Source: Candidatus Nitrososphaera evergladensis SR1 (GTDB lineage: Archaea; Thermoproteota; Nitrososphaeria; Nitrososphaerales; Nitrososphaeraceae). Taken from it: DNA of 64,000 nucleotides. The DNA is taken from the NCBI RefSeq assembly GCF_000730285.1, contig NZ_CP007174.1, positions 1,364,001 through 1,428,000 on the forward strand, written 5' to 3'. Of the stretch, positions 1 through 64,000 are shown piece after piece. The translations under genes were made by a program, and so were the position numbers. Every line of letters starts with the position of its first letter. Position 1 is the first letter of the stretch. A model generated the notes under the pieces. It was not told the DNA's origin, did not search any database, and worked only from the letters and a program-made list of their open reading frames with translations.

Positions 1-1068
1 GCGCTCGCCTCCAAGTTCCTTGCCTCCGCCGGAGATGACTACAAAGTTGTGGATGTTCTTCTTTGCCGCCGACCTCATTAAGTCCGGCACGAATTTCAGG
101 TCTACTGTTACAACTACAAGCTCGACGTTTTCCTGTATGTCGTCAAGGCTCTTGTACGCCTTGATGCCCATGATTTCGGGGTAGCCCTTGGCGTTTACCG
201 GGAACACCTTGCCCTTGTAGTCGTGCTTGACCATGCTCTCTAGGACCGAGTTGCCCACCTTGCCTGCCTCCGGCGACGCGCCAATGAGTGCGATTGACTT
301 GGCGTTGAAGAACAGGTCCATGTACGAAGAGTCGGGCTGAACCTTGGACACTGCGTTTGCGTCGACTGCCTGCCTCAGTATTATCTTGGCGTCGACTACG
401 TAATAGTCCTTCTCGTAGAATATCACGGGGTTAAAATCGATGCTCTCATAGTACGGGGCCATCTCTGTGCCAAGGTTGCCGATGCTCACAAGGGCGCTTG
501 CGATCATGTCCTTGTCGACCGGGGCCGCGCCACGGAATCCTTCAAGGATCTTTTTGCCCTTGAGGTCGTTTATCATGTCCAGCGCGTCCTGCTTTGTAAT
601 CGGCAGGACCCTGAACGCGACGTCCTTGAAAACCTCGGTGTAGATGCCTCCGATTCCTACCATTATAATCGGGCCAAACTGAGGGTCATTCTGCAGGCCG
701 ACAATGAGCTCCGCGCCTTGCGGCACCATCTTTTCAAGGAGCACGCCCTTGACCGTGTTGTACTGCTCTGACAGCCTGCCGTGCATGTCGCTAAAGGCAT
801 CCTTGACCTGCGCCTCGTTCTGTAGGCCGACCTTGACGCCCTTGACGTCTGTCTTGTGCAGGATCTCGGGCGACACTATCTTGGCGACAAGCGGAAAGCC
901 CATTGCCTTGGCCTTTGCCGCGGCGTCTGCCTCGCTTGTGACAAGCGCGTACGGCGGCACCTTGACGCCGTACTCTGTCAAAACCTGTTTAGCCAATTCT
1001 TCTGTGATTACTTTTTCTTTGGTTGCAAAAACATCATCAAAGATCTTTTGGACCTTTTGATTCGCCAT
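1..1068 (-). CDS. ADP-forming acyl-CoA synthetase, partial (left edge)
   Basis: The first 356 residues of a CoA ligase (NDP-forming) are present; the C-terminus lies outside the window. An ATP-grasp domain comes first (residues ~15-235, with the typical stretch [17 protein letters not shown] near 66-82), followed by a Rossmann CoA-binding domain starting near residue 256 ([17 protein letters not shown]). This ATP-grasp-first order is the one described for thaumarchaeal 3-hydroxypropionyl-CoA and 4-hydroxybutyryl-CoA synthetases (ADP-forming) of the carbon-fixation cycle, so one of these is the likely role. Which acid it activates cannot be read from this part; acetyl-CoA synthetase is the alternative. 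The ATG at 1068 begins MANQKVQK. The next gene on the same strand ends 39 nt upstream. Confidence 0.85.
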
Positions 1069-1107
1069 ATTGAATCTGAGGAAAAGCTTCTCAAGCTTCT
1101 TTTATAG

Positions 1108-1797
1108 TTACCTAAGCATCGCTGTAAAGTTTCTATACACAACCTGGCACTTTTTTTCAAGTTCCGACAGGTCACCTGCGGCCGGAAGGATGCTTCTTTT
1201 TGCGTCTATTTTTTCAGCCCTTACCTCTGCGTCGTATTCCTTCATCCATGTCCTTATGAGGCGCTCGTCAACTTCTAGGTGGAACTGGACGCCTATGGCG
1301 CTTCCTACCTTGAACGCCTGCGGATAGAGGTCGGTGTATGCCAGAACCGTCGCATCTCTGGGTAGTTCGTACGTGTCGCCGTGCCACTGGAATACTCTCA
1401 TCTTTTTCTCGCTGATGCCAGAGAACAGACTTGCCTTTCCCTGAGGCGACAGGAGGACATCGTGCCATCCTATCTCTTTTTTTCTGCCCTTGAACACCCG
1501 CCCGCCGGCTGCCTGCGCTATCAGCTGCGACCCAAGGCATACCCCAAGAACCGGCACATCGTTCTTGATTGCGTCCCTTATCAGGTCCTGCTCTTTTTGC
1601 AGATACGGAAGATTGTCGTAGACTGCCATCGGGCCTCCAAGAACGACGATTGCAGAATAACCGGATGACCTGGCAGGCACGCCGTCTTCTTGCGCACTGA
1701 TGTTTTCGACCGCCAAGCCGTCCTTTCTGAACATGCCCTCAAGCGTGCCTAGCGTCTCGCACGCAACGTTCTGGATGGAAAGGACCTTCTTCTTCAA
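1108..1797 (-). CDS. Class I glutamine amidotransferase-like protein
   Basis: A stand-alone GMP-synthase-type amidotransferase domain of 229 residues. It carries the nucleophile elbow GVCLGSQLIAQAAGG and the His/Glu pair QFHLEVDE expected for a Cys-His-Glu triad. No synthetase domain is attached, so the ammonia acceptor is unknown; family members include GuaA subunits and uncharacterised proteases or amidotransferases. The frame is open up to 1854, but the extra N-terminal residues look non-coding, and a TTG at 1797 puts the start right before the first strand (KKKVLSIQNV). It is divergent from the Toprim gene at 1891. The family call is firm, the substrate unknown. Confidence 0.8.
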   Translation of the reverse strand: MKKKVLSIQNVACETLGTLEGMFRKDGLAVENISAQEDGVPARSSGYSAIVVLGGPMAVYDNLPYLQKEQDLIRDAIKNDVPVLGVCLGSQLIAQAAGGRVFKGRKKEIGWHDVLLSPQGKASLFSGISEKKMRVFQWHGDTYELPRDATVLAYTDLYPQAFKVGSAIGVQFHLEVDERLIRTWMKEYDAEVRAEKIDAKRSILPAAGDLSELEKKCQVVYRNFTAMLR

Positions 1798-1853
1798 GGG
1801 TCTCTCTGTGTTATGCCGAGAGATACTATTTATTGTGTCGCTGGCTTGGCACA

Positions 1854-1863
1854 AATATTAAAT
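1854..1863 (+). promoter_or_regulatory. TATA-like element ahead of the Toprim gene
   Basis: The A/T run aatattaaat lies ~28-37 nt before the ATG at 1891, the spacing expected for an archaeal TATA box serving a nearly leaderless transcript. It supports the 1891 start over the upstream in-frame ATG at 1813. Confidence 0.4.
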
Positions 1864-1890
1864 CGCACCAGCGCTAAACTACAACTGCCG

Positions 1891-2328
1891 ATGGGCTATC
1901 AGGCAAACGATGAGCAAGTCCTTGAGAAGCTGAGGCATTTTGTTGGTATGCTAAACGAAGAGTCTGAACGGGGTTCTGTAATTGTCGTGGAGGGCAGGCG
2001 CGACGCCGAGGCGCTCTCAAGCATCGGCTTTACGGGGAGCCCGGCCGTGTTCCACAATTTCAAGGGCATTGCCGACTTTGTCGATTGCCACGGCCATGGA
2101 AAAAACAAGATAATCCTGCTCCTTGACATGGACAGGACGGGCAAGTACCTCACAAGCAGGCTCTTCTCAAACCTCCAGTCACGCAGGAACCATGTCAGCC
2201 TCTTTTACAAACACGCGCTTGCCAAGATAACAAACGGCAAGGTGAGGCACGTTGAGGACCTGTCTACGTACGCCCAGCAGATGGCCGGCGTAACTGGCGC
2301 CCGCAAGGACCTTTACTTTTACACCTGA
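1891..2328 (+). CDS. Small Toprim-domain protein
   Basis: A 145-residue protein made of one Toprim domain: the catalytic glutamate motif VVEGRRDAEAL (residues ~31-41) and the DxD motif LLLDMDRTG (~71-79). Stand-alone archaeal Toprim proteins of this size are DnaG-related and have been proposed to act in RNA or DNA processing, but no specific reaction can be assigned. The upstream ATG at 1813 would add 26 residues that overlap the divergent promoter region, so ATG 1891 is preferred. It lies 95 nt before dnaG on the same strand, which pairs two Toprim proteins. Confidence 0.8.
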   Translation: MGYQANDEQVLEKLRHFVGMLNEESERGSVIVVEGRRDAEALSSIGFTGSPAVFHNFKGIADFVDCHGHGKNKIILLLDMDRTGKYLTSRLFSNLQSRRNHVSLFYKHALAKITNGKVRHVEDLSTYAQQMAGVTGARKDLYFYT

Positions 2329-2354
2329 GACGTATCTCGCGATACACGAAAGCA

Positions 2355-2362
2355 CTTATATT
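2355..2362 (+). promoter_or_regulatory. TATA-like element ahead of dnaG
   Basis: The sequence cttatatt sits about 62-69 nt before the TTG start of dnaG. It would give a transcript with a ~35-40 nt leader. It is the clearest A/T box in the gap between the Toprim gene and dnaG. Confidence 0.4.
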
Positions 2363-2423
2363 CAAGCGACAGCGAATTTCAATTAGTTACGGACAAACCA
2401 GTAAACGAGGTTATGAAGAAAAA

Positions 2424-3866
2424 TTGCCTAGCACAGGAATCGTAAAGTATCATGTTAAGCTAAAGTTTGAAGTTGATGGTTTGGTCGAGAAGGCCGACAT
2501 TATCGGTGCTATTTTTGGACAGACCGAAGGTCTCCTTGGACCTGAGATGAACCTCAACGAACTGCAAAAAGTATCAAAGGTTGGACGAATTGAAGTAAAC
2601 GTCGAGACAAAGGGCAACGTGGCCAAGGGCGACGCGCTGATACCCATGAGCACCGACATCTCTACCGCCGCGCTTATCGCTGCGGCCATAGAGAGCATCG
2701 ACAAGGTCGGCCCGTTCCAGGCCAAGTTCCAGCTGATGGGCATCGACGACATCCGCGCCATCAAGAAAAAGGTCATTGTCGACAGGGCCAAGAAAATAGT
2801 CCAGGACTGGGCGACCAAGACCATATCGGAGGGCGAGGAGATGCTCAAGGACGTCTATGATGCAAGCAAGCCCGGCAAGCTCACCGCCTACGGCAAGGCG
2901 CAGCTTGCGTGCGGAACAGGAGTTTTTGATTCAGAGTGGATAATACTCGTGGAAGGGCGCGCAGACGTCATCAACCTGCTTCGCGCTGGCTATGACAACG
3001 CGATTGCCATCGAGGGCGCCAAGATTGACGAGACTGTCGTAAAACTGACGGAAGGCAAGAAGGTGATTGCCTTCCTTGACGGCGACAGGGCTGGCGACCT
3101 CATACTCAAAGAGCTGGCAGGCGTAGTCAAGATCGACAAAGTCCTCCGGGCACCTACTGGAAGAGAAGTGGAAGAATGCACGCCTCTTGAGGTTTCCGAG
3201 ATACTAAAGGACGCTTACTCTGTTGACGTTTCTGCAGCACCTCATCAGCAAGAGCTGCCGCCTGTGCAGCAAGAAGAGCGCAGGCACGAGCGCCGCGACC
3301 GCGACGATCGTGGCGGCGGCTATGGTGGAAGGAGGGACCGCGACCGCGGCGGCTATGGTGGAAGGAGGGACCGCGACCGCGGCGGCTACCGCGACAGAGA
3401 TAGAGGTGGCTACCGAGACCGCGACGATCGTGGCGGCGGCTATGGTGGAAGGAGGGACGACTATCAGGACCGAGAAGAGTCCTACTCCCACGGCCCTTCA
3501 CAGCAGGAAGAGCCTGCACAAGCCCCAGTAACGCCAGGACAGCCATCTGCAGCAGCGGCAAACGATGCGCCAGAGCTCTTGACTGCAATCCGCGATGTGT
3601 ATCCGCAGATAAACGAGACGCTGGAGGCAGTGATACTCGATGGCTCGATGAAGCAGCTGCTAAAGGTTCCAGTATCTGAGGTAATCAAGAGGCTGGATTC
3701 TGCCGAAGGTGCCAAGTACCTTGTCATCGACGGCATTGTGACCCAGAGGCTCGTCGAGGCTGCCGACAAGGCAGGCATCGAGTACGTCGTGGGTCACAGG
3801 ACAACAGGAGTCAAGCCAAGCGACATCAAGGTGCGGACCTTTGGCGACGTGGGCATCACGAACTAA
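2424..3866 (+). CDS. dnaG: Archaeal DnaG-type primase
   Basis: A 480-residue archaeal DnaG. The N-terminal archaeal domain begins TGIVKYHVKLKFEVDGLVEK. The Toprim core has ILVEGRADVINLL (~174-186) and AFLDGDRAGD (~216-225), the metal-binding acidic residues of the fold. The conserved C-terminal domain (from ~380) is also present. In archaea DnaG is reported both with primase activity and as an exosome subunit. Between Toprim and the C-terminal domain there is a low-complexity insert of RGG/RDR repeats (residues ~287-354), which makes the protein longer than the ~400-450 residues usual for the family. The start is TTG at 2424; the nearby ATG at 2414 is in another frame. The riboflavin kinase ATG follows the stop directly. 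Confidence 0.93.
   Translation: MPSTGIVKYHVKLKFEVDGLVEKADIIGAIFGQTEGLLGPEMNLNELQKVSKVGRIEVNVETKGNVAKGDALIPMSTDISTAALIAAAIESIDKVGPFQAKFQLMGIDDIRAIKKKVIVDRAKKIVQDWATKTISEGEEMLKDVYDASKPGKLTAYGKAQLACGTGVFDSEWIILVEGRADVINLLRAGYDNAIAIEGAKIDETVVKLTEGKKVIAFLDGDRAGDLILKELAGVVKIDKVLRAPTGREVEECTPLEVSEILKDAYSVDVSAAPHQQELPPVQQEERRHERRDRDDRGGGYGGRRDRDRGGYGGRRDRDRGGYRDRDRGGYRDRDDRGGGYGGRRDDYQDREESYSHGPSQQEEPAQAPVTPGQPSAAAANDAPELLTAIRDVYPQINETLEAVILDGSMKQLLKVPVSEVIKRLDSAEGAKYLVIDGIVTQRLVEAADKAGIEYVVGHRTTGVKPSDIKVRTFGDVGITN
3282..3485 (+). repeat. Internal repeats coding the RGG/RDR-rich insert of DnaG
   Basis: Several near-identical units repeat in tandem, such as ggcggctatggtggaaggag (seen at ~3312, 3350 and 3437) and gcgaccgcggcggctacc. 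They encode GGYGGRRDRDR and GGYRDRDR blocks. Close identity at the DNA level suggests recent expansion by slippage or unequal recombination rather than old divergent repeats. This is not a CRISPR array: the units are joined, in frame and coding. Confidence 0.85.
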
Positions 3867-4580
3867 ATGCCGGAAATAAAGCTGCAGCACATACTGACTA
3901 TGGTGCAGCTCCTGTCAAAAGGGGCTCGCCACAATTTTGTCGAAGTGACCACCGCGGATCTTGGCAGGAATATCGGACGGTCCCAGCAGGCCGCTTCAAA
4001 GCATCTTTTGGATCTAGAGATGGCCGGCTATATAGAGCGGGTAAGGCGCGGCCAGAAATTCGCCGTGCGCGTGACTGACAAGGGCAACACCGAGATCCAG
4101 AGCTTGTTTGCATCTCTAAAATCGGCGCTAGAGTCTGCGCCTGCCGCAATCGACTTTGAAGGAAGCGTTGTTTCGGGCATGGGCGAGGGCGCCTACTACA
4201 TGTCGCTTGAAGGCTACAAAAAGCAGTTCCTTGAAAAACTTGGCTACGAGCCGTATCCTGGCACGCTCAACGTGCGCCTTACAGACCCAGTGTACATGAA
4301 TGCAAGGCGGGAGCTTGGGCGCCACCCGTCGATATTTCTCGAAGGCTTCTCCGACGGGACGCGCACGTACGGATGGGTAAAGTGCTACCGGGCTTCCATA
4401 AACGACGGCGCAATGGAAAACGCCGCCGTCCTTGTCCTGGAGCGCACACACTATGACGACAGTATGCTTGAAGTCATTGCGCCGGTTTCAATAAAGGACG
4501 CAGTCGGGATAAAGAACGGCGACAGGATAAAGGTGCAGGTTAGGATAGACAATAATAACAGTCCTCATCAGATGCCGTAG
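3867..4580 (+). CDS. ribK: CTP-dependent riboflavin kinase with N-terminal HTH
   Basis: A 237-residue protein with an N-terminal winged-helix domain (~1-85, RSQQAASKHLLDLEMAGYI being the recognition region) fused to an archaeal riboflavin kinase domain (~95-230). The kinase hallmarks are GMGEGAYYMSLEGY, YPGTLNVRL and ISIKD/PVSIKDAVGIKNGD-like strands. Archaeal RibK makes FMN from riboflavin using CTP. The HTH fusion is common in archaea and can act as a repressor of riboflavin genes. Its ATG follows the dnaG stop without a gap, so it is probably co-transcribed. It converges with, and overlaps by 13 nt, the FAD synthetase gene, which is the next step of the pathway. Confidence 0.9.
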   Translation: MPEIKLQHILTMVQLLSKGARHNFVEVTTADLGRNIGRSQQAASKHLLDLEMAGYIERVRRGQKFAVRVTDKGNTEIQSLFASLKSALESAPAAIDFEGSVVSGMGEGAYYMSLEGYKKQFLEKLGYEPYPGTLNVRLTDPVYMNARRELGRHPSIFLEGFSDGTRTYGWVKCYRASINDGAMENAAVLVLERTHYDDSMLEVIAPVSIKDAVGIKNGDRIKVQVRIDNNNSPHQMP

Positions 4581-5197
4581 ATGGTGTCGCCAAGCTCTTC
4601 CTTTATCTTGGACGACTTTGACCCCGGTATCGGAGTCGACAGCCTGATCACCTGTACGTTGAGGTTGCGCTTTTTGCAGTTTTCTGCAACATCCTTTTCG
4701 CTGTGCGCCTGGTCGTAGCCAAGCGCAATCACGTCCGGCCTGACAAACTCGACTGTGTCGTAGAGAGTGCCCTCCCTGCCAATGAGCGCAAGGTCTACAA
4801 AGTTGAGCGACTCTACGAGCTCTTTACGCAGGTTTTCATCGTGGTAAATCTTGCGGTCTTTTTTTATCTTTAGCGCAGTGGCGGTCCTTGCGATGACTAC
4901 CACAAGCACGTCGCCCACTTCCTTTGCCGCCTTTAGCGTATGGATGTGTCCGGGGTGTATCAGGTCAAATACCCCGCCTACGAGCACCACCTTGAGCGCG
5001 TCGCGGCCGATAAACGTCAATTTTGGCGGGCTGCTGTTCTTTTCCACCATGCCTATCTCTGCCAGGCGCTTTATCCTCTCTTCAAAGAACTTTTTCCCCA
5101 CGGGCAGCTTTGCCCGGAGCCTGTCGTACGCCTGCACGGAAGGGTCAAGCGTGCTTGCGTAAATTGCAGCAAGTATTGACTTGTCTTCAGGCTCCAT
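4568..5197 (-). CDS. ribL: FAD synthetase-type nucleotidyltransferase with HTH-like N-terminus
   Basis: A 209-residue protein. Residues ~1-60 look like a winged-helix segment (FFEERIKRLAEIGMVEKNS). From ~68 a cytidylyltransferase fold starts: VVLVGGVFDLIHPGHIHTL contains the nucleotide-binding HxGH motif (HPGH). A late RLSTPIPGSKSSKI stretch resembles the ISSSxIK motif. Archaeal RibL enzymes of this fold convert FMN plus ATP to FAD. The position opposite riboflavin kinase supports that role over glycerol-3-phosphate or ethanolamine-phosphate cytidylyltransferase. The two flavin genes overlap tail to tail by 13 nt. Confidence 0.85.
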   Translation of the reverse strand: MEPEDKSILAAIYASTLDPSVQAYDRLRAKLPVGKKFFEERIKRLAEIGMVEKNSSPPKLTFIGRDALKVVLVGGVFDLIHPGHIHTLKAAKEVGDVLVVVIARTATALKIKKDRKIYHDENLRKELVESLNFVDLALIGREGTLYDTVEFVRPDVIALGYDQAHSEKDVAENCKKRNLNVQVIRLSTPIPGSKSSKIKEELGDTIYGI

Positions 5198-5246
5198 ATC
5201 TGTACATGTTCTCCGAAAGCGACAGCAGGGTGTGGGTCTGTTAACT

Positions 5247-6323
5247 CTATAAATCCTTCGACATTTTTGTCGTGACGTAATAGTAGTTCAGTATGTCCCC
5301 TTCCACCTGCCTGACGTCTATACTTTCAAAGCCCGCCTCTGCCAGCTTTTCTTTTGCTTTTTGCTCGCCCCACACGGTGCCAAGTCCCTCTCCGCCATAC
5401 GCAAGCGACACTGTCATGCAGTGCATGGTGGAAATCGTGTAGAGCGACGGCGCAAGCGGGTTTTCCATGTTTTCATGCAGGCGGCTTGAAGCGGCAATGT
5501 CTTGCATCAAAAAAGTGCCTCCCTTGCGAAGGGCCCTGTGGATGCACTTTAGCACCTTGGCGGGCCTTGCCTGGTCGTGTATCGTGTCAAAAGCGGTTAC
5601 TAGGTCAAACTTTTCCCGGTCGCCTATCTTGGATGCGTCGACTATTTTGAACTTGGCATTTTTGAGTTTCATCTTTTTTGCTTCTGCCCTTGCCGCACCT
5701 ATGCCTTCCCTTGAAATGTCATAGCCCCAGAACCTGCTCTTTGGAAAAGCCTTTGCCATAAGGTTGATGGCGTGGCCCGTGCCGCAGCCTACGTCAAGGA
5801 CGTCTATTCCTGATTTGAGCCTGCCTGTCAGCCCCTGAGCAAGCGGGAGGATGTCGCCTACCAGCCTTGCATCAAAGACGCGGGCAGTCTCTTCTGCCTG
5901 GATTTCCTGGAATTTTGGAAACGCCGAATACGGGACGCCTCCTCCCTTTTTAAAGCACTTTACAATGTCGTCCTCGACGTTTCCCATGAGGGCAATGTAC
6001 TGCGTAAACATGGCAAGGTTGTCAATGCCTGCATCGCGCGTAAGGCACGACGCGTGAGCGGCCGGCAGGCTGTACCTGCCCGTTGAAGGTTCATAGTCGA
6101 TTATCCTGCCAGTGACCATTGCACCAAGCCATTCCCTGACGTACCTCTCGTTCAGTTTTGCAGCTTTTGCGATCTCGATGCTTGTGGAGGGCGAAAGGCG
6201 CGCCATCGCATCAAAGAGCCCTGTCTTGTGGCCCACGCTTGTCATAAGGCACAACATGCCGTCGTTTAGGATCTGCAAGAACCTGCCGCCAAAATCATTA
6301 TTTTCGTTCTCTTCTTTGCTCAT
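5247..6323 (-). CDS. SAM-dependent methyltransferase with winged-helix N-terminus
   Basis: A 358-residue protein from ATG 6323 (MSKEENENNDFGG). The frame is open to 6374, but the extra residues overlap the promoter zone of nreA. The N-terminal ~100 residues form a small-molecule methyltransferase dimerisation/winged-helix domain (IEIAKAAKLNERYVREWLGAM). The Rossmann core holds motif I VLDVGCGTGHAINLMAK and the acidic motif II residue in FWGYDISREGI. Such enzymes methylate small hydroxyl or amine substrates; similarity in layout to Rv2258c-like proteins is noted. The substrate is unknown. It is divergent from nreA. A second enzyme with the same domain order begins at 63569. Confidence 0.8.
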   Translation of the reverse strand: MSKEENENNDFGGRFLQILNDGMLCLMTSVGHKTGLFDAMARLSPSTSIEIAKAAKLNERYVREWLGAMVTGRIIDYEPSTGRYSLPAAHASCLTRDAGIDNLAMFTQYIALMGNVEDDIVKCFKKGGGVPYSAFPKFQEIQAEETARVFDARLVGDILPLAQGLTGRLKSGIDVLDVGCGTGHAINLMAKAFPKSRFWGYDISREGIGAARAEAKKMKLKNAKFKIVDASKIGDREKFDLVTAFDTIHDQARPAKVLKCIHRALRKGGTFLMQDIAASSRLHENMENPLAPSLYTISTMHCMTVSLAYGGEGLGTVWGEQKAKEKLAEAGFESIDVRQVEGDILNYYYVTTKMSKDL

Positions 6324-6427
6324 TTTCGTGCGTATATGATATGTGTGTTCGTACTTGCAAAAAAAGTTAACCAAGCTCTACGCAAATAAGCAAGCGCTGC
6401 GTCATCTTTTTCTGAACAATAATACAC

Positions 6428-7615
6428 ATGTCGTTATCGCCGGCAGAGATAAAGCGCAGACTGGAGCAGAACTGGATCCAGTTCCTTACTGCCAACTCTG
6501 CCCGGCTTTCGATGGACACGCTTGATGGCGCCAGCCCGCCGTCCATGTTTGTGGGAAGGTATGGCTATCCGAAGGTGCGAATCGGGCCGATGATACCGCC
6601 CGTGCATGGCGACACGACGGTCTATGACAAAACCGAGATGTGGGTGGGCAAGACGCTTGAAGAGATTGCCAATTTGCGCCTGTCCCTTGTGCGCGGGGTG
6701 ATGAGCGTAAACGTCGGCGACACGTCAGGCCGCTACATCGAAAACCTGCAAGAGCTTGCCATGTCAGAGAGGCCTGCGGAAAGCGAGGCAACATTTGAGA
6801 AAAAGCCGCTTGCGGACATGGAGCTTGACCGCGAGCTTCGGCTGAACACGGAAGCGGCGCCCTTTGGGCCTGCCGCGCCTATCAAGACGTTCAAGGCGTC
6901 GTCGCTTTCAGCCGACCAGAAAATCGAGTCGGCGTTCTACGACGGCGACCTGCGCGCAAAAGACGCGGTGATGGAGCTTTACAAAAAGGGAATAGAGACA
7001 AGCAGGATCCACAGGGTCCTAAGCGTCGGGATGCTTGGGCTGAAAAAGAACCGCAAGCTGGTGCCGACAAGGTGGAGCATAACTGCGACTGACGACATCA
7101 TCTCTGCAAACGTCGTCAGGCAGAACGAGGCAAACGAAAGCATTGACCTCTTTGAAGTGAGGCAGTATTCGCACCTTGGCAACTATTACTCTGTCATACT
7201 GATACCCGACAGCATATGGAGCTTTGAGATGATAGAATCGTGGTACGCCGGCGACGGCAAGATGGCTACCGGCGCCGATTACGAGGATGCGAGGGGCCTT
7301 GACCACTACCCTTCAATCGCCGGCGCATACTTTGCAGCGCGGCTTGCAGTCGCCGAACATCTGTCGAAAAGGCGCAGAAAGGCGGCGGCACTCGTACTGC
7401 GGGAGATCCATCCAGAGTACGTGATGCCTGTGGGAGTGTGGCAGATACGGGAAGGCGTGCGGGAGGCGCTCAAAACACCTGCAAAGGCGTTTGAAGGTTT
7501 TGATGGCGCGCTGGCGTTTGCGTGCTCGACAATGTCGCAATCAAGGGCAGAGATCCTGAGGCACAGCCAGCTGTACCGCAATTTCAGGTCGCAGACAAGG
7601 ATTACCGATTTTTAA
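6428..7615 (+). CDS. nreA: DNA repair protein NreA
   Basis: A 395-residue archaeal NreA (DUF650/DUF651). Recognisable parts are the N-terminal PPSMFVGRYGYPKVRIGP segment, KGIETSRIHRVLSVGMLGL in the middle, and the AAALVLREIHPEYVMPVGVWQ block. NreA proteins act in DNA damage tolerance and bind PCNA. The last residues, QTRITDF, resemble a PCNA-interacting peptide (Q-x-x-I-x-x-F) with one aromatic residue missing at the end. No zinc-finger cysteine cluster is present at the N-terminus. Start ATG 6428. It is followed 51 nt later by a small protein gene with its own TATA-like box. Confidence 0.9.
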   Translation: MSLSPAEIKRRLEQNWIQFLTANSARLSMDTLDGASPPSMFVGRYGYPKVRIGPMIPPVHGDTTVYDKTEMWVGKTLEEIANLRLSLVRGVMSVNVGDTSGRYIENLQELAMSERPAESEATFEKKPLADMELDRELRLNTEAAPFGPAAPIKTFKASSLSADQKIESAFYDGDLRAKDAVMELYKKGIETSRIHRVLSVGMLGLKKNRKLVPTRWSITATDDIISANVVRQNEANESIDLFEVRQYSHLGNYYSVILIPDSIWSFEMIESWYAGDGKMATGADYEDARGLDHYPSIAGAYFAARLAVAEHLSKRRRKAAALVLREIHPEYVMPVGVWQIREGVREALKTPAKAFEGFDGALAFACSTMSQSRAEILRHSQLYRNFRSQTRITDF

Positions 7616-7635
7616 TAAACAACAACGCAAAGGGT

Positions 7636-7643
7636 CATATACT
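7636..7643 (+). promoter_or_regulatory. TATA-like element for the gene at 7667
   Basis: catatact lies 24-31 nt before the ATG at 7667, the spacing expected for a leaderless archaeal transcript. Confidence 0.4.
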
Positions 7644-7666
7644 GCCACCACGAAGTCTCGGCGTAT

Positions 7667-7960
7667 ATGAGTGACGCTCTTCCAGAAGGCGTAAAGCACC
7701 TCGTCCCAATCGTGCCAGTTGAAAAGGCCCCGAAAATTACCGAGCAGGCAAAGGAGGAGCTAAAGAGCGTGGGCATGATGGACGAAAAGGGTAAACTAAA
7801 GATCAAAGGCGTCAGCCCCAAGATGTTAAAGCGCATGAAGCAGGAGCAGGTCGCCTGTCCAGTGCTAAAGCAGGATATCGCCTTTGTGCAGTGTTATGTC
7901 TGCCGCAACTTCCATAGCAGGATCTCCGGGCAGGTGTACTGCAAGGGCGAGCCTCTCTAG
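7667..7960 (+). CDS. Small cysteine-containing protein of unknown function
   Basis: 97 residues, not recognised. The first half is charged (PKITEQAKEELKSVGMMDEKG) and helical in character. The second half has cysteines in ACPVLK, QCYVCRNF and YCKG, which could bind a metal ion or be redox active. It sits between nreA and proS on the same strand, with its own TATA-like box at 7636. Coding nature is supported by codon use like that of its neighbours and a clear ATG. No function is proposed. Confidence 0.65.
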   Translation: MSDALPEGVKHLVPIVPVEKAPKITEQAKEELKSVGMMDEKGKLKIKGVSPKMLKRMKQEQVACPVLKQDIAFVQCYVCRNFHSRISGQVYCKGEPL

Positions 7961-8001
7961 GAAACTTTCATAAACCCTGCCACAACTGATGCACATTCAT
8001 A

Positions 8002-9462
8002 TTGAGTTCCCAGCCGCCAAAGGAAGCAGTGGGCATCACGGCCAAAAAGAGCGACGATTTCAGCGAATGGTACACGCAGGTGGTGATGAAGGCTGGCCTT
8101 GCCGACTATGCGCCAGTCAAGGGCTTTATCGTTCTTCGGCCTTATGGCTATGCCGTCTGGGAGTCAATACGCGACATTCTTGACAGGCGATTCAAAGAAA
8201 CCGGCCACCAGAACGGCTTTCTTCCCGTGCTGATACCTGAAGGCCTGCTTTCAAAGGAGGAGGACCACTTTGCAGGCTTTACCCCCGAAGTGTTCTGGGT
8301 AACGCAAGCCGGCAACAACGACCTTGGAGAAAGGCTTGCCCTGCGCCCCACCTCTGAAACACTGGCGTACTCGATATTTGCAAAGTGGATAACAAGCTAC
8401 CGCGATCTTCCACTAAAGATCAATTTCTGGAACACTGCCCTTCGCGCCGAAATAAAGGCGACCAAGCCGTTCATACGCACGTCAGAGTTTCTCTGGCAGG
8501 AAGGCCACACCGTGCACGCAACCGAGGACGACGCCGAGCAGGAAGTGATGTCGATACTTTCCATCTATCGCGAGCTTATCGAGGATCATCTTGCCGTTCC
8601 TGCGGTCCGTGGCTTTAAAAGCGACAAGGAAAAGTTTGTCGGCGCAAAATACACGACAACGCTTGAAGGCATGATGGCCGACGGCAAGGCGCTCCAGATG
8701 GGAACGTCGCACCACCTCGCCCAGAACTTTTCAAAACCGTTTGAGATAAAGTACCTCGGCAAGGACACAAAGGAGCACCTTGCATGGCAAACTTCGTGGG
8801 GAGTCTCGTGGCGCCTCATCGGGGCGATAATCATGGTGCACGGCGACGACAAAGGCCTGATACTGCCGCCCAAGATTGCGCCAATACAGGTTGTTATCGT
8901 GCCTATACACAAGGACAAGGACGCGCAGGCAGTCAAGGAAAAGGCAAACGAAATAGCGCAAGAGCTGAAGAATGCTGGAATCCGCGTGCACGTTGACGAC
9001 CGCGACGAGTACACGTCCGGCTGGAAGTTCAACGAGTGGGAGCTAAAGGGCGTGCCGCTCCGCATCAACATTGGTGCTAGAGACATTGAAAAGGGGCAGG
9101 TCGAGTTTGCCAGGCGCGATATTCGTGACAACAAAATCCAGTCGCCGCGTACGAGCCTTGTCGACAAGACAAACGAGCTTTTAGAAGAGGTGCAAAAGAG
9201 CCTCTTTTCCAAGGCAAAAGCACTCCTTGACGGCTACATTTCAAGCCCGGCAAGCTACCCTGAATTTCGGTCAATAATCGAGGGCAAGGGTGGCTTTGCT
9301 CGTGCAGGCTGGTGCGGAGACCAAAAATGCGAGCTGGCCGTAAAAGAGGAGACAGGGGCCGACATTCGCGTCATCCCATTTGACCAGGACGGCATGCCTG
9401 AAAAATGCATCTACTGCGGGCAGGCTGCCAAGAAGGTCGCCATGTTTGGAAGGGCATACTAA
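8002..9462 (+). CDS. proS: Prolyl-tRNA synthetase, archaeal/eukaryotic type
   Basis: A 486-residue class II synthetase charging tRNA-Pro. Motif 2 is in ALRAEIKATKPFIRTSEFLWQE-like sequence (~150-170), with QEGHTVHAT right after; motif 3 is in the HGDDKGLILPPKIAP region. An anticodon-binding domain follows (~290-390). The C-terminal zinc-type domain has cysteines in GWCGDQKCELAV and CIYCG, and the protein ends in tyrosine (FGRAY), as is usual for this subfamily. The start is TTG at 8002 (SSQPPKEAVG follows). Length fits the family. Confidence 0.95.
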   Translation: MSSQPPKEAVGITAKKSDDFSEWYTQVVMKAGLADYAPVKGFIVLRPYGYAVWESIRDILDRRFKETGHQNGFLPVLIPEGLLSKEEDHFAGFTPEVFWVTQAGNNDLGERLALRPTSETLAYSIFAKWITSYRDLPLKINFWNTALRAEIKATKPFIRTSEFLWQEGHTVHATEDDAEQEVMSILSIYRELIEDHLAVPAVRGFKSDKEKFVGAKYTTTLEGMMADGKALQMGTSHHLAQNFSKPFEIKYLGKDTKEHLAWQTSWGVSWRLIGAIIMVHGDDKGLILPPKIAPIQVVIVPIHKDKDAQAVKEKANEIAQELKNAGIRVHVDDRDEYTSGWKFNEWELKGVPLRINIGARDIEKGQVEFARRDIRDNKIQSPRTSLVDKTNELLEEVQKSLFSKAKALLDGYISSPASYPEFRSIIEGKGGFARAGWCGDQKCELAVKEETGADIRVIPFDQDGMPEKCIYCGQAAKKVAMFGRAY

Positions 9463-9496
9463 TTATTAAGGGATAGAGCGCGAGAGCTAGTTACGC

Positions 9497-10174
9497 TTGG
9501 TCGACATCACAGACCTATTGTTCCCGCTCGATGGCGAACTGGGATACCTCGGTATCTTTCTGGTAAGCTTTGTCGGGAGCATCATCGTGTTCGTGCCTGT
9601 TCCATACTTTCCGATAATCCTTGCGGCCGCGCTCAGCGACAAGTTTGACCCTCACATGATAGCCATAGTGAGCGCGCTTGGCACTGTCATAGCCAAGACC
9701 ATCATATTTTTTGCCAGCTATTACGGCCGTAAAATGCTCAGCCAGCAGACGCAAAAGCGTATGCTTCCCTTGCAGAGGCTTGTAAGCAAGTACGGGTGGC
9801 CGGGAGCCTTTGTAGCTGCCGCAACTCCTGTACCTGATGACATCGTCTACATACCCCTTGGCCTTGCGCGGTACAGCCCGTGGAAGTTTGCGCTTTCTAC
9901 GTTTGCGGGCAAGGTGGTGATGAACGAAGCAATAGTGTGGAGCACGGTCTTTCTTGGCCGGCCGCTTGTGCAGGATGTCGTGTCAGGCACGGACAACACG
10001 ACGCTTGCAATAATCACGGTGGCAAGCATTGCGGCCATGGGCCTGATAATCTACTACTCGCTCAAGATAGACTGGGGAAAACTCATCGGCAGGTGGTTCC
10101 CCTGGGCCGTCAAGGAAGATGATGAAGAAGAAAAGGAAAAGACCAAAGATGGCGCTGAAAAGAAGAAGGACTAG
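9497..10174 (+). CDS. VTT/DedA-like membrane protein
   Basis: A 225-residue membrane protein with about five hydrophobic segments. It shows VTT (DedA/SNARE-associated) features: a hydrophobic stretch FVPVPYFPIILAAAL, then AAATPVPDDIVYIPLGLAR, matching the re-entrant loop with its F/G-x-PxPDD motif. DedA-family proteins are linked to lipid scrambling and membrane homeostasis. The C-terminal ~25 residues are highly charged (EDDEEEKEKTKDG) and probably cytoplasmic. Start TTG 9497. It converges with the following gene, overlapping by 4 nt. Confidence 0.75.
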   Translation: MVDITDLLFPLDGELGYLGIFLVSFVGSIIVFVPVPYFPIILAAALSDKFDPHMIAIVSALGTVIAKTIIFFASYYGRKMLSQQTQKRMLPLQRLVSKYGWPGAFVAAATPVPDDIVYIPLGLARYSPWKFALSTFAGKVVMNEAIVWSTVFLGRPLVQDVVSGTDNTTLAIITVASIAAMGLIIYYSLKIDWGKLIGRWFPWAVKEDDEEEKEKTKDGAEKKKD

Positions 10175-10479
10175 CCAGCCAGGTTTTTTCTGTCGGAACT
10201 GACGCCGCGCTTTAGCTCAATTTCCACATAGTCTTCTTCCATGCCTGCGACGCAGTCAGTGACTACCGCCTTGACTGTCTGGAAGTGAATCTTGCCTGCG
10301 GGTGCCTTGCCTGCCTTTTGCATGGACGCAAGCTTGTGCTCAAGGCCGTCCTTGTGGTCGTCGCACACCACTGCGACCATGTACTCGCCGTCGTGGGACT
10401 TTATGGAAACAACGTAGGATGGCGGCAGGCGGCATTCGGTCCCGTCGACCTTGACGGAGCAAGACTCTGGGAGGAGCAC
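10171..10479 (-). CDS. Small protein of unknown function
   Basis: 102 residues, not recognised. It is rich in beta-type sequence (PPSYVVSIKSHDGEYMVAVVCDDH) and has four cysteines (SCS, TEC, VVCDD, VTDC). The GTG start at 10479 is supported by a TATA-like atataaaat at 10501-10509 about 22-30 nt upstream on the minus strand. It faces the small zinc-ribbon gene at 10571 and overlaps the VTT gene tail by 4 nt. Confidence 0.6.
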   Translation of the reverse strand: MLLPESCSVKVDGTECRLPPSYVVSIKSHDGEYMVAVVCDDHKDGLEHKLASMQKAGKAPAGKIHFQTVKAVVTDCVAGMEEDYVEIELKRGVSSDRKNLAG

Positions 10480-10500
10480 GCAATTTGTGGGGCTAACTGG

Positions 10501-10509
10501 ATATAAAAT
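10501..10509 (-). promoter_or_regulatory. TATA-like element for the minus-strand gene starting at 10479
   Basis: attttatat read on the minus strand lies 22-30 nt before the GTG start, the expected distance for a leaderless archaeal mRNA. Confidence 0.45.
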
Positions 10510-10531
10510 CCGTTCGCGGGAAGAAATTTGG

Positions 10532-10540
10532 TTTATAAAA
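10532..10540 (+). promoter_or_regulatory. TATA-like element for the zinc-ribbon gene at 10571
   Basis: tttataaaa lies 31-39 nt before the ATG. Together with the element at 10501 it forms a back-to-back divergent promoter pair. Confidence 0.45.
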
Positions 10541-10570
10541 CGGTGGCTCTACTTGCCGGTGTAATAAAAC

Positions 10571-10744
10571 ATGGGTAGCCGAAGAAGAAAGGCCGCAGCC
10601 CGGCCGATGAGCAGGGCCCGCATGACAGACGGCAAGTGCCCCAAGTGCACAACGATCGTCAAGTTCAAGGTTTCCGGCGACGTGGGCAAGGAAATCTACG
10701 AGTGCACGTCATGCATGTCCAAGTTCTCAATAGATGAGCTCTAG
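10571..10744 (+). CDS. 57-residue zinc-ribbon protein
   Basis: A short gene read directly from the sequence: MGSRRRKAAARPMSRA, then a ribbon with CPKC and CTSC pairs (residues 23-26 and 45-48), ending KFSIDEL. The basic N-terminus and the single zinc ribbon suggest nucleic acid or ribosome binding, by inference only. A clear TATA-like box lies at 10532. The stop at 10742-10744 comes 30 nt before the convergent smc stop. Confidence 0.65.
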   Translation: MGSRRRKAAARPMSRARMTDGKCPKCTTIVKFKVSGDVGKEIYECTSCMSKFSIDEL

Positions 10745-10774
10745 TTCTCGTAGAATCGCAACACACGTTTTTTC

Positions 10775-13700
10775 CTAGTTGCCCTCAGCGGTGCTGCTGT
10801 TGATCTGGGCAAGCGGCACCTGTCCGGGGTTTCTGTATTTCACTACCTGCGACACGCCCTGCCTTGGATAGACGCCATAGATGAGTGTCGCCTTTGCCAC
10901 CGTCGAGTCTTTGAGAGTCACCATGATTATCTGGTTGTCCTTTGAGCGCTCTACTAGGATCTTTGACAGCCTGTCAGTGTTCTGCGCGTCAAGGTGCGCG
11001 TCAACCTCGTCCATAAGATAGAACGGCGACGGCTTTAACGACTGGAGCGCAAGCAGGAACACTGTCGCGGCGATTGTTTTCTCGCCGCCGGAAAGCGCGG
11101 TCGACTCCCTTGCGATCTTGCCTGGAAACGCCACCAGGAGCATCACGCCGCCGGCAAACACATCTTCCGGGTTTTCAAGCTCCAGCCTTGCGTTTCCACC
11201 CGTTAATTTTGAAAATGTTGTGCGTATGTCGCCGTCAACCTTGCCAAACGCATCCATGAACATCTCTTTCTTCTCCTTCACTATCTGTTCTATGAACGAG
11301 ACAATAGAGTTGCGCTCGCTTTCAAGCTGGTTGCGCCGGGTGGACATGCCCCTGTAGCCTTCCATCACCTGCACGTACGACTCGTCGGCGCGCAGGTTTA
11401 TCCTAGATTTTACCTGCTCGTACTCGTCTGACAGCTCTTTTATTCCGCCCTCTACGTCCATCGGGTCAAGCAGGTTCTTGTAGCCTAGCCACACAAGGTC
11501 GTTTACGAGGCGAGATTCCTGCGCTGTCAGGTCGGAAACGTCCTTGCGCAAGAGCGCGGACTCTCGCTCGATGATGTTGTGCTCTTTTGACACCTTGCGC
11601 TCTTCTTCTGAGAGCCCCTTTATCTTGCGCTCGTACTCCTGCAGGACAGAATAGGCGTTGCCGGAAGAATCGATTATCTGCTGTTCTTGGTCTCTGAGGG
11701 CCTTTAGTTCTGTCTCTAGCGCCTGCGCCTTGCTTTGCATCTCCTCCACCTGCTTTTTGCGCTGGTCAAGCTCTGCAGTCAGTCGCTCCTTTTCCTCGTC
11801 CATCTGTACAAGCTCGCGCTGGTCAAATTCCAGCCTGCTTTCAATCCCGCCAAGCGAGCTTGAGATCTGGCTCAGCTCAATGTTTGCGCTGTCGGCCTGC
11901 TTCACTATCTGGTTGCGCTCGACGTTTATCTCTGCAAGCTGCGCCTTTGCGTTTGACTCGTCGATTCCCTGCAGGCGCACAGACAGCCTGTCAACGGCGG
12001 GCAAAATTAGCGTCAGCCTGCGCCTGTATTTTTCAAGCTCTGCTTCCAGTATTTGTGCTTCGTGCGCAAGCGTCTGTCCCTGCACCTGCATCTCCTGCAT
12101 CGTTTTTTCCTTGCCTGCAATTGACGCCGATTCTTGGGCAAGACGGGTTTCGTTGCTTGAGATCTGGATCTCTAGCCTTATCTTCTCTGACTCGGCCGAT
12201 GCAATGCGCTCTGCAGCCTCGCGCAGCTGCGCGTTCTTTTTCTCTACAACCTTTGACAGCTTGCCAAGCATGTCCCGAAGCGACTCGACCGAATCGCCGA
12301 GTATGATGGCTTTTGTCAGGTCAGAGATCTTTGATCCAAAGTCAAGCGCCATCGAGCCCCCTGCCGGCTCGAACAACTCGCCTTCTACCGACACGGCCCT
12401 AAAGCCCTGCCTTGCAAGCATGTACGCCGCAGACGAGTTCTTGACCACGATAGAATCTGAAAACAAAAACTCTGGCAGTGCTTCATACTCGCAATACACA
12501 AAGTCTGATACGCGCCCGACCACGTTCGTGTCGCCTCGGAATTCCTCCGTACGCTTGGACTTGTAACGGGCGACGACGTCAAGTGGGATTATGCGAAGGC
12601 GTGGAAGCTTTTTCTCCTTTGCGTACGCGGCTATTGCTATCATGGACTTGACATCCTCTACTACAAACGCCTTCATCCACTCCGTGCCTGCCGCAAGGAC
12701 CGCCCGCTCGTAGCCCTTGTCCCACCTTATCAGGTCGTGGACGATTCCCTTGATGCCAAATTTCTCGCTGTACTTGGAAAGCTCTGCGATCGCAAAGTCC
12801 TCGTTCATGGCGTGCTTGGCCACGCTTGCCCGCTCCTCAAACTTGGTCGCCATCGTGTCTGCCTTTGAGAGTATGGCGGCAGAGCCGGCAAGCTCGCGCT
12901 CTAGCGCAATCTTGGTTTCTGCAAGCGTACTAATGGTGTTTATCGTTTCTTGAAGGCGCGATTTGTCAGATTCCAGCGACTTTTGCAGCTCTGCTATCCT
13001 TGCTTTTGCAGAATCAACTTCTGATGCAAGCGACGCAAGGGCAGAGTCGCCGGCGTCTTTTTTGTACGCGTTGGTCTTGAGCTTTTCCTCGACCCTTGTC
13101 GCCGACACCTCGATTGAATTTTTGAGCGACGAAATGCGCTTTAGTCTGCCTTCCAGCTTTTGCCGCAAGCCTGTATAGCGCGAAATCACTGCCGAGACTT
13201 CTTCGACTTGCGCGTTTATCTGGTCCAGCCTTGCGCGCAGGGCGGCAAGTGCTTCCTTTTTCTGGGCTACCGAAGCCTGCAGCCTATCTGCGTCTGCCTT
13301 CATACCCTCTGCCCGCTGGACAATTGCCTGCTTGCCTCCTTCTATCTGAGGCAGCCTCCTCTCAATGTCGGAAATCCTGCGCTGCGACTCGCCAAGCATT
13401 GCCTTGGTGCGCTCCGAGTCGTGGACTATGGAAGCTGTCTTGCTGGCAAGCTGCGCCTTGGCCTTGTTTGCCGCGTCCACCTCTTCCATGAACTTGGCCT
13501 TTTCAGTCTCAAGCCCTTCAATTTCCTGCCTTAATTCATCCAGATGCTTTGTCAGCTGCGCCGAGCGCTGGTTGTTGCCGTCCAGTATCTGGGTGCTGGT
13601 GGCAAGCTTGCTCCTGACGACCCTGATGTTGTTTGAGAGCTGCACCGCCTTGAACCGCTTTAATTCAGAGCCTATCTGCTCGTAGCGCAGCTGGTCGTTG

Positions 13701-14329
13701 CGCTCTGCCTCTAGCTCGTCTATGCGCTTTCGGATCTCTCCCATCCTTGCAAACGCGACTTCAAGGCGCCTGTCGGCCTCGTCAAGCTGCTTTAGCGCCT
13801 CTGCTTTTTTCTCGTCAAAATACGATAGACCGACAATGTCCTCGATTATCTTGCGTCTCTCTTCAGAGTTCAGTTCAGAAATCCTAGTTATCATGCCTTG
13901 CTGGACGATGTTGAGCTTGTTTGGCGCCGAAAGCACCACTTCAAGCAGTTCCATTATAGCAGTCTTGGACACCTTTTTTCCGTTGAGCAGGTATTGCGAT
14001 TCGCCGCTCTGGCCTTCCATCTCTCTAGTCAGAGTGACCGTGTCCTCGTCCATCGGGATGCCCCTGTCCGTGTTGTCAAACGTGACACTGACGCGTATCA
14101 GCCTGTGGCCGGGGTTGTTGGCGTCGTGGAACAGCGACTGGAATTTGTCGACCCTCATGGCCTTGGGGCTGTTCTCGCCTATGGCAAACATGATTGCGTC
14201 AAGGATGTTGCTCTTGCCAGAGCCATTTGGGCCCGTGATGGCGACCAGCCCCTTCTCAAACTGCACGATAGTGTTGCGAAATCCAAACGACTTGAACCCG
14301 TACACCTCGAGCTTTTTGATGTGGACCAA
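10775..14329 (-). CDS. smc: Chromosome segregation protein SMC
   Basis: A full-length 1184-residue SMC ATPase. The N-terminal head has Walker A GPNGSGKS (33-40). Long heptad-rich coiled coils (~165-490 and ~670-1000) flank a hinge (~510-660, including FGIKGIVHDLI). The C-terminal head has the ABC signature LSGGEKTIAATVFLL and Walker B/D-loop YLMDEVDAHLD. SMC organises and segregates chromosomes, usually with ScpA/ScpB-type kleisins, which are not visible nearby. A short tail follows the head (QINSSTAEGN). Long open frames on the opposite strand here are shadows of the coiled-coil codon bias. Confidence 0.96.
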   Translation of the reverse strand: MVHIKKLEVYGFKSFGFRNTIVQFEKGLVAITGPNGSGKSNILDAIMFAIGENSPKAMRVDKFQSLFHDANNPGHRLIRVSVTFDNTDRGIPMDEDTVTLTREMEGQSGESQYLLNGKKVSKTAIMELLEVVLSAPNKLNIVQQGMITRISELNSEERRKIIEDIVGLSYFDEKKAEALKQLDEADRRLEVAFARMGEIRKRIDELEAERNDQLRYEQIGSELKRFKAVQLSNNIRVVRSKLATSTQILDGNNQRSAQLTKHLDELRQEIEGLETEKAKFMEEVDAANKAKAQLASKTASIVHDSERTKAMLGESQRRISDIERRLPQIEGGKQAIVQRAEGMKADADRLQASVAQKKEALAALRARLDQINAQVEEVSAVISRYTGLRQKLEGRLKRISSLKNSIEVSATRVEEKLKTNAYKKDAGDSALASLASEVDSAKARIAELQKSLESDKSRLQETINTISTLAETKIALERELAGSAAILSKADTMATKFEERASVAKHAMNEDFAIAELSKYSEKFGIKGIVHDLIRWDKGYERAVLAAGTEWMKAFVVEDVKSMIAIAAYAKEKKLPRLRIIPLDVVARYKSKRTEEFRGDTNVVGRVSDFVYCEYEALPEFLFSDSIVVKNSSAAYMLARQGFRAVSVEGELFEPAGGSMALDFGSKISDLTKAIILGDSVESLRDMLGKLSKVVEKKNAQLREAAERIASAESEKIRLEIQISSNETRLAQESASIAGKEKTMQEMQVQGQTLAHEAQILEAELEKYRRRLTLILPAVDRLSVRLQGIDESNAKAQLAEINVERNQIVKQADSANIELSQISSSLGGIESRLEFDQRELVQMDEEKERLTAELDQRKKQVEEMQSKAQALETELKALRDQEQQIIDSSGNAYSVLQEYERKIKGLSEEERKVSKEHNIIERESALLRKDVSDLTAQESRLVNDLVWLGYKNLLDPMDVEGGIKELSDEYEQVKSRINLRADESYVQVMEGYRGMSTRRNQLESERNSIVSFIEQIVKEKKEMFMDAFGKVDGDIRTTFSKLTGGNARLELENPEDVFAGGVMLLVAFPGKIARESTALSGGEKTIAATVFLLALQSLKPSPFYLMDEVDAHLDAQNTDRLSKILVERSKDNQIIMVTLKDSTVAKATLIYGVYPRQGVSQVVKYRNPGQVPLAQINSSTAEGN

Positions 14330-14423
14330 GTGGGTTCTGGGATGAGATTTTACGCAGGGCTAATTATCTGTGCTGGCGCTCATTTGCGCTTCCTTTTAGT
14401 CAAGTATTTTTAATCAGAGCTAG

Positions 14424-15512
14424 TTAGCGTTCCCGCTTGCCCTCGACGAATTCGAGGAAATTGGCCTTTGCTACAGAGTACGGCATCTGGACAGGTGGGT
14501 GCTTGAAGCAGTAGGCCGAGATGCTGTCAAGCGGGCCGGATATCCCCCGGTCTATTGCTATCTTGGCGCACCTTGCCGCATCTATCATGACGCCGGCCGA
14601 GTTGTAGGCGTCTACCACCTTCAGCTTCAGGTCAAGTTCCACCGGGATCCCGCCAAAGTACTGGCCCTTTATCGAGATGTAGCATATCTTGTCGTTTTCC
14701 AGGAACCCCACAAAGTCAGACGGGCCGATTCGCATGGGGACCTCGTACGGGGCCATCGCTGCCACTGCTGACGTCTTGCTTATCCTCTTGTCTTCGAGGC
14801 GCTCTTCGTCAAGCATGTTGTAAAAGTCCATGTCGCCTCCGATGTTCAATTGATAAGTTTCATTTACTTTGACACCCCTGTCAACAAACAGCTTGACAAG
14901 CGTCTTGTGGACCACTGTTGCGCCAAGCTGGCTCATGACGTCGTCGCCGGCGCACGCAAGGCCTCGCCCTGCAAAGGCGTCCTGCCACTTGGGCGTAGAC
15001 GCTATAAACACCGGTATTGCGTTTACAAATGCGCACCCTGCGTCAAGGCACGCTTCTGCATAGTATTGCGTGCCGCGCCTGCTTCCGACAGGCAGATAGT
15101 TGAGCAGCATCTCTGCGCCCGTGTCCTTTAACACCTGCACCACGTTTGCCGCCGGGCCGTCTGCTACTTTGATCTTTTGCGCAAGGTGCCTGCCGATGCC
15201 GTCGTGGACCTCGCCCTTTTGCACCTTGACGTCCATCTTGTCCATCTCTTTTATGATGCGGATGGTGTTGTTCGGCTTGGCAAATATCGCCTCGGAAAGG
15301 TCCTTTCCTACCTTGCTTGCGTTGACGTCAAAGGCCGCGACAAACTCGATGTCTGACGGCTCCAGCCCTCCAAGGTTATAAGCTGTCAGGCCTATCCAGT
15401 CGCTCTCTTGTTTCTTGGCGTCTGGGTTTTCGCGGTAATAGCGGGTGCCTTGGACTAGAGCAGAAGCGCAATTGCCGATCCCGGCAACGGCGACCTTGAC
15501 CTTTCTACGCAT
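14424..15512 (-). CDS. ino1: myo-Inositol-1-phosphate synthase
   Basis: A 362-residue enzyme converting glucose-6-phosphate to inositol-1-phosphate with NAD. The NAD-binding start is VAVAGIGNCASALVQG. Other family blocks are LNYLPVGSRRGTQYYAE, NAIPVFIAS, and LNIGGDMDFYNML with the KTSAV segment after it. In archaea inositol phosphate is used for archaetidylinositol lipids and some solutes; in actinobacteria it also feeds mycothiol. It is the last gene of a minus-strand cluster (radical SAM, CysRS-like, GNAT, ino1), starting 38 nt after the GNAT stop, so co-transcription is likely. Confidence 0.92.
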   Translation of the reverse strand: MRRKVKVAVAGIGNCASALVQGTRYYRENPDAKKQESDWIGLTAYNLGGLEPSDIEFVAAFDVNASKVGKDLSEAIFAKPNNTIRIIKEMDKMDVKVQKGEVHDGIGRHLAQKIKVADGPAANVVQVLKDTGAEMLLNYLPVGSRRGTQYYAEACLDAGCAFVNAIPVFIASTPKWQDAFAGRGLACAGDDVMSQLGATVVHKTLVKLFVDRGVKVNETYQLNIGGDMDFYNMLDEERLEDKRISKTSAVAAMAPYEVPMRIGPSDFVGFLENDKICYISIKGQYFGGIPVELDLKLKVVDAYNSAGVMIDAARCAKIAIDRGISGPLDSISAYCFKHPPVQMPYSVAKANFLEFVEGKRER

Positions 15513-15550
15513 CTTGTCTCTATCTGCATTAGAATCTGCTTAATATATCT

Positions 15551-16264
15551 TCAAGTTATTCTCGGGACAGCGCAAATCGTCTTTGTGTAGGCTGTTTCAA
15601 ACCCTGAGCTTTTGTACAAGCCAAGCAGGTTTTCGCTTCCAAGCGTCTGCAAGAACAAGAGCGTGCCTTGCTTTTCAGCAAGTGCCCTGGCAAAATTCAG
15701 AATCGACTTGGCGACGCCCTTGCTCCTCTGCGCTGGAACGGTGCCAAGGCAGTATAGGCCAGTCATGCTGTTGTTTTTTGTTGTAAAGAGCGCCCCACAC
15801 CCTGCTGGCATGTTATTTTCATTATTGTATGCCCGCAAGAGCTCTAGTTTCTTTGCATTGGATGTTATAATGCGCGCAACTTCGTCTTTCCATTCTGGAA
15901 CTGAAAACGACCTGCAAAAGACGTCTATCCATATCGCAACTTCTGATGGCTTGCATGCTGCTGTTATCTTTATTCTCCTGCTATCGCGGGGCTCCCCTGC
16001 CTTCTTTTTTGCCGCTCTTAACACGTACATAGTGTCTACCATACGCAGCCTTGGTGGTGGCTGCGACCTGAAATAAAGGTGGCAGTCGATGCCTGCGTCC
16101 CAGAACACCTGTGCCACCTGCTCGTACGGGACATTACAATTTTCGACTGTTGCCCTGTTGAAAAAATAGTCGCCTTCAAGCTTTGGGTTGACAAGTGCAG
16201 TGGCGCACTTGATCTCTATTTTCTTTGACCACAGCGAACAGAACGCCCATTCGTTTTCCTCCAT
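15551..16264 (-). CDS. Tandem GNAT-type acetyltransferase
   Basis: A 237-residue protein from ATG 16264 (MEENEWAFCSLW). The C-terminal half is a clear GNAT domain: TTKNNSMTGLYCLGTVPAQ followed by RSKGVAKSILNFARALAEK, equivalent to the Q/RxxGxG/A acetyl-CoA loop, then GLYKSSGFE near the end. The N-terminal half (PYEQVAQVFWDAGIDCHLYF) looks like a degenerate second GNAT fold, giving a tandem arrangement as in MshD. It starts 10 nt after the stop of the CysRS-like gene and precedes ino1. The acetyl acceptor is unknown. An in-frame start at 16339 would overlap the upstream gene heavily and is not preferred. Confidence 0.75.
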   Translation of the reverse strand: MEENEWAFCSLWSKKIEIKCATALVNPKLEGDYFFNRATVENCNVPYEQVAQVFWDAGIDCHLYFRSQPPPRLRMVDTMYVLRAAKKKAGEPRDSRRIKITAACKPSEVAIWIDVFCRSFSVPEWKDEVARIITSNAKKLELLRAYNNENNMPAGCGALFTTKNNSMTGLYCLGTVPAQRSKGVAKSILNFARALAEKQGTLLFLQTLGSENLLGLYKSSGFETAYTKTICAVPRIT

Positions 16265-16274
16265 TAACCTGTAA

Positions 16275-17390
16275 TCAGTATCTGAGGCCAAGGATCTCTG
16301 CCATCTCCCTGGTGCCTGCGCCTGCACGCGCGGCTTCAAGCATCACCCTCATCGCGCCCTGCGTGTCAAAATCGTCATCCATCTTTTGCATGAATTTCTT
16401 CATGTGCGCCGGCTTGCATTTCTTGTCTGCTGCACTTGATATAATGTCATCAAGCTCTGCATATTTGGCTAGCCTGTTTTCTGCAAAGTCAAGCCGCTCT
16501 CTATAATGTGTAGAATAGAGGTAAAGCCGCACTGCATTTGCACTGTGGTCTTGCAGCAGCCTTTTGATGGCAACGGCGTTGCCAAGCGACTTGCTCATCT
16601 TTTTTCCCTTGACGTACACAAGGCCGACGTGCGTCCATAACTTTACCGGCTCTTTTTCGGACGTTATCGCGCTCATTTGCGCAAGGTGCGATTCGTGGTG
16701 CGGGTACACCAGCTCGTCAGCGCCACCGTGCATGTCGTATGCGCCGCCAAAGCTGGCCACCGCGACCGACGTGTCTTGCATGTGCCACCACGGTATGCCA
16801 CTTCCAAGCACCCTGTCGGAAAAGCTGATCCCAAAATCATCGTTTGTACTCCACAGCAGGATGTCAAGCGGCGACTTTTTGCCCGGCGCAATGTCAAGCC
16901 GGCAGTCTGCAAGCTCTTTGTCCGTCATCTTTGACAGCCTGCCAAAGCCTGCGCTCTTGGCATCAAGGTAGACGTTTCCGCTTGCGATGTACGCCTTGCC
17001 CTCGTCAAGCAATCGCCTTGCAAGCGCCTGCGCGGTGTGCACGTGGTCTGACACCCGCGCAAAAGCAAAGCCGTCGATGCCAAGCGCCGCGGCGTCGTAC
17101 AAGAGCTCGCTAATGTAATATGTGGCAAGCTCTTTTGGCGCCATGCCTTCTGCCTTGGCCCTTGCAAAAATCTTGGGATCGATATCCGTGATGTTTACGA
17201 TGACTCTGGTTTCTGCACCTAAAAAGCGCAGATAGCGCGTGACAGCGTCGTAAAACAAGAGCATCCTTGCGTGGCCCACGTGCGAATAGTCGTACACGGT
17301 CGGCCCGCAGAGAAATATTCTTGCTGCGGCGGCAGCGCTTCCTGGAACAAAGTCCTTCTTTTTTGCCGCCAGCGTGTCATAGACTTTCAA
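16275..17390 (-). CDS. Cysteinyl-tRNA synthetase-like protein, short C-terminus, altered zinc ligands
   Basis: 371 residues from TTG 17390. CysRS hallmarks are clear: CGPTVYDYSHVGHAR (28-42, HIGH-type), HGGADELVYPHHES (221-234) and KMSKS (264-268). Against E. coli CysRS (zinc ligands C28, C209, H234, E238) the aligned positions are C28, D206, H231 and H235: two ligands differ, though the set could still bind zinc. Only ~103 residues follow KMSKS, against ~190 in E. coli, so most of the anticodon-binding region is missing. MshC, a CysRS homologue that joins cysteine to glucosaminyl-inositol, is also short there. The frame is open to 17585, but upstream residues overlap the radical SAM gene. 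It may be the cell's CysRS or a cysteine ligase for a small molecule; no second cysS is in the window. Confidence 0.75.
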   Translation of the reverse strand: MKVYDTLAAKKKDFVPGSAAAAARIFLCGPTVYDYSHVGHARMLLFYDAVTRYLRFLGAETRVIVNITDIDPKIFARAKAEGMAPKELATYYISELLYDAAALGIDGFAFARVSDHVHTAQALARRLLDEGKAYIASGNVYLDAKSAGFGRLSKMTDKELADCRLDIAPGKKSPLDILLWSTNDDFGISFSDRVLGSGIPWWHMQDTSVAVASFGGAYDMHGGADELVYPHHESHLAQMSAITSEKEPVKLWTHVGLVYVKGKKMSKSLGNAVAIKRLLQDHSANAVRLYLYSTHYRERLDFAENRLAKYAELDDIISSAADKKCKPAHMKKFMQKMDDDFDTQGAMRVMLEAARAGAGTREMAEILGLRY

Positions 17391-17419
17391 GTGTCCGGTA
17401 GCGCCTGCCAAAAGGGCTC

Positions 17420-18583
17420 TTAGACGGCCTCTGCAAGCTCTGGGCGCTCCTGGCTTATTATCTTGCCAAGGCCGCGCATATAGTTTCTTGCAAACGTCGA
17501 CACGGGTTGCGAGGAATACCAGATGCAGCCGAGCACCTCGCAGTCGTGGCACGTCCTTGCAATGTCCCACTGCGGCGCGCTCCATATCTCGTCCACCGAG
17601 TGCTCAAGGAGACTGTACGTGTTTTCTGGGCTGTTGAACTTCCAGCATGGGACCATCACCGTTCCGTCGCCGTTTACAAAGATGCTCTTCCATACGCCGC
17701 ATTCGTCAAACAGCCCGCGGCCGTGCTCAAGTATCTGCTGGAAATACTCCTGCGGGATCATGACTGGCAAACCTCCTGCTTTTTGCTGCTTGCCCATGTA
17801 GTCGAGTATGCTTTCGCACACCTTGTTCATTGTCTGTCTGTCCGGCAAAAGCGAATAGTCTACGTCTGACCTGTCCTCGACAAACGTGAACGAGACTGCG
17901 CTTGCGCCAAGCTCCTTTGCCCTGTCAAAATACGTCTGGTCAATGAACTCTTCTGTGTTGTATTTCGTGATGACGCTGTTGAGGTAGTGCGGGACCTTGT
18001 GCTCCGTCAAAAGGCGCAGGTTGTCCATCACCCTGCGGTACATGTGCGGGTTGACGCCGCGCACCTTGCAGTACGGTTCCTCATAAGTAGAATCAATGCT
18101 GCACGTGACAAACTGGATGTGCTTTTTCAGCTCGTCAAGGTCGATTGTGTGCAAAAGCGAGCAGTTGGAGATGAGCGTAATGGGCATTTTCAGTCCGTGC
18201 AGGTATTTCACAAGCTCCATAAAGTCCGGCCTGCTCGTGGGCTCGCCTCCCTCCACTATGGCCCATACGCAGTATTTTGACACCTTGTCAAAGACCGCCT
18301 TCCATTGCTCGGTAGTCAGGTCCCTGCGCTTTGCAGTCGCTATTTGGCCTTCCTTGTCTGCGTCTCCAAAGGGGCACATGGGGCAGTAAAAGTTGCAGTA
18401 ATGGGTCATGCTGAATACTGCGATCAGAGGGCGCCTCCTGCCGACTGCCCTGTTTGCGGACCACTTGCCAAGCAGCTTTAGCGTCCTTATGGTGTCTACT
18501 CCTCCCATTGTGATATTTTTTGTAAAATGCCCGGAGTATTTCTGCCTTGTTATGCCGTACGCAAAGGCTAACAGAGAGGGCAT
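17420..18583 (-). CDS. Radical SAM/SPASM-type enzyme
   Basis: A 387-residue radical SAM protein. The [4Fe-4S] motif is CNFYCPMC (C63, C67, C70), followed by VEGGEPTSRPDF, the glycine-rich SAM contact. The C-terminal part has CGVW, VPCWKF and CHDCEVLGC, which could hold an auxiliary Fe-S cluster of the SPASM type. Layout recalls HpnH-like and peptide-modifying enzymes, but the substrate is not evident. It is the first gene of the cluster ending in ino1; the CysRS-like TTG comes 29 nt after its stop. An internal ATG at 18508 (MGGVDTIRTLKLL) would leave a more normal divergent promoter gap to the LysE gene, so the first 25 residues are uncertain. Confidence 0.85.
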   Translation of the reverse strand: MPSLLAFAYGITRQKYSGHFTKNITMGGVDTIRTLKLLGKWSANRAVGRRRPLIAVFSMTHYCNFYCPMCPFGDADKEGQIATAKRRDLTTEQWKAVFDKVSKYCVWAIVEGGEPTSRPDFMELVKYLHGLKMPITLISNCSLLHTIDLDELKKHIQFVTCSIDSTYEEPYCKVRGVNPHMYRRVMDNLRLLTEHKVPHYLNSVITKYNTEEFIDQTYFDRAKELGASAVSFTFVEDRSDVDYSLLPDRQTMNKVCESILDYMGKQQKAGGLPVMIPQEYFQQILEHGRGLFDECGVWKSIFVNGDGTVMVPCWKFNSPENTYSLLEHSVDEIWSAPQWDIARTCHDCEVLGCIWYSSQPVSTFARNYMRGLGKIISQERPELAEAV

Positions 18584-18601
18584 GTGCTACGCATATGGCA
18601 C

Positions 18602-19258
18602 ATGGATGTCCTTGCCTTTGGCGCAGAGGTAGTCGCAGTATCGGCCTCGGGAGTGCTTGCACCCGGACCGCTGTTTGTTGCAAACATGATGTACGGGACA
18701 AGACAGGGCGCGCTTTCTGGAATCAAGGTCGCGCACGGACACGCGGTTGTCGAAATCGTGGTGATCGCCGTAATTGCGGCAGGGCTCTTTTCCGCCTCGG
18801 CTTTTATCGCAGACTATGCAAGCGTGATAGCAATAATCGGTGGCGTGTCAATAATTGGCTTTGCCATCCTGCAAATAGTCGGCATCATAACTACTGCAAG
18901 AAAAAGTAAACAGGAAAGAAAGACCGAGACTGTAAGAAGGAAGAATGGGCCGTTTGCCGCCGGCGTCATGTTTTCCGCCCTCAATCCATTCTTTCTTGTC
19001 TGGTGGCTCACAGTCGGCCTGAAACTGGTATCTGATTCGGCTGCCTTTGGAGCTGTGGCGGGCCCTGCGCTATTGTTTGGTATGCACGTGTGGATGGACT
19101 ATGTGTGGCTTGCCGCTACTGCGTACCTTGCGTCAAAAGGAAGTTCCGTTCTAAAGTCAAAATACTACCGGGTCTTGATGCTTGTGCTGGCCGGCCTTTT
19201 GCTGTATTATGGCGTCCAGTTTTTGATAAACGGGGTAATGATGATAATAATAAAGTAG
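18602..19258 (+). CDS. LysE/RhtB-family exporter
   Basis: A 218-residue membrane protein from ATG 18602 with about six transmembrane segments. It has the LysE-type opening SGVLAPGPLFVANMMYG, the glycine-rich first loop, and a middle GPFAAGVMFSALNPFFLVWW segment. Family members export amino acids or related small metabolites. The frame is open to 18584, but that start abuts the divergent radical SAM gene. Given the shared divergent promoter, export of a product of that cluster is conceivable but unsupported. Confidence 0.78.
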   Translation: MDVLAFGAEVVAVSASGVLAPGPLFVANMMYGTRQGALSGIKVAHGHAVVEIVVIAVIAAGLFSASAFIADYASVIAIIGGVSIIGFAILQIVGIITTARKSKQERKTETVRRKNGPFAAGVMFSALNPFFLVWWLTVGLKLVSDSAAFGAVAGPALLFGMHVWMDYVWLAATAYLASKGSSVLKSKYYRVLMLVLAGLLLYYGVQFLINGVMMIIIK

Positions 19259-19288
19259 TAAAATAATTAATAATAAAATATTATTTTA

Positions 19289-19597
19289 TTACTTTGTACG
19301 CGAGATGGGCACGTCTATCGTGGACACGTTTCTCATCTTGCCGTCCTCAGACGTCACCTGCTCAGAGCCGAGCTTTATTGGGCCAATCTTGTAGCCGATG
19401 GTGTCCATCCTCTTGACAATTATCTGCGCCACGTCTACAGCCCGGGTGATGCTCTTGCCCCTGGCCTTTATGACAACCGTCGGTTCGTTGGCCAGCTGCA
19501 CCAGCGTGGCGGTAACGTAGGTCATCAATGGCTTTTTGCCGATAAAAATCTCGTTAGATGCCTTTGGCGGTCTGGTTGTATTGGTGCTGGTAGACAA
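19289..19597 (-). CDS. albA: Alba chromatin protein
   Basis: A 102-residue Alba. The start is TTG 19597 (STSTNTTRPPKASNEIFIGKK), since the upstream ATG adds a cysteine-rich stretch unlike the family. Typical blocks are IFIGKKPLMTYV, VVIKARGKSITRAVDVA with the DNA-contacting lysine loop, and a C-terminal RNVSTIDVPISRTK strand. Alba dimers coat DNA and RNA in archaea. It is preceded by an unrelated small gene on the same strand. Confidence 0.92.
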   Translation of the reverse strand: MSTSTNTTRPPKASNEIFIGKKPLMTYVTATLVQLANEPTVVIKARGKSITRAVDVAQIIVKRMDTIGYKIGPIKLGSEQVTSEDGKMRNVSTIDVPISRTK

Positions 19598-19650
19598 GGT
19601 GCACAATATTGGGCAAGGTAGAATATAATGTTTGTCGAGCAATGATCTGC

Positions 19651-19938
19651 TCAGATCCCTGCGTGTTTCTTGAGGATGTTTTCAATGTCGCCTGGATTCT
19701 TGGTTATTTCTTTCACCGCTTCTGGGTTCTCTACTTCGTAGCAGTGCAAAAGCCCAAGCTCGTCTTTGTAAAACAGGTAGACCTTGTCTTCAAAGACACA
19801 GTGATAGAGCTTTTCCTGCTCCATCCTCTCCGTCTTGATCTTGATGCCGTCTTCGTTAATGACAACTGGGTAGTCATCATCACTACTGTTGTTGTCTGGC
19901 ACGACAAGTGTCAGTTGGGACAAGCCGTATTTATTCAA
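19651..19938 (-). CDS. Small acidic protein of unknown function
   Basis: 95 residues, not recognised: LYHCVFEDKVYLFYKDELGLLHCYEVENPE suggests a compact beta-rich fold. The TTG start at 19938 follows the TAA of the propeller gene directly, so the two may be co-transcribed, but the A/T-rich gaataaata stretch there could also act as a promoter for a later TTG at 19923. It lies upstream of alba on the same strand. Confidence 0.6.
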   Translation of the reverse strand: MNKYGLSQLTLVVPDNNSSDDDYPVVINEDGIKIKTERMEQEKLYHCVFEDKVYLFYKDELGLLHCYEVENPEAVKEITKNPGDIENILKKHAGI

Positions 19939-21537
19939 TTACACGACGTCTACCCTGACTGCTTTGAGCACGGACACTTCGTCATTTTGCGCGCCAAGCA
20001 TCAGAGTATATTGTCCGGGGGCAAGGTCGCCTGCAGGGGTGAACACGAACGACACCTGCTTTGAGCTATTTGCCGGAATGGATATGTTCTGCTCGCTGAA
20101 AATGCCCGTGGAGTTGCCAAGAGCACCGTTGAGGGTGAACGTGCCAGATGCAACTGCGCTGCCGTTGAATGCGCCCTGCGCGTTGACGTTGACTTTGATT
20201 TCTGCGCTGTCGCCTCTCTTTACGGTTACCTCGTCGTTGGGTATGGACACCGTGAACGGGACTTGAGCATCCGTCTTTACGGTGCCTATCTTGTTCTCGC
20301 TCCATTCTGTGAACCATACCTGGCCCTGTGGGCCCACTGACATTTGGAGCGCGTTTGCAATCCCGCATGAGCTGGCGTTGTCGGGACAGTTGGCCCACAG
20401 CTTGTTCTGGCTTGGGATCCAGTATTCTGTGAGCATCTTTGTGTTTTTGTCAAATACGCTAATCTTGTTGCCTTCGTGCTGGTTGAACCATATTCTGCCG
20501 TCAGGCGCAGTCGCGATCCAGTATGGAAGCGTATATGCGCTTGGAGGCATCGTGCCGCCAAAGATCTTTGGCGATGCGACAGAAGTTGTATATTCTGTCA
20601 CCTTGCCGTCACTCGGATCTAGCATAAAGAATATGCTGGTGCCGTGGTCTGTGCCCCACAGGTTGCCGTCCTTGTCAACGGTCATGCCTACTGGCGACGT
20701 GAGCTCTTGTGGTAGGTTGTACAAGGATGTCTGGTTCTTTTCAACATCGTACTTGTAGATTACGCCTTTTAGCTGGAATGCAAGGACCGACGTCCACACG
20801 ACGTTGCGTTCCCTGTCAACCGTCACGGAGCCCGAGCTGATGCGGAAATTATCAATGCCCGCAAAGGCGTCAAGCGGAAGCTTGATCTCTGTAAATCCTT
20901 CTGCCGTTCCGGGCTTCATCTTGGAAAGGTCACCAAAAAACAGGGACTTTGACCTTACGCCTACGAGGTAAATATTACCATCAGAGTCAAAGTCAAACGA
21001 AATCGGGTCTGTAGCCGGCGTTTTGAACATGTCAAACGTGCCTGAAGTTGTGTTAAAGCGCCATAAAAGCTCGTTATTGTCTGTAAACCAGACGTTGCCC
21101 TTTGAGTCGGTCTTGGTCGCCCATGACATGTTAAATTCGATTGGATTGTCGCGCACCGGCCACTGGGGCACCTGGTACTGTGCGAATTTGTTGTCAGCAA
21201 GGCTATAACTGCCAAGTATGCCCTGCTTTGTAGAGACGTACCACACGCGACCATCGTTGTCGACAGAAAGTGAAAGCGGCATCTGGCATTCCGATGGGAG
21301 CACCTTTTCTGCTACGTAGGTATTGGAATTGGCCTTGGGGTCCGGGCCGCAAAATTGTGCTTTGAATTTTGCTATCGAGTCCGCCTGCGACGAAGACATC
21401 GACTGCTGCCCTCCCGATGGGGTCCCGCCTGCAAGAAAGGTTGCAGAAACACCTGCAACGGCCACTATGCCAATGATGGCGTAGATAATGATCTTCTTGT
21501 TTGATGACGGAGGAGGGGAAGACCTCTTGCCTGACAA
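19939..21537 (-). CDS. Membrane-anchored Vgb/NHL-like beta-propeller protein
   Basis: A 532-residue exported protein. A short basic N-terminus is followed by one hydrophobic segment (~15-38, IIIYAIIGIVAVAGVSATFL), a signal or anchor. Residues ~80-420 hold repeats with D.DGRVWYVS, DSKGNVWFTD, DKDGNLWGTD, APDGRIWFNQ and GPQGQVWFTE, the pattern of virginiamycin-B-lyase-like propellers. The last ~110 residues form an Ig-like or CARDB-type domain (VKRGDSAEIKVNVNAQG). Catalytic antibiotic cleavage is not implied; thaumarchaeal relatives are probably surface-binding proteins. Start TTG 21537, divergent from the EamA transporter. Confidence 0.8.
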   Translation of the reverse strand: MSGKRSSPPPSSNKKIIIYAIIGIVAVAGVSATFLAGGTPSGGQQSMSSSQADSIAKFKAQFCGPDPKANSNTYVAEKVLPSECQMPLSLSVDNDGRVWYVSTKQGILGSYSLADNKFAQYQVPQWPVRDNPIEFNMSWATKTDSKGNVWFTDNNELLWRFNTTSGTFDMFKTPATDPISFDFDSDGNIYLVGVRSKSLFFGDLSKMKPGTAEGFTEIKLPLDAFAGIDNFRISSGSVTVDRERNVVWTSVLAFQLKGVIYKYDVEKNQTSLYNLPQELTSPVGMTVDKDGNLWGTDHGTSIFFMLDPSDGKVTEYTTSVASPKIFGGTMPPSAYTLPYWIATAPDGRIWFNQHEGNKISVFDKNTKMLTEYWIPSQNKLWANCPDNASSCGIANALQMSVGPQGQVWFTEWSENKIGTVKTDAQVPFTVSIPNDEVTVKRGDSAEIKVNVNAQGAFNGSAVASGTFTLNGALGNSTGIFSEQNISIPANSSKQVSFVFTPAGDLAPGQYTLMLGAQNDEVSVLKAVRVDVV

Positions 21538-21601
21538 CGCGGAAAAAACACGCTTGTCCCAATATATCTCTTGTCTGCGCCCACGCAGGTAGGGCTAAAA
21601 T

Positions 21602-22546
21602 ATGAGGCGTGCGTATCTTGAACCCTTGACTGCGCCCGAACAGGCTTCTCCGGCAGGGACACAGAAGAAACAGCAAGGATACCTGGGCTACCTGTCGGTA
21701 TTGATAGCCTCGGCGCTCTTTGGCTCTGTGTTTGCAGTCACCAAGGTGCCGCTTGCAAGCATCGACCCGCTTGCGCTTTCCGCGGTTATCTATGTGATCG
21801 CAGGGCTGACGCTTGTGCCCTTTGCCAAGGCATCATTCCGCCTGCAAAGGCGAGAGGCGCGCTACATGATTGCCATTACCGCGTTTGGGGCGGTAGCTGC
21901 ACCCGTCCTTCTTTTGCACGGTCTTCAGATGACCGAGGCATCCGACGCCTCAATCCTGGCAAACGGCGAGGTGCTGTTTACCGTAATCCTGTCGTCGCTG
22001 TTCTTTGGGGAAAGGCCGCATGGCAAGCTTGGACTTGCCGCAGTCGCGCTTGTCATTGTGGGGTTGTTCATGGCCACAACTGACATGAAGTTCTCCTCCG
22101 GCACGATAATCGAACTCAACGCCGGCAACCTGATGATCCTTGCGTCCATGTTCTTCTGGGCCATTGACAACAATTTCAGCAGAAAGCTGACGACGTTTTC
22201 TGACATCAGCCCTGCCAAGATGGCCATGATAAAGTCGCTTGCAGGTGGGCTGGTGCTCCTTGGCGTGACTGCCGCTGCGGGCAAGTGGGGCGCGCTTGGA
22301 AACATTAGCGCGCAGCTGTGGCTCATAATAATCACGCTGTCTGCATCAGGCTTTGGAGGCGCCCTCTTGTTCTTCCTTGCCGGCATCAAAAGGATAGGCA
22401 CGATAAAGACAATGGCCGTGTTTTCGATGACTCCGATATTTGGAATAGTGATAGCGGCAGCCGCGCTTGGCGAGTCAATAAGCGTGTTTCAGGCCATCGC
22501 CACCGGTCTGATAATCATTGGAATCCTCATAGTCAGCAGGCGCTAG
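21602..22546 (+). CDS. EamA/DMT-superfamily transporter
   Basis: A 314-residue protein with about ten transmembrane segments in two EamA repeats: the first has SVFAVTKVPLASIDPLALS and GLQMTEASDASILANGEVLF, the second NLMILASMFFWAIDNNFSRK and AVFSMTPIFGIVIAAAALGE. Drug/metabolite transporters move small metabolites, often exporting them; the substrate is unknown. Start ATG 21602. It converges with pth2, overlapping by 4 nt. Confidence 0.85.
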   Translation: MRRAYLEPLTAPEQASPAGTQKKQQGYLGYLSVLIASALFGSVFAVTKVPLASIDPLALSAVIYVIAGLTLVPFAKASFRLQRREARYMIAITAFGAVAAPVLLLHGLQMTEASDASILANGEVLFTVILSSLFFGERPHGKLGLAAVALVIVGLFMATTDMKFSSGTIIELNAGNLMILASMFFWAIDNNFSRKLTTFSDISPAKMAMIKSLAGGLVLLGVTAAAGKWGALGNISAQLWLIIITLSASGFGGALLFFLAGIKRIGTIKTMAVFSMTPIFGIVIAAAALGESISVFQAIATGLIIIGILIVSRR

Positions 22547-22896
22547 AGCAGTTTCAATCGCTCTGTGACCTTGTCGACAAGGTCCGCCGGCGCAGGGCCA
22601 ATCCCGACGCACGTTGCCGTGCCCGGCGGCACCTGCGTGAGGCCGCTGTCCTGCACGAGCACCACTGGAAGTTTCAGGCTTTCGGCGTGGTTTTTGACGT
22701 CTATGAGCTCCTCAAAGCTCTGCACCTTTACGACCACCTTGGCCTGCCCTCCCTCAAACCAAGAGTCGAACCAGTCCGGCTTTTTCTGCTTGGTGCGCTC
22801 GGCAGCCATCACCGCGGCGTGCGCCACCTGCGCGGCTATCTTGCCCGTGCCCATGCCAAGGTCCCTTCTTATCACCATCACCTGCTTGAAATCCAA
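22543..22896 (-). CDS. pth2: Peptidyl-tRNA hydrolase, archaeal type
   Basis: A 117-residue Pth2, which frees tRNA from stalled peptidyl-tRNA. It shows the family start KQVMVIRRDLGMGTGKIAAQVAHAA-like sequence (KIAAQVAHAAV), a central KVVVKVQSFEEL, and the end motif GTATCVGIGPAP. Length is normal for the family. It is divergent from the geranylgeranyl reductase gene with 45 nt between starts. Confidence 0.95.
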   Translation of the reverse strand: MDFKQVMVIRRDLGMGTGKIAAQVAHAAVMAAERTKQKKPDWFDSWFEGGQAKVVVKVQSFEELIDVKNHAESLKLPVVLVQDSGLTQVPPGTATCVGIGPAPADLVDKVTERLKLL

Positions 22897-22941
22897 GACT
22901 CCATAGTTTAATTAAGAGAGCGAGAAATACCTTGCTGGCCG

Positions 22942-24102
22942 TTGTCTCACTTTGACGTAATTGTAGCCGGCGGGAGCATTTCCGGACTGATGGCCGCAAG
23001 GGAGGCGGCAAAGGCCTGTGCCACCGTCGCAGTTCTTGAAGAGGACGCCGAGATAGGCACACCGGAACACTGTGGCGGGCTTGTAAGCATGGAGGGCATG
23101 AAAAACCTCGGGATAGTGCCTGATGCAAGCGCAGTCGAAAACAGCAGGATAAGGCGCGCCAGGATCCTTTCACCCTCTAACGGCTTTGAGCTGTCTGCAG
23201 AGAAGCAAAAGGTGGTGGTGCTTGACAGGCGCGCCCTTGACAAGCAGGTGGCGCTTCAGGCGCAGAGGGCCAGCGCAGACATCCGGGTAAAGTGCTCGGT
23301 GCGCTCTTTTAATAAAGATGGCACACGATATATTGTAAAAACGTCAGAGGGTGACTTTACGTGTGACTATTTCGTTGACGCAAGGGGCGTCGCCTCGATA
23401 ATAAACAAAAACCGCGACGGCGTGCTCTCGTCGGCGCAGTACGAGGTGTTTGCGCCCTGGATAAAGCGCGACGCAATTGAAGTCGCGTTTGACAGCGAGA
23501 GATATCCCGGCTTTTTTGCGTGGGTGATACCAACAGGCGACGGCAGGGGCAAGGTGGGCGTCGCCGGCAAGGGCATAAACGCTGCAAGCGCATTAAAGTC
23601 GTACATGGATGCAAAAGGCCCGTATTCTGTCGTGCGCAAGGTGTACGCGCCGATATGGGTCATGGGCCCGATTGCAAGCTTTGTGTCTGGCCGCACTGTT
23701 GTCGTGGGAGACGCGGCAGGGCAGACCAAGCCTACCACCGCCGGCGGAATATACACCTGCGGCACGGGCGGGCTCTTGGCAGGAAGAAGCATCGCAAAAG
23801 CGATTGCTGCCGGGAAAAAAGATGACAGCATATTGGATGAGTACCAGAAGGGGTGGTCTGCGATGTTTGGTGAGGAATTTTCCAAGATGCTCGTTGCAAG
23901 GCGCCTGCTGGAAAGGCTTGACAACAAGGCGCTTGATGAACTGTTTTCTGCAATACCAAAGGACAAGCTGGAAGACGCATCGTCAACGGGCGACTTTGAC
24001 TTTCACACGGCCGCCCTTGCCAAGATGCTGGACGTAAAAAGCGCAGGCAGGATGGCAAAAGCGCTCCTTGGCAACGAAATCCGCCGGCTGGTCGACGGCT
24101 AG
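22942..24102 (+). CDS. Geranylgeranyl reductase-family flavoprotein
   Basis: A 386-residue FAD-dependent oxidoreductase. The FAD-binding start is DVIVAGGSISGLMAARE (~5-21), followed by GTPEHCGGLVS, typical of geranylgeranyl reductases. The second FAD motif is RTVVVGDAAGQTKPTTAGGI. In archaea this family saturates isoprenoid chains of membrane lipids or quinones. Several paralogues per genome are usual, so the exact substrate is open. Start TTG 22942. Confidence 0.87.
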   Translation: MSHFDVIVAGGSISGLMAAREAAKACATVAVLEEDAEIGTPEHCGGLVSMEGMKNLGIVPDASAVENSRIRRARILSPSNGFELSAEKQKVVVLDRRALDKQVALQAQRASADIRVKCSVRSFNKDGTRYIVKTSEGDFTCDYFVDARGVASIINKNRDGVLSSAQYEVFAPWIKRDAIEVAFDSERYPGFFAWVIPTGDGRGKVGVAGKGINAASALKSYMDAKGPYSVVRKVYAPIWVMGPIASFVSGRTVVVGDAAGQTKPTTAGGIYTCGTGGLLAGRSIAKAIAAGKKDDSILDEYQKGWSAMFGEEFSKMLVARRLLERLDNKALDELFSAIPKDKLEDASSTGDFDFHTAALAKMLDVKSAGRMAKALLGNEIRRLVDG

Positions 24103-24137
24103 ATAGATATAAATTCGGATTCGCTCACTTGACCGTC

Positions 24138-24317
24138 ATGTCAAAGCAACTGTCGTTGCCGGTCTGCACCTCATGCAGCAGGCCAATAATGCCTAACGAT
24201 GAATGCGTAAAATTCTACTGCCCAAACTGTGGCTATGTCCTTATGTGGCGCTGCGAATCCTGCCGCGAGTTTGCAAGGCCCTACAAGTGCGTGGGCTGCG
24301 GTTTTGAGGGTCCATAG
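24138..24317 (+). CDS. Four-motif zinc-ribbon protein paired with aEF-1beta
   Basis: A 59-residue protein from ATG 24138 (a TTG lies at 24129). It has four zinc half-sites: CTSC, CPNC, CESC and CVGC, as in the HVO_2753-like archaeal zinc ribbon family. Members are commonly encoded just upstream of elongation factor 1-beta, as here (2 nt gap), which suggests a role linked to translation or RNA binding. Confidence 0.85.
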   Translation: MSKQLSLPVCTSCSRPIMPNDECVKFYCPNCGYVLMWRCESCREFARPYKCVGCGFEGP

Positions 24318-24319
24318 AC

Positions 24320-24601
24320 ATGGCGCGCCTAGTGGCAAGGATAAAGGTCCTTCCAGCTGACGCTGACATCAGCATAGACAAAATCGTGGAGGGGCTCAAA
24401 GGCAACATCCCGCAGGGGATGGAACTCAAAGGCCACGCCAAGGAACCGATAGCGTTTGGCCTGAACGCAGTCGTCGGCGACTTTATGCTGGATGACGCGG
24501 AGGGGCAGATGGACAAGCTCGAAGAAGCCATCCGCAGCGTGCAGGGCGTCGGCGAGATTGAAGTGATGAACATCAGCCGTGCGTCGGTCAAGATGAAGTA
24601 G
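24320..24601 (+). CDS. aef1B: Translation elongation factor 1-beta
   Basis: A 93-residue aEF-1beta, the nucleotide exchange factor of aEF-1alpha. It matches the family from start to end: VARIKVLPADADISIDKI, KEPIAFGLNAVVGDFML, GVGEIEVMNISRASVKM. It is coupled to the zinc-ribbon gene ahead of it and precedes cdc48 by 40 nt. Confidence 0.95.
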   Translation: MARLVARIKVLPADADISIDKIVEGLKGNIPQGMELKGHAKEPIAFGLNAVVGDFMLDDAEGQMDKLEEAIRSVQGVGEIEVMNISRASVKMK

Positions 24602-24641
24602 TAAAAGTAATGATGATGTTATTCTCAAAAACGCCGGAGGC

Positions 24642-26846
24642 TTGTACAGGTTGAAGAAGGCCAAGGCAGGTAGCGATGAATCTCCACAGGTGCAGCTGCG
24701 CGTAGCTGAGGCCAAGCACCGCGACGTGGGCAAGTGCAGGGCCAGATTGGACCCGCACTACATGGAGCAGATTGGCGTCCAGCCCGGCGAGGTGATAGAG
24801 ATAACCGGCAAGCGTGCGACTGCTGTCACCGCGTGGCCTGCAGACGATGAAGAACAGGACACCGACATTATCCGCATCGACGGGCAGACCCGGAAAAACG
24901 CCGGCGTCGGCTTGAACGATCTTTTGAATGTACGAAAGGCAGAGAGCAAGGCTGCAAAGAGCATAACGCTGATGCCTATAGGCGACAGCAACATTACGGT
25001 AGACAAAGAGTTCTGCGAGTTTGTAAAGGGCCGGCTCAAGGGCTTTCCGATGAGCGAGGGCGACGAGATTTCAGTCGTCATTCTCGGCAACTCGATGGAC
25101 TTTAAGGTACAAAAGATATCGCCAAAGGCCATAGTCCGCGTCGAGCGCTCGACAAAGCTTGCCATAATGGCCGAGACTGCGCAGGACCGCAAGCCCCGCG
25201 TCACCTACGAGGAGATTGGCGGCATGAAGGAGCAGATAAAGCGCCTGCGCGAGATTGTTGAACTGCCGATGCGCCACCCAGAGGTCTTTGCCCGGCTCGG
25301 CATAGAGCCGCATAGCGGCATCCTCATGTACGGGCCGCCAGGAACTGGCAAGACACTCATCGCCAAGGCGCTGGCGTCAGAGTCAGAGGCCAACTTTTTC
25401 ATAATAAACGGCCCGGAGATCATGAACAAGTACTATGGCGAGACAGAAGCGCGCCTGCGCGACATATTCAAGGAAGCCAAGGAATCCTCGCCTTCCATCA
25501 TATTCATCGACGAGATTGACGCAATCGCGCCTAAGAGGGAAGAGGCGTTTGGCGACGTGGAAAAGCGCGTCGTCGCGCAGCTCCTTGCGCTCATGGACGG
25601 CATGCAAGAGCGCGGCCAGGTCATAGTCCTTGGAGCCACAAACCGCCCAGAAAGCCTTGACCCCGCGCTGAGGCGCCCCGGCAGGTTCGACAGGGAGATA
25701 GAGATAGGCGTGCCAAACGCAGAAGGCCGCCTAGAGATATTGCAGATACATACAAGGGGGATGCCGCTTGACGACGACATCAACCTGCAAGAGCTTGCGT
25801 CAGAATTGCACGGCTACACGGGCGCCGACATCAAGGCGCTCTGCAGGGAAGCCGCAATGAAGGCTCTCAGGCGCTACCTTCCAGAGATAGACCTTGAAGG
25901 CGACAAGATATCGCCGGAGGTGCTTGAGCAGATGGTGATAACCACAAAGGACTTTCGCGACGGCATCAAGGAGATCGTGCCCACTGCCATGAGAGAGTTT
26001 TACGTCGAAGTGGCAAGGGTCAAGTGGACCGAGGTGGGCGGCCTGTACGACGCCAAGAGGGTGCTGCATGACAACCTCATCACCTCGATAAAAGAGCCAG
26101 AGAGCTTTTCCAAGATGGGAATAAAACCGCCAAAGGGCGCACTGCTCTACGGCCCGTCCGGCACTGGCAAGACGCTCATCGCCAAGGCGCTTGCCACGGA
26201 GAGCAACGCCAACATCATAATAGTCAGGGGACCTGAAGTCCTTTCAAAGTGGGTCGGCGAGTCGGAAAAGGCAATACGCGAGATATTCCGAAAAGCCAAG
26301 ACGTCTTCGCCCTGCATCGTGGTGTTTGACGAGCTGGACTCGCTTGCAAGGCCGCGCGGCCAGAGCGAGGACGGCGCCGGAAACGAGCGCGTGGTCAGCC
26401 AGATACTGACAGAGATGGACGACGCAGGCAACTCGGGCGTGATAATCGTCGGAATCACCAACAGGCCTGACCTCATTGACCCGTCGCTCCTTCGGCCCGG
26501 CAGGCTGGACCTCATCGTCTACATTGGCCAGCCAGACGAAAAGGCAAGGTTTGAGATATTAAAGATAATAACGCAGCCGATGCCTCTTGAAAGTGACGTA
26601 GATCTGGCAAGCATTGCGCAGACAACCCGGAATTTCAGCGGGGCGGACCTCTTTGCGCTCTGCCGCGAGGCGGCGGTAAGTGCCATGCAGAGAAAATCGC
26701 CCACAATATCAAATACCGACTTTGCTCAGGCCCTCAGGGCGGCAAGGCCGTCCATAACCAAGGAGGTGGAGGAATGGTACGAGTCGATGAAAAAGAGCCT
26801 CACCTACGCCATGCCAAAGCCAATAGACAAGAGCTTTTACGGCTGA
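24642..26846 (+). CDS. cdc48: Cdc48/VAT-type AAA ATPase
   Basis: A 734-residue unfoldase with an N-domain (~15-190; LRVAEAKHRDVGKCRARLD) and two AAA modules. The first has Walker A GPPGTGKT near residue 230 and Walker B IIFIDEIDAIAP; the second has GPSGTGKT near 504 and CIVVFDELDSLA. Arginine-finger loops (ATNRPESLDPALRRPGRFD; ITNRPDLIDPSLLRPGRLD) are intact. The very C-terminus, KSFYG, fits a HbYX motif, which in archaeal Cdc48 lets the ring dock on the 20S proteasome. Start TTG at 24642; a second TTG at 24651 is possible. Confidence 0.95.
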   Translation: MYRLKKAKAGSDESPQVQLRVAEAKHRDVGKCRARLDPHYMEQIGVQPGEVIEITGKRATAVTAWPADDEEQDTDIIRIDGQTRKNAGVGLNDLLNVRKAESKAAKSITLMPIGDSNITVDKEFCEFVKGRLKGFPMSEGDEISVVILGNSMDFKVQKISPKAIVRVERSTKLAIMAETAQDRKPRVTYEEIGGMKEQIKRLREIVELPMRHPEVFARLGIEPHSGILMYGPPGTGKTLIAKALASESEANFFIINGPEIMNKYYGETEARLRDIFKEAKESSPSIIFIDEIDAIAPKREEAFGDVEKRVVAQLLALMDGMQERGQVIVLGATNRPESLDPALRRPGRFDREIEIGVPNAEGRLEILQIHTRGMPLDDDINLQELASELHGYTGADIKALCREAAMKALRRYLPEIDLEGDKISPEVLEQMVITTKDFRDGIKEIVPTAMREFYVEVARVKWTEVGGLYDAKRVLHDNLITSIKEPESFSKMGIKPPKGALLYGPSGTGKTLIAKALATESNANIIIVRGPEVLSKWVGESEKAIREIFRKAKTSSPCIVVFDELDSLARPRGQSEDGAGNERVVSQILTEMDDAGNSGVIIVGITNRPDLIDPSLLRPGRLDLIVYIGQPDEKARFEILKIITQPMPLESDVDLASIAQTTRNFSGADLFALCREAAVSAMQRKSPTISNTDFAQALRAARPSITKEVEEWYESMKKSLTYAMPKPIDKSFYG

Positions 26847-27016
26847 TTAAACCAGTAAAAACATAGCTAAAAAAAGATCTGGTTGCTTTTAACGCTACGA
26901 GGGCTTGCAGTCAGCAAAAAGAGGGTTGGCACTACACACACGCTCTGAACAGGTACATTTTACGGTGCAGCGCTAACCCTGACATTTAATGGCAGATTAA
27001 GATTAAAGCAGTTTCC

Positions 27017-27343
27017 GTGTTTGGCAAGTGGTTCAGGGGGCGCGTTTACTGGAAATATTATAATATCCTGCATCAATCGCGCAACAACTCTTATCAGCTA
27101 CCTCGACTCTATATCGTCAGGGGACGAGTATGTGTGCAAAATAATGAGGAAGAAGAGCGCGAGATCGAAGACTTGCTCTCATTAGGCATCAATCCGAGAA
27201 GAAAAACAGAATTTAATGATAAAAACGAGTTGGCTGAATTGGCAGAAAACCTCAAACAAGCGTTGTTGCAGGATTACAGGATGGCGTATAGCGACAGAGG
27301 TCACGAATATGAAGAAGAAGCAAAATCAACCGTAAATCCTTAG
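27017..27343 (+). CDS. Small acidic protein of unknown function
   Basis: An open frame of 108 codons. The second half (EEEEREIEDLLSLGIN, NELAELAENLKQALLQDY) is charged and helical and looks coding; the first 38 residues look less so. A GTG at 27131 would give a 70-residue protein. It lies alone downstream of cdc48 in an AT-richer gap. No family is recognised. Confidence 0.4.
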   Translation: MFGKWFRGRVYWKYYNILHQSRNNSYQLPRLYIVRGRVCVQNNEEEEREIEDLLSLGINPRRKTEFNDKNELAELAENLKQALLQDYRMAYSDRGHEYEEEAKSTVNP

Positions 27344-27622
27344 CGTGTTTGATATCCCTGCCTTTCGCGTCGTGACAAAATTTTCAAGCCTGACTCTATG
27401 CATGTCGCTGCCTCTTTGCTGACATAGCTTTTTATCATGCGGCTGGCTTTCAGTATTTAATGTCCTTATCTTTGTATTTCTCAAGCCGCTTGGCTATGAG
27501 CGAATTAACGCGTCTCAATTTGGCCGCTGTGGAAGGTCATTATTACCTGTCTATCTCATGGTTATTATTGCCTGCTACCACCACAACAAAGAGCTACTAT
27601 TACGGTTGATGATGATTGCATT

Positions 27623-27850
27623 ATGAAGTATCCATTGAGAAACCTCATTTATGAAAAGGTCAGGCAGGCCGGAAACATGACGGACGCCGACCTGATGAAC
27701 GCGCTGTCAAAGGAGGGCATCACAATAGCCGACGCCGAGTTCAACAAGATCCTGCTGGACTTGGAAATATACGGCCTCATCCGTGTCGCCTGGATCACAA
27801 AGGAAAAGCGCAGGATAGAACTAGTCGCCGATTCGGGAACCACAAGCTAG
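27623..27850 (+). CDS. Small winged-helix-like protein
   Basis: 75 residues: NLIYEKVRQAGNMTDADLMNAL, then ADAEFNKILLDLEIYGLIRVAWI and RRIELVAD. This helix-helix-wing pattern suggests a winged-helix DNA-binding domain, perhaps a small regulator. Start ATG 27623. It converges with ctaB, overlapping by 4 nt. The target is unknown. Confidence 0.7.
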   Translation: MKYPLRNLIYEKVRQAGNMTDADLMNALSKEGITIADAEFNKILLDLEIYGLIRVAWITKEKRRIELVADSGTTS

Positions 27851-28746
27851 ATGGGTATCTTGTAGTAAAAGAGCGCATCAACCGCAAGCGCTACAAATAT
27901 CACTACCAGGTACGGGGCCGTAACCTTGTACGCCTTCCACGCAAACTCTGGTGTAGGGTTCTTGGTTAGCTTGTAGTGGTAGATAAGCATGAGCGAGCCG
28001 GATATTGCCGCGATTATCGTGTAAAGGAGCCCCGGGCCGGGGTTCAAAAAGTAAAGGCCAACCGAATATGGGAGCAGTATCGCCGTGTTGGCAAGGATGT
28101 AGCTTGCAGTTTTCTGGTTGCCAATGAGGACTGGAAGCATCGGGACGCGGACTGACGCGTATTCTTCGCGTGCCCGTATCGCCAGGCACCAGAAATGGGG
28201 CGGGGTCCACATGAACACAAGCCACCCGACTAGAAAGCCAAGCAGGTCCATCGAGCCTGTCACCGTGGCCCATCCTGCCATTGATGCGGCGCTTCCGGCA
28301 AAGCCGCCTATCACGATGTTCCAGGCGTTGTTGCGCTTTAGCCATGCAGTGTATATTATGACGTAAAAGAATATTCCAAGGGCTATCATTCCTGTCGCCA
28401 TCGGGTTGAGGGTAAACCACGCAATGACCACAGACAGCACGCTCACGCCAAGGCCGTACGCAAGGACGCTCTTTGGTGACAGCCTGCCTGCAGGAATCGG
28501 CCTCTTGGCGGTCCTTTCCATCACCTTGTCGATGTCGCGGTCGTAATAGTGGTTCAGGGCGCTTGCACCCATTGAGGCAAGTGCGCCGGCAAGCGTGAGA
28601 AAGCCAAGCTTGAACCAGTCGACATCCCATGCTACGCTGGGAGTAGCGTCAAAGCGAGTAGCGGCAAGATACGAGGTGACTGCCGTAATCACCAAGACGA
28701 CTACTATTCTTGGTTTTGAAACCTCGACAAAGTCGCGTGCAGTCAC
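27847..28746 (-). CDS. ctaB: Protoheme IX farnesyltransferase (heme O synthase)
   Basis: A 299-residue UbiA-family prenyltransferase with about nine membrane segments. It has the Mg-binding aspartate motif NHYYDRDIDKVMERTAKRP, then PTPxF-like and WTPPHFWCLAI, characteristic of heme O synthases. It attaches a farnesyl-type group to heme for heme-copper oxidases, fitting an aerobic respiratory chain. Start ATG 28746. Confidence 0.93.
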   Translation of the reverse strand: MTARDFVEVSKPRIVVVLVITAVTSYLAATRFDATPSVAWDVDWFKLGFLTLAGALASMGASALNHYYDRDIDKVMERTAKRPIPAGRLSPKSVLAYGLGVSVLSVVIAWFTLNPMATGMIALGIFFYVIIYTAWLKRNNAWNIVIGGFAGSAASMAGWATVTGSMDLLGFLVGWLVFMWTPPHFWCLAIRAREEYASVRVPMLPVLIGNQKTASYILANTAILLPYSVGLYFLNPGPGLLYTIIAAISGSLMLIYHYKLTKNPTPEFAWKAYKVTAPYLVVIFVALAVDALFYYKIPI

Positions 28747-28806
28747 GCTATGAGCCTCTCAAAATCAGTAGCGCTGGCTTGCATTTAATTGATTCGGATG
28801 TTGCTG

Positions 28807-29205
28807 TCAGACGATGAAACGCTTTAGGTTTGACACCTGCAGCCTAAAGAATGTGAGCACCTTGCGCTTTAGTATGGCGTGCTCGGCGTCTGAAAGGCCG
28901 CACGCGCACTTGTTCTTGCTGTCCATGCTGTGCGCCTCGGCTACTGCGTACACCTTGGCTATCTTGTCCCTTGCCTGCGCAAAGTCGTACAGGCCCTCAA
29001 TCCTGTGGGTGTGCTCTAGCATGTCCAGAAGGTTCACGGTCGTGAGCCACGCGTCTGCGACGGTGTCGCCTTCGCCCACGTCAAAAACGTCTGCTATGGA
29101 CAAGGTGGTGTTATCAGCAGCAAGTCCTGCAAAACGCGCACCATAAGGCGGGTGGTCAACAATTTTAGAGGTGCAGAAAGGATTATTTATGCCAGAAAAG
29201 CCCAT
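28807..29205 (-). CDS. Protein of unknown function with C-terminal cysteine pair
   Basis: 132 residues from ATG 29205 (MGFSGINNPF); the frame is open to 29241 and a TTG at 29103 would give a 99-residue form. It has VDHPPYGARFAGLAADN, an acidic-helical middle, and KCACGLSDAEHAILKRK near the end. Not recognised. It is divergent from the double-cupredoxin gene and the 5' ends may overlap, so the short form would leave a better promoter gap. Confidence 0.6.
   Translation of the reverse strand: MGFSGINNPFCTSKIVDHPPYGARFAGLAADNTTLSIADVFDVGEGDTVADAWLTTVNLLDMLEHTHRIEGLYDFAQARDKIAKVYAVAEAHSMDSKNKCACGLSDAEHAILKRKVLTFFRLQVSNLKRFIV
29183..29190 (+). promoter_or_regulatory. TATA-like element for the double-cupredoxin gene
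   Basis: ttatttat lies 27-34 nt before the ATG at 29217, the classical archaeal spacing for a near-leaderless transcript. Confidence 0.5.
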
Positions 29206-29216
29206 CATAGCCAAGC

Positions 29217-30527
29217 ATGACTGACTGGGACCTGCTGACACCCGGTATTGGTCTTACGTCCATCGGCATTGTTGGCGTAGGCATATCGCTTGCTGGCATT
29301 GCCAAGACCTTCATCGACGGCATGCACGCAGTTTCTCTCCTTACCATGTTCATCGGGATGATATTTCTCGCCTCCGGTCTTTTCAAGGACGGCTTTCCGT
29401 CGACTGGCAGGGCCAAGTCTGCCACGTTTATCACGCTTGGTTTCCTCGTAACGTTTGGTGTCGCTGCCGCAGTCACGGTAAGCGTCCAGGTGCCAAGCAT
29501 CTTTGCATACATTGGCCTCATGGCCATGATCGGGATACCCGGCGCGGTGCTTGCCGTCACGTCGTTTAGAAAGCCGCAGTATGTCAAGGCAATGGGTGTG
29601 ATATTTATCGCCGGAGCCGCGGTAGGCGGCATAACTTTCTATGCATTTGGCCTCGTGACGCCCAAGCCTCCCCAGCCTGCTGAGGAAGAGCAGCAACAGC
29701 CAGCCGCTCCTGCGGCGCCAGCGACTCCGCCTGCAAACGTTATCAAGGCAAGCATCCCGGCAGGCGCCTCTGCGCAGGGCAACCCCTCATATGATCCAAA
29801 CCCGCTGACCGTTGCCAAGGGAGATGGCGTAGAGTGGACGAACAACGACAACGTGCCGCACACCGTGACCAGCAAGGCAGACAGCGGCAAAACGTTTGAC
29901 TCTAAAGTCATGGCTGCCGGCAAGACCTTCCTGCTCAACACTGCCACCCTGAAGGAAGGTGACTATGAATACTATTGCCAGCTACATCCGTTCATGGACG
30001 GTATGCTAAAGGTTGGCGGAGCCGGGGCTTCAAGCGCTGCAGGTGGAAACGCTACTTCTTCCAGCGGCAATGCTACAGGTGGGAATGCCGCCACTCAATC
30101 AAGTGGAGGTAACGCTACTACTGGTAGTAGTGCTGCTACTGCTAATAACAATACCAACGCCACGGCGCCAAGCGGAAACGCCACATCTGCGCCAAGTACT
30201 GCCTCTGGAGGAGCAAAGACGGCGGCAACAGTTACATCAGTTTCAATAGTGCTTGGTGCTTCCACTCCAACCAACGGCCAGTTCTTCTCGCCTGCAGAAG
30301 CCAAGTCTGCGGTCGGAAGCATGGTGACTTGGACTAACCATGACACTACGTTGCACACCGTGACATCCGGCAAGGTAGTAAACAACACGCCTGCCCCTGA
30401 CAAGGTGTTTGATTCTGGTCTTATGAAAGCTGGCGCCAGCTATTCGTACGTGTTTGAAAAAGCTGGCGAGTACGACTATTACTGCATGCTACACCCGTAC
30501 ATGACGGGCAAGGTAACGGTCAGCTGA
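29217..30527 (+). CDS. Membrane protein with two cupredoxin (plastocyanin-like) domains
   Basis: 436 residues. The first ~145 contain four hydrophobic segments (GLTSIGIVGVGISLAGIAK through GVIFIAGAAVGGITFYAFG). An outer-face part follows with two blue-copper domains: domain 1 (~180-268) has VPHTVTSK and YYCQLHPFMDGML; domain 2 (~345-435) has LHTVTSG and YYCMLHPYMTGKV, so each keeps the His-Cys-His-Met ligand set. They are joined by a ~70-residue Ser/Thr/Asn/Gly/Ala-rich linker with many N-x-S/T sites. It probably carries electrons in the copper-based chain of ammonia oxidation; partners are unknown. The JAMM gene follows immediately. Confidence 0.87.
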   Translation: MTDWDLLTPGIGLTSIGIVGVGISLAGIAKTFIDGMHAVSLLTMFIGMIFLASGLFKDGFPSTGRAKSATFITLGFLVTFGVAAAVTVSVQVPSIFAYIGLMAMIGIPGAVLAVTSFRKPQYVKAMGVIFIAGAAVGGITFYAFGLVTPKPPQPAEEEQQQPAAPAAPATPPANVIKASIPAGASAQGNPSYDPNPLTVAKGDGVEWTNNDNVPHTVTSKADSGKTFDSKVMAAGKTFLLNTATLKEGDYEYYCQLHPFMDGMLKVGGAGASSAAGGNATSSSGNATGGNAATQSSGGNATTGSSAATANNNTNATAPSGNATSAPSTASGGAKTAATVTSVSIVLGASTPTNGQFFSPAEAKSAVGSMVTWTNHDTTLHTVTSGKVVNNTPAPDKVFDSGLMKAGASYSYVFEKAGEYDYYCMLHPYMTGKVTVS

Positions 30528-30604
30528 CTGGCGACACAAGTACGCAAAGCATAGCTCTTTCAGCAGTCCAGCTTCAAGAGCTTGAGCAGCTTGCAAGAGC
30601 ATCG

Positions 30605-30946
30605 ATGCCAAACGAGTCATGCGCCTTTCTCCTTGGCAGCGGGCAGGGCAAGATATCAATTGCAGAGATACTGCCGGTGAAAAATGCGCACGCGTCATAC
30701 GCGTCGTTTGAAATACCGCCGGAAGAGCTGCTAAAGGCTTACGACTATGCCGAGCGCAAAGAGATGCAGGTTGCCGGCATATTCCACTCGCACCCATCGC
30801 CTCCCTCTCCTTCTCGGACCGACGTGCGCTTTATGGAGATAAACCCTGTCGTGTGGGTCATCTACTCGACTACAGAGAACAGGTTTGCCGCATGGATATT
30901 TGATGAGGAAAACGTGCGACAAGTAGACATGACAAAGAGAGGCTAG
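30605..30946 (+). CDS. JAMM/MPN-domain metalloprotease
   Basis: 113 residues from ATG 30605, with the JAMM residues: Glu4 in MPNESCAFLLG, HSHPSPPSPS and the Asp in RTDVRF. Such proteins remove ubiquitin-like modifiers (SAMPs) or act in sulfur transfer. The ATG leaves out the first helix that the family normally has. The same frame upstream codes ALSAVQLQELEQLARAS, which matches that helix, but has no ATG, GTG or TTG; the only candidate near the cupredoxin stop is CTG at 30524, overlapping the TGA (CTGA). The real start may therefore be non-standard at 30524. It converges with aspS, overlapping by 4 nt. Confidence 0.85.
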   Translation: MPNESCAFLLGSGQGKISIAEILPVKNAHASYASFEIPPEELLKAYDYAERKEMQVAGIFHSHPSPPSPSRTDVRFMEINPVVWVIYSTTENRFAAWIFDEENVRQVDMTKRG

Positions 30947-32238
30947 GGCGTCAGCCTGTCAGTGTCTCTGGGGTATAGGACGACGTCGCGCACGTTCTGC
31001 GAGCCTGTCAGGACCATCATCAGCCTGTCGTAGCCAAGTCCCCACCCTGAATGCGGAGGCATGCCCCAGTCAAACGCCTTGAGGTGCTCTGAAAAGCTTG
31101 CCGGGTTCAGTCCCTGCTCGGCAAGCCTGCTTCTCAAACGCTCTGGGTCATGCAGCCTGCGGCCGCCTGACACCAGTTCGAGATAGCCGTGCTGCAGGTC
31201 AAACGACTTGGACAGCCTTTCGTCGCCTTCCTTTTCATGGATGTAAAACGGCTTTAGTTTCAGCGGCCAGTCCATGATAAAGTAGAATCCCCTGTGAATC
31301 TCGCCCAGCTTGCGCAGTGCGGCGTCAGACAGGTCTTCGCCAAACGAGAGCTTTTCGCCCTCTTTGGCTAGCTCGTCAAGGCACTGCTCGTACGTGAGCC
31401 TGTCTATTTTGCCGCTGAACGGGATCTCTTGAGCACCTGCCGCTGCAAGTTCTGCCTTGTGGTTTTCATTAAAGTCGCGGATAACGTTTCCCACCACCTT
31501 TTCCACGAGGTCCATCACGTCCTCGTAATCCAGAAATGCCGCCTCGACGTCGATGCTCGTAAACTCTGTCAGGTGCCTGACTGTGTGCGAGTTTTCCGCC
31601 CTGAAATAGGGGCCGATTTCAAACACCCTGTCCAAGCCCAGCGTCAGCTGTTCCTTGTAAAGCTGCGGGCTCTGCGCCAGGTACGCCTTGCGCTTGAAAT
31701 AGTCAAACCCAAAGAGGTTTGCGCCGCCCTCGCTTGCACTCCCTATTATCTTGGGGGTGTTGACCTCGACAAAGCCCTCGCCTCTCAGGGTGTCCCTTAC
31801 CACCTTGAGGCCGGCAGAACGCAGGTGGAATATCGCCGCGACCTTGGGGTTTCTCAGGTCAAGCGCCCTTGCGTCAAGCCTCTTGTCTGGAGCCGACTCG
31901 ACCCTGCCCGTCGGGTCGATGGGAAGCGGGTGGACCGCCTTTGTAAGTATCGTAAACTCTGTTACCTTGACTTCAACCGGGAAATCCTTGGCCTTGCTCT
32001 TTTGGACAGTGCCTGCAACGATTACTGCACTCTGCCTTGGCGCCTGCACGGCTGCCTGCACGTTGTCGCCCGTCACTATGGCCTGGCAGGCGCCGGTGAC
32101 GTCGCGGATTGTCATAAACGCCAGCTTGCCAATGTCGCGCACGTCTTCAATCCAGCCGCCTATCCTAACCTGGCTGCCTACAAGGCCCTCGCCAAGCTGG
32201 CGTGCGTAATGCGTCCTGTGTATGTCAACAATTACCAT
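30943..32238 (-). CDS. aspS: Aspartyl-tRNA synthetase, archaeal type
   Basis: 431 residues from ATG 32238 (MVIVDIHRTHYARQ); an upstream in-frame ATG at 32259 would overlap the previous gene by 14 nt. An OB-fold anticodon domain (~15-105, VRIGGWIEDVRDIGK) precedes the class II core: motif 2 FEIGPYFRAENSHTVRHL with TEFTSIDVE, and motif 3 GWGLGYDRLMMVLTG. Archaeal AspRS may be specific or may also charge tRNA-Asn; this cannot be decided here. It follows the Zn/KH gene with 7 nt between, so they are likely co-transcribed. Confidence 0.93.
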   Translation of the reverse strand: MVIVDIHRTHYARQLGEGLVGSQVRIGGWIEDVRDIGKLAFMTIRDVTGACQAIVTGDNVQAAVQAPRQSAVIVAGTVQKSKAKDFPVEVKVTEFTILTKAVHPLPIDPTGRVESAPDKRLDARALDLRNPKVAAIFHLRSAGLKVVRDTLRGEGFVEVNTPKIIGSASEGGANLFGFDYFKRKAYLAQSPQLYKEQLTLGLDRVFEIGPYFRAENSHTVRHLTEFTSIDVEAAFLDYEDVMDLVEKVVGNVIRDFNENHKAELAAAGAQEIPFSGKIDRLTYEQCLDELAKEGEKLSFGEDLSDAALRKLGEIHRGFYFIMDWPLKLKPFYIHEKEGDERLSKSFDLQHGYLELVSGGRRLHDPERLRSRLAEQGLNPASFSEHLKAFDWGMPPHSGWGLGYDRLMMVLTGSQNVRDVVLYPRDTDRLTP

Positions 32239-32245
32239 ATTGTCT

Positions 32246-32752
32246 CTATCGCTGCTCAAACTCTACTAAAAGTTCAATGTTTCTGACGGCTTTGGCTATC
32301 CTTTGGACCTTTTCAACGTTGATCTTTTGGCTGCTGCTTTTGCCGGCCACCACGGCCTTGGTCACCTTGTTGCCGTCTGGGAGATAGAAATGGTTTATCG
32401 AAAGCACCCTTGCGGGGTGGAACAGGCTCTCTACAAGCCCGCGCTCTGACGCCTCTGACTCTACATAGTGCACCTTGTGCCCAAACTCTCTTTCTATCCT
32501 TTCTGCAAGCGATGGGTTGGCCCTTATCGACATCACGTCGGGCCCTCTCAGGACAAGGATGTAATCGTCATCCACCCTCGCCCCTCTAGACAGCGTAAAC
32601 CTGTCGACGTCTTGGCTCTTGTTCGCTACCCTTGTCAGCCTTACTGCAGCGTCCACGTCATCCTGCGTGATGTTGCCGGCGTGCAGTTTTTCATCGCACT
32701 TGGCACATAACACGCCACTTTTTGCATCAAAGGAACATATGGGAGTCTTCAA
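32246..32752 (-). CDS. Zinc-finger plus KH/NusA-like RNA-binding protein
   Basis: A 168-residue protein. The N-terminus has cysteines in ICSFDAKSGVLCAKCDEKL, a likely zinc site. The rest suggests KH-type folds: PSLAERIEREFGHKVHYVE and the C-terminal KSSSQKINVEKVQRIAKA, where GKSSSQ could be the nucleic-acid loop. Archaeal proteins of this layout are annotated as NusA-like RNA-binding proteins. Start TTG 32752. It is upstream of aspS with 7 nt spacing. Confidence 0.75.
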   Translation of the reverse strand: MKTPICSFDAKSGVLCAKCDEKLHAGNITQDDVDAAVRLTRVANKSQDVDRFTLSRGARVDDDYILVLRGPDVMSIRANPSLAERIEREFGHKVHYVESEASERGLVESLFHPARVLSINHFYLPDGNKVTKAVVAGKSSSQKINVEKVQRIAKAVRNIELLVEFEQR

Positions 32753-33044
32753 TGAGGCGGAACTTGCATAATGGCGAGCGCCCGTTATATAACCGCTCGG
32801 CCACGCAATGCCCTTCTATTGGCAGTCATTAAGGTGCCAAGTTACCCATCCATGATTTTAAAGATGTAACTGGATATGGATTGCTGAAAGTTGATTCCTA
32901 TTTCAAATTGAAGGCGCAAGGGCGATATCTACCTGATTAGATATTATGGAGATATTTAGGTGTATTTTGGGGAATTATCGATACCAAATAACTAATTTTC
33001 AAAATACTAAAATGTTATTAAGATGAGATTGTAATTATTGGTAT

Positions 33045-33395
33045 ATGTCATACCAGAAGGTACATCATGATGTTATGAGCCTTGACTCAAAAATCAGACT
33101 AGTCACGATTTGTGACATGAACGGCAAGATTTTGTTCTCTGACCATAGGCCCGGTGTAAAGAATCTTCTTACGCCAGAGGAGAGCAGAAAGTCGCTTGAT
33201 TTAGCCATCAACGCATGGAAAACGCGCAGCGAGCTTGCACCAAAAATAGGAAAGGGAAAATACGTGCTGGCAGAATACGAAAAAATCAAGCGCATTACAA
33301 TGCCACTTGACGATAATCATTTGCTCTACATGACTACAGAAGTAGATGCCGATCATTCGAAAATAATCGACTCGATAAGTAAGCTCAGAAAGTAA
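33045..33395 (+). CDS. Roadblock-like small protein (DUF6659-type), copy 1
   Basis: 116 residues: KIRLVTICDMNGKILFSDHRPGVKNLLTPEE, then GKGKYVLAEYEKIKRITMPL and LLYMTTEVDADHSKII. The pattern of an N-terminal strand pair with G-K-I, a central LLTPEE helix, and a late KRITMP strand is shared with the genes at 45850, 47235 and 55826. It resembles a longin/roadblock fold and, as far as I recall, the thaumarchaeal DUF6659 family. Function unknown; roadblock proteins often regulate small GTPases. Start ATG 33045 after an AT-rich box. Confidence 0.7.
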   Translation: MSYQKVHHDVMSLDSKIRLVTICDMNGKILFSDHRPGVKNLLTPEESRKSLDLAINAWKTRSELAPKIGKGKYVLAEYEKIKRITMPLDDNHLLYMTTEVDADHSKIIDSISKLRK

Positions 33396-33448
33396 ACAGG
33401 AATATTCAGGGACTAGATATATTCGTCAGAAGATATCTGCTATTTCTC

Positions 33449-33468
33449 CAACTTCAATACCCTCTTAT
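33449..33468. repeat. 20-bp direct repeat, left copy
   Basis: caacttcaataccctcttat is identical to 37452-37471. Similarity extends loosely upstream (gctatttctc versus agcattttt). The two copies bracket the AT-rich accessory segment. They could be attachment-like sites or duplicated promoter sequence. Confidence 0.7.
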
Positions 33469-33538
33469 GGCAGGTATTAAGTTACATAAAAAAGTTATCC
33501 GTCTACAAAATTTGCAAGATTGAGCGTGAAAACCGGGC

Positions 33539-33565
33539 AGATGTAACACAGCATGTGTAACATCT
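33539..33565. repeat. Imperfect 12-bp inverted repeat
   Basis: agatgtaacaca and tgtgtaacatct are separated by gca and pair with one mismatch. It lies just ahead of a TATA-like run at ~33576-33590, so it could be a regulator-binding site or a hairpin in a transcript. Confidence 0.55.
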
Positions 33566-33736
33566 AATTTGTAATTTTAAAATGTAATATATGAGCAAGC
33601 CAAAACATCCTAACCCAACTTCAAAGTTGCGCGCAAGGCCAGACGGGAATACCGTTTCAGCATAAATCCCTCAAGCCATCGCTCATGCCATGTGCTTGCA
33701 AGCTGGGGACTCGAATGGATCTGGATAACAGAGGGT

Positions 33737-34096
33737 CTAGAGTCGTACTGCAAGGTCAGGGTGCCTTTTCTTCAATTCGTTCAACGCTTCCTGTGGCTCC
33801 AAATCGCGGTCGATTAACTCTTCATCTATAGGCTCGGGGTTAAGCTCGTTCAATTTCCTCACAAAGTTGAAGAACAACAAAGGATTTCTTGGTGTCTTCA
33901 AGACAGAGCGACGCTTCTCAGAAAGGCTTCTTTTCTGCTTGTTCTCTGCCAAAGGTAGATTGCTTGTATCGCCAGAGTTTGTCGTTGGTTCCTCGACTTT
34001 ATCAAAGGTAAATTCGCCCTTTCTCAGGCGTCGAAGTGTTTTCCTTTCGACGGCTTTCCCTAGAATATGCTCGACTGTCTAGGCGTTAATACTCAT
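33737..34096 (-). pseudogene. Reading frame broken by an in-frame TAG at codon 6
   Basis: ATG 34096 opens MSINA, then TAG (34079-34081), after which the same frame continues without interruption to the stop at 33737: TVEHILGKAVERKTLRRL, KGEFTFDKVEEP and so on, ending HPDLAVRL. Without readthrough only the part from TTG 33952 (71 residues) could be made. The continued frame looks coding (charged, helical, no further stop). A nonsense mutation in a gene of ~119 codons is the simplest reading. No family is recognised. Confidence 0.45.
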
Positions 34097-34107
34097 ACTT
34101 TTACTGA

Positions 34108-34361
34108 TTACCCCAATGGCTTGACTTCTTGTGAAGGACCATTGGGAAACGTATTCCTCAGTCTATCTGTTACTTCGATTTCTGTATTGTTTGCGATCGA
34201 TTCTTGACGTCTGACGGGTTCCTTTTCTTCGCGCATGATTGGTTGACCTTTATCCAAATGTGAATTTTGAGTCCTCTTTGCTGCAGGAACTGCCCCATCA
34301 AAATGATATCCTCTTCTGACTTTAGGGTAATTGTAAGTGAGCCGTTAAAGTCTATATCATT
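34108..34361 (-). pseudogene. Decayed open frames, probable gene remnant
   Basis: Two overlapping minus-strand frames without a good start. One (34361 to 34170) codes NDIDFNGSLTITLKSEED then IILMGQFLQQRGLKIHI, which looks like real protein. The other (ATG 34236 to TAA 34108) codes REEKEPVRRQESIANN and IEVTDRLRNTFPNG. They may be one gene split by a frameshift near 34230-34270, standing directly upstream of the broken frame at 34096. Interpretation is tentative. Confidence 0.35.
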
Positions 34362-34737
34362 TCAAAATTACATGAAGAAAGAAAAGAGAAGACAGCTCCT
34401 TGTAGATGTCATCCTTACCTGGATCGTTTTGAATTGCGACTGTGACATTTTGTGATCATAATAAAAAAGAAAAAAATGACAGGCCGAGAGAAAGAGCGAG
34501 AGTTTCCAGTTTGAACCTTGGCGATTAGCCAATAAAAAGCACACTTGTGCTGATAATAAGGTAGTTGGTGAGCATTTTTTAGCAATTGATATTACATATC
34601 ATTTTTTGCTTATATCAAATAAGAATGCTTTATAATTATCAATAATATGCGATCAATGATATATAACATACATAATTTTTGTCTTTTTGCATAACTGTTT
34701 AATCTCGTTGAGTGCTAGAATCGCTTAGAGCAAAACT
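34362..34737. other. Very AT-rich intergenic region
   Basis: No gene is supported. The stretch has runs of A/T such as gatattacatatcatttttt and ataatatgcgatcaatgata and is far richer in A/T than the surrounding genes. It must contain the promoter of the secreted protein at 34738; tgtttaatctcg near 34698 is a candidate TATA box. Confidence 0.5.
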
Positions 34738-35139
34738 ATGAAACTCGATGGAAGAAGAATTGCAACGCTAGCAGCCATGGTTGCTGTCGCATTTTTGAGT
34801 GCGATCGCAATACGGGGATTGGTAGAACCTAGCAACAACAACACTGCTGTCACAGCGCAACAGCAACAACAACCTATGCTCAAGTTGGAACCCACTTCGG
34901 GTGCTCCCGGCGGTAATGTCACCATCACAGGAAATAACTTTAGCATGAACAGCCCTGTGAAAGTCGAATTTGACGGCAAGATGCTCAATGTAGGCAACAT
35001 AACTACAACCGCTAATGGCGGCTTTACTGTGATGGCAAATATTCCAAGCGATGCATCAGACGGCGGCCATGAGATAAAAGCTAGTGACGACAAAGGCAAG
35101 AGCGCATCAGCAACCTTTACTGTTAAGAAAGGCGGATAA
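34738..35139 (+). CDS. Secreted IPT/TIG-like small protein
   Basis: 133 residues with a basic start and one hydrophobic segment (~9-27, ATLAAMVAVAFLSAIAIRG), followed by a Gln/Asn-rich linker and one Ig-like domain: LEPTSGAPGGNVTITGNNF is the classic opening of an IPT/TIG fold, then VKVEFDGKML, DGGHEIKASDDKG and ATFTVKK. It is probably anchored at or released to the cell surface, where such domains bind ligands or other proteins. It lies alone in the AT-rich segment. Confidence 0.75.
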   Translation: MKLDGRRIATLAAMVAVAFLSAIAIRGLVEPSNNNTAVTAQQQQQPMLKLEPTSGAPGGNVTITGNNFSMNSPVKVEFDGKMLNVGNITTTANGGFTVMANIPSDASDGGHEIKASDDKGKSASATFTVKKGG

Positions 35140-35346
35140 ACTGCCAGACGTTCTTGCAAAACGGACGCTGAAGCCCTTGCCATTTTTTATGGAAAGCTCG
35201 TAGGGGAGTACTCAGAGCTATCTTGGTGTGCACCTTTAAGGGCAGCTTTGCGATGGTGAAATATAATAAAAGACGAAAGGCTGAGCCAGAATCCTGATAG
35301 CATCATCACTAAACTATGCGATTTTCCGAATCGCCAATTATTTTGA

Positions 35347-35928
35347 CTAGTATGTCATCCTAGACCTTTCTGCAGTCTCTCTTGATGTTCGGCCCATGGT
35401 GGCGAAAAGGTTGGCGTTAATCCTTGCCATCTCCTTGGCGCTCTCCCTAATTTGGTTCATAGTAATTGCGGCTGCTTCCATATTTGCAAACATCATCTTG
35501 TTCGCAGTCTTGGATGCCGCGATCGTGGCATCTGCAATAGTGGTCGCCATTCTCGAGAATAGTTCTGCCGCTGCTTGCGGAGACATCGGGAAACCCCACC
35601 ACGATTCCATTTGCCTTACGTTCTGACTCCACGTCGATTGCATTGAATTAATGGCCTGCTTCTGGGAATCCAGGTAACTCTCTGCAATATCGCGTGACGC
35701 ATCAATACTCTTTGTCTGATAATCCCTTAATACTTGGGTGTATTTCGGTATCTCCTGTTCGGCCTCATTCAGAGTTTTTCTAAGATTTTCTTTACTTTCG
35801 TCGAGGGATCTTGAAATGGCTTCTCTTTGCTGTCGCTCCATGTCTTCGAAAGACCTAGGGGCCTCTCCTCCACTCTCAGGTTTGGCCGGCGTGCTCTCTT
35901 TCTTGTCGTCCTTTCTTGACGCCATCAC
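35347..35928 (-). CDS. Coiled-coil protein, possibly phasin-like
   Basis: 193 residues, nearly all helical: a charged start (SRKDDKKESTPAKPESGG), then long amphipathic helices (REAISRSLDESKENLRKTL, AINSMQSTWSQNVRQMESW), an aromatic MESWWGFPMSP block, and an Ala/Met-rich region. The layout resembles phasin or PhaE-like proteins associated with polyhydroxyalkanoate granules. No PHA synthase is in the window, so this is a weak inference. A TATA-like tattaatc is found ~25 nt upstream on the minus strand. Confidence 0.6.
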   Translation of the reverse strand: MMASRKDDKKESTPAKPESGGEAPRSFEDMERQQREAISRSLDESKENLRKTLNEAEQEIPKYTQVLRDYQTKSIDASRDIAESYLDSQKQAINSMQSTWSQNVRQMESWWGFPMSPQAAAELFSRMATTIADATIAASKTANKMMFANMEAAAITMNQIRESAKEMARINANLFATMGRTSRETAERSRMTY

Positions 35929-36368
35929 AAAATTTTTCGTAATAATTGATTAATAGAGTTTTGACTATAGTTTACCTATCAAAGTAATTATCGATCGAGA
36001 GGTAATATTGATCTGTGACCATGTGCCGCAATCCTACTTTCAGGTTTGCCTTATACTTCAGTCCATGAAGCGCGGACAAGGGGCCAGACAAGAGTCTAAA
36101 GCCGTCCATACGCCATTTTTGAACTGAAGTGCGGACACGGACAAAATCTTGTCCGCTGACAAAACACTACTTTTGTCCGTCCATTTGATTTTCCTCCAAC
36201 TCTTGTACATAGTACTTGAAACCTCTTCTCGCCTCTCTCGGGCACCTTTAGAGGATTGAAAAGGCGTTTTCCCATGCAGACAAGAAGAAATTATCGTAGC
36301 CATCAATAGCGAGAGAGACATTAGGCATTTGACGTATCTCATTATAATTGCAACTGCGAAGAGATATC
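35929..36368. other. Intergenic region with hairpin-forming repeats
   Basis: It contains a promoter for the minus-strand gene at its left end and several ggacaa/ttgtcc units between 36069 and 36177, including two adjacent perfect hairpins. The minus-strand frame at 36058-36342 runs through the repeats and is not supported as a gene. Confidence 0.5.
36138..36177. repeat. Two adjacent hairpin repeats, left copy
   Basis: cggacaaaatcttgtccg (36138-36155, 7-bp stem, 4-nt loop) is followed by gacaaaacactacttttgtc (36158-36177, 7-bp stem, 6-nt loop). The second hairpin is nearly repeated at 37152-37171 on the other side of the gene at 36369, and short stretches after it (ttttcct, gtaca, tgaaa) are also shared. 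Confidence 0.65.
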
Positions 36369-37004
36369 ATGTCCAAGAATAAGCTCGATTATGTGGAGTG
36401 GAATGAGCTCAAGGGAAAAGAAGCCCGCGGCGTAGATAAGAGCGTTGACCTTGGAGAAATCCAGGGAGTCGGGAGAACATACGTCGTGACAAAAAAGGGA
36501 GTAGTAGATAAGGATAAGTTCTACATTCCAAAGGCTTTGGCTGAAAGGTATGATGGAAAAGAGGTGTGGTTCAATGTATCGGAGGGAATGAAATCAGAGT
36601 TCAGGCGAGACAACCCGCCAAGTGATGAAGAATATGCAAAATATAGGACCACCAATTCGCCGACAGACATTGAGGACAAGATTGCGGTAGTTACAGAGAT
36701 TCCAGTTAAGGAAGATGCAGTCGTAGTCGAGAGCGAAACTATGGTTGATACGGGAATCCAAACGGAAGAACAACCTGTGGTAGTTGATTGGGAAAAGATC
36801 ATTCACAAAAATGTTCGTTCGATGGATGGCGAGCCAGTAGGTAATGTTGTAGCGCTATATCCTGATACGATACATGTAGAGAGCCAAGGATCAAGAATGG
36901 CATATGAAATACCGAAGGATGAGGTCAAGGGCTTTGATGGTGCAGAAGTTCGCCTGAAAGCTCCAATAACTGACTTGGAACGATATATGAAACGGGGTCA
37001 TTAG
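36369..37004 (+). CDS. PRC-barrel-like protein
   Basis: 211 residues from ATG 36369 (MSKNKLDYVEWNEL). Two similar halves are visible: an N-terminal KGKEARGVDKSVDLGEIQG with YVVTKKGVVDKDKFYIPK, and a C-terminal NVRSMDGEPVGNVVALYPD with ESQGSRMAYEIPKDEV. This beta-rich pattern of D-G-x-x-V-G-x-V followed by a short strand and a Y-x-I-P-K element fits PRC-barrel or DUF2171-type domains. An acidic linker separates the halves. Function is unknown. Hairpin repeats flank the gene on both sides. Confidence 0.65.
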   Translation: MSKNKLDYVEWNELKGKEARGVDKSVDLGEIQGVGRTYVVTKKGVVDKDKFYIPKALAERYDGKEVWFNVSEGMKSEFRRDNPPSDEEYAKYRTTNSPTDIEDKIAVVTEIPVKEDAVVVESETMVDTGIQTEEQPVVVDWEKIIHKNVRSMDGEPVGNVVALYPDTIHVESQGSRMAYEIPKDEVKGFDGAEVRLKAPITDLERYMKRGH

Positions 37005-37130
37005 AGGATCTTTGCGTAGGCTTTCTCGACTCCATAGCAAGAGTCAGCAATATCATACAAATTCATTTTGCCCTTCTTTCCTTCTATCTAGATTATCGTC
37101 TTGATGGAATTTTGAACGGGATTCAGACAT

Positions 37131-37171
37131 GACAGAATAATACTGTCTTAAGACAAAACCATACTTTTGTC
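37131..37171. repeat. Two adjacent hairpin repeats, right copy
   Basis: gacagaataatactgtc (5-bp stem, 37131-37147) is followed by gacaaaaccatacttttgtc (7-bp stem, 37152-37171). The second matches 36158-36177 in both arms and partly in the loop. Confidence 0.65.
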
Positions 37172-37451
37172 TGATTGTCTGCTTGTCTTCCTTCCTTTTC
37201 CTATGCGTACAATATGAAATCCCTTTCACCTCTCAAGGCCATTCTGTGGAAGCAGGAGCAAAATGGTCAGTCAGAAGCAGGCTTTTCAGTCAAAAACTAC
37301 CGTCTTTGGCGACTTGATACCCCTTTTAAATAGTTGACCTTCCTACCACGTATTCATCAAAGTTCCTCAAAGACTTCTCCGGGCCCTTGCGCTTTCCACC
37401 GTTGCCGTTCACGTGCTCCAATTCCTAGGATAAAATTGATATAGCATTTTT

Positions 37452-37471
37452 CAACTTCAATACCCTCTTAT
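37452..37471. repeat. 20-bp direct repeat, right copy
   Basis: Identical to 33449-33468. Its end, cttat, overlaps cttatacc (37467-37474), a TATA-like box 30-37 nt before the ATG of the ABC ATPase gene, so part of the repeat may be promoter sequence. Confidence 0.7.
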
Positions 37472-37503
37472 ACCGTTTGAGACGCTTTCAAATCATATTA
37501 CAT

Positions 37504-38511
37504 ATGCCTTCCCATTCCTCCTCCGCTGCCGGGGAATCAAATAACAAGAAACTCGCCGTCAAAGGCCTTTCAGCGTACTATTTGACGGAGAGGGGCCCTG
37601 TCAAGGCAGTTGACGCAGTCAACTTTGCGCTTTCAGAAAGCGAGTCGCTTGGCATAGTGGGCGAGTCTGCATGTGGCAAGAGCACGCTTGGGTCGGCGCT
37701 AATGCGCTCGATGCAGTCTCCCGGCAGGATTGTGGGAGGCGCAATCGTCCTTGCGGGCGAAGACATTGCCAGAATGTCAGACCGCGACTTTGGAAAAAAC
37801 GTCCGGTGGAAGAAAATAGCGATGGTCTTTCAGGGCGCCATGAACGCGCTTGACCCCGTCTACACGGTTGAAAGCCAGCTCCGGGAGCTGCTGCAAGAGC
37901 ATGGCTTTGAAGGCGATGTCGACGCCAAGATTTCAGAGTCGCTAAAGCAGGTGGGTCTGGCGCCGGCGGTGGCGTCGCGCTACCCGCACGAGCTGTCTGG
38001 CGGCATGAAGCAGCGCGTGGTGATTGCAATGGCGCTCTTGTTAGAGCCTGACCTCTTGGTCGCAGACGAGCCGACCACCGCGCTTGACGTGCTCGTACAG
38101 TCGCAGATCATTGCGCTTTTGAAAAAGCTGCACCGGGAAAAAGGAGTCACAGTGATCCTGATTAGCCACGACCTTGCGCTCGTGTCGCAGATTGCCGACA
38201 AGATAGGGATAATGTACGCCGGCCAGCTGGTCGAAGCCGGCTCGACGCAAGACATTTACAAAAACCCCAAGCACCCGTACACGCAGGCGCTGATAGCCGC
38301 AGTGCCAAGGCTGCATTCGGACGAGAAAAAGATCCGCTTTATACCCGGCAGCCCTCCAAGCCTGCTTGACCCGCCGGCCGGCTGCAGATTCTACCCCCGC
38401 TGCCCGCACGCAATGGATGTGTGCAAGCAGGACCCTCCCGAGTTTGCTACCGACACCGGGTACGTCAGGTGCTGGCTGTACGACCCAACCTTAAAAAGTA
38501 CGTCGCGCTGA
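37504..38511 (+). CDS. Oligopeptide/dipeptide ABC transporter ATP-binding protein
   Basis: 335 residues from ATG 37504; a TTG at 37477 is also in frame. Walker A is GESACGKST, the Q-loop is VFQGAMNALDP, the signature is LSGGMKQR and Walker B is LLVADEPTTALD, with the H-loop in ISHDLALV. The C-terminal oligo_HPY extension (GCRFYPRCPHAMDVC) marks the OppD/DppD branch. No permease or binding protein is adjacent, so its partners must lie elsewhere. It begins just right of the AT-rich segment. Confidence 0.9.
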   Translation: MPSHSSSAAGESNNKKLAVKGLSAYYLTERGPVKAVDAVNFALSESESLGIVGESACGKSTLGSALMRSMQSPGRIVGGAIVLAGEDIARMSDRDFGKNVRWKKIAMVFQGAMNALDPVYTVESQLRELLQEHGFEGDVDAKISESLKQVGLAPAVASRYPHELSGGMKQRVVIAMALLLEPDLLVADEPTTALDVLVQSQIIALLKKLHREKGVTVILISHDLALVSQIADKIGIMYAGQLVEAGSTQDIYKNPKHPYTQALIAAVPRLHSDEKKIRFIPGSPPSLLDPPAGCRFYPRCPHAMDVCKQDPPEFATDTGYVRCWLYDPTLKSTSR

Positions 38512-38532
38512 GAGCACAGGTGCCCACATACC

Positions 38533-40251
38533 GTGTCGTCAACAACAATCCTGTCATACTTTCCATTAGGCCAGATGCGCGAAAAGCAGCGCTCTGTGTT
38601 GTTAGAGATAGAGTCCGCCCTAAAGTCCGGCTACAGAAACATCTTTCTTGAAGCGCCCACCGGCTTTGGCAAGACGCCAGTGGCAATCACCCTTGCAAGG
38701 TACCTTGGAAGCTCGCACATTTGCACTGCGACAAAGGATCTGCAGGCGCAGTACCAGCGCGACTTTCCCTTCGTCTTTGAGGTAAAGGGGCGGGCCAACT
38801 TTCCCTGCATAGTCAAGGAGGACATGGGCCTTGCAGAAAACTGCGACTTTGGCCCATGCGTTCAGGATGACTCGTACGACTGCATGTACAAGACGCGGCT
38901 TTTAGACTACAAGGTTGTAGGAGAAGGGACGCTTGCCGAGCAGGTCAGGCTGGACCCTCTTGCCGAAAAAACGTACGTTGACAAGCTGAAAAAGCAGTCC
39001 AAGATTGTGGAACTGGAATGGCGGCCATGCCACTACTTTCACCAGAGGTGGATTGGCGCAAAGGCAAGCCACACGGTCTACAACTACCGCTACTTTTTGT
39101 CCGACATTTTCTACACCGGCACCACCCAAAAGCGCAAGCTCTTGGTGATGGACGAGGCGCACCAGATAGAATCAGAGGTGGGGGACTTTCGCAGCTTTAC
39201 CGTCCACAAGAACACGCTGCGCTTTCTTCCACGGGTGCAGATGCCGGAGAAAAACGTCGAAGATGTCGAGCCGTGGATGGAGTTCTGCTCGTCTCTTAGG
39301 GACAAGATGATAAAATTCATCGAGCAGGCGACGGACGCCATTGAGCGTGGCAGGGTGGCCGAGCCGTACACAGAGCGCAACCTGATAGAGGCGATATCAA
39401 AGGAAAAGAACCTTGAAGCGGTGCTGTACGATATGCGCTCAAACAAAAAGAACTGGATAGTGTCAAGCATCCAGCGCGACGCGCAGAACCAGCAGCTTGT
39501 GCGCGCCACGTTGACCCCTCTTGAAACCTCTGGCTACTTTGGCGACATACTTGACAAGGGAACAATCAATTTGTTCATGAGCGCTACCATACTGTCAAAA
39601 GATTATCTGTGCAAGGTCTCCGGGCTAAAGCCGGACCAGGTCAAGTTCATCCAGGTGCGCGACTCGGACTTTCCAGTGAAAAACAGGCCGATACACCTGA
39701 TGAACGTGGCGTGGCTCAACGCCCGATCTATGCAGGAAAGCATGCCAAAAATCGCCAAGGCCGTAGACAACATCATGACGATACACAAAAACGAAAAGGG
39801 CATAATCCACACAACGTCGTACTCGCAGCTGCAGTACATCCGCGACAACATCAGCCGGGAAAACGCGTCGCGGCTTATTGAAACGGGCTCGGCGCTTGGC
39901 AGAGAAGAGGTGCTTGAAAAGCACTACAAGAGCGCCAGGCCGACAGTGCTCATATCACCTTCCCTGCATCTGGGCGTAGACCTAAAGGACGACCTGTCGA
40001 GGTTCCAGGTGATAACCAAGGTTCCCTATCCCGATCTGACGGACAGAAAGGTCTCTGCGATGAAAGACCGGGACCAGCGCTGGTACACGTGGTACACGGT
40101 GCTCCGGCTGGCGCAGTCGTACGGGCGGTCGATAAGGAGCGCCGACGACTTTGCCACCACCTACATCCTTGACTCCAGCATCTCGTTTCTGCTAAAGAAT
40201 GCGCAGGACATGGTGCCAAAGTGGTTTATGGAAGCAGTAAAGAATACCTAG
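38533..40251 (+). CDS. XPD/Rad3-like DNA helicase
   Basis: A 572-residue superfamily 2 helicase. Walker A is APTGFGKT (41-48) and motif II is VMDEAHQ. Cysteines 92, 104, 109, 117 and 166 lie where XPD carries its 4Fe-4S domain. The C-terminal helicase half has SATILSKD, GIIHTTSYSQ and RLAQSYGRSIRS (motif VI). XPD-type helicases unwind DNA 5' to 3' in repair. The protein is in the size range of archaeal XPD. Start GTG 38533, 21 nt after the ABC ATPase gene. Confidence 0.9.
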   Translation: MSSTTILSYFPLGQMREKQRSVLLEIESALKSGYRNIFLEAPTGFGKTPVAITLARYLGSSHICTATKDLQAQYQRDFPFVFEVKGRANFPCIVKEDMGLAENCDFGPCVQDDSYDCMYKTRLLDYKVVGEGTLAEQVRLDPLAEKTYVDKLKKQSKIVELEWRPCHYFHQRWIGAKASHTVYNYRYFLSDIFYTGTTQKRKLLVMDEAHQIESEVGDFRSFTVHKNTLRFLPRVQMPEKNVEDVEPWMEFCSSLRDKMIKFIEQATDAIERGRVAEPYTERNLIEAISKEKNLEAVLYDMRSNKKNWIVSSIQRDAQNQQLVRATLTPLETSGYFGDILDKGTINLFMSATILSKDYLCKVSGLKPDQVKFIQVRDSDFPVKNRPIHLMNVAWLNARSMQESMPKIAKAVDNIMTIHKNEKGIIHTTSYSQLQYIRDNISRENASRLIETGSALGREEVLEKHYKSARPTVLISPSLHLGVDLKDDLSRFQVITKVPYPDLTDRKVSAMKDRDQRWYTWYTVLRLAQSYGRSIRSADDFATTYILDSSISFLLKNAQDMVPKWFMEAVKNT

Positions 40252-40287
40252 AACGTTTTTATGTTGTAGCGGCTCAAAAATAGCGGT

Positions 40288-41328
40288 TTGTCCGGCGACA
40301 GGGCCGCTCCGTCACCAAGCCAGCAGGCAGCAGCGCCCACGATATTTGGCATAAACTCTAGCGTTGCTGTTACGCTTGTCCTTATCTCGCCTATAATATT
40401 CACGCTTGTAGTGTACCCTGACTCGTTCAATCTCTCGTGGAACGAGGGCAGGGGAGGATTCATCTTTGCAATGGCCTTTATCGCGGCAGAGCTTGTCGGC
40501 GTCAGGCAGCCGGTAAGCAAGAGAAAATTCTTGGTGGTGGCCGGACTTGCCGCACTGACAATAGGTTATTTTGCGGCCCTTCCGTACGGCCTGCACGACT
40601 CAATCCGTGATACGGGGCTGTCGTACGGCATCCGCAGCGAGGTTATCGGAAGCTGGATGTTTATGTGGGACTTTGTGGTGATGGCACTGTTTGTCGGCGC
40701 GTCATTGGTAGTGCTGTTTGGGAAAAAGTGGTACAAGATAGCGCCTGCGGGGGCGATATACCTTGCAGGAAGCGCTGTCATCCTGTCGCTTGACGCCTTT
40801 TTCCCGTACGACACGCTTGGACCGCTCCAGATAATCGTGCCGGCGTATCTGCAGATAGACCAAGCAGTCATCAGGTTCATCGACACGAACATCATGGACA
40901 TCGGCAAGGGAGTGGTCGCCACTGCCAGGGGCAACCTGCTCGTGCTAAACGGCCTGCACGGGCCTTTTGCGTTGCAGGTATTCTGGCCGTCTGCAGGCGT
41001 CCACAGCATGATAATCTACACACTTGTGATGCTTGCTTTCTTGCTAAAGATGGAGATACCGCTAAAGCGCAAGCTCATCTATTTTGCGATAGGCACGCTT
41101 GGCACTGTCGCCGTGAACGTCGTCCGCATAATATCGCTGACAATGTACGCGCTCATTGTGACTGCCAACCCAAGGGAATGGGAGGCATTTCACTCTGTGG
41201 CCGGCGAGATAATGTTTCTGCCCTGGCTTGGCATCTACCTTGGAATCGTGATGTACACGGAGGGCAGGCGCTTGCGCAGGATGCGGCAACAGCAGGCAAG
41301 TACCACTCCTTCTTCTACTTCGCCGTAG
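40288..41328 (+). CDS. Archaeosortase/exosortase-family protein without cysteine
   Basis: 346 residues with about eight membrane segments. In exosortases and archaeosortases a Cys (in A/P-C-S/T-G-x-x-S), an Arg and a His/Arg form the active site. Here the first motif reads FWPSAGVHSM, with Ser235 at the Cys position; Arg280 (NVVRIISL) and His302 (EAFHSVAGE) are in place. The whole protein has no cysteine. The family is a membrane transpeptidase/protease acting on C-terminal sorting signals of surface proteins. A serine-based variant or a non-catalytic one are the alternatives. It converges with dpo4 by a 14-nt overlap. Confidence 0.8.
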   Translation: MSGDRAAPSPSQQAAAPTIFGINSSVAVTLVLISPIIFTLVVYPDSFNLSWNEGRGGFIFAMAFIAAELVGVRQPVSKRKFLVVAGLAALTIGYFAALPYGLHDSIRDTGLSYGIRSEVIGSWMFMWDFVVMALFVGASLVVLFGKKWYKIAPAGAIYLAGSAVILSLDAFFPYDTLGPLQIIVPAYLQIDQAVIRFIDTNIMDIGKGVVATARGNLLVLNGLHGPFALQVFWPSAGVHSMIIYTLVMLAFLLKMEIPLKRKLIYFAIGTLGTVAVNVVRIISLTMYALIVTANPREWEAFHSVAGEIMFLPWLGIYLGIVMYTEGRRLRRMRQQQASTTPSSTSP

Positions 41329-42490
41329 AAAAATAGTCAAACAGCGTGTTCTGGCCAGAGCTGTCCTGCAGGTCTGATATCCGCACCCCAAGCCTGCGCA
41401 CGCTTCTCTTTTTCTCGCCCATCGCCTCGTCCAAAAGTGATCTTGCCGTTGCGCGCAAAAGATCAAGACTTGACGCGTGAGCCTTGAGCGCCCTTGACCT
41501 TGTGACGTTTTCCAGGTCATCCAGGATGAGGATTATGCCGACCGATCCAAACGCCGCCTTTTTTTCAGTCGCGCTTTCATAGACTTGTTTGCATATTTCT
41601 TCAAGGTCGGCATACATCTCTTCTGCGCTCTGCGCGTCTTTTTTCAGCGTGACGATGCGCATTATCTGCTGCTTGCGATCGCCATCTGCTGACTCTGTGA
41701 CAGGCTCGTCGTCGATTCCCTTTGCAGCATTGTGGATGTACGTCGCAGTCTTTTTGCCAAACTCTTGCATCAACTTGAAAAGGTCAAACGACGCAAGGTC
41801 GCCGGCGGTCTTTACTCCAAGTTCTGCAAGCCTGTCGCGGGTCTTGGGGCCAATCCCAGGTATCTTGTCAACGTCAAGCGCAGAAATGAATTGTACGGCG
41901 TTTTCCGGCCCGACGGCTGTCAGGCCGTCAGGCTTGTTGTAGTCAGACGCTACCTTGGCAAGCATCTTGTTTGGCGCAACGCCGACAGAGCATGTAAGTC
42001 CAATGCGCTCCTGCACTTGCTGTTTTATTGTGCGCGCAAGTGCTCCGGCGGCATCAAAACTGCCCTTGACTCGTTGTGACACGTCGATAAAGCACTCGTC
42101 AATTCCTACGTGCTCAAAAACATCGGCGTGCTCTTTGATGACTGCCATCGCGCTTTCAGACACCTGCCTGTAATAGTCAGCGTCAAGCGGCAGAAACAGC
42201 GCATTGTCCACCTGGGCAAGTTTTGCCTTTGCAACCCTGATCGGGATGCCTGATTTTACGCCGTACTTTCTTGCGACATAGTTGGCGGTGCTTACCACTC
42301 CGCTGTCCTCTGTCCTGCCGGAAAAGACGCACACCAGCACGGGCCTTTCCTTTATCTCTGGCCTGCGGATCTCTTCGCACTGAGCGAAAAAATAATCAAA
42401 GTCCACGTGCATGACGACCCTCTGCAGAGATGCCGGCAACGGCCGGTATTGGCAGGCCTGCATAATTAACTTGTGTACTGCTTTTTTCAC
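41315..42490 (-). CDS. dpo4: DNA polymerase IV (Y family)
   Basis: 391 residues. The Y-family palm opens with VVMHVDFDYFFAQCEEI; the second catalytic acid pair is in HVGIDECFIDVSQ. A helix-hairpin-helix IPGIGPKTRDRLAELG and the little-finger domain follow. The end, QNTLFDYF, is a good PCNA-interacting peptide. Dpo4 copies across DNA lesions. The first ~25 residues before VVMH are longer than usual; an internal ATG at 42463 is possible. Its ATG overlaps the pgk stop (ATGA), so it is probably translated from the pgk transcript. Confidence 0.94.
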   Translation of the reverse strand: MKKAVHKLIMQACQYRPLPASLQRVVMHVDFDYFFAQCEEIRRPEIKERPVLVCVFSGRTEDSGVVSTANYVARKYGVKSGIPIRVAKAKLAQVDNALFLPLDADYYRQVSESAMAVIKEHADVFEHVGIDECFIDVSQRVKGSFDAAGALARTIKQQVQERIGLTCSVGVAPNKMLAKVASDYNKPDGLTAVGPENAVQFISALDVDKIPGIGPKTRDRLAELGVKTAGDLASFDLFKLMQEFGKKTATYIHNAAKGIDDEPVTESADGDRKQQIMRIVTLKKDAQSAEEMYADLEEICKQVYESATEKKAAFGSVGIILILDDLENVTRSRALKAHASSLDLLRATARSLLDEAMGEKKRSVRRLGVRISDLQDSSGQNTLFDYFSTAK

Positions 42491-43695
42491 TGGCCGTTCA
42501 ACACAGATACGCCGGGCATCTCGTCTCCTGCAAGGTAGCGCAATGTCGCTCCTCCTCCCGTAGAGACGTGGCTAACCTCGTTTTCGGCGACGCCGGATTT
42601 CTTCATGGCCTCAAGCGTGTCGCCTCCGCCAATGAGCGTCTTGGCGCCACGCCAGTAGGCAAGCGCCATGCTCTTGGCGATGTTGACCGTGCCGTTTGCA
42701 AATGCCCTGACCTCAAACATGCCCATCGGGCCGTTCCAGAATATCATGCCTGCGCCGTTTGTGCCGCTTACCTCTGTGGAATAGCGCTCTATCGTCTCGC
42801 TGCCGATGTCAAAGCCGGCCATGCCATCGGGTATGTCGCCCTTGACCATTGTTATCGACGTGTCTGCCGGCGATATGGCCGCAACGTGGTCCGTGGGAAG
42901 CATTATCTTGTCGCCGTATGATGCAAGGGCCTTTGAGACCCACGGCAGGTGCTCGTTGTCGATGAGCGACTTGCCTGTCTTGAAGCCCTTGGCCTTCAGG
43001 AAAGTGTATGCCGCCGCTCCCCCGATTATCACCTTGTCAGCCTTTAGTAGCAGGTGCTCCAGCGCGCCTATCTTGTCCTTTATCTTGACGCCTCCGACAA
43101 CCACCTTGAAAGGCTTTATCGGGTTGTCCTTCATCATCGACAGGTACTCGACTTCCTTTCTCATGTTAAAGCCGGCAAGCCGCGCGTCGACGAGCTTGGC
43201 CATGCCGTACGTGGAGGCGTGCTTTCTGTGCGACGTGCTGAACGCGTCGTTTACGTAGATGTCTGCAAGGCTTGCCAGTTTCTTGCAGAATTTCAGGTCG
43301 TTGGCTTCCTCTTCCTTGTAAAAGCGCAGGTTCTCAAGGAGCAGTATGTCCCCGTTGTTCATGCGGCCGATCTCGTCTTCAACCGGCTGGCCGACGCAGT
43401 CGTGCGCAAACCTCACCTTTATGCCAGGCCTGCTTCCGACTATCTCTGACAGGCGCTTTGCCACCGGCGCAAGCGTGTAGTCATCGTCGCGGCCGTCGGG
43501 CCTGCCAAGGTGCGACGCAAGTATGACCTTTGCGCCCCTCTTTGTCAGGTATTCTATCGTGGGTATTGTCATGCGGATGCGATAGTCCTCACCCACGGTC
43601 CCGTTGCTCACGCTGACGTTGAAATCAACTCTGACAAACACGCGTTTTCCGTTAAACTTTTTGTCGTCGAGATCGGTAAGGGTTCTGAGCGCCAA
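42487..43695 (-). CDS. pgk: Phosphoglycerate kinase
   Basis: A 402-residue PGK with the start block KRVFVRVDFNVSVSNG, substrate-binding ILASHLGRPDG, YVNDAFSTSHRKHAST, and the C-terminal nucleotide loop LIGGGDTLEAM plus HVSTGGGATLRYLAGDEMPG. It makes 3-phosphoglycerate and ATP, or the reverse for gluconeogenesis, which is the likely direction in an autotroph. Start TTG 43695. The stop overlaps the dpo4 start. Confidence 0.96.
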   Translation of the reverse strand: MALRTLTDLDDKKFNGKRVFVRVDFNVSVSNGTVGEDYRIRMTIPTIEYLTKRGAKVILASHLGRPDGRDDDYTLAPVAKRLSEIVGSRPGIKVRFAHDCVGQPVEDEIGRMNNGDILLLENLRFYKEEEANDLKFCKKLASLADIYVNDAFSTSHRKHASTYGMAKLVDARLAGFNMRKEVEYLSMMKDNPIKPFKVVVGGVKIKDKIGALEHLLLKADKVIIGGAAAYTFLKAKGFKTGKSLIDNEHLPWVSKALASYGDKIMLPTDHVAAISPADTSITMVKGDIPDGMAGFDIGSETIERYSTEVSGTNGAGMIFWNGPMGMFEVRAFANGTVNIAKSMALAYWRGAKTLIGGGDTLEAMKKSGVAENEVSHVSTGGGATLRYLAGDEMPGVSVLNGQ

Positions 43696-43782
43696 TGGAT
43701 GGGACAGCTAAAAGGCAGGAGATTATTTACTTTTCCGAAAAGAAATGCTAGAACGAAAATCCTCAAAACACTTAATAAAATA

Positions 43783-44412
43783 ATGGCGCCGCCAAGCTAC
43801 GTGAGTTTCGTCCCAAAAAGGGTTCTTGGCAAGTTCATGCACGTTACGGACCAGCCGCTAAAGAGGCCTGGCGGAAAATCACTGGTATATTTCATGGGCG
43901 CAGGCTTTTGCCCGTTCTGCGCGGCAGAGCGCTGGGCCATCGTCAAGGCGCTTGAGCGCTTTGGGAAATGGGAGGGCCTTGTGGAGGACAAGAGCGCCGG
44001 CCACGACGAAAAGTACCTCAACGTACCGACGTTTAATCTGGCAAGGGCAAAATATGCAAGCGACGCAGTCGAGTTTGCCGGAAAAGAGACTGCCGACCGC
44101 AACTTTGAGCCGCTGCAGGAGCTTGACGACAAGGATTATGAGATTCTAGACATGTACAACCCTGACCAGATGATCCCCTTCTTGCTGATAGACGGCCAGT
44201 ACATGCAGGTTGGAGCTGGCTATAGCCCGGAGCTTATCCAGAACATGACCCACGACAAGGTCAAGGCAGAACTTGGCAACCCGAACTCTGCAATAGGCAA
44301 GGCCATCAACGCAGAAATCGACAACATTACCGCGTTGATATGCAAGGCAACAGGCGGAAAGGGGAGCGCCTGTAACTCTGACAGCGTCAAGGCGCTGACT
44401 GCAAAACTGTAA
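43783..44412 (+). CDS. DUF929-type thioredoxin-like protein
   Basis: 209 residues from ATG 43783 (MAPPSYVSFVPKRVLGKF); an in-frame ATG at 43699 exists but its extra residues look non-coding. The CxxC motif lies in VYFMGAGFCPFCAAERWAI, typical of a thioredoxin fold. QMIPFLLIDGQYMQVGAGYSP resembles the later cis-proline region. Members of this archaeal family are often exported; here no signal peptide is seen, so it is probably cytoplasmic. Start lies ~88 nt from the divergent pgk start. Confidence 0.8.
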   Translation: MAPPSYVSFVPKRVLGKFMHVTDQPLKRPGGKSLVYFMGAGFCPFCAAERWAIVKALERFGKWEGLVEDKSAGHDEKYLNVPTFNLARAKYASDAVEFAGKETADRNFEPLQELDDKDYEILDMYNPDQMIPFLLIDGQYMQVGAGYSPELIQNMTHDKVKAELGNPNSAIGKAINAEIDNITALICKATGGKGSACNSDSVKALTAKL

Positions 44413-44432
44413 GAAGAAAAAAGAATTTTTCT

Positions 44433-44951
44433 TTATTCTTCTACCTTTGCGACCTGCGGCTTTAGCGCAGTGACGCGCGTGTAGGTCGGGCACCCAAGCT
44501 TGCTTGACGCAACCTTGAAGCCTTCCTTTGCCAGCGGGAGGTTTGCCGCAGTGACGTACGCCTCGAATATGACTTGGTCAGGCTTTACCCTTGCTGCAAG
44601 GCCGGTTGCCTTGCCAAAGGCGCGGCGCATTCCCTCCTGAAGACGGTCTGCACCTGCCGTTGCGATCATCTTGTTCTCCCGGAGTATGACGTGTGGATAG
44701 ACCCTGAGCATCGAAAAAAAGCTCATCTCGCCTGCCGTTGCCATCCTCTTGTTCGCCGCCAGCCTGGCCGCCTCAAGGGCGTTGTGCCTAATCTGGATCT
44801 TTTCCGTGACAACGAGTTCCAGCTTGTAATCATAATCCTGGCTTGCCTGGCCGGACGCAAACCTTGCTATCTTTAACTGTGGCTTGCCGGCAATGTATTC
44901 GCGCCTTACATAAGGCATTCCGCGCGTCTCGCGATAATTTACTCCCTTCAT
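44433..44951 (-). CDS. rpl10e: Ribosomal protein L10e (uL16 family)
   Basis: 172 residues matching L10e/L16: RREYIAGKPQLKIARFASG, HNALEAARLAANKRMA, RVYPHVILRENKM, and MRRAFGKATGLAARV. Part of the large ribosomal subunit near the peptidyl transferase centre. Start ATG 44951, divergent from endA. Confidence 0.95.
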   Translation of the reverse strand: MKGVNYRETRGMPYVRREYIAGKPQLKIARFASGQASQDYDYKLELVVTEKIQIRHNALEAARLAANKRMATAGEMSFFSMLRVYPHVILRENKMIATAGADRLQEGMRRAFGKATGLAARVKPDQVIFEAYVTAANLPLAKEGFKVASSKLGCPTYTRVTALKPQVAKVEE

Positions 44952-45008
44952 ACTCTATGCACTAAATTTGAATGCTTAAATGTGGAAGTCTGCTGTGATT
45001 TAATCGTT

Positions 45009-45629
45009 ATGTCATCTCCTCAGCAGCAACAGCCATTTGCAGAAAAACAGCAGCAACAGGCGGGAGAGGAGGTGCAGCCAGCGGCAGTAGTAGAAGCGAG
45101 GCTTGCAGGCGCTGGCAAGGTGCTGATAGAAGAAACAAGGTCGCAGGACGAGCTGCGCACCCGGGGCTTTGGAGAGCGCGAAGGGCAAGAATACGTGTTA
45201 AAGCCGTACGAGGCGCTATACCTCTTGCAGGCAAAGCGCCTGACGTTTGCCGGCAAGAAGGATGTCACCTTTGACTCCCTCTTTGAACATCTGTTAAAGC
45301 ACGACAAAAACATCATGACCAAGTTCTTGGTCTACCGCGACCTTCGGAGCCGGGGCTACGTGGCAAAGGAGGGCTTTGGCTTTGGCGACGATTTTCGAGT
45401 CTATGAAAGGGGCGAGTACGAGAAAAAACCGGCAAAGTATGTGGTCTTTGGGATTAACGAAGGCGCAAACGTGACTGCAAAGGGCTTTGCAAGCGCCATT
45501 GAGCAGATCGAAAAGATGGGCAAGGAGGCAGTGGTGGCAGTCATTGAAAGGCGCGGCGAGGTCATCTATTACAAGGCATCCAAGATGCGCTTTATGCAGA
45601 ACAAGCACGATACTTTTCTGGTCCGGTGA
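45009..45629 (+). CDS. endA: tRNA-splicing endonuclease homologue
   Basis: 206 residues from ATG 45009, with a Gln-rich N-terminal tail. The catalytic domain has SRGYVAKEGFGFGDDFRVYERG with the catalytic Tyr, and VIYYKASKMRF with the catalytic Lys. The usual catalytic His, found a few residues before the V/Y-x-V strand, is not seen: the region reads YEKKPAKYVVFGINEG. Archaeal EndA cuts bulge-helix-bulge introns and occurs as homo- or heteromers with catalytic and structural subunits. This copy may be a structural subunit or a divergent enzyme. A tRNA with an intron lies at 50576. Confidence 0.85.
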   Translation: MSSPQQQQPFAEKQQQQAGEEVQPAAVVEARLAGAGKVLIEETRSQDELRTRGFGEREGQEYVLKPYEALYLLQAKRLTFAGKKDVTFDSLFEHLLKHDKNIMTKFLVYRDLRSRGYVAKEGFGFGDDFRVYERGEYEKKPAKYVVFGINEGANVTAKGFASAIEQIEKMGKEAVVAVIERRGEVIYYKASKMRFMQNKHDTFLVR

Positions 45630-45817
45630 TGGTGACAGTAAAAACGTCAACGGATGAGCCCAAGTTCAAGGAGGTGTATTGCGCTGACTGCAAGATGGTA
45701 CTTGCAAGGTACTCTATCAAGTATTTTACGGACACGGACATCAACGAGCTTGTGCACGTCCATTACTCGGCGCACATCAAGGAAGGGCACGCCATAGAAA
45801 CCCGCCTTGCCATGTAA
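45629..45817 (+). CDS. Small Cys/His protein downstream of endA
   Basis: 62 residues from ATG 45629 (GTG 45626 also in frame), overlapping the endA stop TGA. YCADCKMVLARYS and LVHVHYSAHIKEGH supply CxxC and several His, a possible zinc site. Not recognised. Overlap suggests translation coupled to endA. Confidence 0.65.
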   Translation: MVTVKTSTDEPKFKEVYCADCKMVLARYSIKYFTDTDINELVHVHYSAHIKEGHAIETRLAM

Positions 45818-45849
45818 ACGATTTATAGCCCTGCAGGCTTCACTTGCCC

Positions 45850-46224
45850 ATGCAACGTAACCTCTGCGAGAGGGTTATCAAGCTAGACAAGAACATACGC
45901 TTCGCAGGCATAGTCAACGCAAACGGCGAAGTCATCGAGGGTGGCTTCCAGCAGGGGATCCAGCCGCTTCTCAATGGCCCTGCCGAGCAGCAAATGTACA
46001 TACAGTCACTCTCCAACGTCGTGACGCTCAAGCAGTACGCAGACATGCTCGGCGACTTTCGCTACAGCATAACCGAACACGACAAAGTCACGCTTCTTAC
46101 CTTCCCGCTAGGTGACGGCATCCTGTGCGTCTCTGCCTCTCCAAAGGCAGACTCGGCAAAAATCAGGAACAAAGTGGCGGCTCTTTTGAAGGGAAACAAG
46201 CCAAGGGGCAGCAAGAAGGTTTAA
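45850..46224 (+). CDS. Roadblock-like small protein (DUF6659-type), copy 2
   Basis: 124 residues from ATG 45850. CERVIKLDKNIRFAGIVNANGEVIEGGF, split here as CERVIKLDKNIRFAG and IVNANGEVIEGG, matches the opening of the copy at 55826; HDKVTLLTFPLGDGILCVS is the late strand pair. The same family as 33045, 47235 and 55826. Function unknown. Confidence 0.7.
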   Translation: MQRNLCERVIKLDKNIRFAGIVNANGEVIEGGFQQGIQPLLNGPAEQQMYIQSLSNVVTLKQYADMLGDFRYSITEHDKVTLLTFPLGDGILCVSASPKADSAKIRNKVAALLKGNKPRGSKKV

Positions 46225-46251
46225 TAATGCAATGACTAAAAGGTTAAATGC

Positions 46252-46425
46252 ATGGTAGCCTCCTCCGAGGCAAGGTTGGCCAAGCGCTTTTGTGAGCACT
46301 GCTTTTACCGCGGTGCCGAATCAGAGTTTCTCGCAGCAGCCGACTTTTGCATCGAGTGCATGAGCGTGCACGCGCACTGCCCAAAATGCAAGTCCAGCTT
46401 CCACAGCGTCCACGTTGTCGAATAA
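46252..46425 (+). CDS. 57-residue zinc-finger protein
   Basis: Read directly: MVASSEARLAKRFCEHCF, then a stretch with CIEC and CPKCKSSFHSVHVVE at the end. CEHC, CIEC and CPKC pairs plus several His could bind two zinc ions. It lies 27 nt after the roadblock-like gene on the same strand. Function unknown. Confidence 0.65.
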   Translation: MVASSEARLAKRFCEHCFYRGAESEFLAAADFCIECMSVHAHCPKCKSSFHSVHVVE

Positions 46426-46642
46426 AAGATTTTTACACGGCTCTTGCGCTTTGGTTAGCGTTGCAGGGTGATGACGAAGTGTACAGTCCCCCTATTATCT
46501 GCCTGCGTCGGCAGAAAAATGAAGAGAATTTACCGGACTGCCGAGCCTTGCAGCGTTATTTTAGAAGAAGCATATAATAGATTTAGTATTGCTAAAATTC
46601 TTTCAGAATGACATTTATCCAATAAAGGCCATTTTTTAAACC

Positions 46643-46897
46643 ATGAATATTGCAGATTCTGAGGTTGCGCAGTTAATCATAGCTCGAACATGCGGCTGCA
46701 ATGAACTTGGAAGAAGAAAAGTCACATACAATTTTGCTGACCCTTACCACGCCCTGTGCCTTGACAAGAAGGACATCATACTTGCACAGCTGGAAGCCTG
46801 CGAGACCTTGCTAAAATATGCTTCCGATGATCCTGACAAGAAGGTCGTGGAAAAGGAAATTGCCGAGCTGCGCATGGCGATGGACCTGCTGACCTGA
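46643..46897 (+). CDS. Small helical protein of unknown function
   Basis: 84 residues: VAQLIIARTCGCNELGRRK, VTYNFADPYHALCLDKKD and a C-terminal helical stretch ASDDPDKKVVEKEIAELRM. Not recognised. Start ATG 46643. It sits in a run of very small genes on the plus strand and ends 30 nt before the next. Confidence 0.6.
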   Translation: MNIADSEVAQLIIARTCGCNELGRRKVTYNFADPYHALCLDKKDIILAQLEACETLLKYASDDPDKKVVEKEIAELRMAMDLLT

Positions 46898-46927
46898 GCC
46901 GCCACAGGAAGGGGTGGCGCAATTGTA

Positions 46928-47161
46928 ATGTCACAGCAGTTTCGAGAGTACGAGCAGAAGGTCCGAAAGGCCAGCTTTGTGTTGTGCCCGTCGTGCTACT
47001 GGTGCGCGACATACTTTGCAACTGTTGACGACAAGTTCCCGGAATGCCCTGTCTGCAGGAGCGTTGTTATCGATTCTATTCCGATTTCAGAAAGCGAGTT
47101 TTACCATGTAAACATTACTGGAAACGGCAACGTGGAACTGAGGTTCCGGAGAGGTGCCTGA
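46928..47161 (+). CDS. Zinc-ribbon protein
   Basis: 77 residues with CPSCYWCATYF and CPVC (two CxxC knuckles ~20 residues apart), a rubredoxin-like zinc ribbon, followed by a short strand region GNGNVELRFRRGA. Function unknown. It overlaps the upstream part of the next open frame but not its probable start. Confidence 0.65.
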   Translation: MSQQFREYEQKVRKASFVLCPSCYWCATYFATVDDKFPECPVCRSVVIDSIPISESEFYHVNITGNGNVELRFRRGA

Positions 47162-47234
47162 CGCCAAGAGATCTGTGTTCGCCAAGAAAAGAGCTTTAAC
47201 ATTTTTAATTCACCAGCCCGTAGCCGTTTCTGTA

Positions 47235-47591
47235 GTGAAATACGACCAGCTGTGCGCCGAGCTTGCAGGCCTTGACAATAGCATAGTGGCAACCTTTGTG
47301 CTTTCAAACAAGGTCACGGGAATGCATGTCAAGATGAACGTGCCAAAAATAAAAGAAGAGGACACCCGCCTGCTTGCAGAGCAGACTGCCACAGTGATGG
47401 GAATAACGCGCACAAACGAAAGGCTGTTTGGCAAGGTAGGCTTTTTGCTTGTGCATCACGAGTTTGTAGATGGGATATTCTTTCCCGCAGGCAACGACAC
47501 CACGGTTCTGGTCGGCTTGGTACAGCCGTACGATCAGGCAGACGTAGTTGAAAAGGTGCGCAAGAAAATAGGGTCCGTCTTTGCGCCATAA
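47235..47591 (+). CDS. Roadblock-like small protein (DUF6659-type), copy 3
   Basis: 118 residues from GTG 47235 (KYDQLCAELAGLDNSIVAT); the frame is open to 47154. The GTG is supported by an A/T box (ttaacatttttaattc) ~22-36 nt upstream. The protein shares the layout of 45850 and 55826: an opening helix, a strand with FVLSNKVTGMHVKM, a central helix, and TTVLVGLVQPYD late. More divergent than the other copies. Confidence 0.6.
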   Translation: MKYDQLCAELAGLDNSIVATFVLSNKVTGMHVKMNVPKIKEEDTRLLAEQTATVMGITRTNERLFGKVGFLLVHHEFVDGIFFPAGNDTTVLVGLVQPYDQADVVEKVRKKIGSVFAP

Positions 47592-47651
47592 TAATTGCAC
47601 TGTACAAAGACAAGACCTTGAAAACTGCAATATGTGATGATGTGTTGGCAC

Positions 47652-47861
47652 ATGTCAATACGCGTCCTTACAGCTAAATTGCGGAATTGCATTCTATGTT
47701 GCGTGAAAAGATGCCCAAAACACGGCAGAGGCAAGTACAGCAGGCAGTTTGACACTTTCTACTGTCCAGAGTGCGATAGGTGGCTTGAGAAAAAGTGTCC
47801 AACTCCAAAATTCTGTCTGCTCTGCGTCAACAGGCCACGCAAGCCGAGTCTTGCACAATAG
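47652..47861 (+). CDS. Cysteine-rich small zinc protein
   Basis: 69 residues from ATG 47652 (MSIRVLTAKLRNCILCC). Eight or more cysteines: CILCCVKRCPKH, YCPECDRW, KKCPTPKFCLLC, consistent with two zinc sites. Basic overall. Not recognised. Confidence 0.55.
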   Translation: MSIRVLTAKLRNCILCCVKRCPKHGRGKYSRQFDTFYCPECDRWLEKKCPTPKFCLLCVNRPRKPSLAQ

Positions 47862-47949
47862 CTTGGTGTGTATGTGTGTAGGACCTGTTGCGCAAGAATC
47901 CTTTGCAGCATGGTTCCTGCGGGATAGACAAATATTCGGCTATTGTAGA

Positions 47950-48145
47950 AGTTAAATTGCGGGGTAGGCCAAGCACGCCTTTATACTCCATATATCTCCG
48001 TGCTAGCGTGCACTGATTGTTTGGCCCCGGTCTACTCCGCCTACCGCGTCGTGCCGACTCTTTATCTTAAACGGTCCTCTGGTGTTTTTAAGGCTGAAAA
48101 AGCCAGCAGGATTATTGCTGCTGACCTGATCCTCCTCCTTACGTT
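47950..48145. other. Non-coding stretch, possible structured RNA
   Basis: No open frame is convincing here. A TATA-like tttatact (47971-47978) is followed by a GC-rich stretch (ccccggtctactccgcctac) and then tcttaaacgg and a short hairpin ggctgaaaaagcc. This could be a small RNA gene, but no known family is recognised. Confidence 0.25.
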
Positions 48146-48568
48146 CTAGCTTTGTGATTCACTGCCGCCCTTGTAGTCTTGAAGAGTTGGTTTTTCTTCC
48201 TCGCCTACTTGCGGGGCAACGTCTTTTGGTTTTTCCTCGGTTGTTGCTGATGATGATGACGACGATGTCGGTGATGGTGGTGTCTGTTGCTGTCCTTCGC
48301 TCACGATCTCTGCCGTGGCAAATCTCGCGCCGACGTTTGTGATTCTCACCTTGGCCTTCTGTCCGACTTTGCCACCCTTGACAAAGATTACAAAGCCCTG
48401 GATCCTGGCAATCCCGTCGCCTTGCCTGCTGATCTCAGAGATTTGCACGTCGTATTCCTTGCCGGTTTCAACTGGTTTTGGGCCGCCGAATCCACGGTCG
48501 CCTCCAAAACCCCTTCCTCCGCCGTAACCTCTACTTCCACCGTAATTACTTCTTCCGCCGTATGACAT
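48146..48568 (-). CDS. TRAM-domain protein with Gly/Arg-rich N-terminus
   Basis: 140 residues in three parts: a Gly/Arg/Tyr-rich start (SNYGGSRGYGGGRGFGG), a TRAM domain (~32-90: YDVQISEISRQGDGIARIQ, VIFVKGGKVGQKAKVRI), and a Ser/Pro/Glu-rich tail. Archaeal TRAM proteins act as RNA chaperones, like cold-shock proteins. A second TRAM protein without the tail is at 53895. A TATA-like ctttaaat lies ~28-35 nt before the ATG on the minus strand. Confidence 0.85.
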   Translation of the reverse strand: MSYGGRSNYGGSRGYGGGRGFGGDRGFGGPKPVETGKEYDVQISEISRQGDGIARIQGFVIFVKGGKVGQKAKVRITNVGARFATAEIVSEGQQQTPPSPTSSSSSSATTEEKPKDVAPQVGEEEKPTLQDYKGGSESQS

Positions 48569-48898
48569 TTTCCAGAATCAAGTGCGCAGCAAACAATTTA
48601 AAGTGAATCGGTATTGGTGCCGTCTCTAAAAAGCTCTGAATTGCTAAACGCCACCTGAGGGGCTAACTATGTGTGCTCTATGAACCGTGAACAGTAGCCG
48701 CAATGGTTTGCTGTGGCAGGCGCATTTGCACTTAGACTTTGTGAAAAGTTCCGCTTCCTTGGGATAAAAATTTGCATTTTGCAATGTAATTTTTACATCT
48801 CTGGCCTTGCCATTTCGTCTCTATCTTGCTCTTTCTCTTGCTGATGGGGACCAAAGTCATTTTAGAAAGTAAAGGGTAATTCTTGTACAGACAAGTGT
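48569..48898. other. Divergent promoter region
   Basis: No gene found. It holds the promoter of the TRAM gene (48595-48602) at the left and that of the small zinc-finger gene at the right. Confidence 0.4.
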
Positions 48899-49057
48899 AT
48901 GTTTGGATTTGGAATTATTCTCACGGCTTTGGCCGACCGCCTAGCCCAGCGAAGAAACAAGGAAAGAAAGCGATGCGACATATGCAGACAGAGATTTGAT
49001 ACCTACGAGGCTGCCGAAGAGCACAGAAGAAAAGTGCACGCAGATGTAATGATCTAG
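48899..49057 (+). CDS. 52-residue C2H2-type zinc-finger protein
   Basis: Read directly: MFGFGIILTALADRLAQR, a basic stretch, then CDICRQRFDTYEAAEEHRRK-like finger with CDIC and HRRKVH (C2H2), ending ADVMI. One classical finger after a short hydrophobic start, perhaps a DNA- or RNA-binding microprotein. ATG 48899, stop 49055-49057. Confidence 0.6.
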   Translation: MFGFGIILTALADRLAQRRNKERKRCDICRQRFDTYEAAEEHRRKVHADVMI

Positions 49058-49358
49058 TTGCATAGATATATGCACACACATATACGTTCTTTTTTGCAGC
49101 GTTACTTGGCTCTCTAGAACAAGAATTTCTTTATATTATCATAAATGCGGAATCATATGTGAATAATACCTATAATGAGGGACGTCCAGTATAGACTTAC
49201 CACCAGTTACCTCGTCGTCTGGAAACCTGACAACCATCCGGAACGCTGCGAGATTGCATCTATGCGTTCATTAGGTCCCGAAAGCCCGATGAGGGCGAGT
49301 AGGGCCTTTTTGTTTAATCTCTTGGCGCAACGATTGGCTGCCCTGCAGAATCATCATC
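49058..49358. other. Intergenic region
   Basis: No supported gene. AT-rich with gcatagatatatgc, a small inverted repeat at its left end. The frame 49175-49429 overlaps the CBS gene and is not supported. Confidence 0.4.
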
Positions 49359-49799
49359 CTATTCAGCTTGTGCCGCATTTCCAATTGAAACTCTTTTTAC
49401 GAGCATTTTCATGGTCAGCAAACCCATGATAACGCCCTTTCTACTTATGACAGGCAGTCGGCCGATGTCATTTTCTTTCATGATGGATAGCGCTTGCTCT
49501 GCAGTTGCTTCAGAATCAACTGTTATCAATGGCGCGCTCATTATGTCCTTTAACGTTACCTTGAATGGGCCGCGGTTTTGCGCCACTATGCGATAGATGA
49601 TGTCCCTTTCCGTAATTATGCCAGCTGGTATGCGCGAGCGAGTATTTGGATCATTTCGGGTGACAATGATGGTGCACTCTTTTCTTTCGTACATTGTTTT
49701 TGCAGCATCTGCAACAAGAGTATTTTCATCCATGCTGACGAAGGCCTTGTCTGCAACCTTGCCTGCCTTCAAACTGACGGCCCTTCCTGCACGTTCCAT
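49359..49799 (-). CDS. Two-CBS-domain protein
   Basis: 146 residues from ATG 49799 (MERAGRAVSLKAG). Two CBS repeats: VSMDENTLVADAAKTMYER with GIITERDIIYRIV, and ITVDSEATAEQALSIMKEN with PVISRKGVIMGLLTMKMLV. CBS pairs bind adenine nucleotides and regulate partners; the partner is unknown here. Confidence 0.87.
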   Translation of the reverse strand: MERAGRAVSLKAGKVADKAFVSMDENTLVADAAKTMYERKECTIIVTRNDPNTRSRIPAGIITERDIIYRIVAQNRGPFKVTLKDIMSAPLITVDSEATAEQALSIMKENDIGRLPVISRKGVIMGLLTMKMLVKRVSIGNAAQAE

Positions 49800-49987
49800 G
49801 TATGTGTATATTTGACCACAGAATAGCATATCAAAGTAGCTGTGGCAGCAAAATTATCTATAATTAATAGAAAAGGAAAATAGCGGTTGTGTTTCTTCCT
49901 GCCGTCTAACTTCTTTGGCTGGCTGTGTCTCTGCATCTGATAACTCAATCCAGCATCTTTATACGATTTAGAGGCACAGATTTGGTT

Positions 49988-50197
49988 ATGAACGACAGAG
50001 ATGATGATAATGGTGGCGAAAGAGAATGGATTTCAAAAAGCGGCGAAAGCGACGTCTTTAAGGAATATGAAAACAAGGTCGAGCGCTTTCTTGCCGGTCT
50101 GAATGAGACTATCTCCAAGTTGCACAAAGCGGGTCATCTCGACGATGCCGCATACTCTAGGCTTGGCAAGCTGGCAAGAGATTTTCAAGGGTCCTAG
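49988..50197 (+). CDS. Small charged protein of unknown function
   Basis: 69 residues from ATG 49988 (MNDRDDDNGGEREW), the frame being open from 49925. A helical middle (FKEYENKVERFLAGLNETI) is followed by AGHLDDAAYSRLGKLARDF. A TATA-like tttatacgatttag lies ~24-37 nt upstream. Not recognised. Confidence 0.6.
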   Translation: MNDRDDDNGGEREWISKSGESDVFKEYENKVERFLAGLNETISKLHKAGHLDDAAYSRLGKLARDFQGS

Positions 50198-50575
50198 GCA
50201 AGCATTGTGTGTATGCGTGCCTGACTCGGCTCTGCATGGCGGTGGAAAATAGAGGCAGCAAAAAGTTCCATTTTTTGGGAAAAACGTAAATACTATGCGC
50301 TTGTACAGAATGTCAAGGGGTAGGCCGAAAAGGTAATCGCAAAAGGTGCGGTTATTGGGTCATGCGGGATAAAGGTCCTGCATGACTGGCCTTCCCTTGT
50401 CTTGTTATTATAATTCTTGACTGAAATTTCTTCAATGGCAAAAGAATCTGCTACTTGCATTATTTTACATCCTGTCAAAGCAGCATGTAATTAAAGCAGC
50501 GTGGCATCAACAACTGCCTGCTCTACCATATATGCAGACGCTTTCAATGAAAAGCGAAAGGAAGATGAGAAAAGT
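50198..50575. other. Intergenic region before tRNA-Glu
   Basis: No convincing gene. A minus-strand frame at 50293-50478 has no family features. Downstream of the tRNA on its strand, T-rich runs such as tttcattg and ctttcgctttt may act in termination. Confidence 0.35.
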
Positions 50576-50682
50576 GCTCCGGCCGGGATTTGTTCCGGCA
50601 GGGATGACGGACCCACGCCGTTTGAACCCGGGATCTCCGCCTTGAGAGGGCGAAATGCTTAACCGGACTACACCACCGGAGC
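50576..50682 (-). tRNA. tRNA-Glu (CTC) with intron in the T-loop
   Basis: On the minus strand, acceptor arms GCTCCGG and CCGGAGC pair over 7 bp. The anticodon loop CTCTCAA lies between CGCC and GGCG, giving anticodon CTC (Glu). The T-arm GGGTTC...AAATCCC is interrupted: removing 32 nt restores GGGTTCAAATCCC and a normal 75-nt tRNA. No CCA is encoded. A TATA-like box lies 26-32 nt upstream. Confidence 0.92.
50593..50624 (-). other. 32-nt intron in the T-loop of tRNA-Glu
   Basis: The insert splits the T-loop. Because CAAA occurs at both ends, boundaries can shift by up to 4 nt. CGGC near its 5' end can pair with GCCG near its 3' end, in keeping with a bulge-helix-bulge substrate for the splicing endonuclease. 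Confidence 0.8.
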
Positions 50683-50707
50683 TTAGCCACACTGCATTTC
50701 GCTCTTC

Positions 50708-50714
50708 ATAAAAA
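50708..50714 (-). promoter_or_regulatory. TATA-like element for tRNA-Glu
   Basis: tttttatg on the minus strand lies 26-32 nt before the tRNA 5' end, as expected for an archaeal promoter. Confidence 0.5.
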
Positions 50715-50781
50715 TGTAACTTTGCGATGTAGATCCGCAAAGGAAATAATCTACAGCATATATACAATCAATCCGGAAGAT

Positions 50782-52203
50782 GTGTCACTGCTGGAGGCTG
50801 CCCAATTGATAACCCGAGGTTCTATCACCTTTCAGTCGACGACAAAAGACGCTGTATTTGATGCTTTCTTGCTGTCCTGCAAACAAGCAGGTGCAGACAT
50901 CAAGAGCGCAGACAGGACGACGTACAGAATAGACGGCAAGTCCGGCACGATGTGGCTCCAAAATCGCTTTTCATTCCGCTTTCATGCGCGGCTTGTAGGT
51001 GATGATAATGGCGGCGGCAGTCAGGGCGTGCGGCTGGAAGTCTATGACTTTGCCCCTTCTCCTCCTGACAAACGCTTTATTGAAAAATTGCTGAAAAAGG
51101 TGGTTGACAAGATTCCGGGAGGCAAGCTCGAATACAACCTTGACTGTGTAGAACAGCCGGGCGACGCTCCTGTAGTCCCAGCAAAAAACACCGCCGCGCC
51201 AATTGCCATTGTCAGCAAGGGGCAGCTCATGGCAGATGCACGCATGATCCCGACGTTTGAATACAGCCTCCAAGGCGCAACAGGAGATGATGGGAGCGTG
51301 CATGGTGCAGACAAACTCATCATAATGCCGCCCGAATGCGGAAACGTCCTGAGCCTGTACAAGGGTGCATCTCTGGTTCTTGGCATTGCGATTAGCTCGA
51401 TAGAAAAAATGATGCCTGTCATGGCAGAAAAGAAAGGCCTCCTTGGCAAAAAGGGAGATCTATCACTTGACATTCTCTACAACGACGGCAGCGGTGGTGT
51501 GCACTCTGTTCGCGTGAATGTGGATGACGAAAAAGGAGGCGAAATAGTCGACAAAGTGAACAGGTTTGAGAAAATCCAAAAAGAGCAGGACATCTATTAT
51601 GATTTTGAATACCTTGAAAACGGGCAGTGGTTGCCTGACCGGCTCTACCCTGCCACGCTGTTTCTTGCCAAGTGTGAAAAGCTGGTCTGGCTCAAGCAAG
51701 ACACTGCCGGCGTATTCTCTAAACACTACAAGTGGATAAAGGCCTTGACCAACATCCGGGTGTTTTATTACAATTTCGAGAGCCGCGCAGTCGACGCAAT
51801 GGCACTCTCTATGGTGCAGGACGTAACTGTGATTAACAAGAGAAAAGAATCTGTTTCAAGATCCTCCGGGACAATAGATCAGCGTGAAAGGGGATCATAT
51901 ACAACAGGCCATTTTCAAAGCGCTAGAGACACCACTACTGTCACCGTCGGAGACGTGGCCTTTATGTACAACGGCGCCCCGCGTATAACCTTTGTAGATG
52001 TAGAAGATCCAGATGGACTCGCCACGCTTGCGCGTGAAGCCATCGCCAACTCAAAGTTCACCTTTAGGCTAAAACCACAACAGTGGCAGCCTGCCGGCAA
52101 AAGCCCATCTGCGCAACAGAATGCCGAGGCCTGTCCAAAGTGCAATGCGCAAAACCTGCCCGGTTCTAACTTTTGTGCCAAGTGTGGCTTCACGCTGCAT
52201 TGA
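50782..52203 (+). CDS. PH-like/zinc-ribbon protein of unknown function
   Basis: 473 residues from GTG 50782 (SLLEAAQLITRGSITF); the frame is open from TTG 50722, but a TATA-like tatata (50758-50763) right before 50782 supports the shorter form. The middle has strands recalling PH-like folds (ADKLIIMPPECGNVLSLYKG; KWIKALTNIRVFYYNF), probably twice. The end is a zinc ribbon: ACPKCNAQNLPGSNFCAKCG. No enzyme motif is seen; a membrane- or protein-binding scaffold is a guess. Confidence 0.65.
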   Translation: MSLLEAAQLITRGSITFQSTTKDAVFDAFLLSCKQAGADIKSADRTTYRIDGKSGTMWLQNRFSFRFHARLVGDDNGGGSQGVRLEVYDFAPSPPDKRFIEKLLKKVVDKIPGGKLEYNLDCVEQPGDAPVVPAKNTAAPIAIVSKGQLMADARMIPTFEYSLQGATGDDGSVHGADKLIIMPPECGNVLSLYKGASLVLGIAISSIEKMMPVMAEKKGLLGKKGDLSLDILYNDGSGGVHSVRVNVDDEKGGEIVDKVNRFEKIQKEQDIYYDFEYLENGQWLPDRLYPATLFLAKCEKLVWLKQDTAGVFSKHYKWIKALTNIRVFYYNFESRAVDAMALSMVQDVTVINKRKESVSRSSGTIDQRERGSYTTGHFQSARDTTTVTVGDVAFMYNGAPRITFVDVEDPDGLATLAREAIANSKFTFRLKPQQWQPAGKSPSAQQNAEACPKCNAQNLPGSNFCAKCGFTLH

Positions 52204-52246
52204 CAATATTTTTATCGTCTCTATGTCATCCTTATTCCAGTAGCCG

Positions 52247-53368
52247 ATGGGCATCCCTGAAAAGATCAAGGCCATACAGGACGAGATCCACAAGACCCAG
52301 ATAAACAAGGCCACCGAGTTCCACGTTGGCCTCCTGAAGGCCAAGATAGCCAAGCTAAAGCGGGAGCAGGAGCAAAACATCCATGGCCGGACCGTGCACA
52401 CGGGAGGCGAAAACGCCGGCTTTGATGTGCGAAAGGCCGGCGACGCTACCGTCGTCTTGATAGGCCTGCCGAGCGTCGGCAAGTCGACCCTGCTGAACAG
52501 GCTGACAAACGCCAAGTCTCGCGTCGCTTCGTACCAATTCACGACGCTTACGGCAATACCGGGCATGATGGACTACAGGGGCGCAAAAATCCAGGTGCTC
52601 GACCTGCCTGGGATCATCGAAGGAGCAGCGGCCGGCAAGGGCTTTGGCCGGCGCGTCATCTCTGTCGCAAGGGGTGCGGACCTTGTGCTTCTCATCCTTG
52701 ACGTCTTTCAGCCGCAGCACATCGGCCTGCTAAAGAGGGAATTGGCAGAAGCAGGAATAAAACTGGACGAGCGGCCGCCAGATGTAGTCATTGAAAAGAC
52801 TTCAACGGGCGGCCTCTCAATAAACTGCCAGGTGCCTATCAAAATGGAGGAAAGGATGGTCAAGGAGATAGCCCGGGTATATGGCATCCACAACGGCAGG
52901 ATAATAATCCGAGAGCCGGGCCTCACCGACGACCAGCTCATCGACGTGTTGTCTGAAAACCGCGTATACACAAAGTCGCTCGTACTCCTGAACAAGATAG
53001 ACCTTGTCAATCAGGGATTCATCAAGGAAGTCCAGTCGCAGATAGGCAATAATTTCATCCCGGTTTCTGCAGACGCCAACGTCAATATCGACGCCGTCAA
53101 GGAGGCGATATACAACAAGCTCGATTTTATACGGATATACATGCGTCCCAAGGGCGGCGAGACTGACTACAAGGAGCCAATGATTGTACAGAACGGCTCG
53201 ACAGTCCAGGACATCTGCAACAAGATTCACCGCAGCATGACTCGCAACTTCAAGTACGGCATGGTGTGGGGCAAGTCTGCAAAATTCGCGGGCCAAAAGG
53301 TGGGACTTGACCATGTGATGTACGACGAAGACGTGCTGACGATTGTAAAGAACCCCGGCGCCCTCTAG
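52247..53368 (+). CDS. DRG-type GTP-binding protein with TGS domain
   Basis: 373 residues of an archaeal developmentally-regulated GTPase (OBG/DRG). N-terminal helices are followed by the G domain: G1 GLPSVGKSTLLN, G3 LDLPGIIEGAAAG, and LNKID as G4. A TGS domain ends the protein (YMRPKGGETDYKEPMIV, VWGKSAKFAGQKVGL). DRG proteins bind ribosomes or RNA in translation control. Length and order fit the family. It converges with the cupredoxin gene by 4 nt. Confidence 0.93.
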   Translation: MGIPEKIKAIQDEIHKTQINKATEFHVGLLKAKIAKLKREQEQNIHGRTVHTGGENAGFDVRKAGDATVVLIGLPSVGKSTLLNRLTNAKSRVASYQFTTLTAIPGMMDYRGAKIQVLDLPGIIEGAAAGKGFGRRVISVARGADLVLLILDVFQPQHIGLLKRELAEAGIKLDERPPDVVIEKTSTGGLSINCQVPIKMEERMVKEIARVYGIHNGRIIIREPGLTDDQLIDVLSENRVYTKSLVLLNKIDLVNQGFIKEVQSQIGNNFIPVSADANVNIDAVKEAIYNKLDFIRIYMRPKGGETDYKEPMIVQNGSTVQDICNKIHRSMTRNFKYGMVWGKSAKFAGQKVGLDHVMYDEDVLTIVKNPGAL

Positions 53369-53784
53369 CTTGCTGATGCTGGTGCCGGCGTTGCTATTAT
53401 CTTGCCTCGCATCGTCGGGTGGTAGGAGCAAAAGTACTCGTACGTGCCCGGTTTATACGCAACTATTGCCGCGTTAAAGTGCTGCTCTGTCTTTAGCGGC
53501 GCAGTTTCAAAGTTCAGGATGCCTCCAGAGTTGTCTTTAATCTGCAAGTCGTGTATCACTATGTCCTTGTTCAAGACGACCAGCTTCTTTGGGACATCTA
53601 CCTGCACAGAGATGTCCGGGTTTGTGCTGTTGAAAGTGCTTCTCTCTGCCAATAGCAGTATGCCCTCAACGTGCGAGACGTCTGCCTCCTTTGTCTCTTT
53701 TGTGAGGTTGCCTACGGCCCACAGGCCGCCGACCACGATGCATGAAATTGCCACGATGGCAATGACGTTGTTGCGCACGGACAT
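53365..53784 (-). CDS. Secreted single-domain cupredoxin
   Basis: 139 residues with a signal or anchor segment (~7-25, VIAIVAISCIVVGGLWAVG). One cupredoxin domain with VIHDLQI (His) and the ligand loop FCSYHPTMRGKI (Cys, His, Met), a type 1 copper site. It probably shuttles electrons outside the cell membrane, like the other cupredoxins in the window. Confidence 0.88.
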   Translation of the reverse strand: MSVRNNVIAIVAISCIVVGGLWAVGNLTKETKEADVSHVEGILLLAERSTFNSTNPDISVQVDVPKKLVVLNKDIVIHDLQIKDNSGGILNFETAPLKTEQHFNAAIVAYKPGTYEYFCSYHPTMRGKIIATPAPASAS

Positions 53785-53894
53785 CTTCTTCTTGCGGCAT
53801 TGCTTGACGCAATTGACCTAAATTCGTTTGTTTGGCAGAATGTGTATGTGTGGAAAAACAAAAAAAGAAACGATCTGCATTCGTAGAACGCAGT

Positions 53895-54146
53895 CTAGCT
53901 TGTCGGGTTGTCGGTTGTCGTGGCTGCTGCGCCGTTGACGACTTCGGCAGTCGCGAACCTTGGTCCGATTTGCGTGACTCGGATCTTGGCGTTCTGACCT
54001 ACCTTACCGTCCTTCACAAAGATGACAAAACCTTGTATCCTTGCGATTCCGTCTCCCTTGCGGCTGATTTCCGTGATTTGAACATCGTATTCCTTGCCCA
54101 TTTCCACAGGCTTGGGACCGAAGTTATCTCTTCTTCCGTAACTCAT
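53895..54146 (-). CDS. TRAM-domain protein, short form
   Basis: 83 residues from ATG 54146 (MSYGRRDNFGPKPVE). The TRAM domain (YDVQITEISRKGDGIARIQ; VIFVKDGKVGQNAKIRV) is very like that at 48146, but the Gly/Arg-rich start is short and there is no acidic tail. Probably an RNA chaperone. A strong TATA-like box at 54173-54182 supports this start over the ATG at 54197. Confidence 0.88.
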   Translation of the reverse strand: MSYGRRDNFGPKPVEMGKEYDVQITEISRKGDGIARIQGFVIFVKDGKVGQNAKIRVTQIGPRFATAEVVNGAAATTTDNPTS

Positions 54147-54172
54147 ACGTATGGAGCGCAAACACTGCTCCC

Positions 54173-54182
54173 TATATAAACT
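54173..54182 (-). promoter_or_regulatory. TATA-like element for the short TRAM gene
   Basis: gtttatatag on the minus strand lies 27-36 nt before ATG 54146, giving a leaderless transcript. Confidence 0.55.
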
Positions 54183-54193
54183 GTAAAAGTTGT

Positions 54194-55024
54194 TCATGAG
54201 CCTACTCTCATGCCGTCATCGCATATGGAGCGGAGGCATTCTATCGCCGAAAGCACCGCAAGGTAGCTGGTCTTGGGGTTGCCCGGCGAAGGCACGTTGT
54301 TGACCGTAAAGCGAAATTCGCCAAAGCTTCCCTTTGCGGTTATCTCGTGCTGGTTCGTGGTAAAGGCAGGGTCTGCGATGATGCGCACCTTGGTCCTGTC
54401 AACCCCAATGCCTGCAAGGCTCAGGACTGCCGCGACGTTTACGTTTGCCGGAAATGCCCTGACTGCGTCTGCGGCAGTTCCTTCGTAGATGACCGTTCGC
54501 TCTTTTATCTCGTCCAGCTTGACCTTGCTTGTCTCAAAGAACGGTGCGCCTGCAAGGGCCTTGGGGCTCTTTGTCGTAGCAAGCGTGACAGAATCCAAGA
54601 GGTGCTTGACAGCCCTTATTGCGTCAATCCCTGCTATGGCGCCCGTTGGGACGTACAGCCTGCGGCCGGCCTTTTCTGCTTCCCTTAAAAGTTCTGAAAG
54701 GAATGTTTTGTCGGCAAGGGCGCCGACGCTCATCACCATCAGGTCCTTTTCAGCACGCAATACCTGCACTGCAAATCTTTTTACCGCTTCCTGCGAAGCG
54801 GCCTCTACCACAATGTCACAGTCTGTTTTCTTTATAAAATCGTCAAAACTGGAATAGGCGGAAGGGCCCGTATTCAGTTTTTGCTTTAGCACCTGCGCGC
54901 TATTCTGAACGACATCAAAAAGTGAGACAAGAGAAGCATTTCGTACTGCGCCAGTATCGACTGCAATGGCAAGCTGGCTACCAATGGTGCCGCAGCCTAT
55001 TATGCCGACTTTTCTTGCAGGCAT
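54194..55024 (-). CDS. nadX: L-aspartate dehydrogenase
   Basis: 276 residues. NAD-binding start VGIIGCGTIGSQLAIAVDTG, then DIVVEAASQEAVKRFA, and YVPTGAIAGIDAIRAV with PANVNVAAVLSLAGIG, all typical of NadX. It oxidises aspartate to iminoaspartate, the substrate of quinolinate synthase. nadA and nadC lie 1.4-2.3 kb away, supporting the role over other dehydrogenases of this fold. Confidence 0.93.
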   Translation of the reverse strand: MPARKVGIIGCGTIGSQLAIAVDTGAVRNASLVSLFDVVQNSAQVLKQKLNTGPSAYSSFDDFIKKTDCDIVVEAASQEAVKRFAVQVLRAEKDLMVMSVGALADKTFLSELLREAEKAGRRLYVPTGAIAGIDAIRAVKHLLDSVTLATTKSPKALAGAPFFETSKVKLDEIKERTVIYEGTAADAVRAFPANVNVAAVLSLAGIGVDRTKVRIIADPAFTTNQHEITAKGSFGEFRFTVNNVPSPGNPKTSYLAVLSAIECLRSICDDGMRVGS

Positions 55025-55070
55025 GTACTAGCAGGTAGGCAAGTGGGGGATTTTTACCCTTCTCTGCTGC

Positions 55071-55253
55071 TTACCTTCTTCCGCCGCGGCGCTCTGGCTT
55101 TTTCTGGCCTGGCAGCCTCTTTTTCTCAAAGCGCTTGACAAAGTTGTCCTTATTGCGCATTCTTGCAATCTTGCTTGAGCGTGGCTTGGCCTGAATCTTT
55201 GGAGTCTGGCCTCTGACCTTGCCCGCCTTTGTAAGCGATCCGTGTGTTGGCAT
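55071..55253 (-). CDS. rps30e: Ribosomal protein S30e
   Basis: A 60-residue, very basic protein: [17 protein letters not shown] and ending ERRGGRR. Matches archaeal S30e, a small-subunit protein shared with eukaryotes. Start ATG 55253. Confidence 0.93.
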
Positions 55254-55424
55254 GTATTATTATCTCCAGAAGCATTATGGAACTGAAATTTATATTTGTA
55301 TTCATCATCATTTGCTGTTTTGATATCATTCTGTGACTGGTTTTTCTATCCTGTCTGCATGTGTAGATTCGGTCGTGTGCTGGTTGAGATGTATAGATAC
55401 AGTTTCAACTTGAAAAAGAATTAG

Positions 55425-55814
55425 TTAGTTGTTGGGCGAGTCCAAGATACTCTTGAGGAATTCCAGATCTCCCAAGCGCTCCCATAATCCTATTCTTTCC
55501 AAAGAAATAGCAGGATCGCTAAGGTTTTTTCTGCCATTTTCAATCAGTTCGTTTGTAAGCTTTTGCGATTCGTTTTCTATCAGATTCAAGTCTTTCGGAA
55601 AATTCTGCAACAGCTTGATCCGTCTATCTATGTGCTCGTTATAGATTCCGCCCAGCTCTGGCCTTTTTGCAGATTCCAATTCCTCTATGGCTGCCTTGAT
55701 TCTGCTTTCTGCATCGACGACATCATTATTATTATCCAAAATAGGTGGATACAAAATCTGTCTCACATCCTTAAAGATTTTATGATTCTGGTCGATAAGA
55801 CTGATGCGTTTCAT
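55425..55814 (-). CDS. Helical protein of unknown function
   Basis: 129 residues from ATG 55814 (MKRISLIDQNHKIFKD); the frame is open to 55829. Mostly helical and charged (AESRIKAAIEELESAKRPE; ESQKLTNELIENGRKN). Not recognised. It follows the roadblock-like gene with 11 nt between, so it may be co-transcribed with it. Base composition is more AT-rich than its neighbours. Confidence 0.6.
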   Translation of the reverse strand: MKRISLIDQNHKIFKDVRQILYPPILDNNNDVVDAESRIKAAIEELESAKRPELGGIYNEHIDRRIKLLQNFPKDLNLIENESQKLTNELIENGRKNLSDPAISLERIGLWERLGDLEFLKSILDSPNN

Positions 55815-55825
55815 CGCGATGCATA

Positions 55826-56209
55826 TCATGAAAAAAGCTCGTCAAGCCGTGGTATTATCCTGTCACGTATTATGGGCTCGTGCTTGATGCCCAAGTCAAA
55901 CGAAATCATGAAAATGTGAGTGATTCTTGACGACTCCCTGATGGGTATCGTCGCCCTCTTGACCTTGCCGTACAGTGTGTAAGCGTATATAGTCCGGCCG
56001 AGTTTTGGCTCAAGGGTTGCGCGCATGTTCATCCTCATCAGCGACTGCAGGACCGCGGTTTCGCTTTCCTCCTTTGTCAAGAGGGGCTTTAGGCCCTTTC
56101 TGTACGCAAAGCCAATGAGTCTTCCGCTGCTGCTTGCAATGCCTGCAAACCTTATGCCCCTGTCTATCTCGAGTATCCTTTGACAAAAATCGTCAACGGT
56201 ACTGGGCAT
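55826..56209 (-). CDS. Roadblock-like small protein (DUF6659-type), copy 4
   Basis: 127 residues: CQRILEIDRGIRFAGIASS, GLKPLLTKEESETAVLQSL, GRTIYAYTLYGKVKRATIPI, and THIFMISFDLGIKHE. The closest match among the copies is to 33045 (GKYVLAEYEKIKRITMPL) and to the opening of 45850 (IRFAG). Function unknown. Confidence 0.7.
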   Translation of the reverse strand: MPSTVDDFCQRILEIDRGIRFAGIASSSGRLIGFAYRKGLKPLLTKEESETAVLQSLMRMNMRATLEPKLGRTIYAYTLYGKVKRATIPIRESSRITHIFMISFDLGIKHEPIIRDRIIPRLDELFS

Positions 56210-56404
56210 TTTTTGCCTGTGAAATACTGGGAATATTTCTTAAGTTTTATCCAACACTCTTCTAGCCGGATTGGTCTTTTGCACACTATTGTGCGTCAAA
56301 TGTGGCAAGTATTGCCTGTATTCTTGCAAGTCTGGGCACGCATATCCTCAATTATACTGGTTTAAATGTAGACCACATGAATCATTGTCTGTATATAGAC
56401 AGAC

Positions 56405-57355
56405 ATGACCATGCTTGCAATCGACTTTAAGGAGCAGGTCCTGCGGCTGAAGAAGGAAAGGAACGCCATTATTTTGGCGCACAACTACCAGCTTCCAGAG
56501 GTGCAGGACGTCGCCGACTTTATCGGTGATTCGCTAGCCCTGTCCAAGAACGCGGCTGCGACAGATGCTGACGTGATTGTATTCTGTGGCGTCCACTTTA
56601 TGGCCGAGACCGCGTCGATACTGTGCCCCAACAAAAAGGTGCTCATTCCCGACCTTGAGGCTGGATGCTCGCTTGCGTCCACCATAAACGCAGACGAGCT
56701 TGCCGCTTGGAAGCAGGAGCATCCCGATGCAGTGGTGGTAAGTTATGTCAACACTACCGCAGAGGTCAAGGCGCTGTCGGACTATTGCTGCACGTCTTCA
56801 AACGCTGTCAAGGTTGTCAACAGCATACCTGCCGACAGGAAGGTACTGTTTTTGCCAGACATGTTCCTTGGCTCGTACGTCGCAGAAGTTACAAAGCGCA
56901 AGAACATGTACATATGGCCTGGCGAATGCCACGTGCACGCAGGCATAAAAGCAGAAGACATCAACAAGATGCTTGCGACGCTCAAGAACGCGGACTTTCT
57001 CGTTCACCCGGAGTGCAGCTGCACGTCGTCTACGATGTACCACATGGCCAAGGGCGACCTTGCGCAAAAGGGTCACATACTGTCAACAGAGGGCATGATG
57101 AAGCACGCCCGCACGTCTGGCGCCAAGCAGTTTGTAGTCGCCACTGAAACGGGCATCCTTTACAGGATGAGGAAGGAAAACCCTGACAAAGAGTTCATAC
57201 CTGTCAAGGAAGACGCCACCTGCCGCTACATGAAAAAGATAACGCTGGAAAAGGTCTACAATTCGCTGGCACACAACGTCTATGAAGTAAAGGTGCCAAA
57301 GCAGGTTGCAGACAAGGCGCGGCTGGCCATAGACAGGATGCTGGCCATCTCTTAA
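56405..57355 (+). CDS. nadA: Quinolinate synthase
   Basis: 316 residues. ILAHNYQLPEVQDVADFIGD is the family start. Candidate Fe-S ligands are the cysteines in the ILCPNKK, DYCCTSS, GECHVH and HPECSC regions. It condenses iminoaspartate with dihydroxyacetone phosphate to quinolinate, using a 4Fe-4S cluster. It converges with nadC, overlapping by 4 nt. Confidence 0.95.
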   Translation: MTMLAIDFKEQVLRLKKERNAIILAHNYQLPEVQDVADFIGDSLALSKNAAATDADVIVFCGVHFMAETASILCPNKKVLIPDLEAGCSLASTINADELAAWKQEHPDAVVVSYVNTTAEVKALSDYCCTSSNAVKVVNSIPADRKVLFLPDMFLGSYVAEVTKRKNMYIWPGECHVHAGIKAEDINKMLATLKNADFLVHPECSCTSSTMYHMAKGDLAQKGHILSTEGMMKHARTSGAKQFVVATETGILYRMRKENPDKEFIPVKEDATCRYMKKITLEKVYNSLAHNVYEVKVPKQVADKARLAIDRMLAIS

Positions 57356-58230
57356 CTTTTTGTTTTTGCCGTCATTATTTCCAGACTGAAATCGACTGCC
57401 TTTGGCGAGTGGGTGATGTAGCCCATAGAGACATAGTCCGGCTTGGCTTTTGCGTACTGCTTTATGTTCTTGTGGTTTACGCCACCTGAAATTTCAATGA
57501 TGGTTTTTTTGCGCAAGCCTAGTTTTGCGAGGTTTCTAATTGTCTTGGCGGCCTGCGCCGGGGTGAAATTGTCCAGCATGACAATGTCTGCGCCGGCCCT
57601 GATTGCCACTATCGCCTCCTTTTCGCTCTTGGCCTCGCACTCGACCTTGATGGCGGTGCCTGCACCTTCCCTTGCAAGCCTGACGCACTTGTCCGGCTCG
57701 CCGCCTGCAAGGGCAATGTGGTTGTCCTTTATCAGCACCATGTCGTCAAGGCGCATCCTGTGCGCCAATCCTCTCCCAATCACTACCGCTTTTTTGTCAA
57801 AGTAGCGCAGGCCCGGAGCTGTCTTGCGCGTAGCAGCTATCTTGACCGGCTTGGCCTTGTCAGCAAGCGCCCTTGTCTCCGTAGCAATGCCACTCATCCT
57901 CATTATCAAGTTCAGGGCGACACGCTCGGCCTTTAGAATTGCCCTTGCATTGCCTTCAATTATCATGACGCGCTTGCCCTTGCTTGCCCTTGAGCCATCC
58001 CTGACAAGCGCCCTTGCCGAGCAGCCGCACATTTCAAAGATGATGCCTGCCTCCTCAAGCCCGCAGACGACTGCATTGCCAGTCTTGCAGACTATCTCTG
58101 CCTTGGCGTTTCTGTCCGCGGGGACTGTAGTATTGCTTGTAATGTCGCCCGTCCCGACGTCTTCCTGAATAAAAGAAGCAAGCGCTTGCCTGATGTCAAG
58201 AACTGTATCGAGACTTGCCGGCAATGACAA
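57352..58230 (-). CDS. nadC: Nicotinate-nucleotide pyrophosphorylase (carboxylating)
   Basis: 292 residues: EDVGTGDITSN, LNLIMRMSGIATETRAL, ATRKTAPGLRYFDKKAV with GGGxxHR-like GRGLAHRMRLDD, and VECEAKSEKEA. It turns quinolinate plus PRPP into nicotinate mononucleotide. It begins 2 nt after the spt4 stop, so nadC is probably the last gene of an rpo7-spt4-nadC transcript. Confidence 0.94.
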   Translation of the reverse strand: MSLPASLDTVLDIRQALASFIQEDVGTGDITSNTTVPADRNAKAEIVCKTGNAVVCGLEEAGIIFEMCGCSARALVRDGSRASKGKRVMIIEGNARAILKAERVALNLIMRMSGIATETRALADKAKPVKIAATRKTAPGLRYFDKKAVVIGRGLAHRMRLDDMVLIKDNHIALAGGEPDKCVRLAREGAGTAIKVECEAKSEKEAIVAIRAGADIVMLDNFTPAQAAKTIRNLAKLGLRKKTIIEISGGVNHKNIKQYAKAKPDYVSMGYITHSPKAVDFSLEIMTAKTKS

Positions 58231-58232
58231 CC

Positions 58233-58421
58233 TTACTGGACCTTTAGCGCATACCTGCTTGGGGTGGTTATTTCAAGCGTGTTTGCCACGAGGGACTTGG
58301 CAGGGTCAAATACCAGAATGATGCCTGACCAGTCGGGGCTCAGGTCCGTTGACTTGCACACGGGGCACACTTTGCCGCTGGTGAGGGCCTTGCACCTTCT
58401 GCAGGCTTTTTCCTTGGCCAT
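58233..58421 (-). CDS. spt4: Transcription elongation factor Spt4 (RpoE'')
   Basis: 62 residues from ATG 58421 (MAKEKACRRCKALTSG). Zinc ligands are in CRRC and CPVC, and SPDWSGIILVFDP is the family signature. Spt4 works with Spt5 as a processivity factor of RNA polymerase. Eight nucleotides after rpo7, a usual archaeal pair. Confidence 0.94.
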   Translation of the reverse strand: MAKEKACRRCKALTSGKVCPVCKSTDLSPDWSGIILVFDPAKSLVANTLEITTPSRYALKVQ

Positions 58422-58429
58422 CTCTCCTA

Positions 58430-59032
58430 CTACTTGCCTCCCTTCTTCTCCTTTGGAGCAGCTGGCGCCGTAGCTTCTCCGCTCTTGCCCTTTTTGATCT
58501 CTTCCTGTATCCATTCAAGGGCGCCAAGGAACGGCTGGCGGCACGTGATGCCTATTTTGCCCATGCCTGCCCCCTTGCCGAGGCTGACTGCGGTTATCCT
58601 TGCGCGGATTTTGGAGCCTATCTTTAGCGCGCGGGAAGACTGGTTGGCAACGATGACGCCTTGCTTGACGTCGCTTTTCAAATAGTCGTCGGTAATCTGC
58701 GAAAGGTGCAAAAGCGCATCAGTCGGGCCGATCCTGACAAACGCGCCAAAGTCGGTGATTTCAACGACCTCGCCTTCTACAATTTCCTGCAACTTGGGGT
58801 AGAACGTGAGCGCCTTGAACGTGACTTTGTGGTATGTGGCGCCATCTCCGGCCACCAGCTTGCCCGTCGAGCTCACCTCTGCGTCGGTGATCATGACAAC
58901 GTATCCAACATCCGGAGAGAGCATGCTTTCATATTTTTCCTTGAGGATCTGGATAGCGGCATCTTTGAGAGAGTTTGTCAGCCTACTTGGAGGAATCCTG
59001 ACGACGTCGCTCATGTGCACTATGGCAAACAT
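58430..59032 (-). CDS. rpo7: RNA polymerase subunit Rpo7 (RpoE')
   Basis: 200 residues: an N-terminal RNP-like domain (VRIPPSRLTNSLKDAAIQI, VVMITDAEV) and an S1 domain (EGEVVEITDFGAFVRIGP; DALLHLSQITDDYL). A Lys/Ala-rich tail ends the protein. Rpo7 forms the stalk with Rpo4 and binds emerging RNA. Confidence 0.94.
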   Translation of the reverse strand: MFAIVHMSDVVRIPPSRLTNSLKDAAIQILKEKYESMLSPDVGYVVMITDAEVSSTGKLVAGDGATYHKVTFKALTFYPKLQEIVEGEVVEITDFGAFVRIGPTDALLHLSQITDDYLKSDVKQGVIVANQSSRALKIGSKIRARITAVSLGKGAGMGKIGITCRQPFLGALEWIQEEIKKGKSGEATAPAAPKEKKGGK

Positions 59033-59263
59033 AATATTGTACGCGAGAATGTGATAAACGCAACTTTATGAACTTTTGGAATGGTTTGATGCATTTAGTA
59101 AGATAATCTCGCCGGACACAGCCAAGAGTCGCCGACGAAATGGTGCAGGTTTTGCGGAAAATGCTAGAAAAATAGGCTTGCATATTATATGTAATGCAAT
59201 TTGTACTGCCTAACTCCCCTAGATACGATGATTTAAATACAGTGTAGGCAAAATTTTTCTTAA

Positions 59264-60376
59264 ATGGTGACGGTAGATCAAGTCCTAGGCTCCCTGAAAA
59301 AGGTGGTTGACCCCGAACTCCACAAGGACATTGTTTCAATGGGAATGATAAAGGATCTTTCGATAAACGACGGCAAGGTGTCTTTCACTCTCGAGCTCAC
59401 TACTCCTGCATGCCCTTTTAACAGCGACATCGAGCGCGACGTGCGCGCCGCCATAGCAGGCATCGGCGTCAAGGACCTGCAAATGCGCGTTACTGCACGC
59501 GTCATGGAAGGAAGGGCGCTAAACCTCGATGAACTGCTGCCGGGAGTAAAAAACATCGTGGCAGTTGCGTCTGGCAAGGGCGGAGTCGGCAAGACTACTG
59601 TGTCTGTAAACCTTGCATTGTCGCTGGCAAAGACCGGTGCCAAGGTCGGGCTTCTTGACGCCGACATTTATGGCCCGAGCGTTCCTCTGATGCTTGGGTT
59701 AAAAGCGCAGCCAGAAGTCGAGAACAACAAGATTCAGCCGCCAGAGGTCGCAGGCGTAAAGGTCATCTCGATGGGCTTTTTCTACGAGCAGTCGCAGCAG
59801 GCCGGCATATATCGCGGCCCGATTGTCTCGGGAATAGTCAAGCAGTTCCTGACCGACGTCAACTGGGGCGAGCTTGACTATCTCATCATAGACCTGCCGC
59901 CGGGAACAGGCGACGCTCCGCTTACAATAGCACAGACGATTCCAATCACAGGCATACTCATAGTCACTACGCCGCAAGACGTTGCCATGAACGTGGCCGT
60001 CAAGGCTGTGGGGATGTTCCACAAGCTCAACGTCCCTATTATTGGCGTCGTGGAAAATATGTCTTTTCTCAACTGTCCGCACTGCAACGAGCAGATCTAC
60101 CTCTTTGGCAAGGGTGGTGGCAAAAGGATAAGCGACGACTTTAACATCCCGTTCATAGGCGAGATCCCTCTGCATCAGCACATCAGCCAAGGAAGCGACA
60201 CCGGAAAACCTACCGTGCTTTCAGAGCCCCAGTCTTTCCAGGCGCAGTCGTTTGAAAAGGCAGCCAAGATGATCGCCGGAAGGATAAGCATCATCGCGGC
60301 AGAAATGCGCGCGCAGGAAGAGGCAGAGGGCAAGGACCCGCAGGAAGGCACCAAGGACCCAGAAAACAAGCCGTGA
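59264..60376 (+). CDS. mrp: Mrp/NBP35-type Fe-S carrier ATPase
   Basis: 370 residues. N-terminal MIP18 (DUF59) domain (~5-85; LKKVVDPELHKDIVSMGM), then a P-loop ParA-like domain: SGKGGVGKTTVSVNLA is the deviant Walker A. CPHC (in SFLNCPHCNEQIY) is the cluster-binding CxxC. Mrp/ApbC proteins carry Fe-S clusters to target enzymes. The C-terminus has a charged tail. Confidence 0.94.
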   Translation: MVTVDQVLGSLKKVVDPELHKDIVSMGMIKDLSINDGKVSFTLELTTPACPFNSDIERDVRAAIAGIGVKDLQMRVTARVMEGRALNLDELLPGVKNIVAVASGKGGVGKTTVSVNLALSLAKTGAKVGLLDADIYGPSVPLMLGLKAQPEVENNKIQPPEVAGVKVISMGFFYEQSQQAGIYRGPIVSGIVKQFLTDVNWGELDYLIIDLPPGTGDAPLTIAQTIPITGILIVTTPQDVAMNVAVKAVGMFHKLNVPIIGVVENMSFLNCPHCNEQIYLFGKGGGKRISDDFNIPFIGEIPLHQHISQGSDTGKPTVLSEPQSFQAQSFEKAAKMIAGRISIIAAEMRAQEEAEGKDPQEGTKDPENKP

Positions 60377-60414
60377 GCTTAATAGCCGGACGCCTGCAAC
60401 AGCAGTAGATCCGC

Positions 60415-60921
60415 TTGCGCCAGGAAGACCTTGAAGAACTCAAAAAGCCGTTTGGCACACTCGTACCGGACGCGCAGGTGACAAAGGAAAAGATCTCTGC
60501 TCTGGTCAAGGGCGCCAAAAAGATAGTCGCAGTGGGTGACGCCACAACAGAGCGGCTGCTTGGTTTTGGCATAACGCCCGACCTTGCAGTAGTAGACGGC
60601 AAGGAACGGCGTCTCTTACGAGAGTATCCAAGGCACGACGCAAAGGAGATGCGCTGTACAAACCCTGCCGGCACGATTTCGCAGGCTGCGGTTGACCTCT
60701 TGAAAAAAGCACTTGTCGAAAAAAAGCCGGTGTTGGTAGTCGTGGAAGGCGAAGAGGACCTGCTTGCACTTCCAGTATTTGCGATGGCGCTGGAGAACTC
60801 TGTCGTCCTGTACGGCCAGCCCCTTGAGGGGATGGTCGCTGTCAAGATAACGCCTGCAAAAAGGAAGCAGGCTAAAGACTTAATGGACAGAATCGGCGTC
60901 GAAAAACATGGCGGGGTATGA
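60415..60921 (+). CDS. GTP-dependent dephospho-CoA kinase
   Basis: 168 residues of the archaeal DUF359 family: VAVGDATTERLLGFGITPD, VVDGKERR, CTNPAGTISQAAVDLL, and VVVEGEEDLLALP with ALENSVVLYGQP. These enzymes complete CoA synthesis with GTP. Start TTG 60415, 38 nt after mrp. Confidence 0.9.
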   Translation: MRQEDLEELKKPFGTLVPDAQVTKEKISALVKGAKKIVAVGDATTERLLGFGITPDLAVVDGKERRLLREYPRHDAKEMRCTNPAGTISQAAVDLLKKALVEKKPVLVVVEGEEDLLALPVFAMALENSVVLYGQPLEGMVAVKITPAKRKQAKDLMDRIGVEKHGGV

Positions 60922-60994
60922 TGATGTGGTGGCTGGAAGATATCCCAGATAGATGATTGTATATACCACTTGCTGACCCCACACAACAAAAAAC

Positions 60995-61138
60995 TCAGCT
61001 GTCGCAGCCGCAGCCGTCCTTGCTCATGTCATACTTGCCAATGTTGAATTTCTTGGCACAAGCATCGCATACGCTCTTGCCATAGTCGATCTTGGCATTG
61101 CAAAACGTGCAGACCATCCCGCCTATCTGTTGCTTCAA
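60995..61138 (-). CDS. 47-residue cysteine-rich protein
   Basis: From TTG 61138: KQQIGGMVCTFCNAKIDYG, CDACAKKFNIGKYD and ending DGCGCDS. CTFC and CDAC form a zinc-ribbon-like site, with a C-terminal GCGCD that could also bind metal. An internal ATG at 61117 is possible. Function unknown. Confidence 0.55.
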   Translation of the reverse strand: MKQQIGGMVCTFCNAKIDYGKSVCDACAKKFNIGKYDMSKDGCGCDS

Positions 61139-61196
61139 CAGTTACAAAAGCGCGTAGTTGATTTTTAAATCTTGTGTCTATTATCGACGCGGATAT

Positions 61197-61697
61197 CTAG
61201 TAAACTGAAATCCTGTGCATAGTGACAGGATTTAAACCACTGCAGGCGATGCAGGTCATGACAAATGTCCTTACGTCATAATTTCCTGGCTTGTCTGGCA
61301 CCCAAGAGAAACTAATCCTAGACCACTGGCTTGGTTCCAGCGCGATTTGCTGAAATGCCAAATACTTGGTTATGCCATCTGAATCCCTGACTTCAAGCAG
61401 TACTGTGGCAGGATAGTCTGCAACGTCACAACCGCTGTTGATGATGGCTTGCACTGATACCTGCGATCCTGCTGCCACTTGTTTTATTCCATTGCCGCTG
61501 AAATCCCTGAATTGCAGCCCTGCTACCTTGGTTGCATCAACCTGCAAACAGTGCTGCTGGTCGCCCTTGACAATCACTTTGGTTTCGCTGTAACCGGATA
61601 TTGTTGCGGCATATGCCCTGTTTGTCAAAGAAGATGTCGCCAGGACGGCTGCCAGAATAACTGCAATTGCTATCGAGCCTGCGGCTTTTAGTAGCAA
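61197..61697 (-). CDS. Secreted beta-sandwich protein
   Basis: 166 residues with a good signal peptide (AGSIAIAVILAAVLATSSL, cleavage probably after AYA). The rest is one beta-sandwich of CARDB/FN3 type: QVSVQAIINSGCDVADYPA and RISFSWVPDKPGNYDVRTF. Five cysteines, some possibly disulfide bonded. Function unknown, cell surface. Confidence 0.75.
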   Translation of the reverse strand: MLLKAAGSIAIAVILAAVLATSSLTNRAYAATISGYSETKVIVKGDQQHCLQVDATKVAGLQFRDFSGNGIKQVAAGSQVSVQAIINSGCDVADYPATVLLEVRDSDGITKYLAFQQIALEPSQWSRISFSWVPDKPGNYDVRTFVMTCIACSGLNPVTMHRISVY

Positions 61698-61744
61698 CTG
61701 GTGGCATCAGGAACGAGCTACGATAAAAAGAGTACGGATGAATC

Positions 61745-61978
61745 TTACATCGGCGCGATCAGTATCTTTGGACGATTTGGAGTATTGTGATGGCATTTCT
61801 TGCCGCAGATAGGGCAGTTCTTCCTGTCAAGGAATATGCACTGGCAAATGTGGACCTTCATGTAACTTTCTGCCGCCCTGCTTGGTTCGCCAGTACCGTT
61901 ACAGAAGGGACACTGCGAGTCTGTGATTTCGATAACCCCCTTGCCTGCACATACGGGGCAGTGTTCCGCCTGCATCAT
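61745..61978 (-). CDS. DnaJ-type zinc-finger microprotein
   Basis: 77 residues with CPVCAGKGVIE and CPFCNGTGEP (CxxCxGxG repeats as in DnaJ), then CQC, CPICGKKCHH. No J-domain is present. May bind unfolded protein or RNA; unknown. Confidence 0.7.
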   Translation of the reverse strand: MMQAEHCPVCAGKGVIEITDSQCPFCNGTGEPSRAAESYMKVHICQCIFLDRKNCPICGKKCHHNTPNRPKILIAPM

Positions 61979-62026
61979 AACCGCTACAGCATAACCAGTG
62001 CTATTTAATCATATCAGTTTAGATTC

Positions 62027-63550
62027 GTGAAGTTTGTTATACTGGCACCGCCAAGGCTAGGCATATTGACGACGATAGGCGACGGGCTTGCTCGCATTGC
62101 CAAGGGGGAGGTGCTCTCTGACGAGTGGAGCCGGCAGGTCTACTCGATGGACGCAAGCCACTATGAAATCAAGCCAGCGCTGGCAGCCTGCCCAAAGGAC
62201 GCCGGCGACGTGCAGGCAATCTGCCATTATGCGTTTTCAAAAAAGGTTCCCCTGACGGGAAGGGGCGCGGGAACCGGCCTGCTTGGCCAGTCGCTTTCAG
62301 ACGGCGGCCTCGTGCTTGACTTTGCAAAGCACATGAACAGGGTGCTTGAAGTGGGCGACGATTATGTCGTAGTCGAGCCCGGGATAGTAAAGGGCATCCT
62401 TGACAAGGAGCTGAAAAAGAGGAACAAGTTCCTGCCGCCGGACCCCGCAAGCAGCAACTATTGCACGATTGGGGGCATGATAGCAGACAATTCAAGCGGC
62501 GTGCACTGCCTTGGATATGGCAATACCATCGACTTTATCGAGGCGCTTGACCTTGTGTACGCAAACGGCTCGGCCGGCCATGCCGACAAGAATAGTTTTG
62601 ACGCTCGCATGGAGAAATTAAGAGGGCTGCTTGGGCAAAGCGCCGAGATGATAAACAGCAGCTACCCAAGGGTGAGCAAGAACTCGTGCGGCTACAGGCT
62701 CGATGCGGCAATAAGGCACGGCTTTGAGCCGCACAAGGTCATTTCGGCGTCAGAGGGAACGCTCGCACTCGTCACGTCTGCAAGGTTCAGGATACTGGAT
62801 CTGCCGCTCCATCGTTTTTTGCTGGTGCTTGGCTTTGAGGACCTGCTTGCCGCAGTAAGGGCCGTCCCTGCGATACTGGAATCGTCGCCGGTCGCCCTTG
62901 AAATGCTGGACGCAACAGTCCTTGCGCTGGAGAAAAACGCAGAGACCGGGTGCCTCTTGTACGTCGAGTTTGCCGGCGACAACCGTACCCAGGTTGAAGC
63001 ACAGATGGCAAGGTGCCAGCAAAGGATGATGACAGCTGCAGGTACCCGGATCGTGGAATACGCGACTGACGAGCAGAGCTTGACCAGGATCTGGGCGGCA
63101 AGAAAGGGGGCCCTTGGCAACATCATGAAGTTGACTGTTGGAAGCAGAAAACCAGTAGGGCTTGTAGAAGACACGGTTGTCCGCCCCGAAATGCTGGCCG
63201 CGCACACGGAAAACCTGCTTGCCGCATACCGGGACAACAACCTTTGCTATGTCATGTACGGCCATGTTGGAGACGGCAACATACACACGCGTCCCTTGGT
63301 CGACACTGGCTCAAAGGCCGAATCCGAGATGATAAGGGCGTTGGCTGCTCGCGTCTTTGCGCAGGTGATAGCAAACGGCGGGACGATAACTGGCGAGCAC
63401 GGCGACGGCCTTGCAAGGGTAGGATACATAGAGCAGATGTACGGCAAGAAAATGACCGCACTTTTCAAGACGGTCAAGGAACTGTTTGACCCGGACTACC
63501 TGCTAAACCCTGGCAAAAAAGTACCGTTTAAGAGCAGGCGCAATGTGTAG
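62027..63550 (+). CDS. FAD-linked oxidase, GlcD/lactate dehydrogenase type
   Basis: 507 residues. FAD-binding PCMH domain: GRGAGTGLLGQSLSDGGLV, then TIGGMIADNSSGVHCLGYG. The substrate-side domain ends with YGHVGDGNIHTRPLV, GGTITGEHGDGLARVGYIE and LFDPDYLLNPGK, which are family signatures. Enzymes of this group oxidise glycolate, D-lactate or similar hydroxyacids. No Fe-S partner subunit is visible. Start GTG 62027. Confidence 0.9.
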   Translation: MKFVILAPPRLGILTTIGDGLARIAKGEVLSDEWSRQVYSMDASHYEIKPALAACPKDAGDVQAICHYAFSKKVPLTGRGAGTGLLGQSLSDGGLVLDFAKHMNRVLEVGDDYVVVEPGIVKGILDKELKKRNKFLPPDPASSNYCTIGGMIADNSSGVHCLGYGNTIDFIEALDLVYANGSAGHADKNSFDARMEKLRGLLGQSAEMINSSYPRVSKNSCGYRLDAAIRHGFEPHKVISASEGTLALVTSARFRILDLPLHRFLLVLGFEDLLAAVRAVPAILESSPVALEMLDATVLALEKNAETGCLLYVEFAGDNRTQVEAQMARCQQRMMTAAGTRIVEYATDEQSLTRIWAARKGALGNIMKLTVGSRKPVGLVEDTVVRPEMLAAHTENLLAAYRDNNLCYVMYGHVGDGNIHTRPLVDTGSKAESEMIRALAARVFAQVIANGGTITGEHGDGLARVGYIEQMYGKKMTALFKTVKELFDPDYLLNPGKKVPFKSRRNV

Positions 63551-63568
63551 CTGGCCGTATACAAAAAC

Positions 63569-64000
63569 ATGCCTGCTGCCTGGAAGACAAGGAGCGCGGA
63601 ATTCAAGAAACTGTGGGGGTACTCGGTCGGCTTGTACGGCGTATGGGTCGCGCACGTCGGGCGCAGGACAGGGCTGTTTGAGGCAATTGCCAAAAGTCCT
63701 GCCACTTTTGAAGAGCTGGCGGCGCAGACCAGTTTCAATCCTGACGCAGTCAAAGCGTGGTGCTCTGCCGCCCTTGCGCTTGGCTTTTTGAGAATGAAAG
63801 GCAAGAAATTGTACCTGCCGGCAAAAACAAAAGAGATCCTTCTTGACAAAAAGAGCCCAGATTACCTTGGCGGCCAGTTCTCGTACATTGCCTTGCGCAG
63901 CCTAGAGTACGGCGGACTTGAAGACCTGATAAGAACAGGCAGAAAGCGTGAAACGACCTCTTTAACGTTTGAAGCCATCGTGGAGGCGACCGACTGGGAC
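63569..64000 (+). CDS. Methyltransferase with winged-helix N-terminus, partial (right edge)
   Basis: The first 144 residues are in the window, from ATG 63569. They form a winged-helix/dimerisation domain: HVGRRTGLFEAIAKSPATF, ELAAQTSFNPDAVKAWCSA, ALGFLRMKGKKLYLPA. The domain and order match the N-terminal part of the methyltransferase at 5247-6323. The SAM-binding core lies beyond the window, so the call rests on the N-terminal domain alone. Confidence 0.65.
   Translation, partial: MPAAWKTRSAEFKKLWGYSVGLYGVWVAHVGRRTGLFEAIAKSPATFEELAAQTSFNPDAVKAWCSAALALGFLRMKGKKLYLPAKTKEILLDKKSPDYLGGQFSYIALRSLEYGGLEDLIRTGRKRETTSLTFEAIVEATDWD

Follow-up and report, generated by a model that had tools for sequence, protein, structure and literature searches.

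The question raised by this locus is what a second, shortened cysteinyl-tRNA synthetase (CysRS) does in a genome that already encodes an ordinary one. The window, that is, the whole stretch of 64,000 nucleotides from Candidatus Nitrososphaera evergladensis SR1 that was analysed, carries on its minus strand (16275..17390) a gene for a 371-residue CysRS paralog, here termed CysRS-D, which consists of the catalytic and stem-contact domains and has no anticodon-binding domain. Its probable start is a TTG at 17390, and the frame is open further upstream to an ATG at 17585, overlapping the previous gene. The host genome, a single 2.95 Mb contig, also encodes an ordinary CysRS, a 481-residue frame with Cys, Cys, His and Glu as ligands (CCHE); therefore, translation is covered.

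The short paralog and its family

In alignment with E. coli CysRS, the ligand positions C28, C209, H234 and E238 correspond in CysRS-D to C28, D206, H231 and H235, and the spacing from the second ligand onward (25 and 4 residues) is the same in both proteins, which bears out the residues and distances given in the preliminary description of this DNA. On the minus strand, the respective codons are TGC at 17307..17309, GAC at 16773..16775, CAC at 16698..16700 and CAC at 16686..16688. The HIGH motif, present as HVGH, lies at 17271..17282, the intact KMSKS motif at 16587..16601, and T31, T68 and W202 of the pocket are retained. CysRS-D thus shares the fold, HIGH, KMSKS, C28 and H234 with canonical archaeal and bacterial enzymes and differs from them in the changes of C209 to Asp and E238 to His and in a C terminus shorter by about 90 residues. 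Only 103 residues follow KMSKS, compared with 189–222 in archaeal CCHE enzymes, and the match to the CysRS model TIGR00435 (261.5 bits, below the cut-off of 340) covers profile positions 1–372 of 466, so that the absence of a full anticodon domain, also noticed earlier, is confirmed. The score against the MshC model TIGR03447 was likewise below its cut-off (198.9 against 485.1 bits). The AlphaFold2 model of the protein (pLDDT 93.9) gave as its top Foldseek match the CysRS–tRNA complex 1u0b (TMq 0.92), and MshC (3c8z) was matched with TMq 0.90; the closest solved relatives are CysRSs, followed more distantly by MshC.

Short CysRS paralogs are widespread in the class Nitrososphaeria, of which 300 genomes served as a source of loci, in addition to named genomes of Nitrososphaera and Nitrosotalea. 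About 103–150 residues follow KMSKS in the short clade. The C28, Asp and H234 positions are retained in all short members, and C28, G29, T31, T68, W202, D206 and H231 are invariant in an alignment of 28 of them (A1). Since D206 is invariant in these 28 diverse members and dozens of genomes have an unbroken frame, chance or a sequencing error is excluded. Position 238 is loose in the short clade: among 51 sequences labelled short, one of which (L169) is a full-length type clipped by a contig end, it is occupied by Glu in 20, His in 15, Ile in seven, Gln in four, Leu in three, and Asp and Tyr in one each. Every full-length enzyme sampled, with either Asp or the CCHE set, has Glu there. At residue 235, the change from Glu to His came late, as drift within a lineage, and MshC has lost this position too. 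Of the two altered ligand positions described earlier, both are present in this protein; only the Asp is a family trait, and the His is limited to part of the clade.

Several irregular sequences were also observed. Genus g2 (L197–L200, L202) has a very divergent short CysRS-D with KMSNS or KMSSS, and in two of its genomes (G100 and G182) the frame contains a TAA, which possibly reflects decay or else lies upstream of the true start. A 99% complete Nitrososphaera-type genome (G137:C31:308966-310159; L118/L185) yielded a single CysRS, and this one has an in-frame TAG, which is a sequencing error or something odd. In canonical CCHE CysRSs (L194, L195, L196; L101, L133), KMSKS is replaced by EMHKS in family f4 and by EMSKS in f17.

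Divergent members such as those of g2, with their altered KMSKS and the in-frame TAA in two genomes, are what could be expected if the short proteins were decaying or regulatory pseudo-synthetases without ligase activity. This is extremely improbable, however, as almost every member retains HIGH, KMSKS and the pocket residues, and the reading frame has stayed open across deep divergence.

Coupling to a GNAT partner and other neighbours

Ten nucleotides past the CysRS-D stop, on the same strand, begins a gene for a 237-residue acetyltransferase with a tandem-GNAT fold (15551..16264, ATG start). Of 64 loci, 55, spread over at least 12 family-level groups, have a GNAT gene directly downstream of the CysRS gene; the remaining nine are mostly full-length CysRSs, or short genes with the GNAT elsewhere in the genome. 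The same order occurs in G449, which belongs to a different class, and in the g2 genomes, whose CysRS divergence escaped the first search. In two genera of Nitrososphaeraceae (g6 and g10), the genes have been separated and both are kept. The GNAT profile matched 87 of the 300 class genomes, and a short D-type CysRS, whole or fragmentary, was present in each of the 82 of these that were inspected (all but G197, G209, G222, G223 and G242). Two independent profile searches of 74 class genomes returned the same 13 with a second CysRS match and the GNAT, and 61 with neither. Within the window's own genus, seven genomes have both genes and four have neither. Among the genomes sampled, none of the Nitrosopumilus-like ones had the pair.

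The predicted structure of the partner (pLDDT 94.5) has the tandem-GNAT fold in common with mycothiol synthase (MshD). MshD structures 2c27 (rank 8) and 1ozp are among its top 11 solved Foldseek matches, alongside unrelated tandem GNATs, whereas HMM similarity is weak, the MshD model matching six of 22 GNAT members with a best E of 3e-4. The resemblance to MshD is generic to tandem GNATs.

The strongest rival to a tRNA-independent function is that the two proteins depend on tRNA: the short enzyme would charge tRNA-Cys, or an acceptor stem, and the GNAT-fold partner would transfer the amino acid from Cys-tRNA to a small molecule or protein. The short enzyme has retained the stem-contact region, the best structural match is a tRNA complex, and the short enzymes are neutral to basic (median pI 8.3, compared with 5.3 for MshC). 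They may thus still bind RNA, since they are not acidic like MshC. Moreover, GNAT-fold enzymes dependent on aminoacyl-tRNA exist, one of them, Sba18 (9wqy), being a distant match to the partner, and the transfer of an amino acid by a GNAT has a precedent in SbzC (PMC6331615). The partner, however, retains the acetyl-CoA loop R-x-x-G-V-A as in acetyltransferases, the anticodon domain is gone, and Cys-tRNA is already supplied by the canonical CysRS of the same genome. On balance, such a tRNA-dependent pair seems unlikely.

The intact catalytic motifs would also suit an accessory CysRS serving translation under stress or metal limitation. CysRS* of Desulfobacterales, likewise a CysRS paralog without an anticodon domain, charges the special tRNA SelC* and is a precedent for such a role (PMC9437257). 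By its description, CysRS* is coupled to SelB*/SelC* (PMC9437257), whereas CysRS-D is coupled to the GNAT, and neither a SelC*-type tRNA nor SelB* was found among the annotations of the neighbours examined. The obligate partner, gained or lost jointly with the short enzyme, makes an accessory role quite improbable.

Other genes accompany the pair in some lineages. A glutaredoxin-like association occurs in the deeper ones: a gene for a weakly glutaredoxin-like CPHC protein of 114 residues was present in 10 of 25 module-bearing genomes and in none of 24 that lack the module (p=0.0006, relatedness ignored), and in seven genomes (G004, G020, G026, G029, G055, G217, G449) it lies in the module neighbourhood. 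Its carriers are deeper lineages, and it was not found in Nitrososphaera itself. An HExxH domain weakly matching SprT-like proteins is fused to the GNAT in families f18 and f20 (L080, L087, L089, L091, L092) and forms a separate next gene in f4 members (L094:2270-2782, L096:4603-5118). At 38 loci (e.g. L010, L066, L082, L092, L207), a small conserved gene of about 80–120 codons lies divergently upstream of CysRS-D; its product gave no confident Pfam match, and the gene was sought in this window and not found. In Nitrosotalea-type loci (e.g. L010 and L027, minus strand), the second gene after the CysRS-like one is presumably deoxyhypusine-synthase-like; it separates the GNAT from the inositol-phosphate synthase.

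Directly upstream of CysRS-D, on the minus strand (17420..18583), a radical SAM protein weakly similar to PTO1314/PqqE is encoded. This adjacency was seen only in Nitrososphaera-type genomes, at eight loci, all assigned to Nitrososphaeraceae, and it is doubtful that the protein is part of the module. Downstream on the same strand lies the gene for myo-inositol-1-phosphate synthase (Ino1; 14424..15512). A link to inositol through this neighbour was considered and is not diagnostic of the mycothiol pathway, because the Ino1 gene is universal (48 of 48 genomes tested) and its adjacency to the module is limited to Nitrososphaeraceae and the Nitrosotalea-type clade.

Origin of the aspartate

A search of the phylum with the family profile recovered full-length CysRSs of other Thermoproteota, of about 470–510 residues, with this Asp and an invariable Glu at position 238 (CDHE). 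They share with CysRS-D the second ligand and the ancestry, and differ from it in having about 200 residues past KMSKS, the Glu at 238 and no GNAT neighbour. In the tree, which was built without the two varying ligand columns, all D-type enzymes form one clade (100/99), and all short ones form one clade inside it (100/100). A grouping of the short D-type enzymes with MshC gave an AU p of 0.31, with MshC represented by a single sequence on a long branch; a place of MshC inside the short clade is thus neither backed nor rejected. The nesting sets the order of events: Cys would first have been replaced by Asp in a full-length CysRS; the gene would then have been duplicated, and the copy would have shed the anticodon domain and acquired the GNAT partner; and position 238 would have drifted last.

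In several genomes, including G337 (100% complete), G593, G323, G485, G416 and G436, the full-length D-type enzyme is the sole CysRS, defined as the only CysRS match at E <= 1e-70. None of these genomes has a SepRS above the cut-off; the control was positive in two methanogens expected to have SepRS. Because the Asp occurs in the sole CysRS of genomes without SepRS, it is probably compatible with ordinary Cys-tRNA synthesis, and the full-length D-type enzymes probably charge tRNA-Cys. Family f9 (L137, L126, L149, L135; G195, G258, G267, G268, G270, G277) has a full-length CDHE CysRS, no CCHE CysRS and a SepRS; taken alone it is misleading about the Asp, since its genomes do carry SepRS.

These full-length enzymes bear on two points raised earlier. 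The preliminary description proposed that zinc binding by Cys/Asp/His/His would alter cysteine recognition, and for the change of Cys to Asp by itself this is not supported, as the same residue is found in sole CysRSs of SepRS-less genomes. It also named, as evidence that would speak against it, a placement among ordinary CysRSs with the same changes and proven tRNA charging: the full-length relatives come near to this, as they share the Asp and probably charge tRNA-Cys. A switch of substrate, by which the Cys/Asp/His/His zinc site would activate another amino acid or a modified cysteine, draws on the replacement of a soft thiolate by a hard carboxylate ligand in every member, together with the drift at position 238. 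It is nevertheless unlikely, given the full-length sole CysRSs with the same Asp and the unaltered amino-acid pocket of the short enzymes.

Comparison with the mycothiol pathway and a proposed function

MshC, the L-cysteine:GlcN-Ins ligase, is among the closest known systems. It is derived from CysRS, has lost the anticodon domain, keeps the equivalents of C28 and H234, and belongs to a pathway that includes a tandem GNAT, MshD. The architecture of CysRS-D, an intact catalytic core without an anticodon domain, matches it. The amino group is held in MshC by G44, T46 and T83 (PMC9736012), and the equivalents of these residues are retained in the short CysRS-D family. The fourth ligand position is lost in MshC, where it is Ser, and is loose in this clade; the MshC ligands are C43, C231 and H256 (CCHS), that is, MshC has Cys at position 209, where CysRS-D has Asp. 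The earlier suggestion of an amine acceptor in place of tRNA is thus plausible, considering the MshC-like length, the obligate GNAT partner and the canonical CysRS elsewhere in the genome.

The classical mycothiol pathway itself was dropped, because no match to an MshB-type PIG-L deacetylase (PF02585) was found in the host genome, the control search being positive in seven genomes. For the same reason, neither of the known routes, to mycothiol or to bacillithiol, would lead to the acceptor, which is probably not glucosaminyl-inositol synthesised in the bacterial way, and classical mycothiol is an unlikely product. Glycosyltransferases of the GT4 type, such as MshA, form too general a group to be diagnostic of the pathway.

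We therefore favour, at close to an even chance, a reading of CysRS-D as a CysRS-derived, tRNA-independent cysteine ligase with no role in translation, which together with an MshD-like acetyltransferase would yield an N-acyl-cysteinyl thiol. CysRS-D would activate cysteine with ATP on its intact class-I active site, with zinc predicted to be held by Cys28, Asp206, His231 and, in this protein, possibly His235. The activated cysteine would be passed to a small amine in place of tRNA, as in MshC. The GNAT encoded downstream would then acylate the product, probably by N-acetylation of the cysteine in the manner of MshD, and the resulting N-acyl-cysteinyl conjugate could be used as a low-molecular-weight thiol. 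Against this reading count the missing MshB-type deacetylase, the absence of the glutaredoxin-like gene from Nitrososphaera, the generic nature of the resemblance between the GNAT and MshD, the higher pI of the short enzymes compared with MshC, and the other thiol routes reported for Nitrososphaerales. On a wider scale, it is conceivable, at appreciably less than an even chance, that a D-type CysRS was converted independently in Nitrososphaeria into a cysteine:amine ligase, and that this ligase and its obligate GNAT, joined in deeper lineages by a glutaredoxin-like protein dedicated to the system, make a new archaeal low-molecular-weight thiol parallel to mycothiol.

The general kind of system is already known; new here is a putative CysRS-derived ligase with a GNAT in archaea, with Asp as a predicted zinc ligand. 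Of CysRS paralogs, a 2022 review lists CysRS* and MshC (PMC9437257), and a review of archaeal thiols from 2020 found archaea to lack mycothiol genes, apart from a single MshD match (PMC7278568). A study of ancestral genomes of ammonia-oxidising archaea names only ergothioneine and gamma-glutamylcysteine routes, with egtB/egtD and gshA as the other thiol routes reported for Nitrososphaerales, and its main text makes no mention of the CysRS-D/GNAT pair (PMC7554672). No earlier description of the pair was found in open-access papers, and one may exist elsewhere.

Summarizing, the CysRS-D/GNAT pair found in ammonia oxidisers of soil and in related archaea appears to be a so far undescribed pathway to a small molecule that contains cysteine, much as mycothiol does in bacteria. 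If this is true, CysRS would have been recruited to small-molecule ligation for a second time, possibly independently. The thiol chemistry of ammonia-oxidising archaea, an abundant group, is known only in part; in the search for a new metabolite, the conserved synthetase-derived ligase and its constant acetyltransferase partner offer a two-gene target. Furthermore, the full-length CysRSs with an Asp ligand allow a direct test of the rule that cysteine selection requires two Cys.
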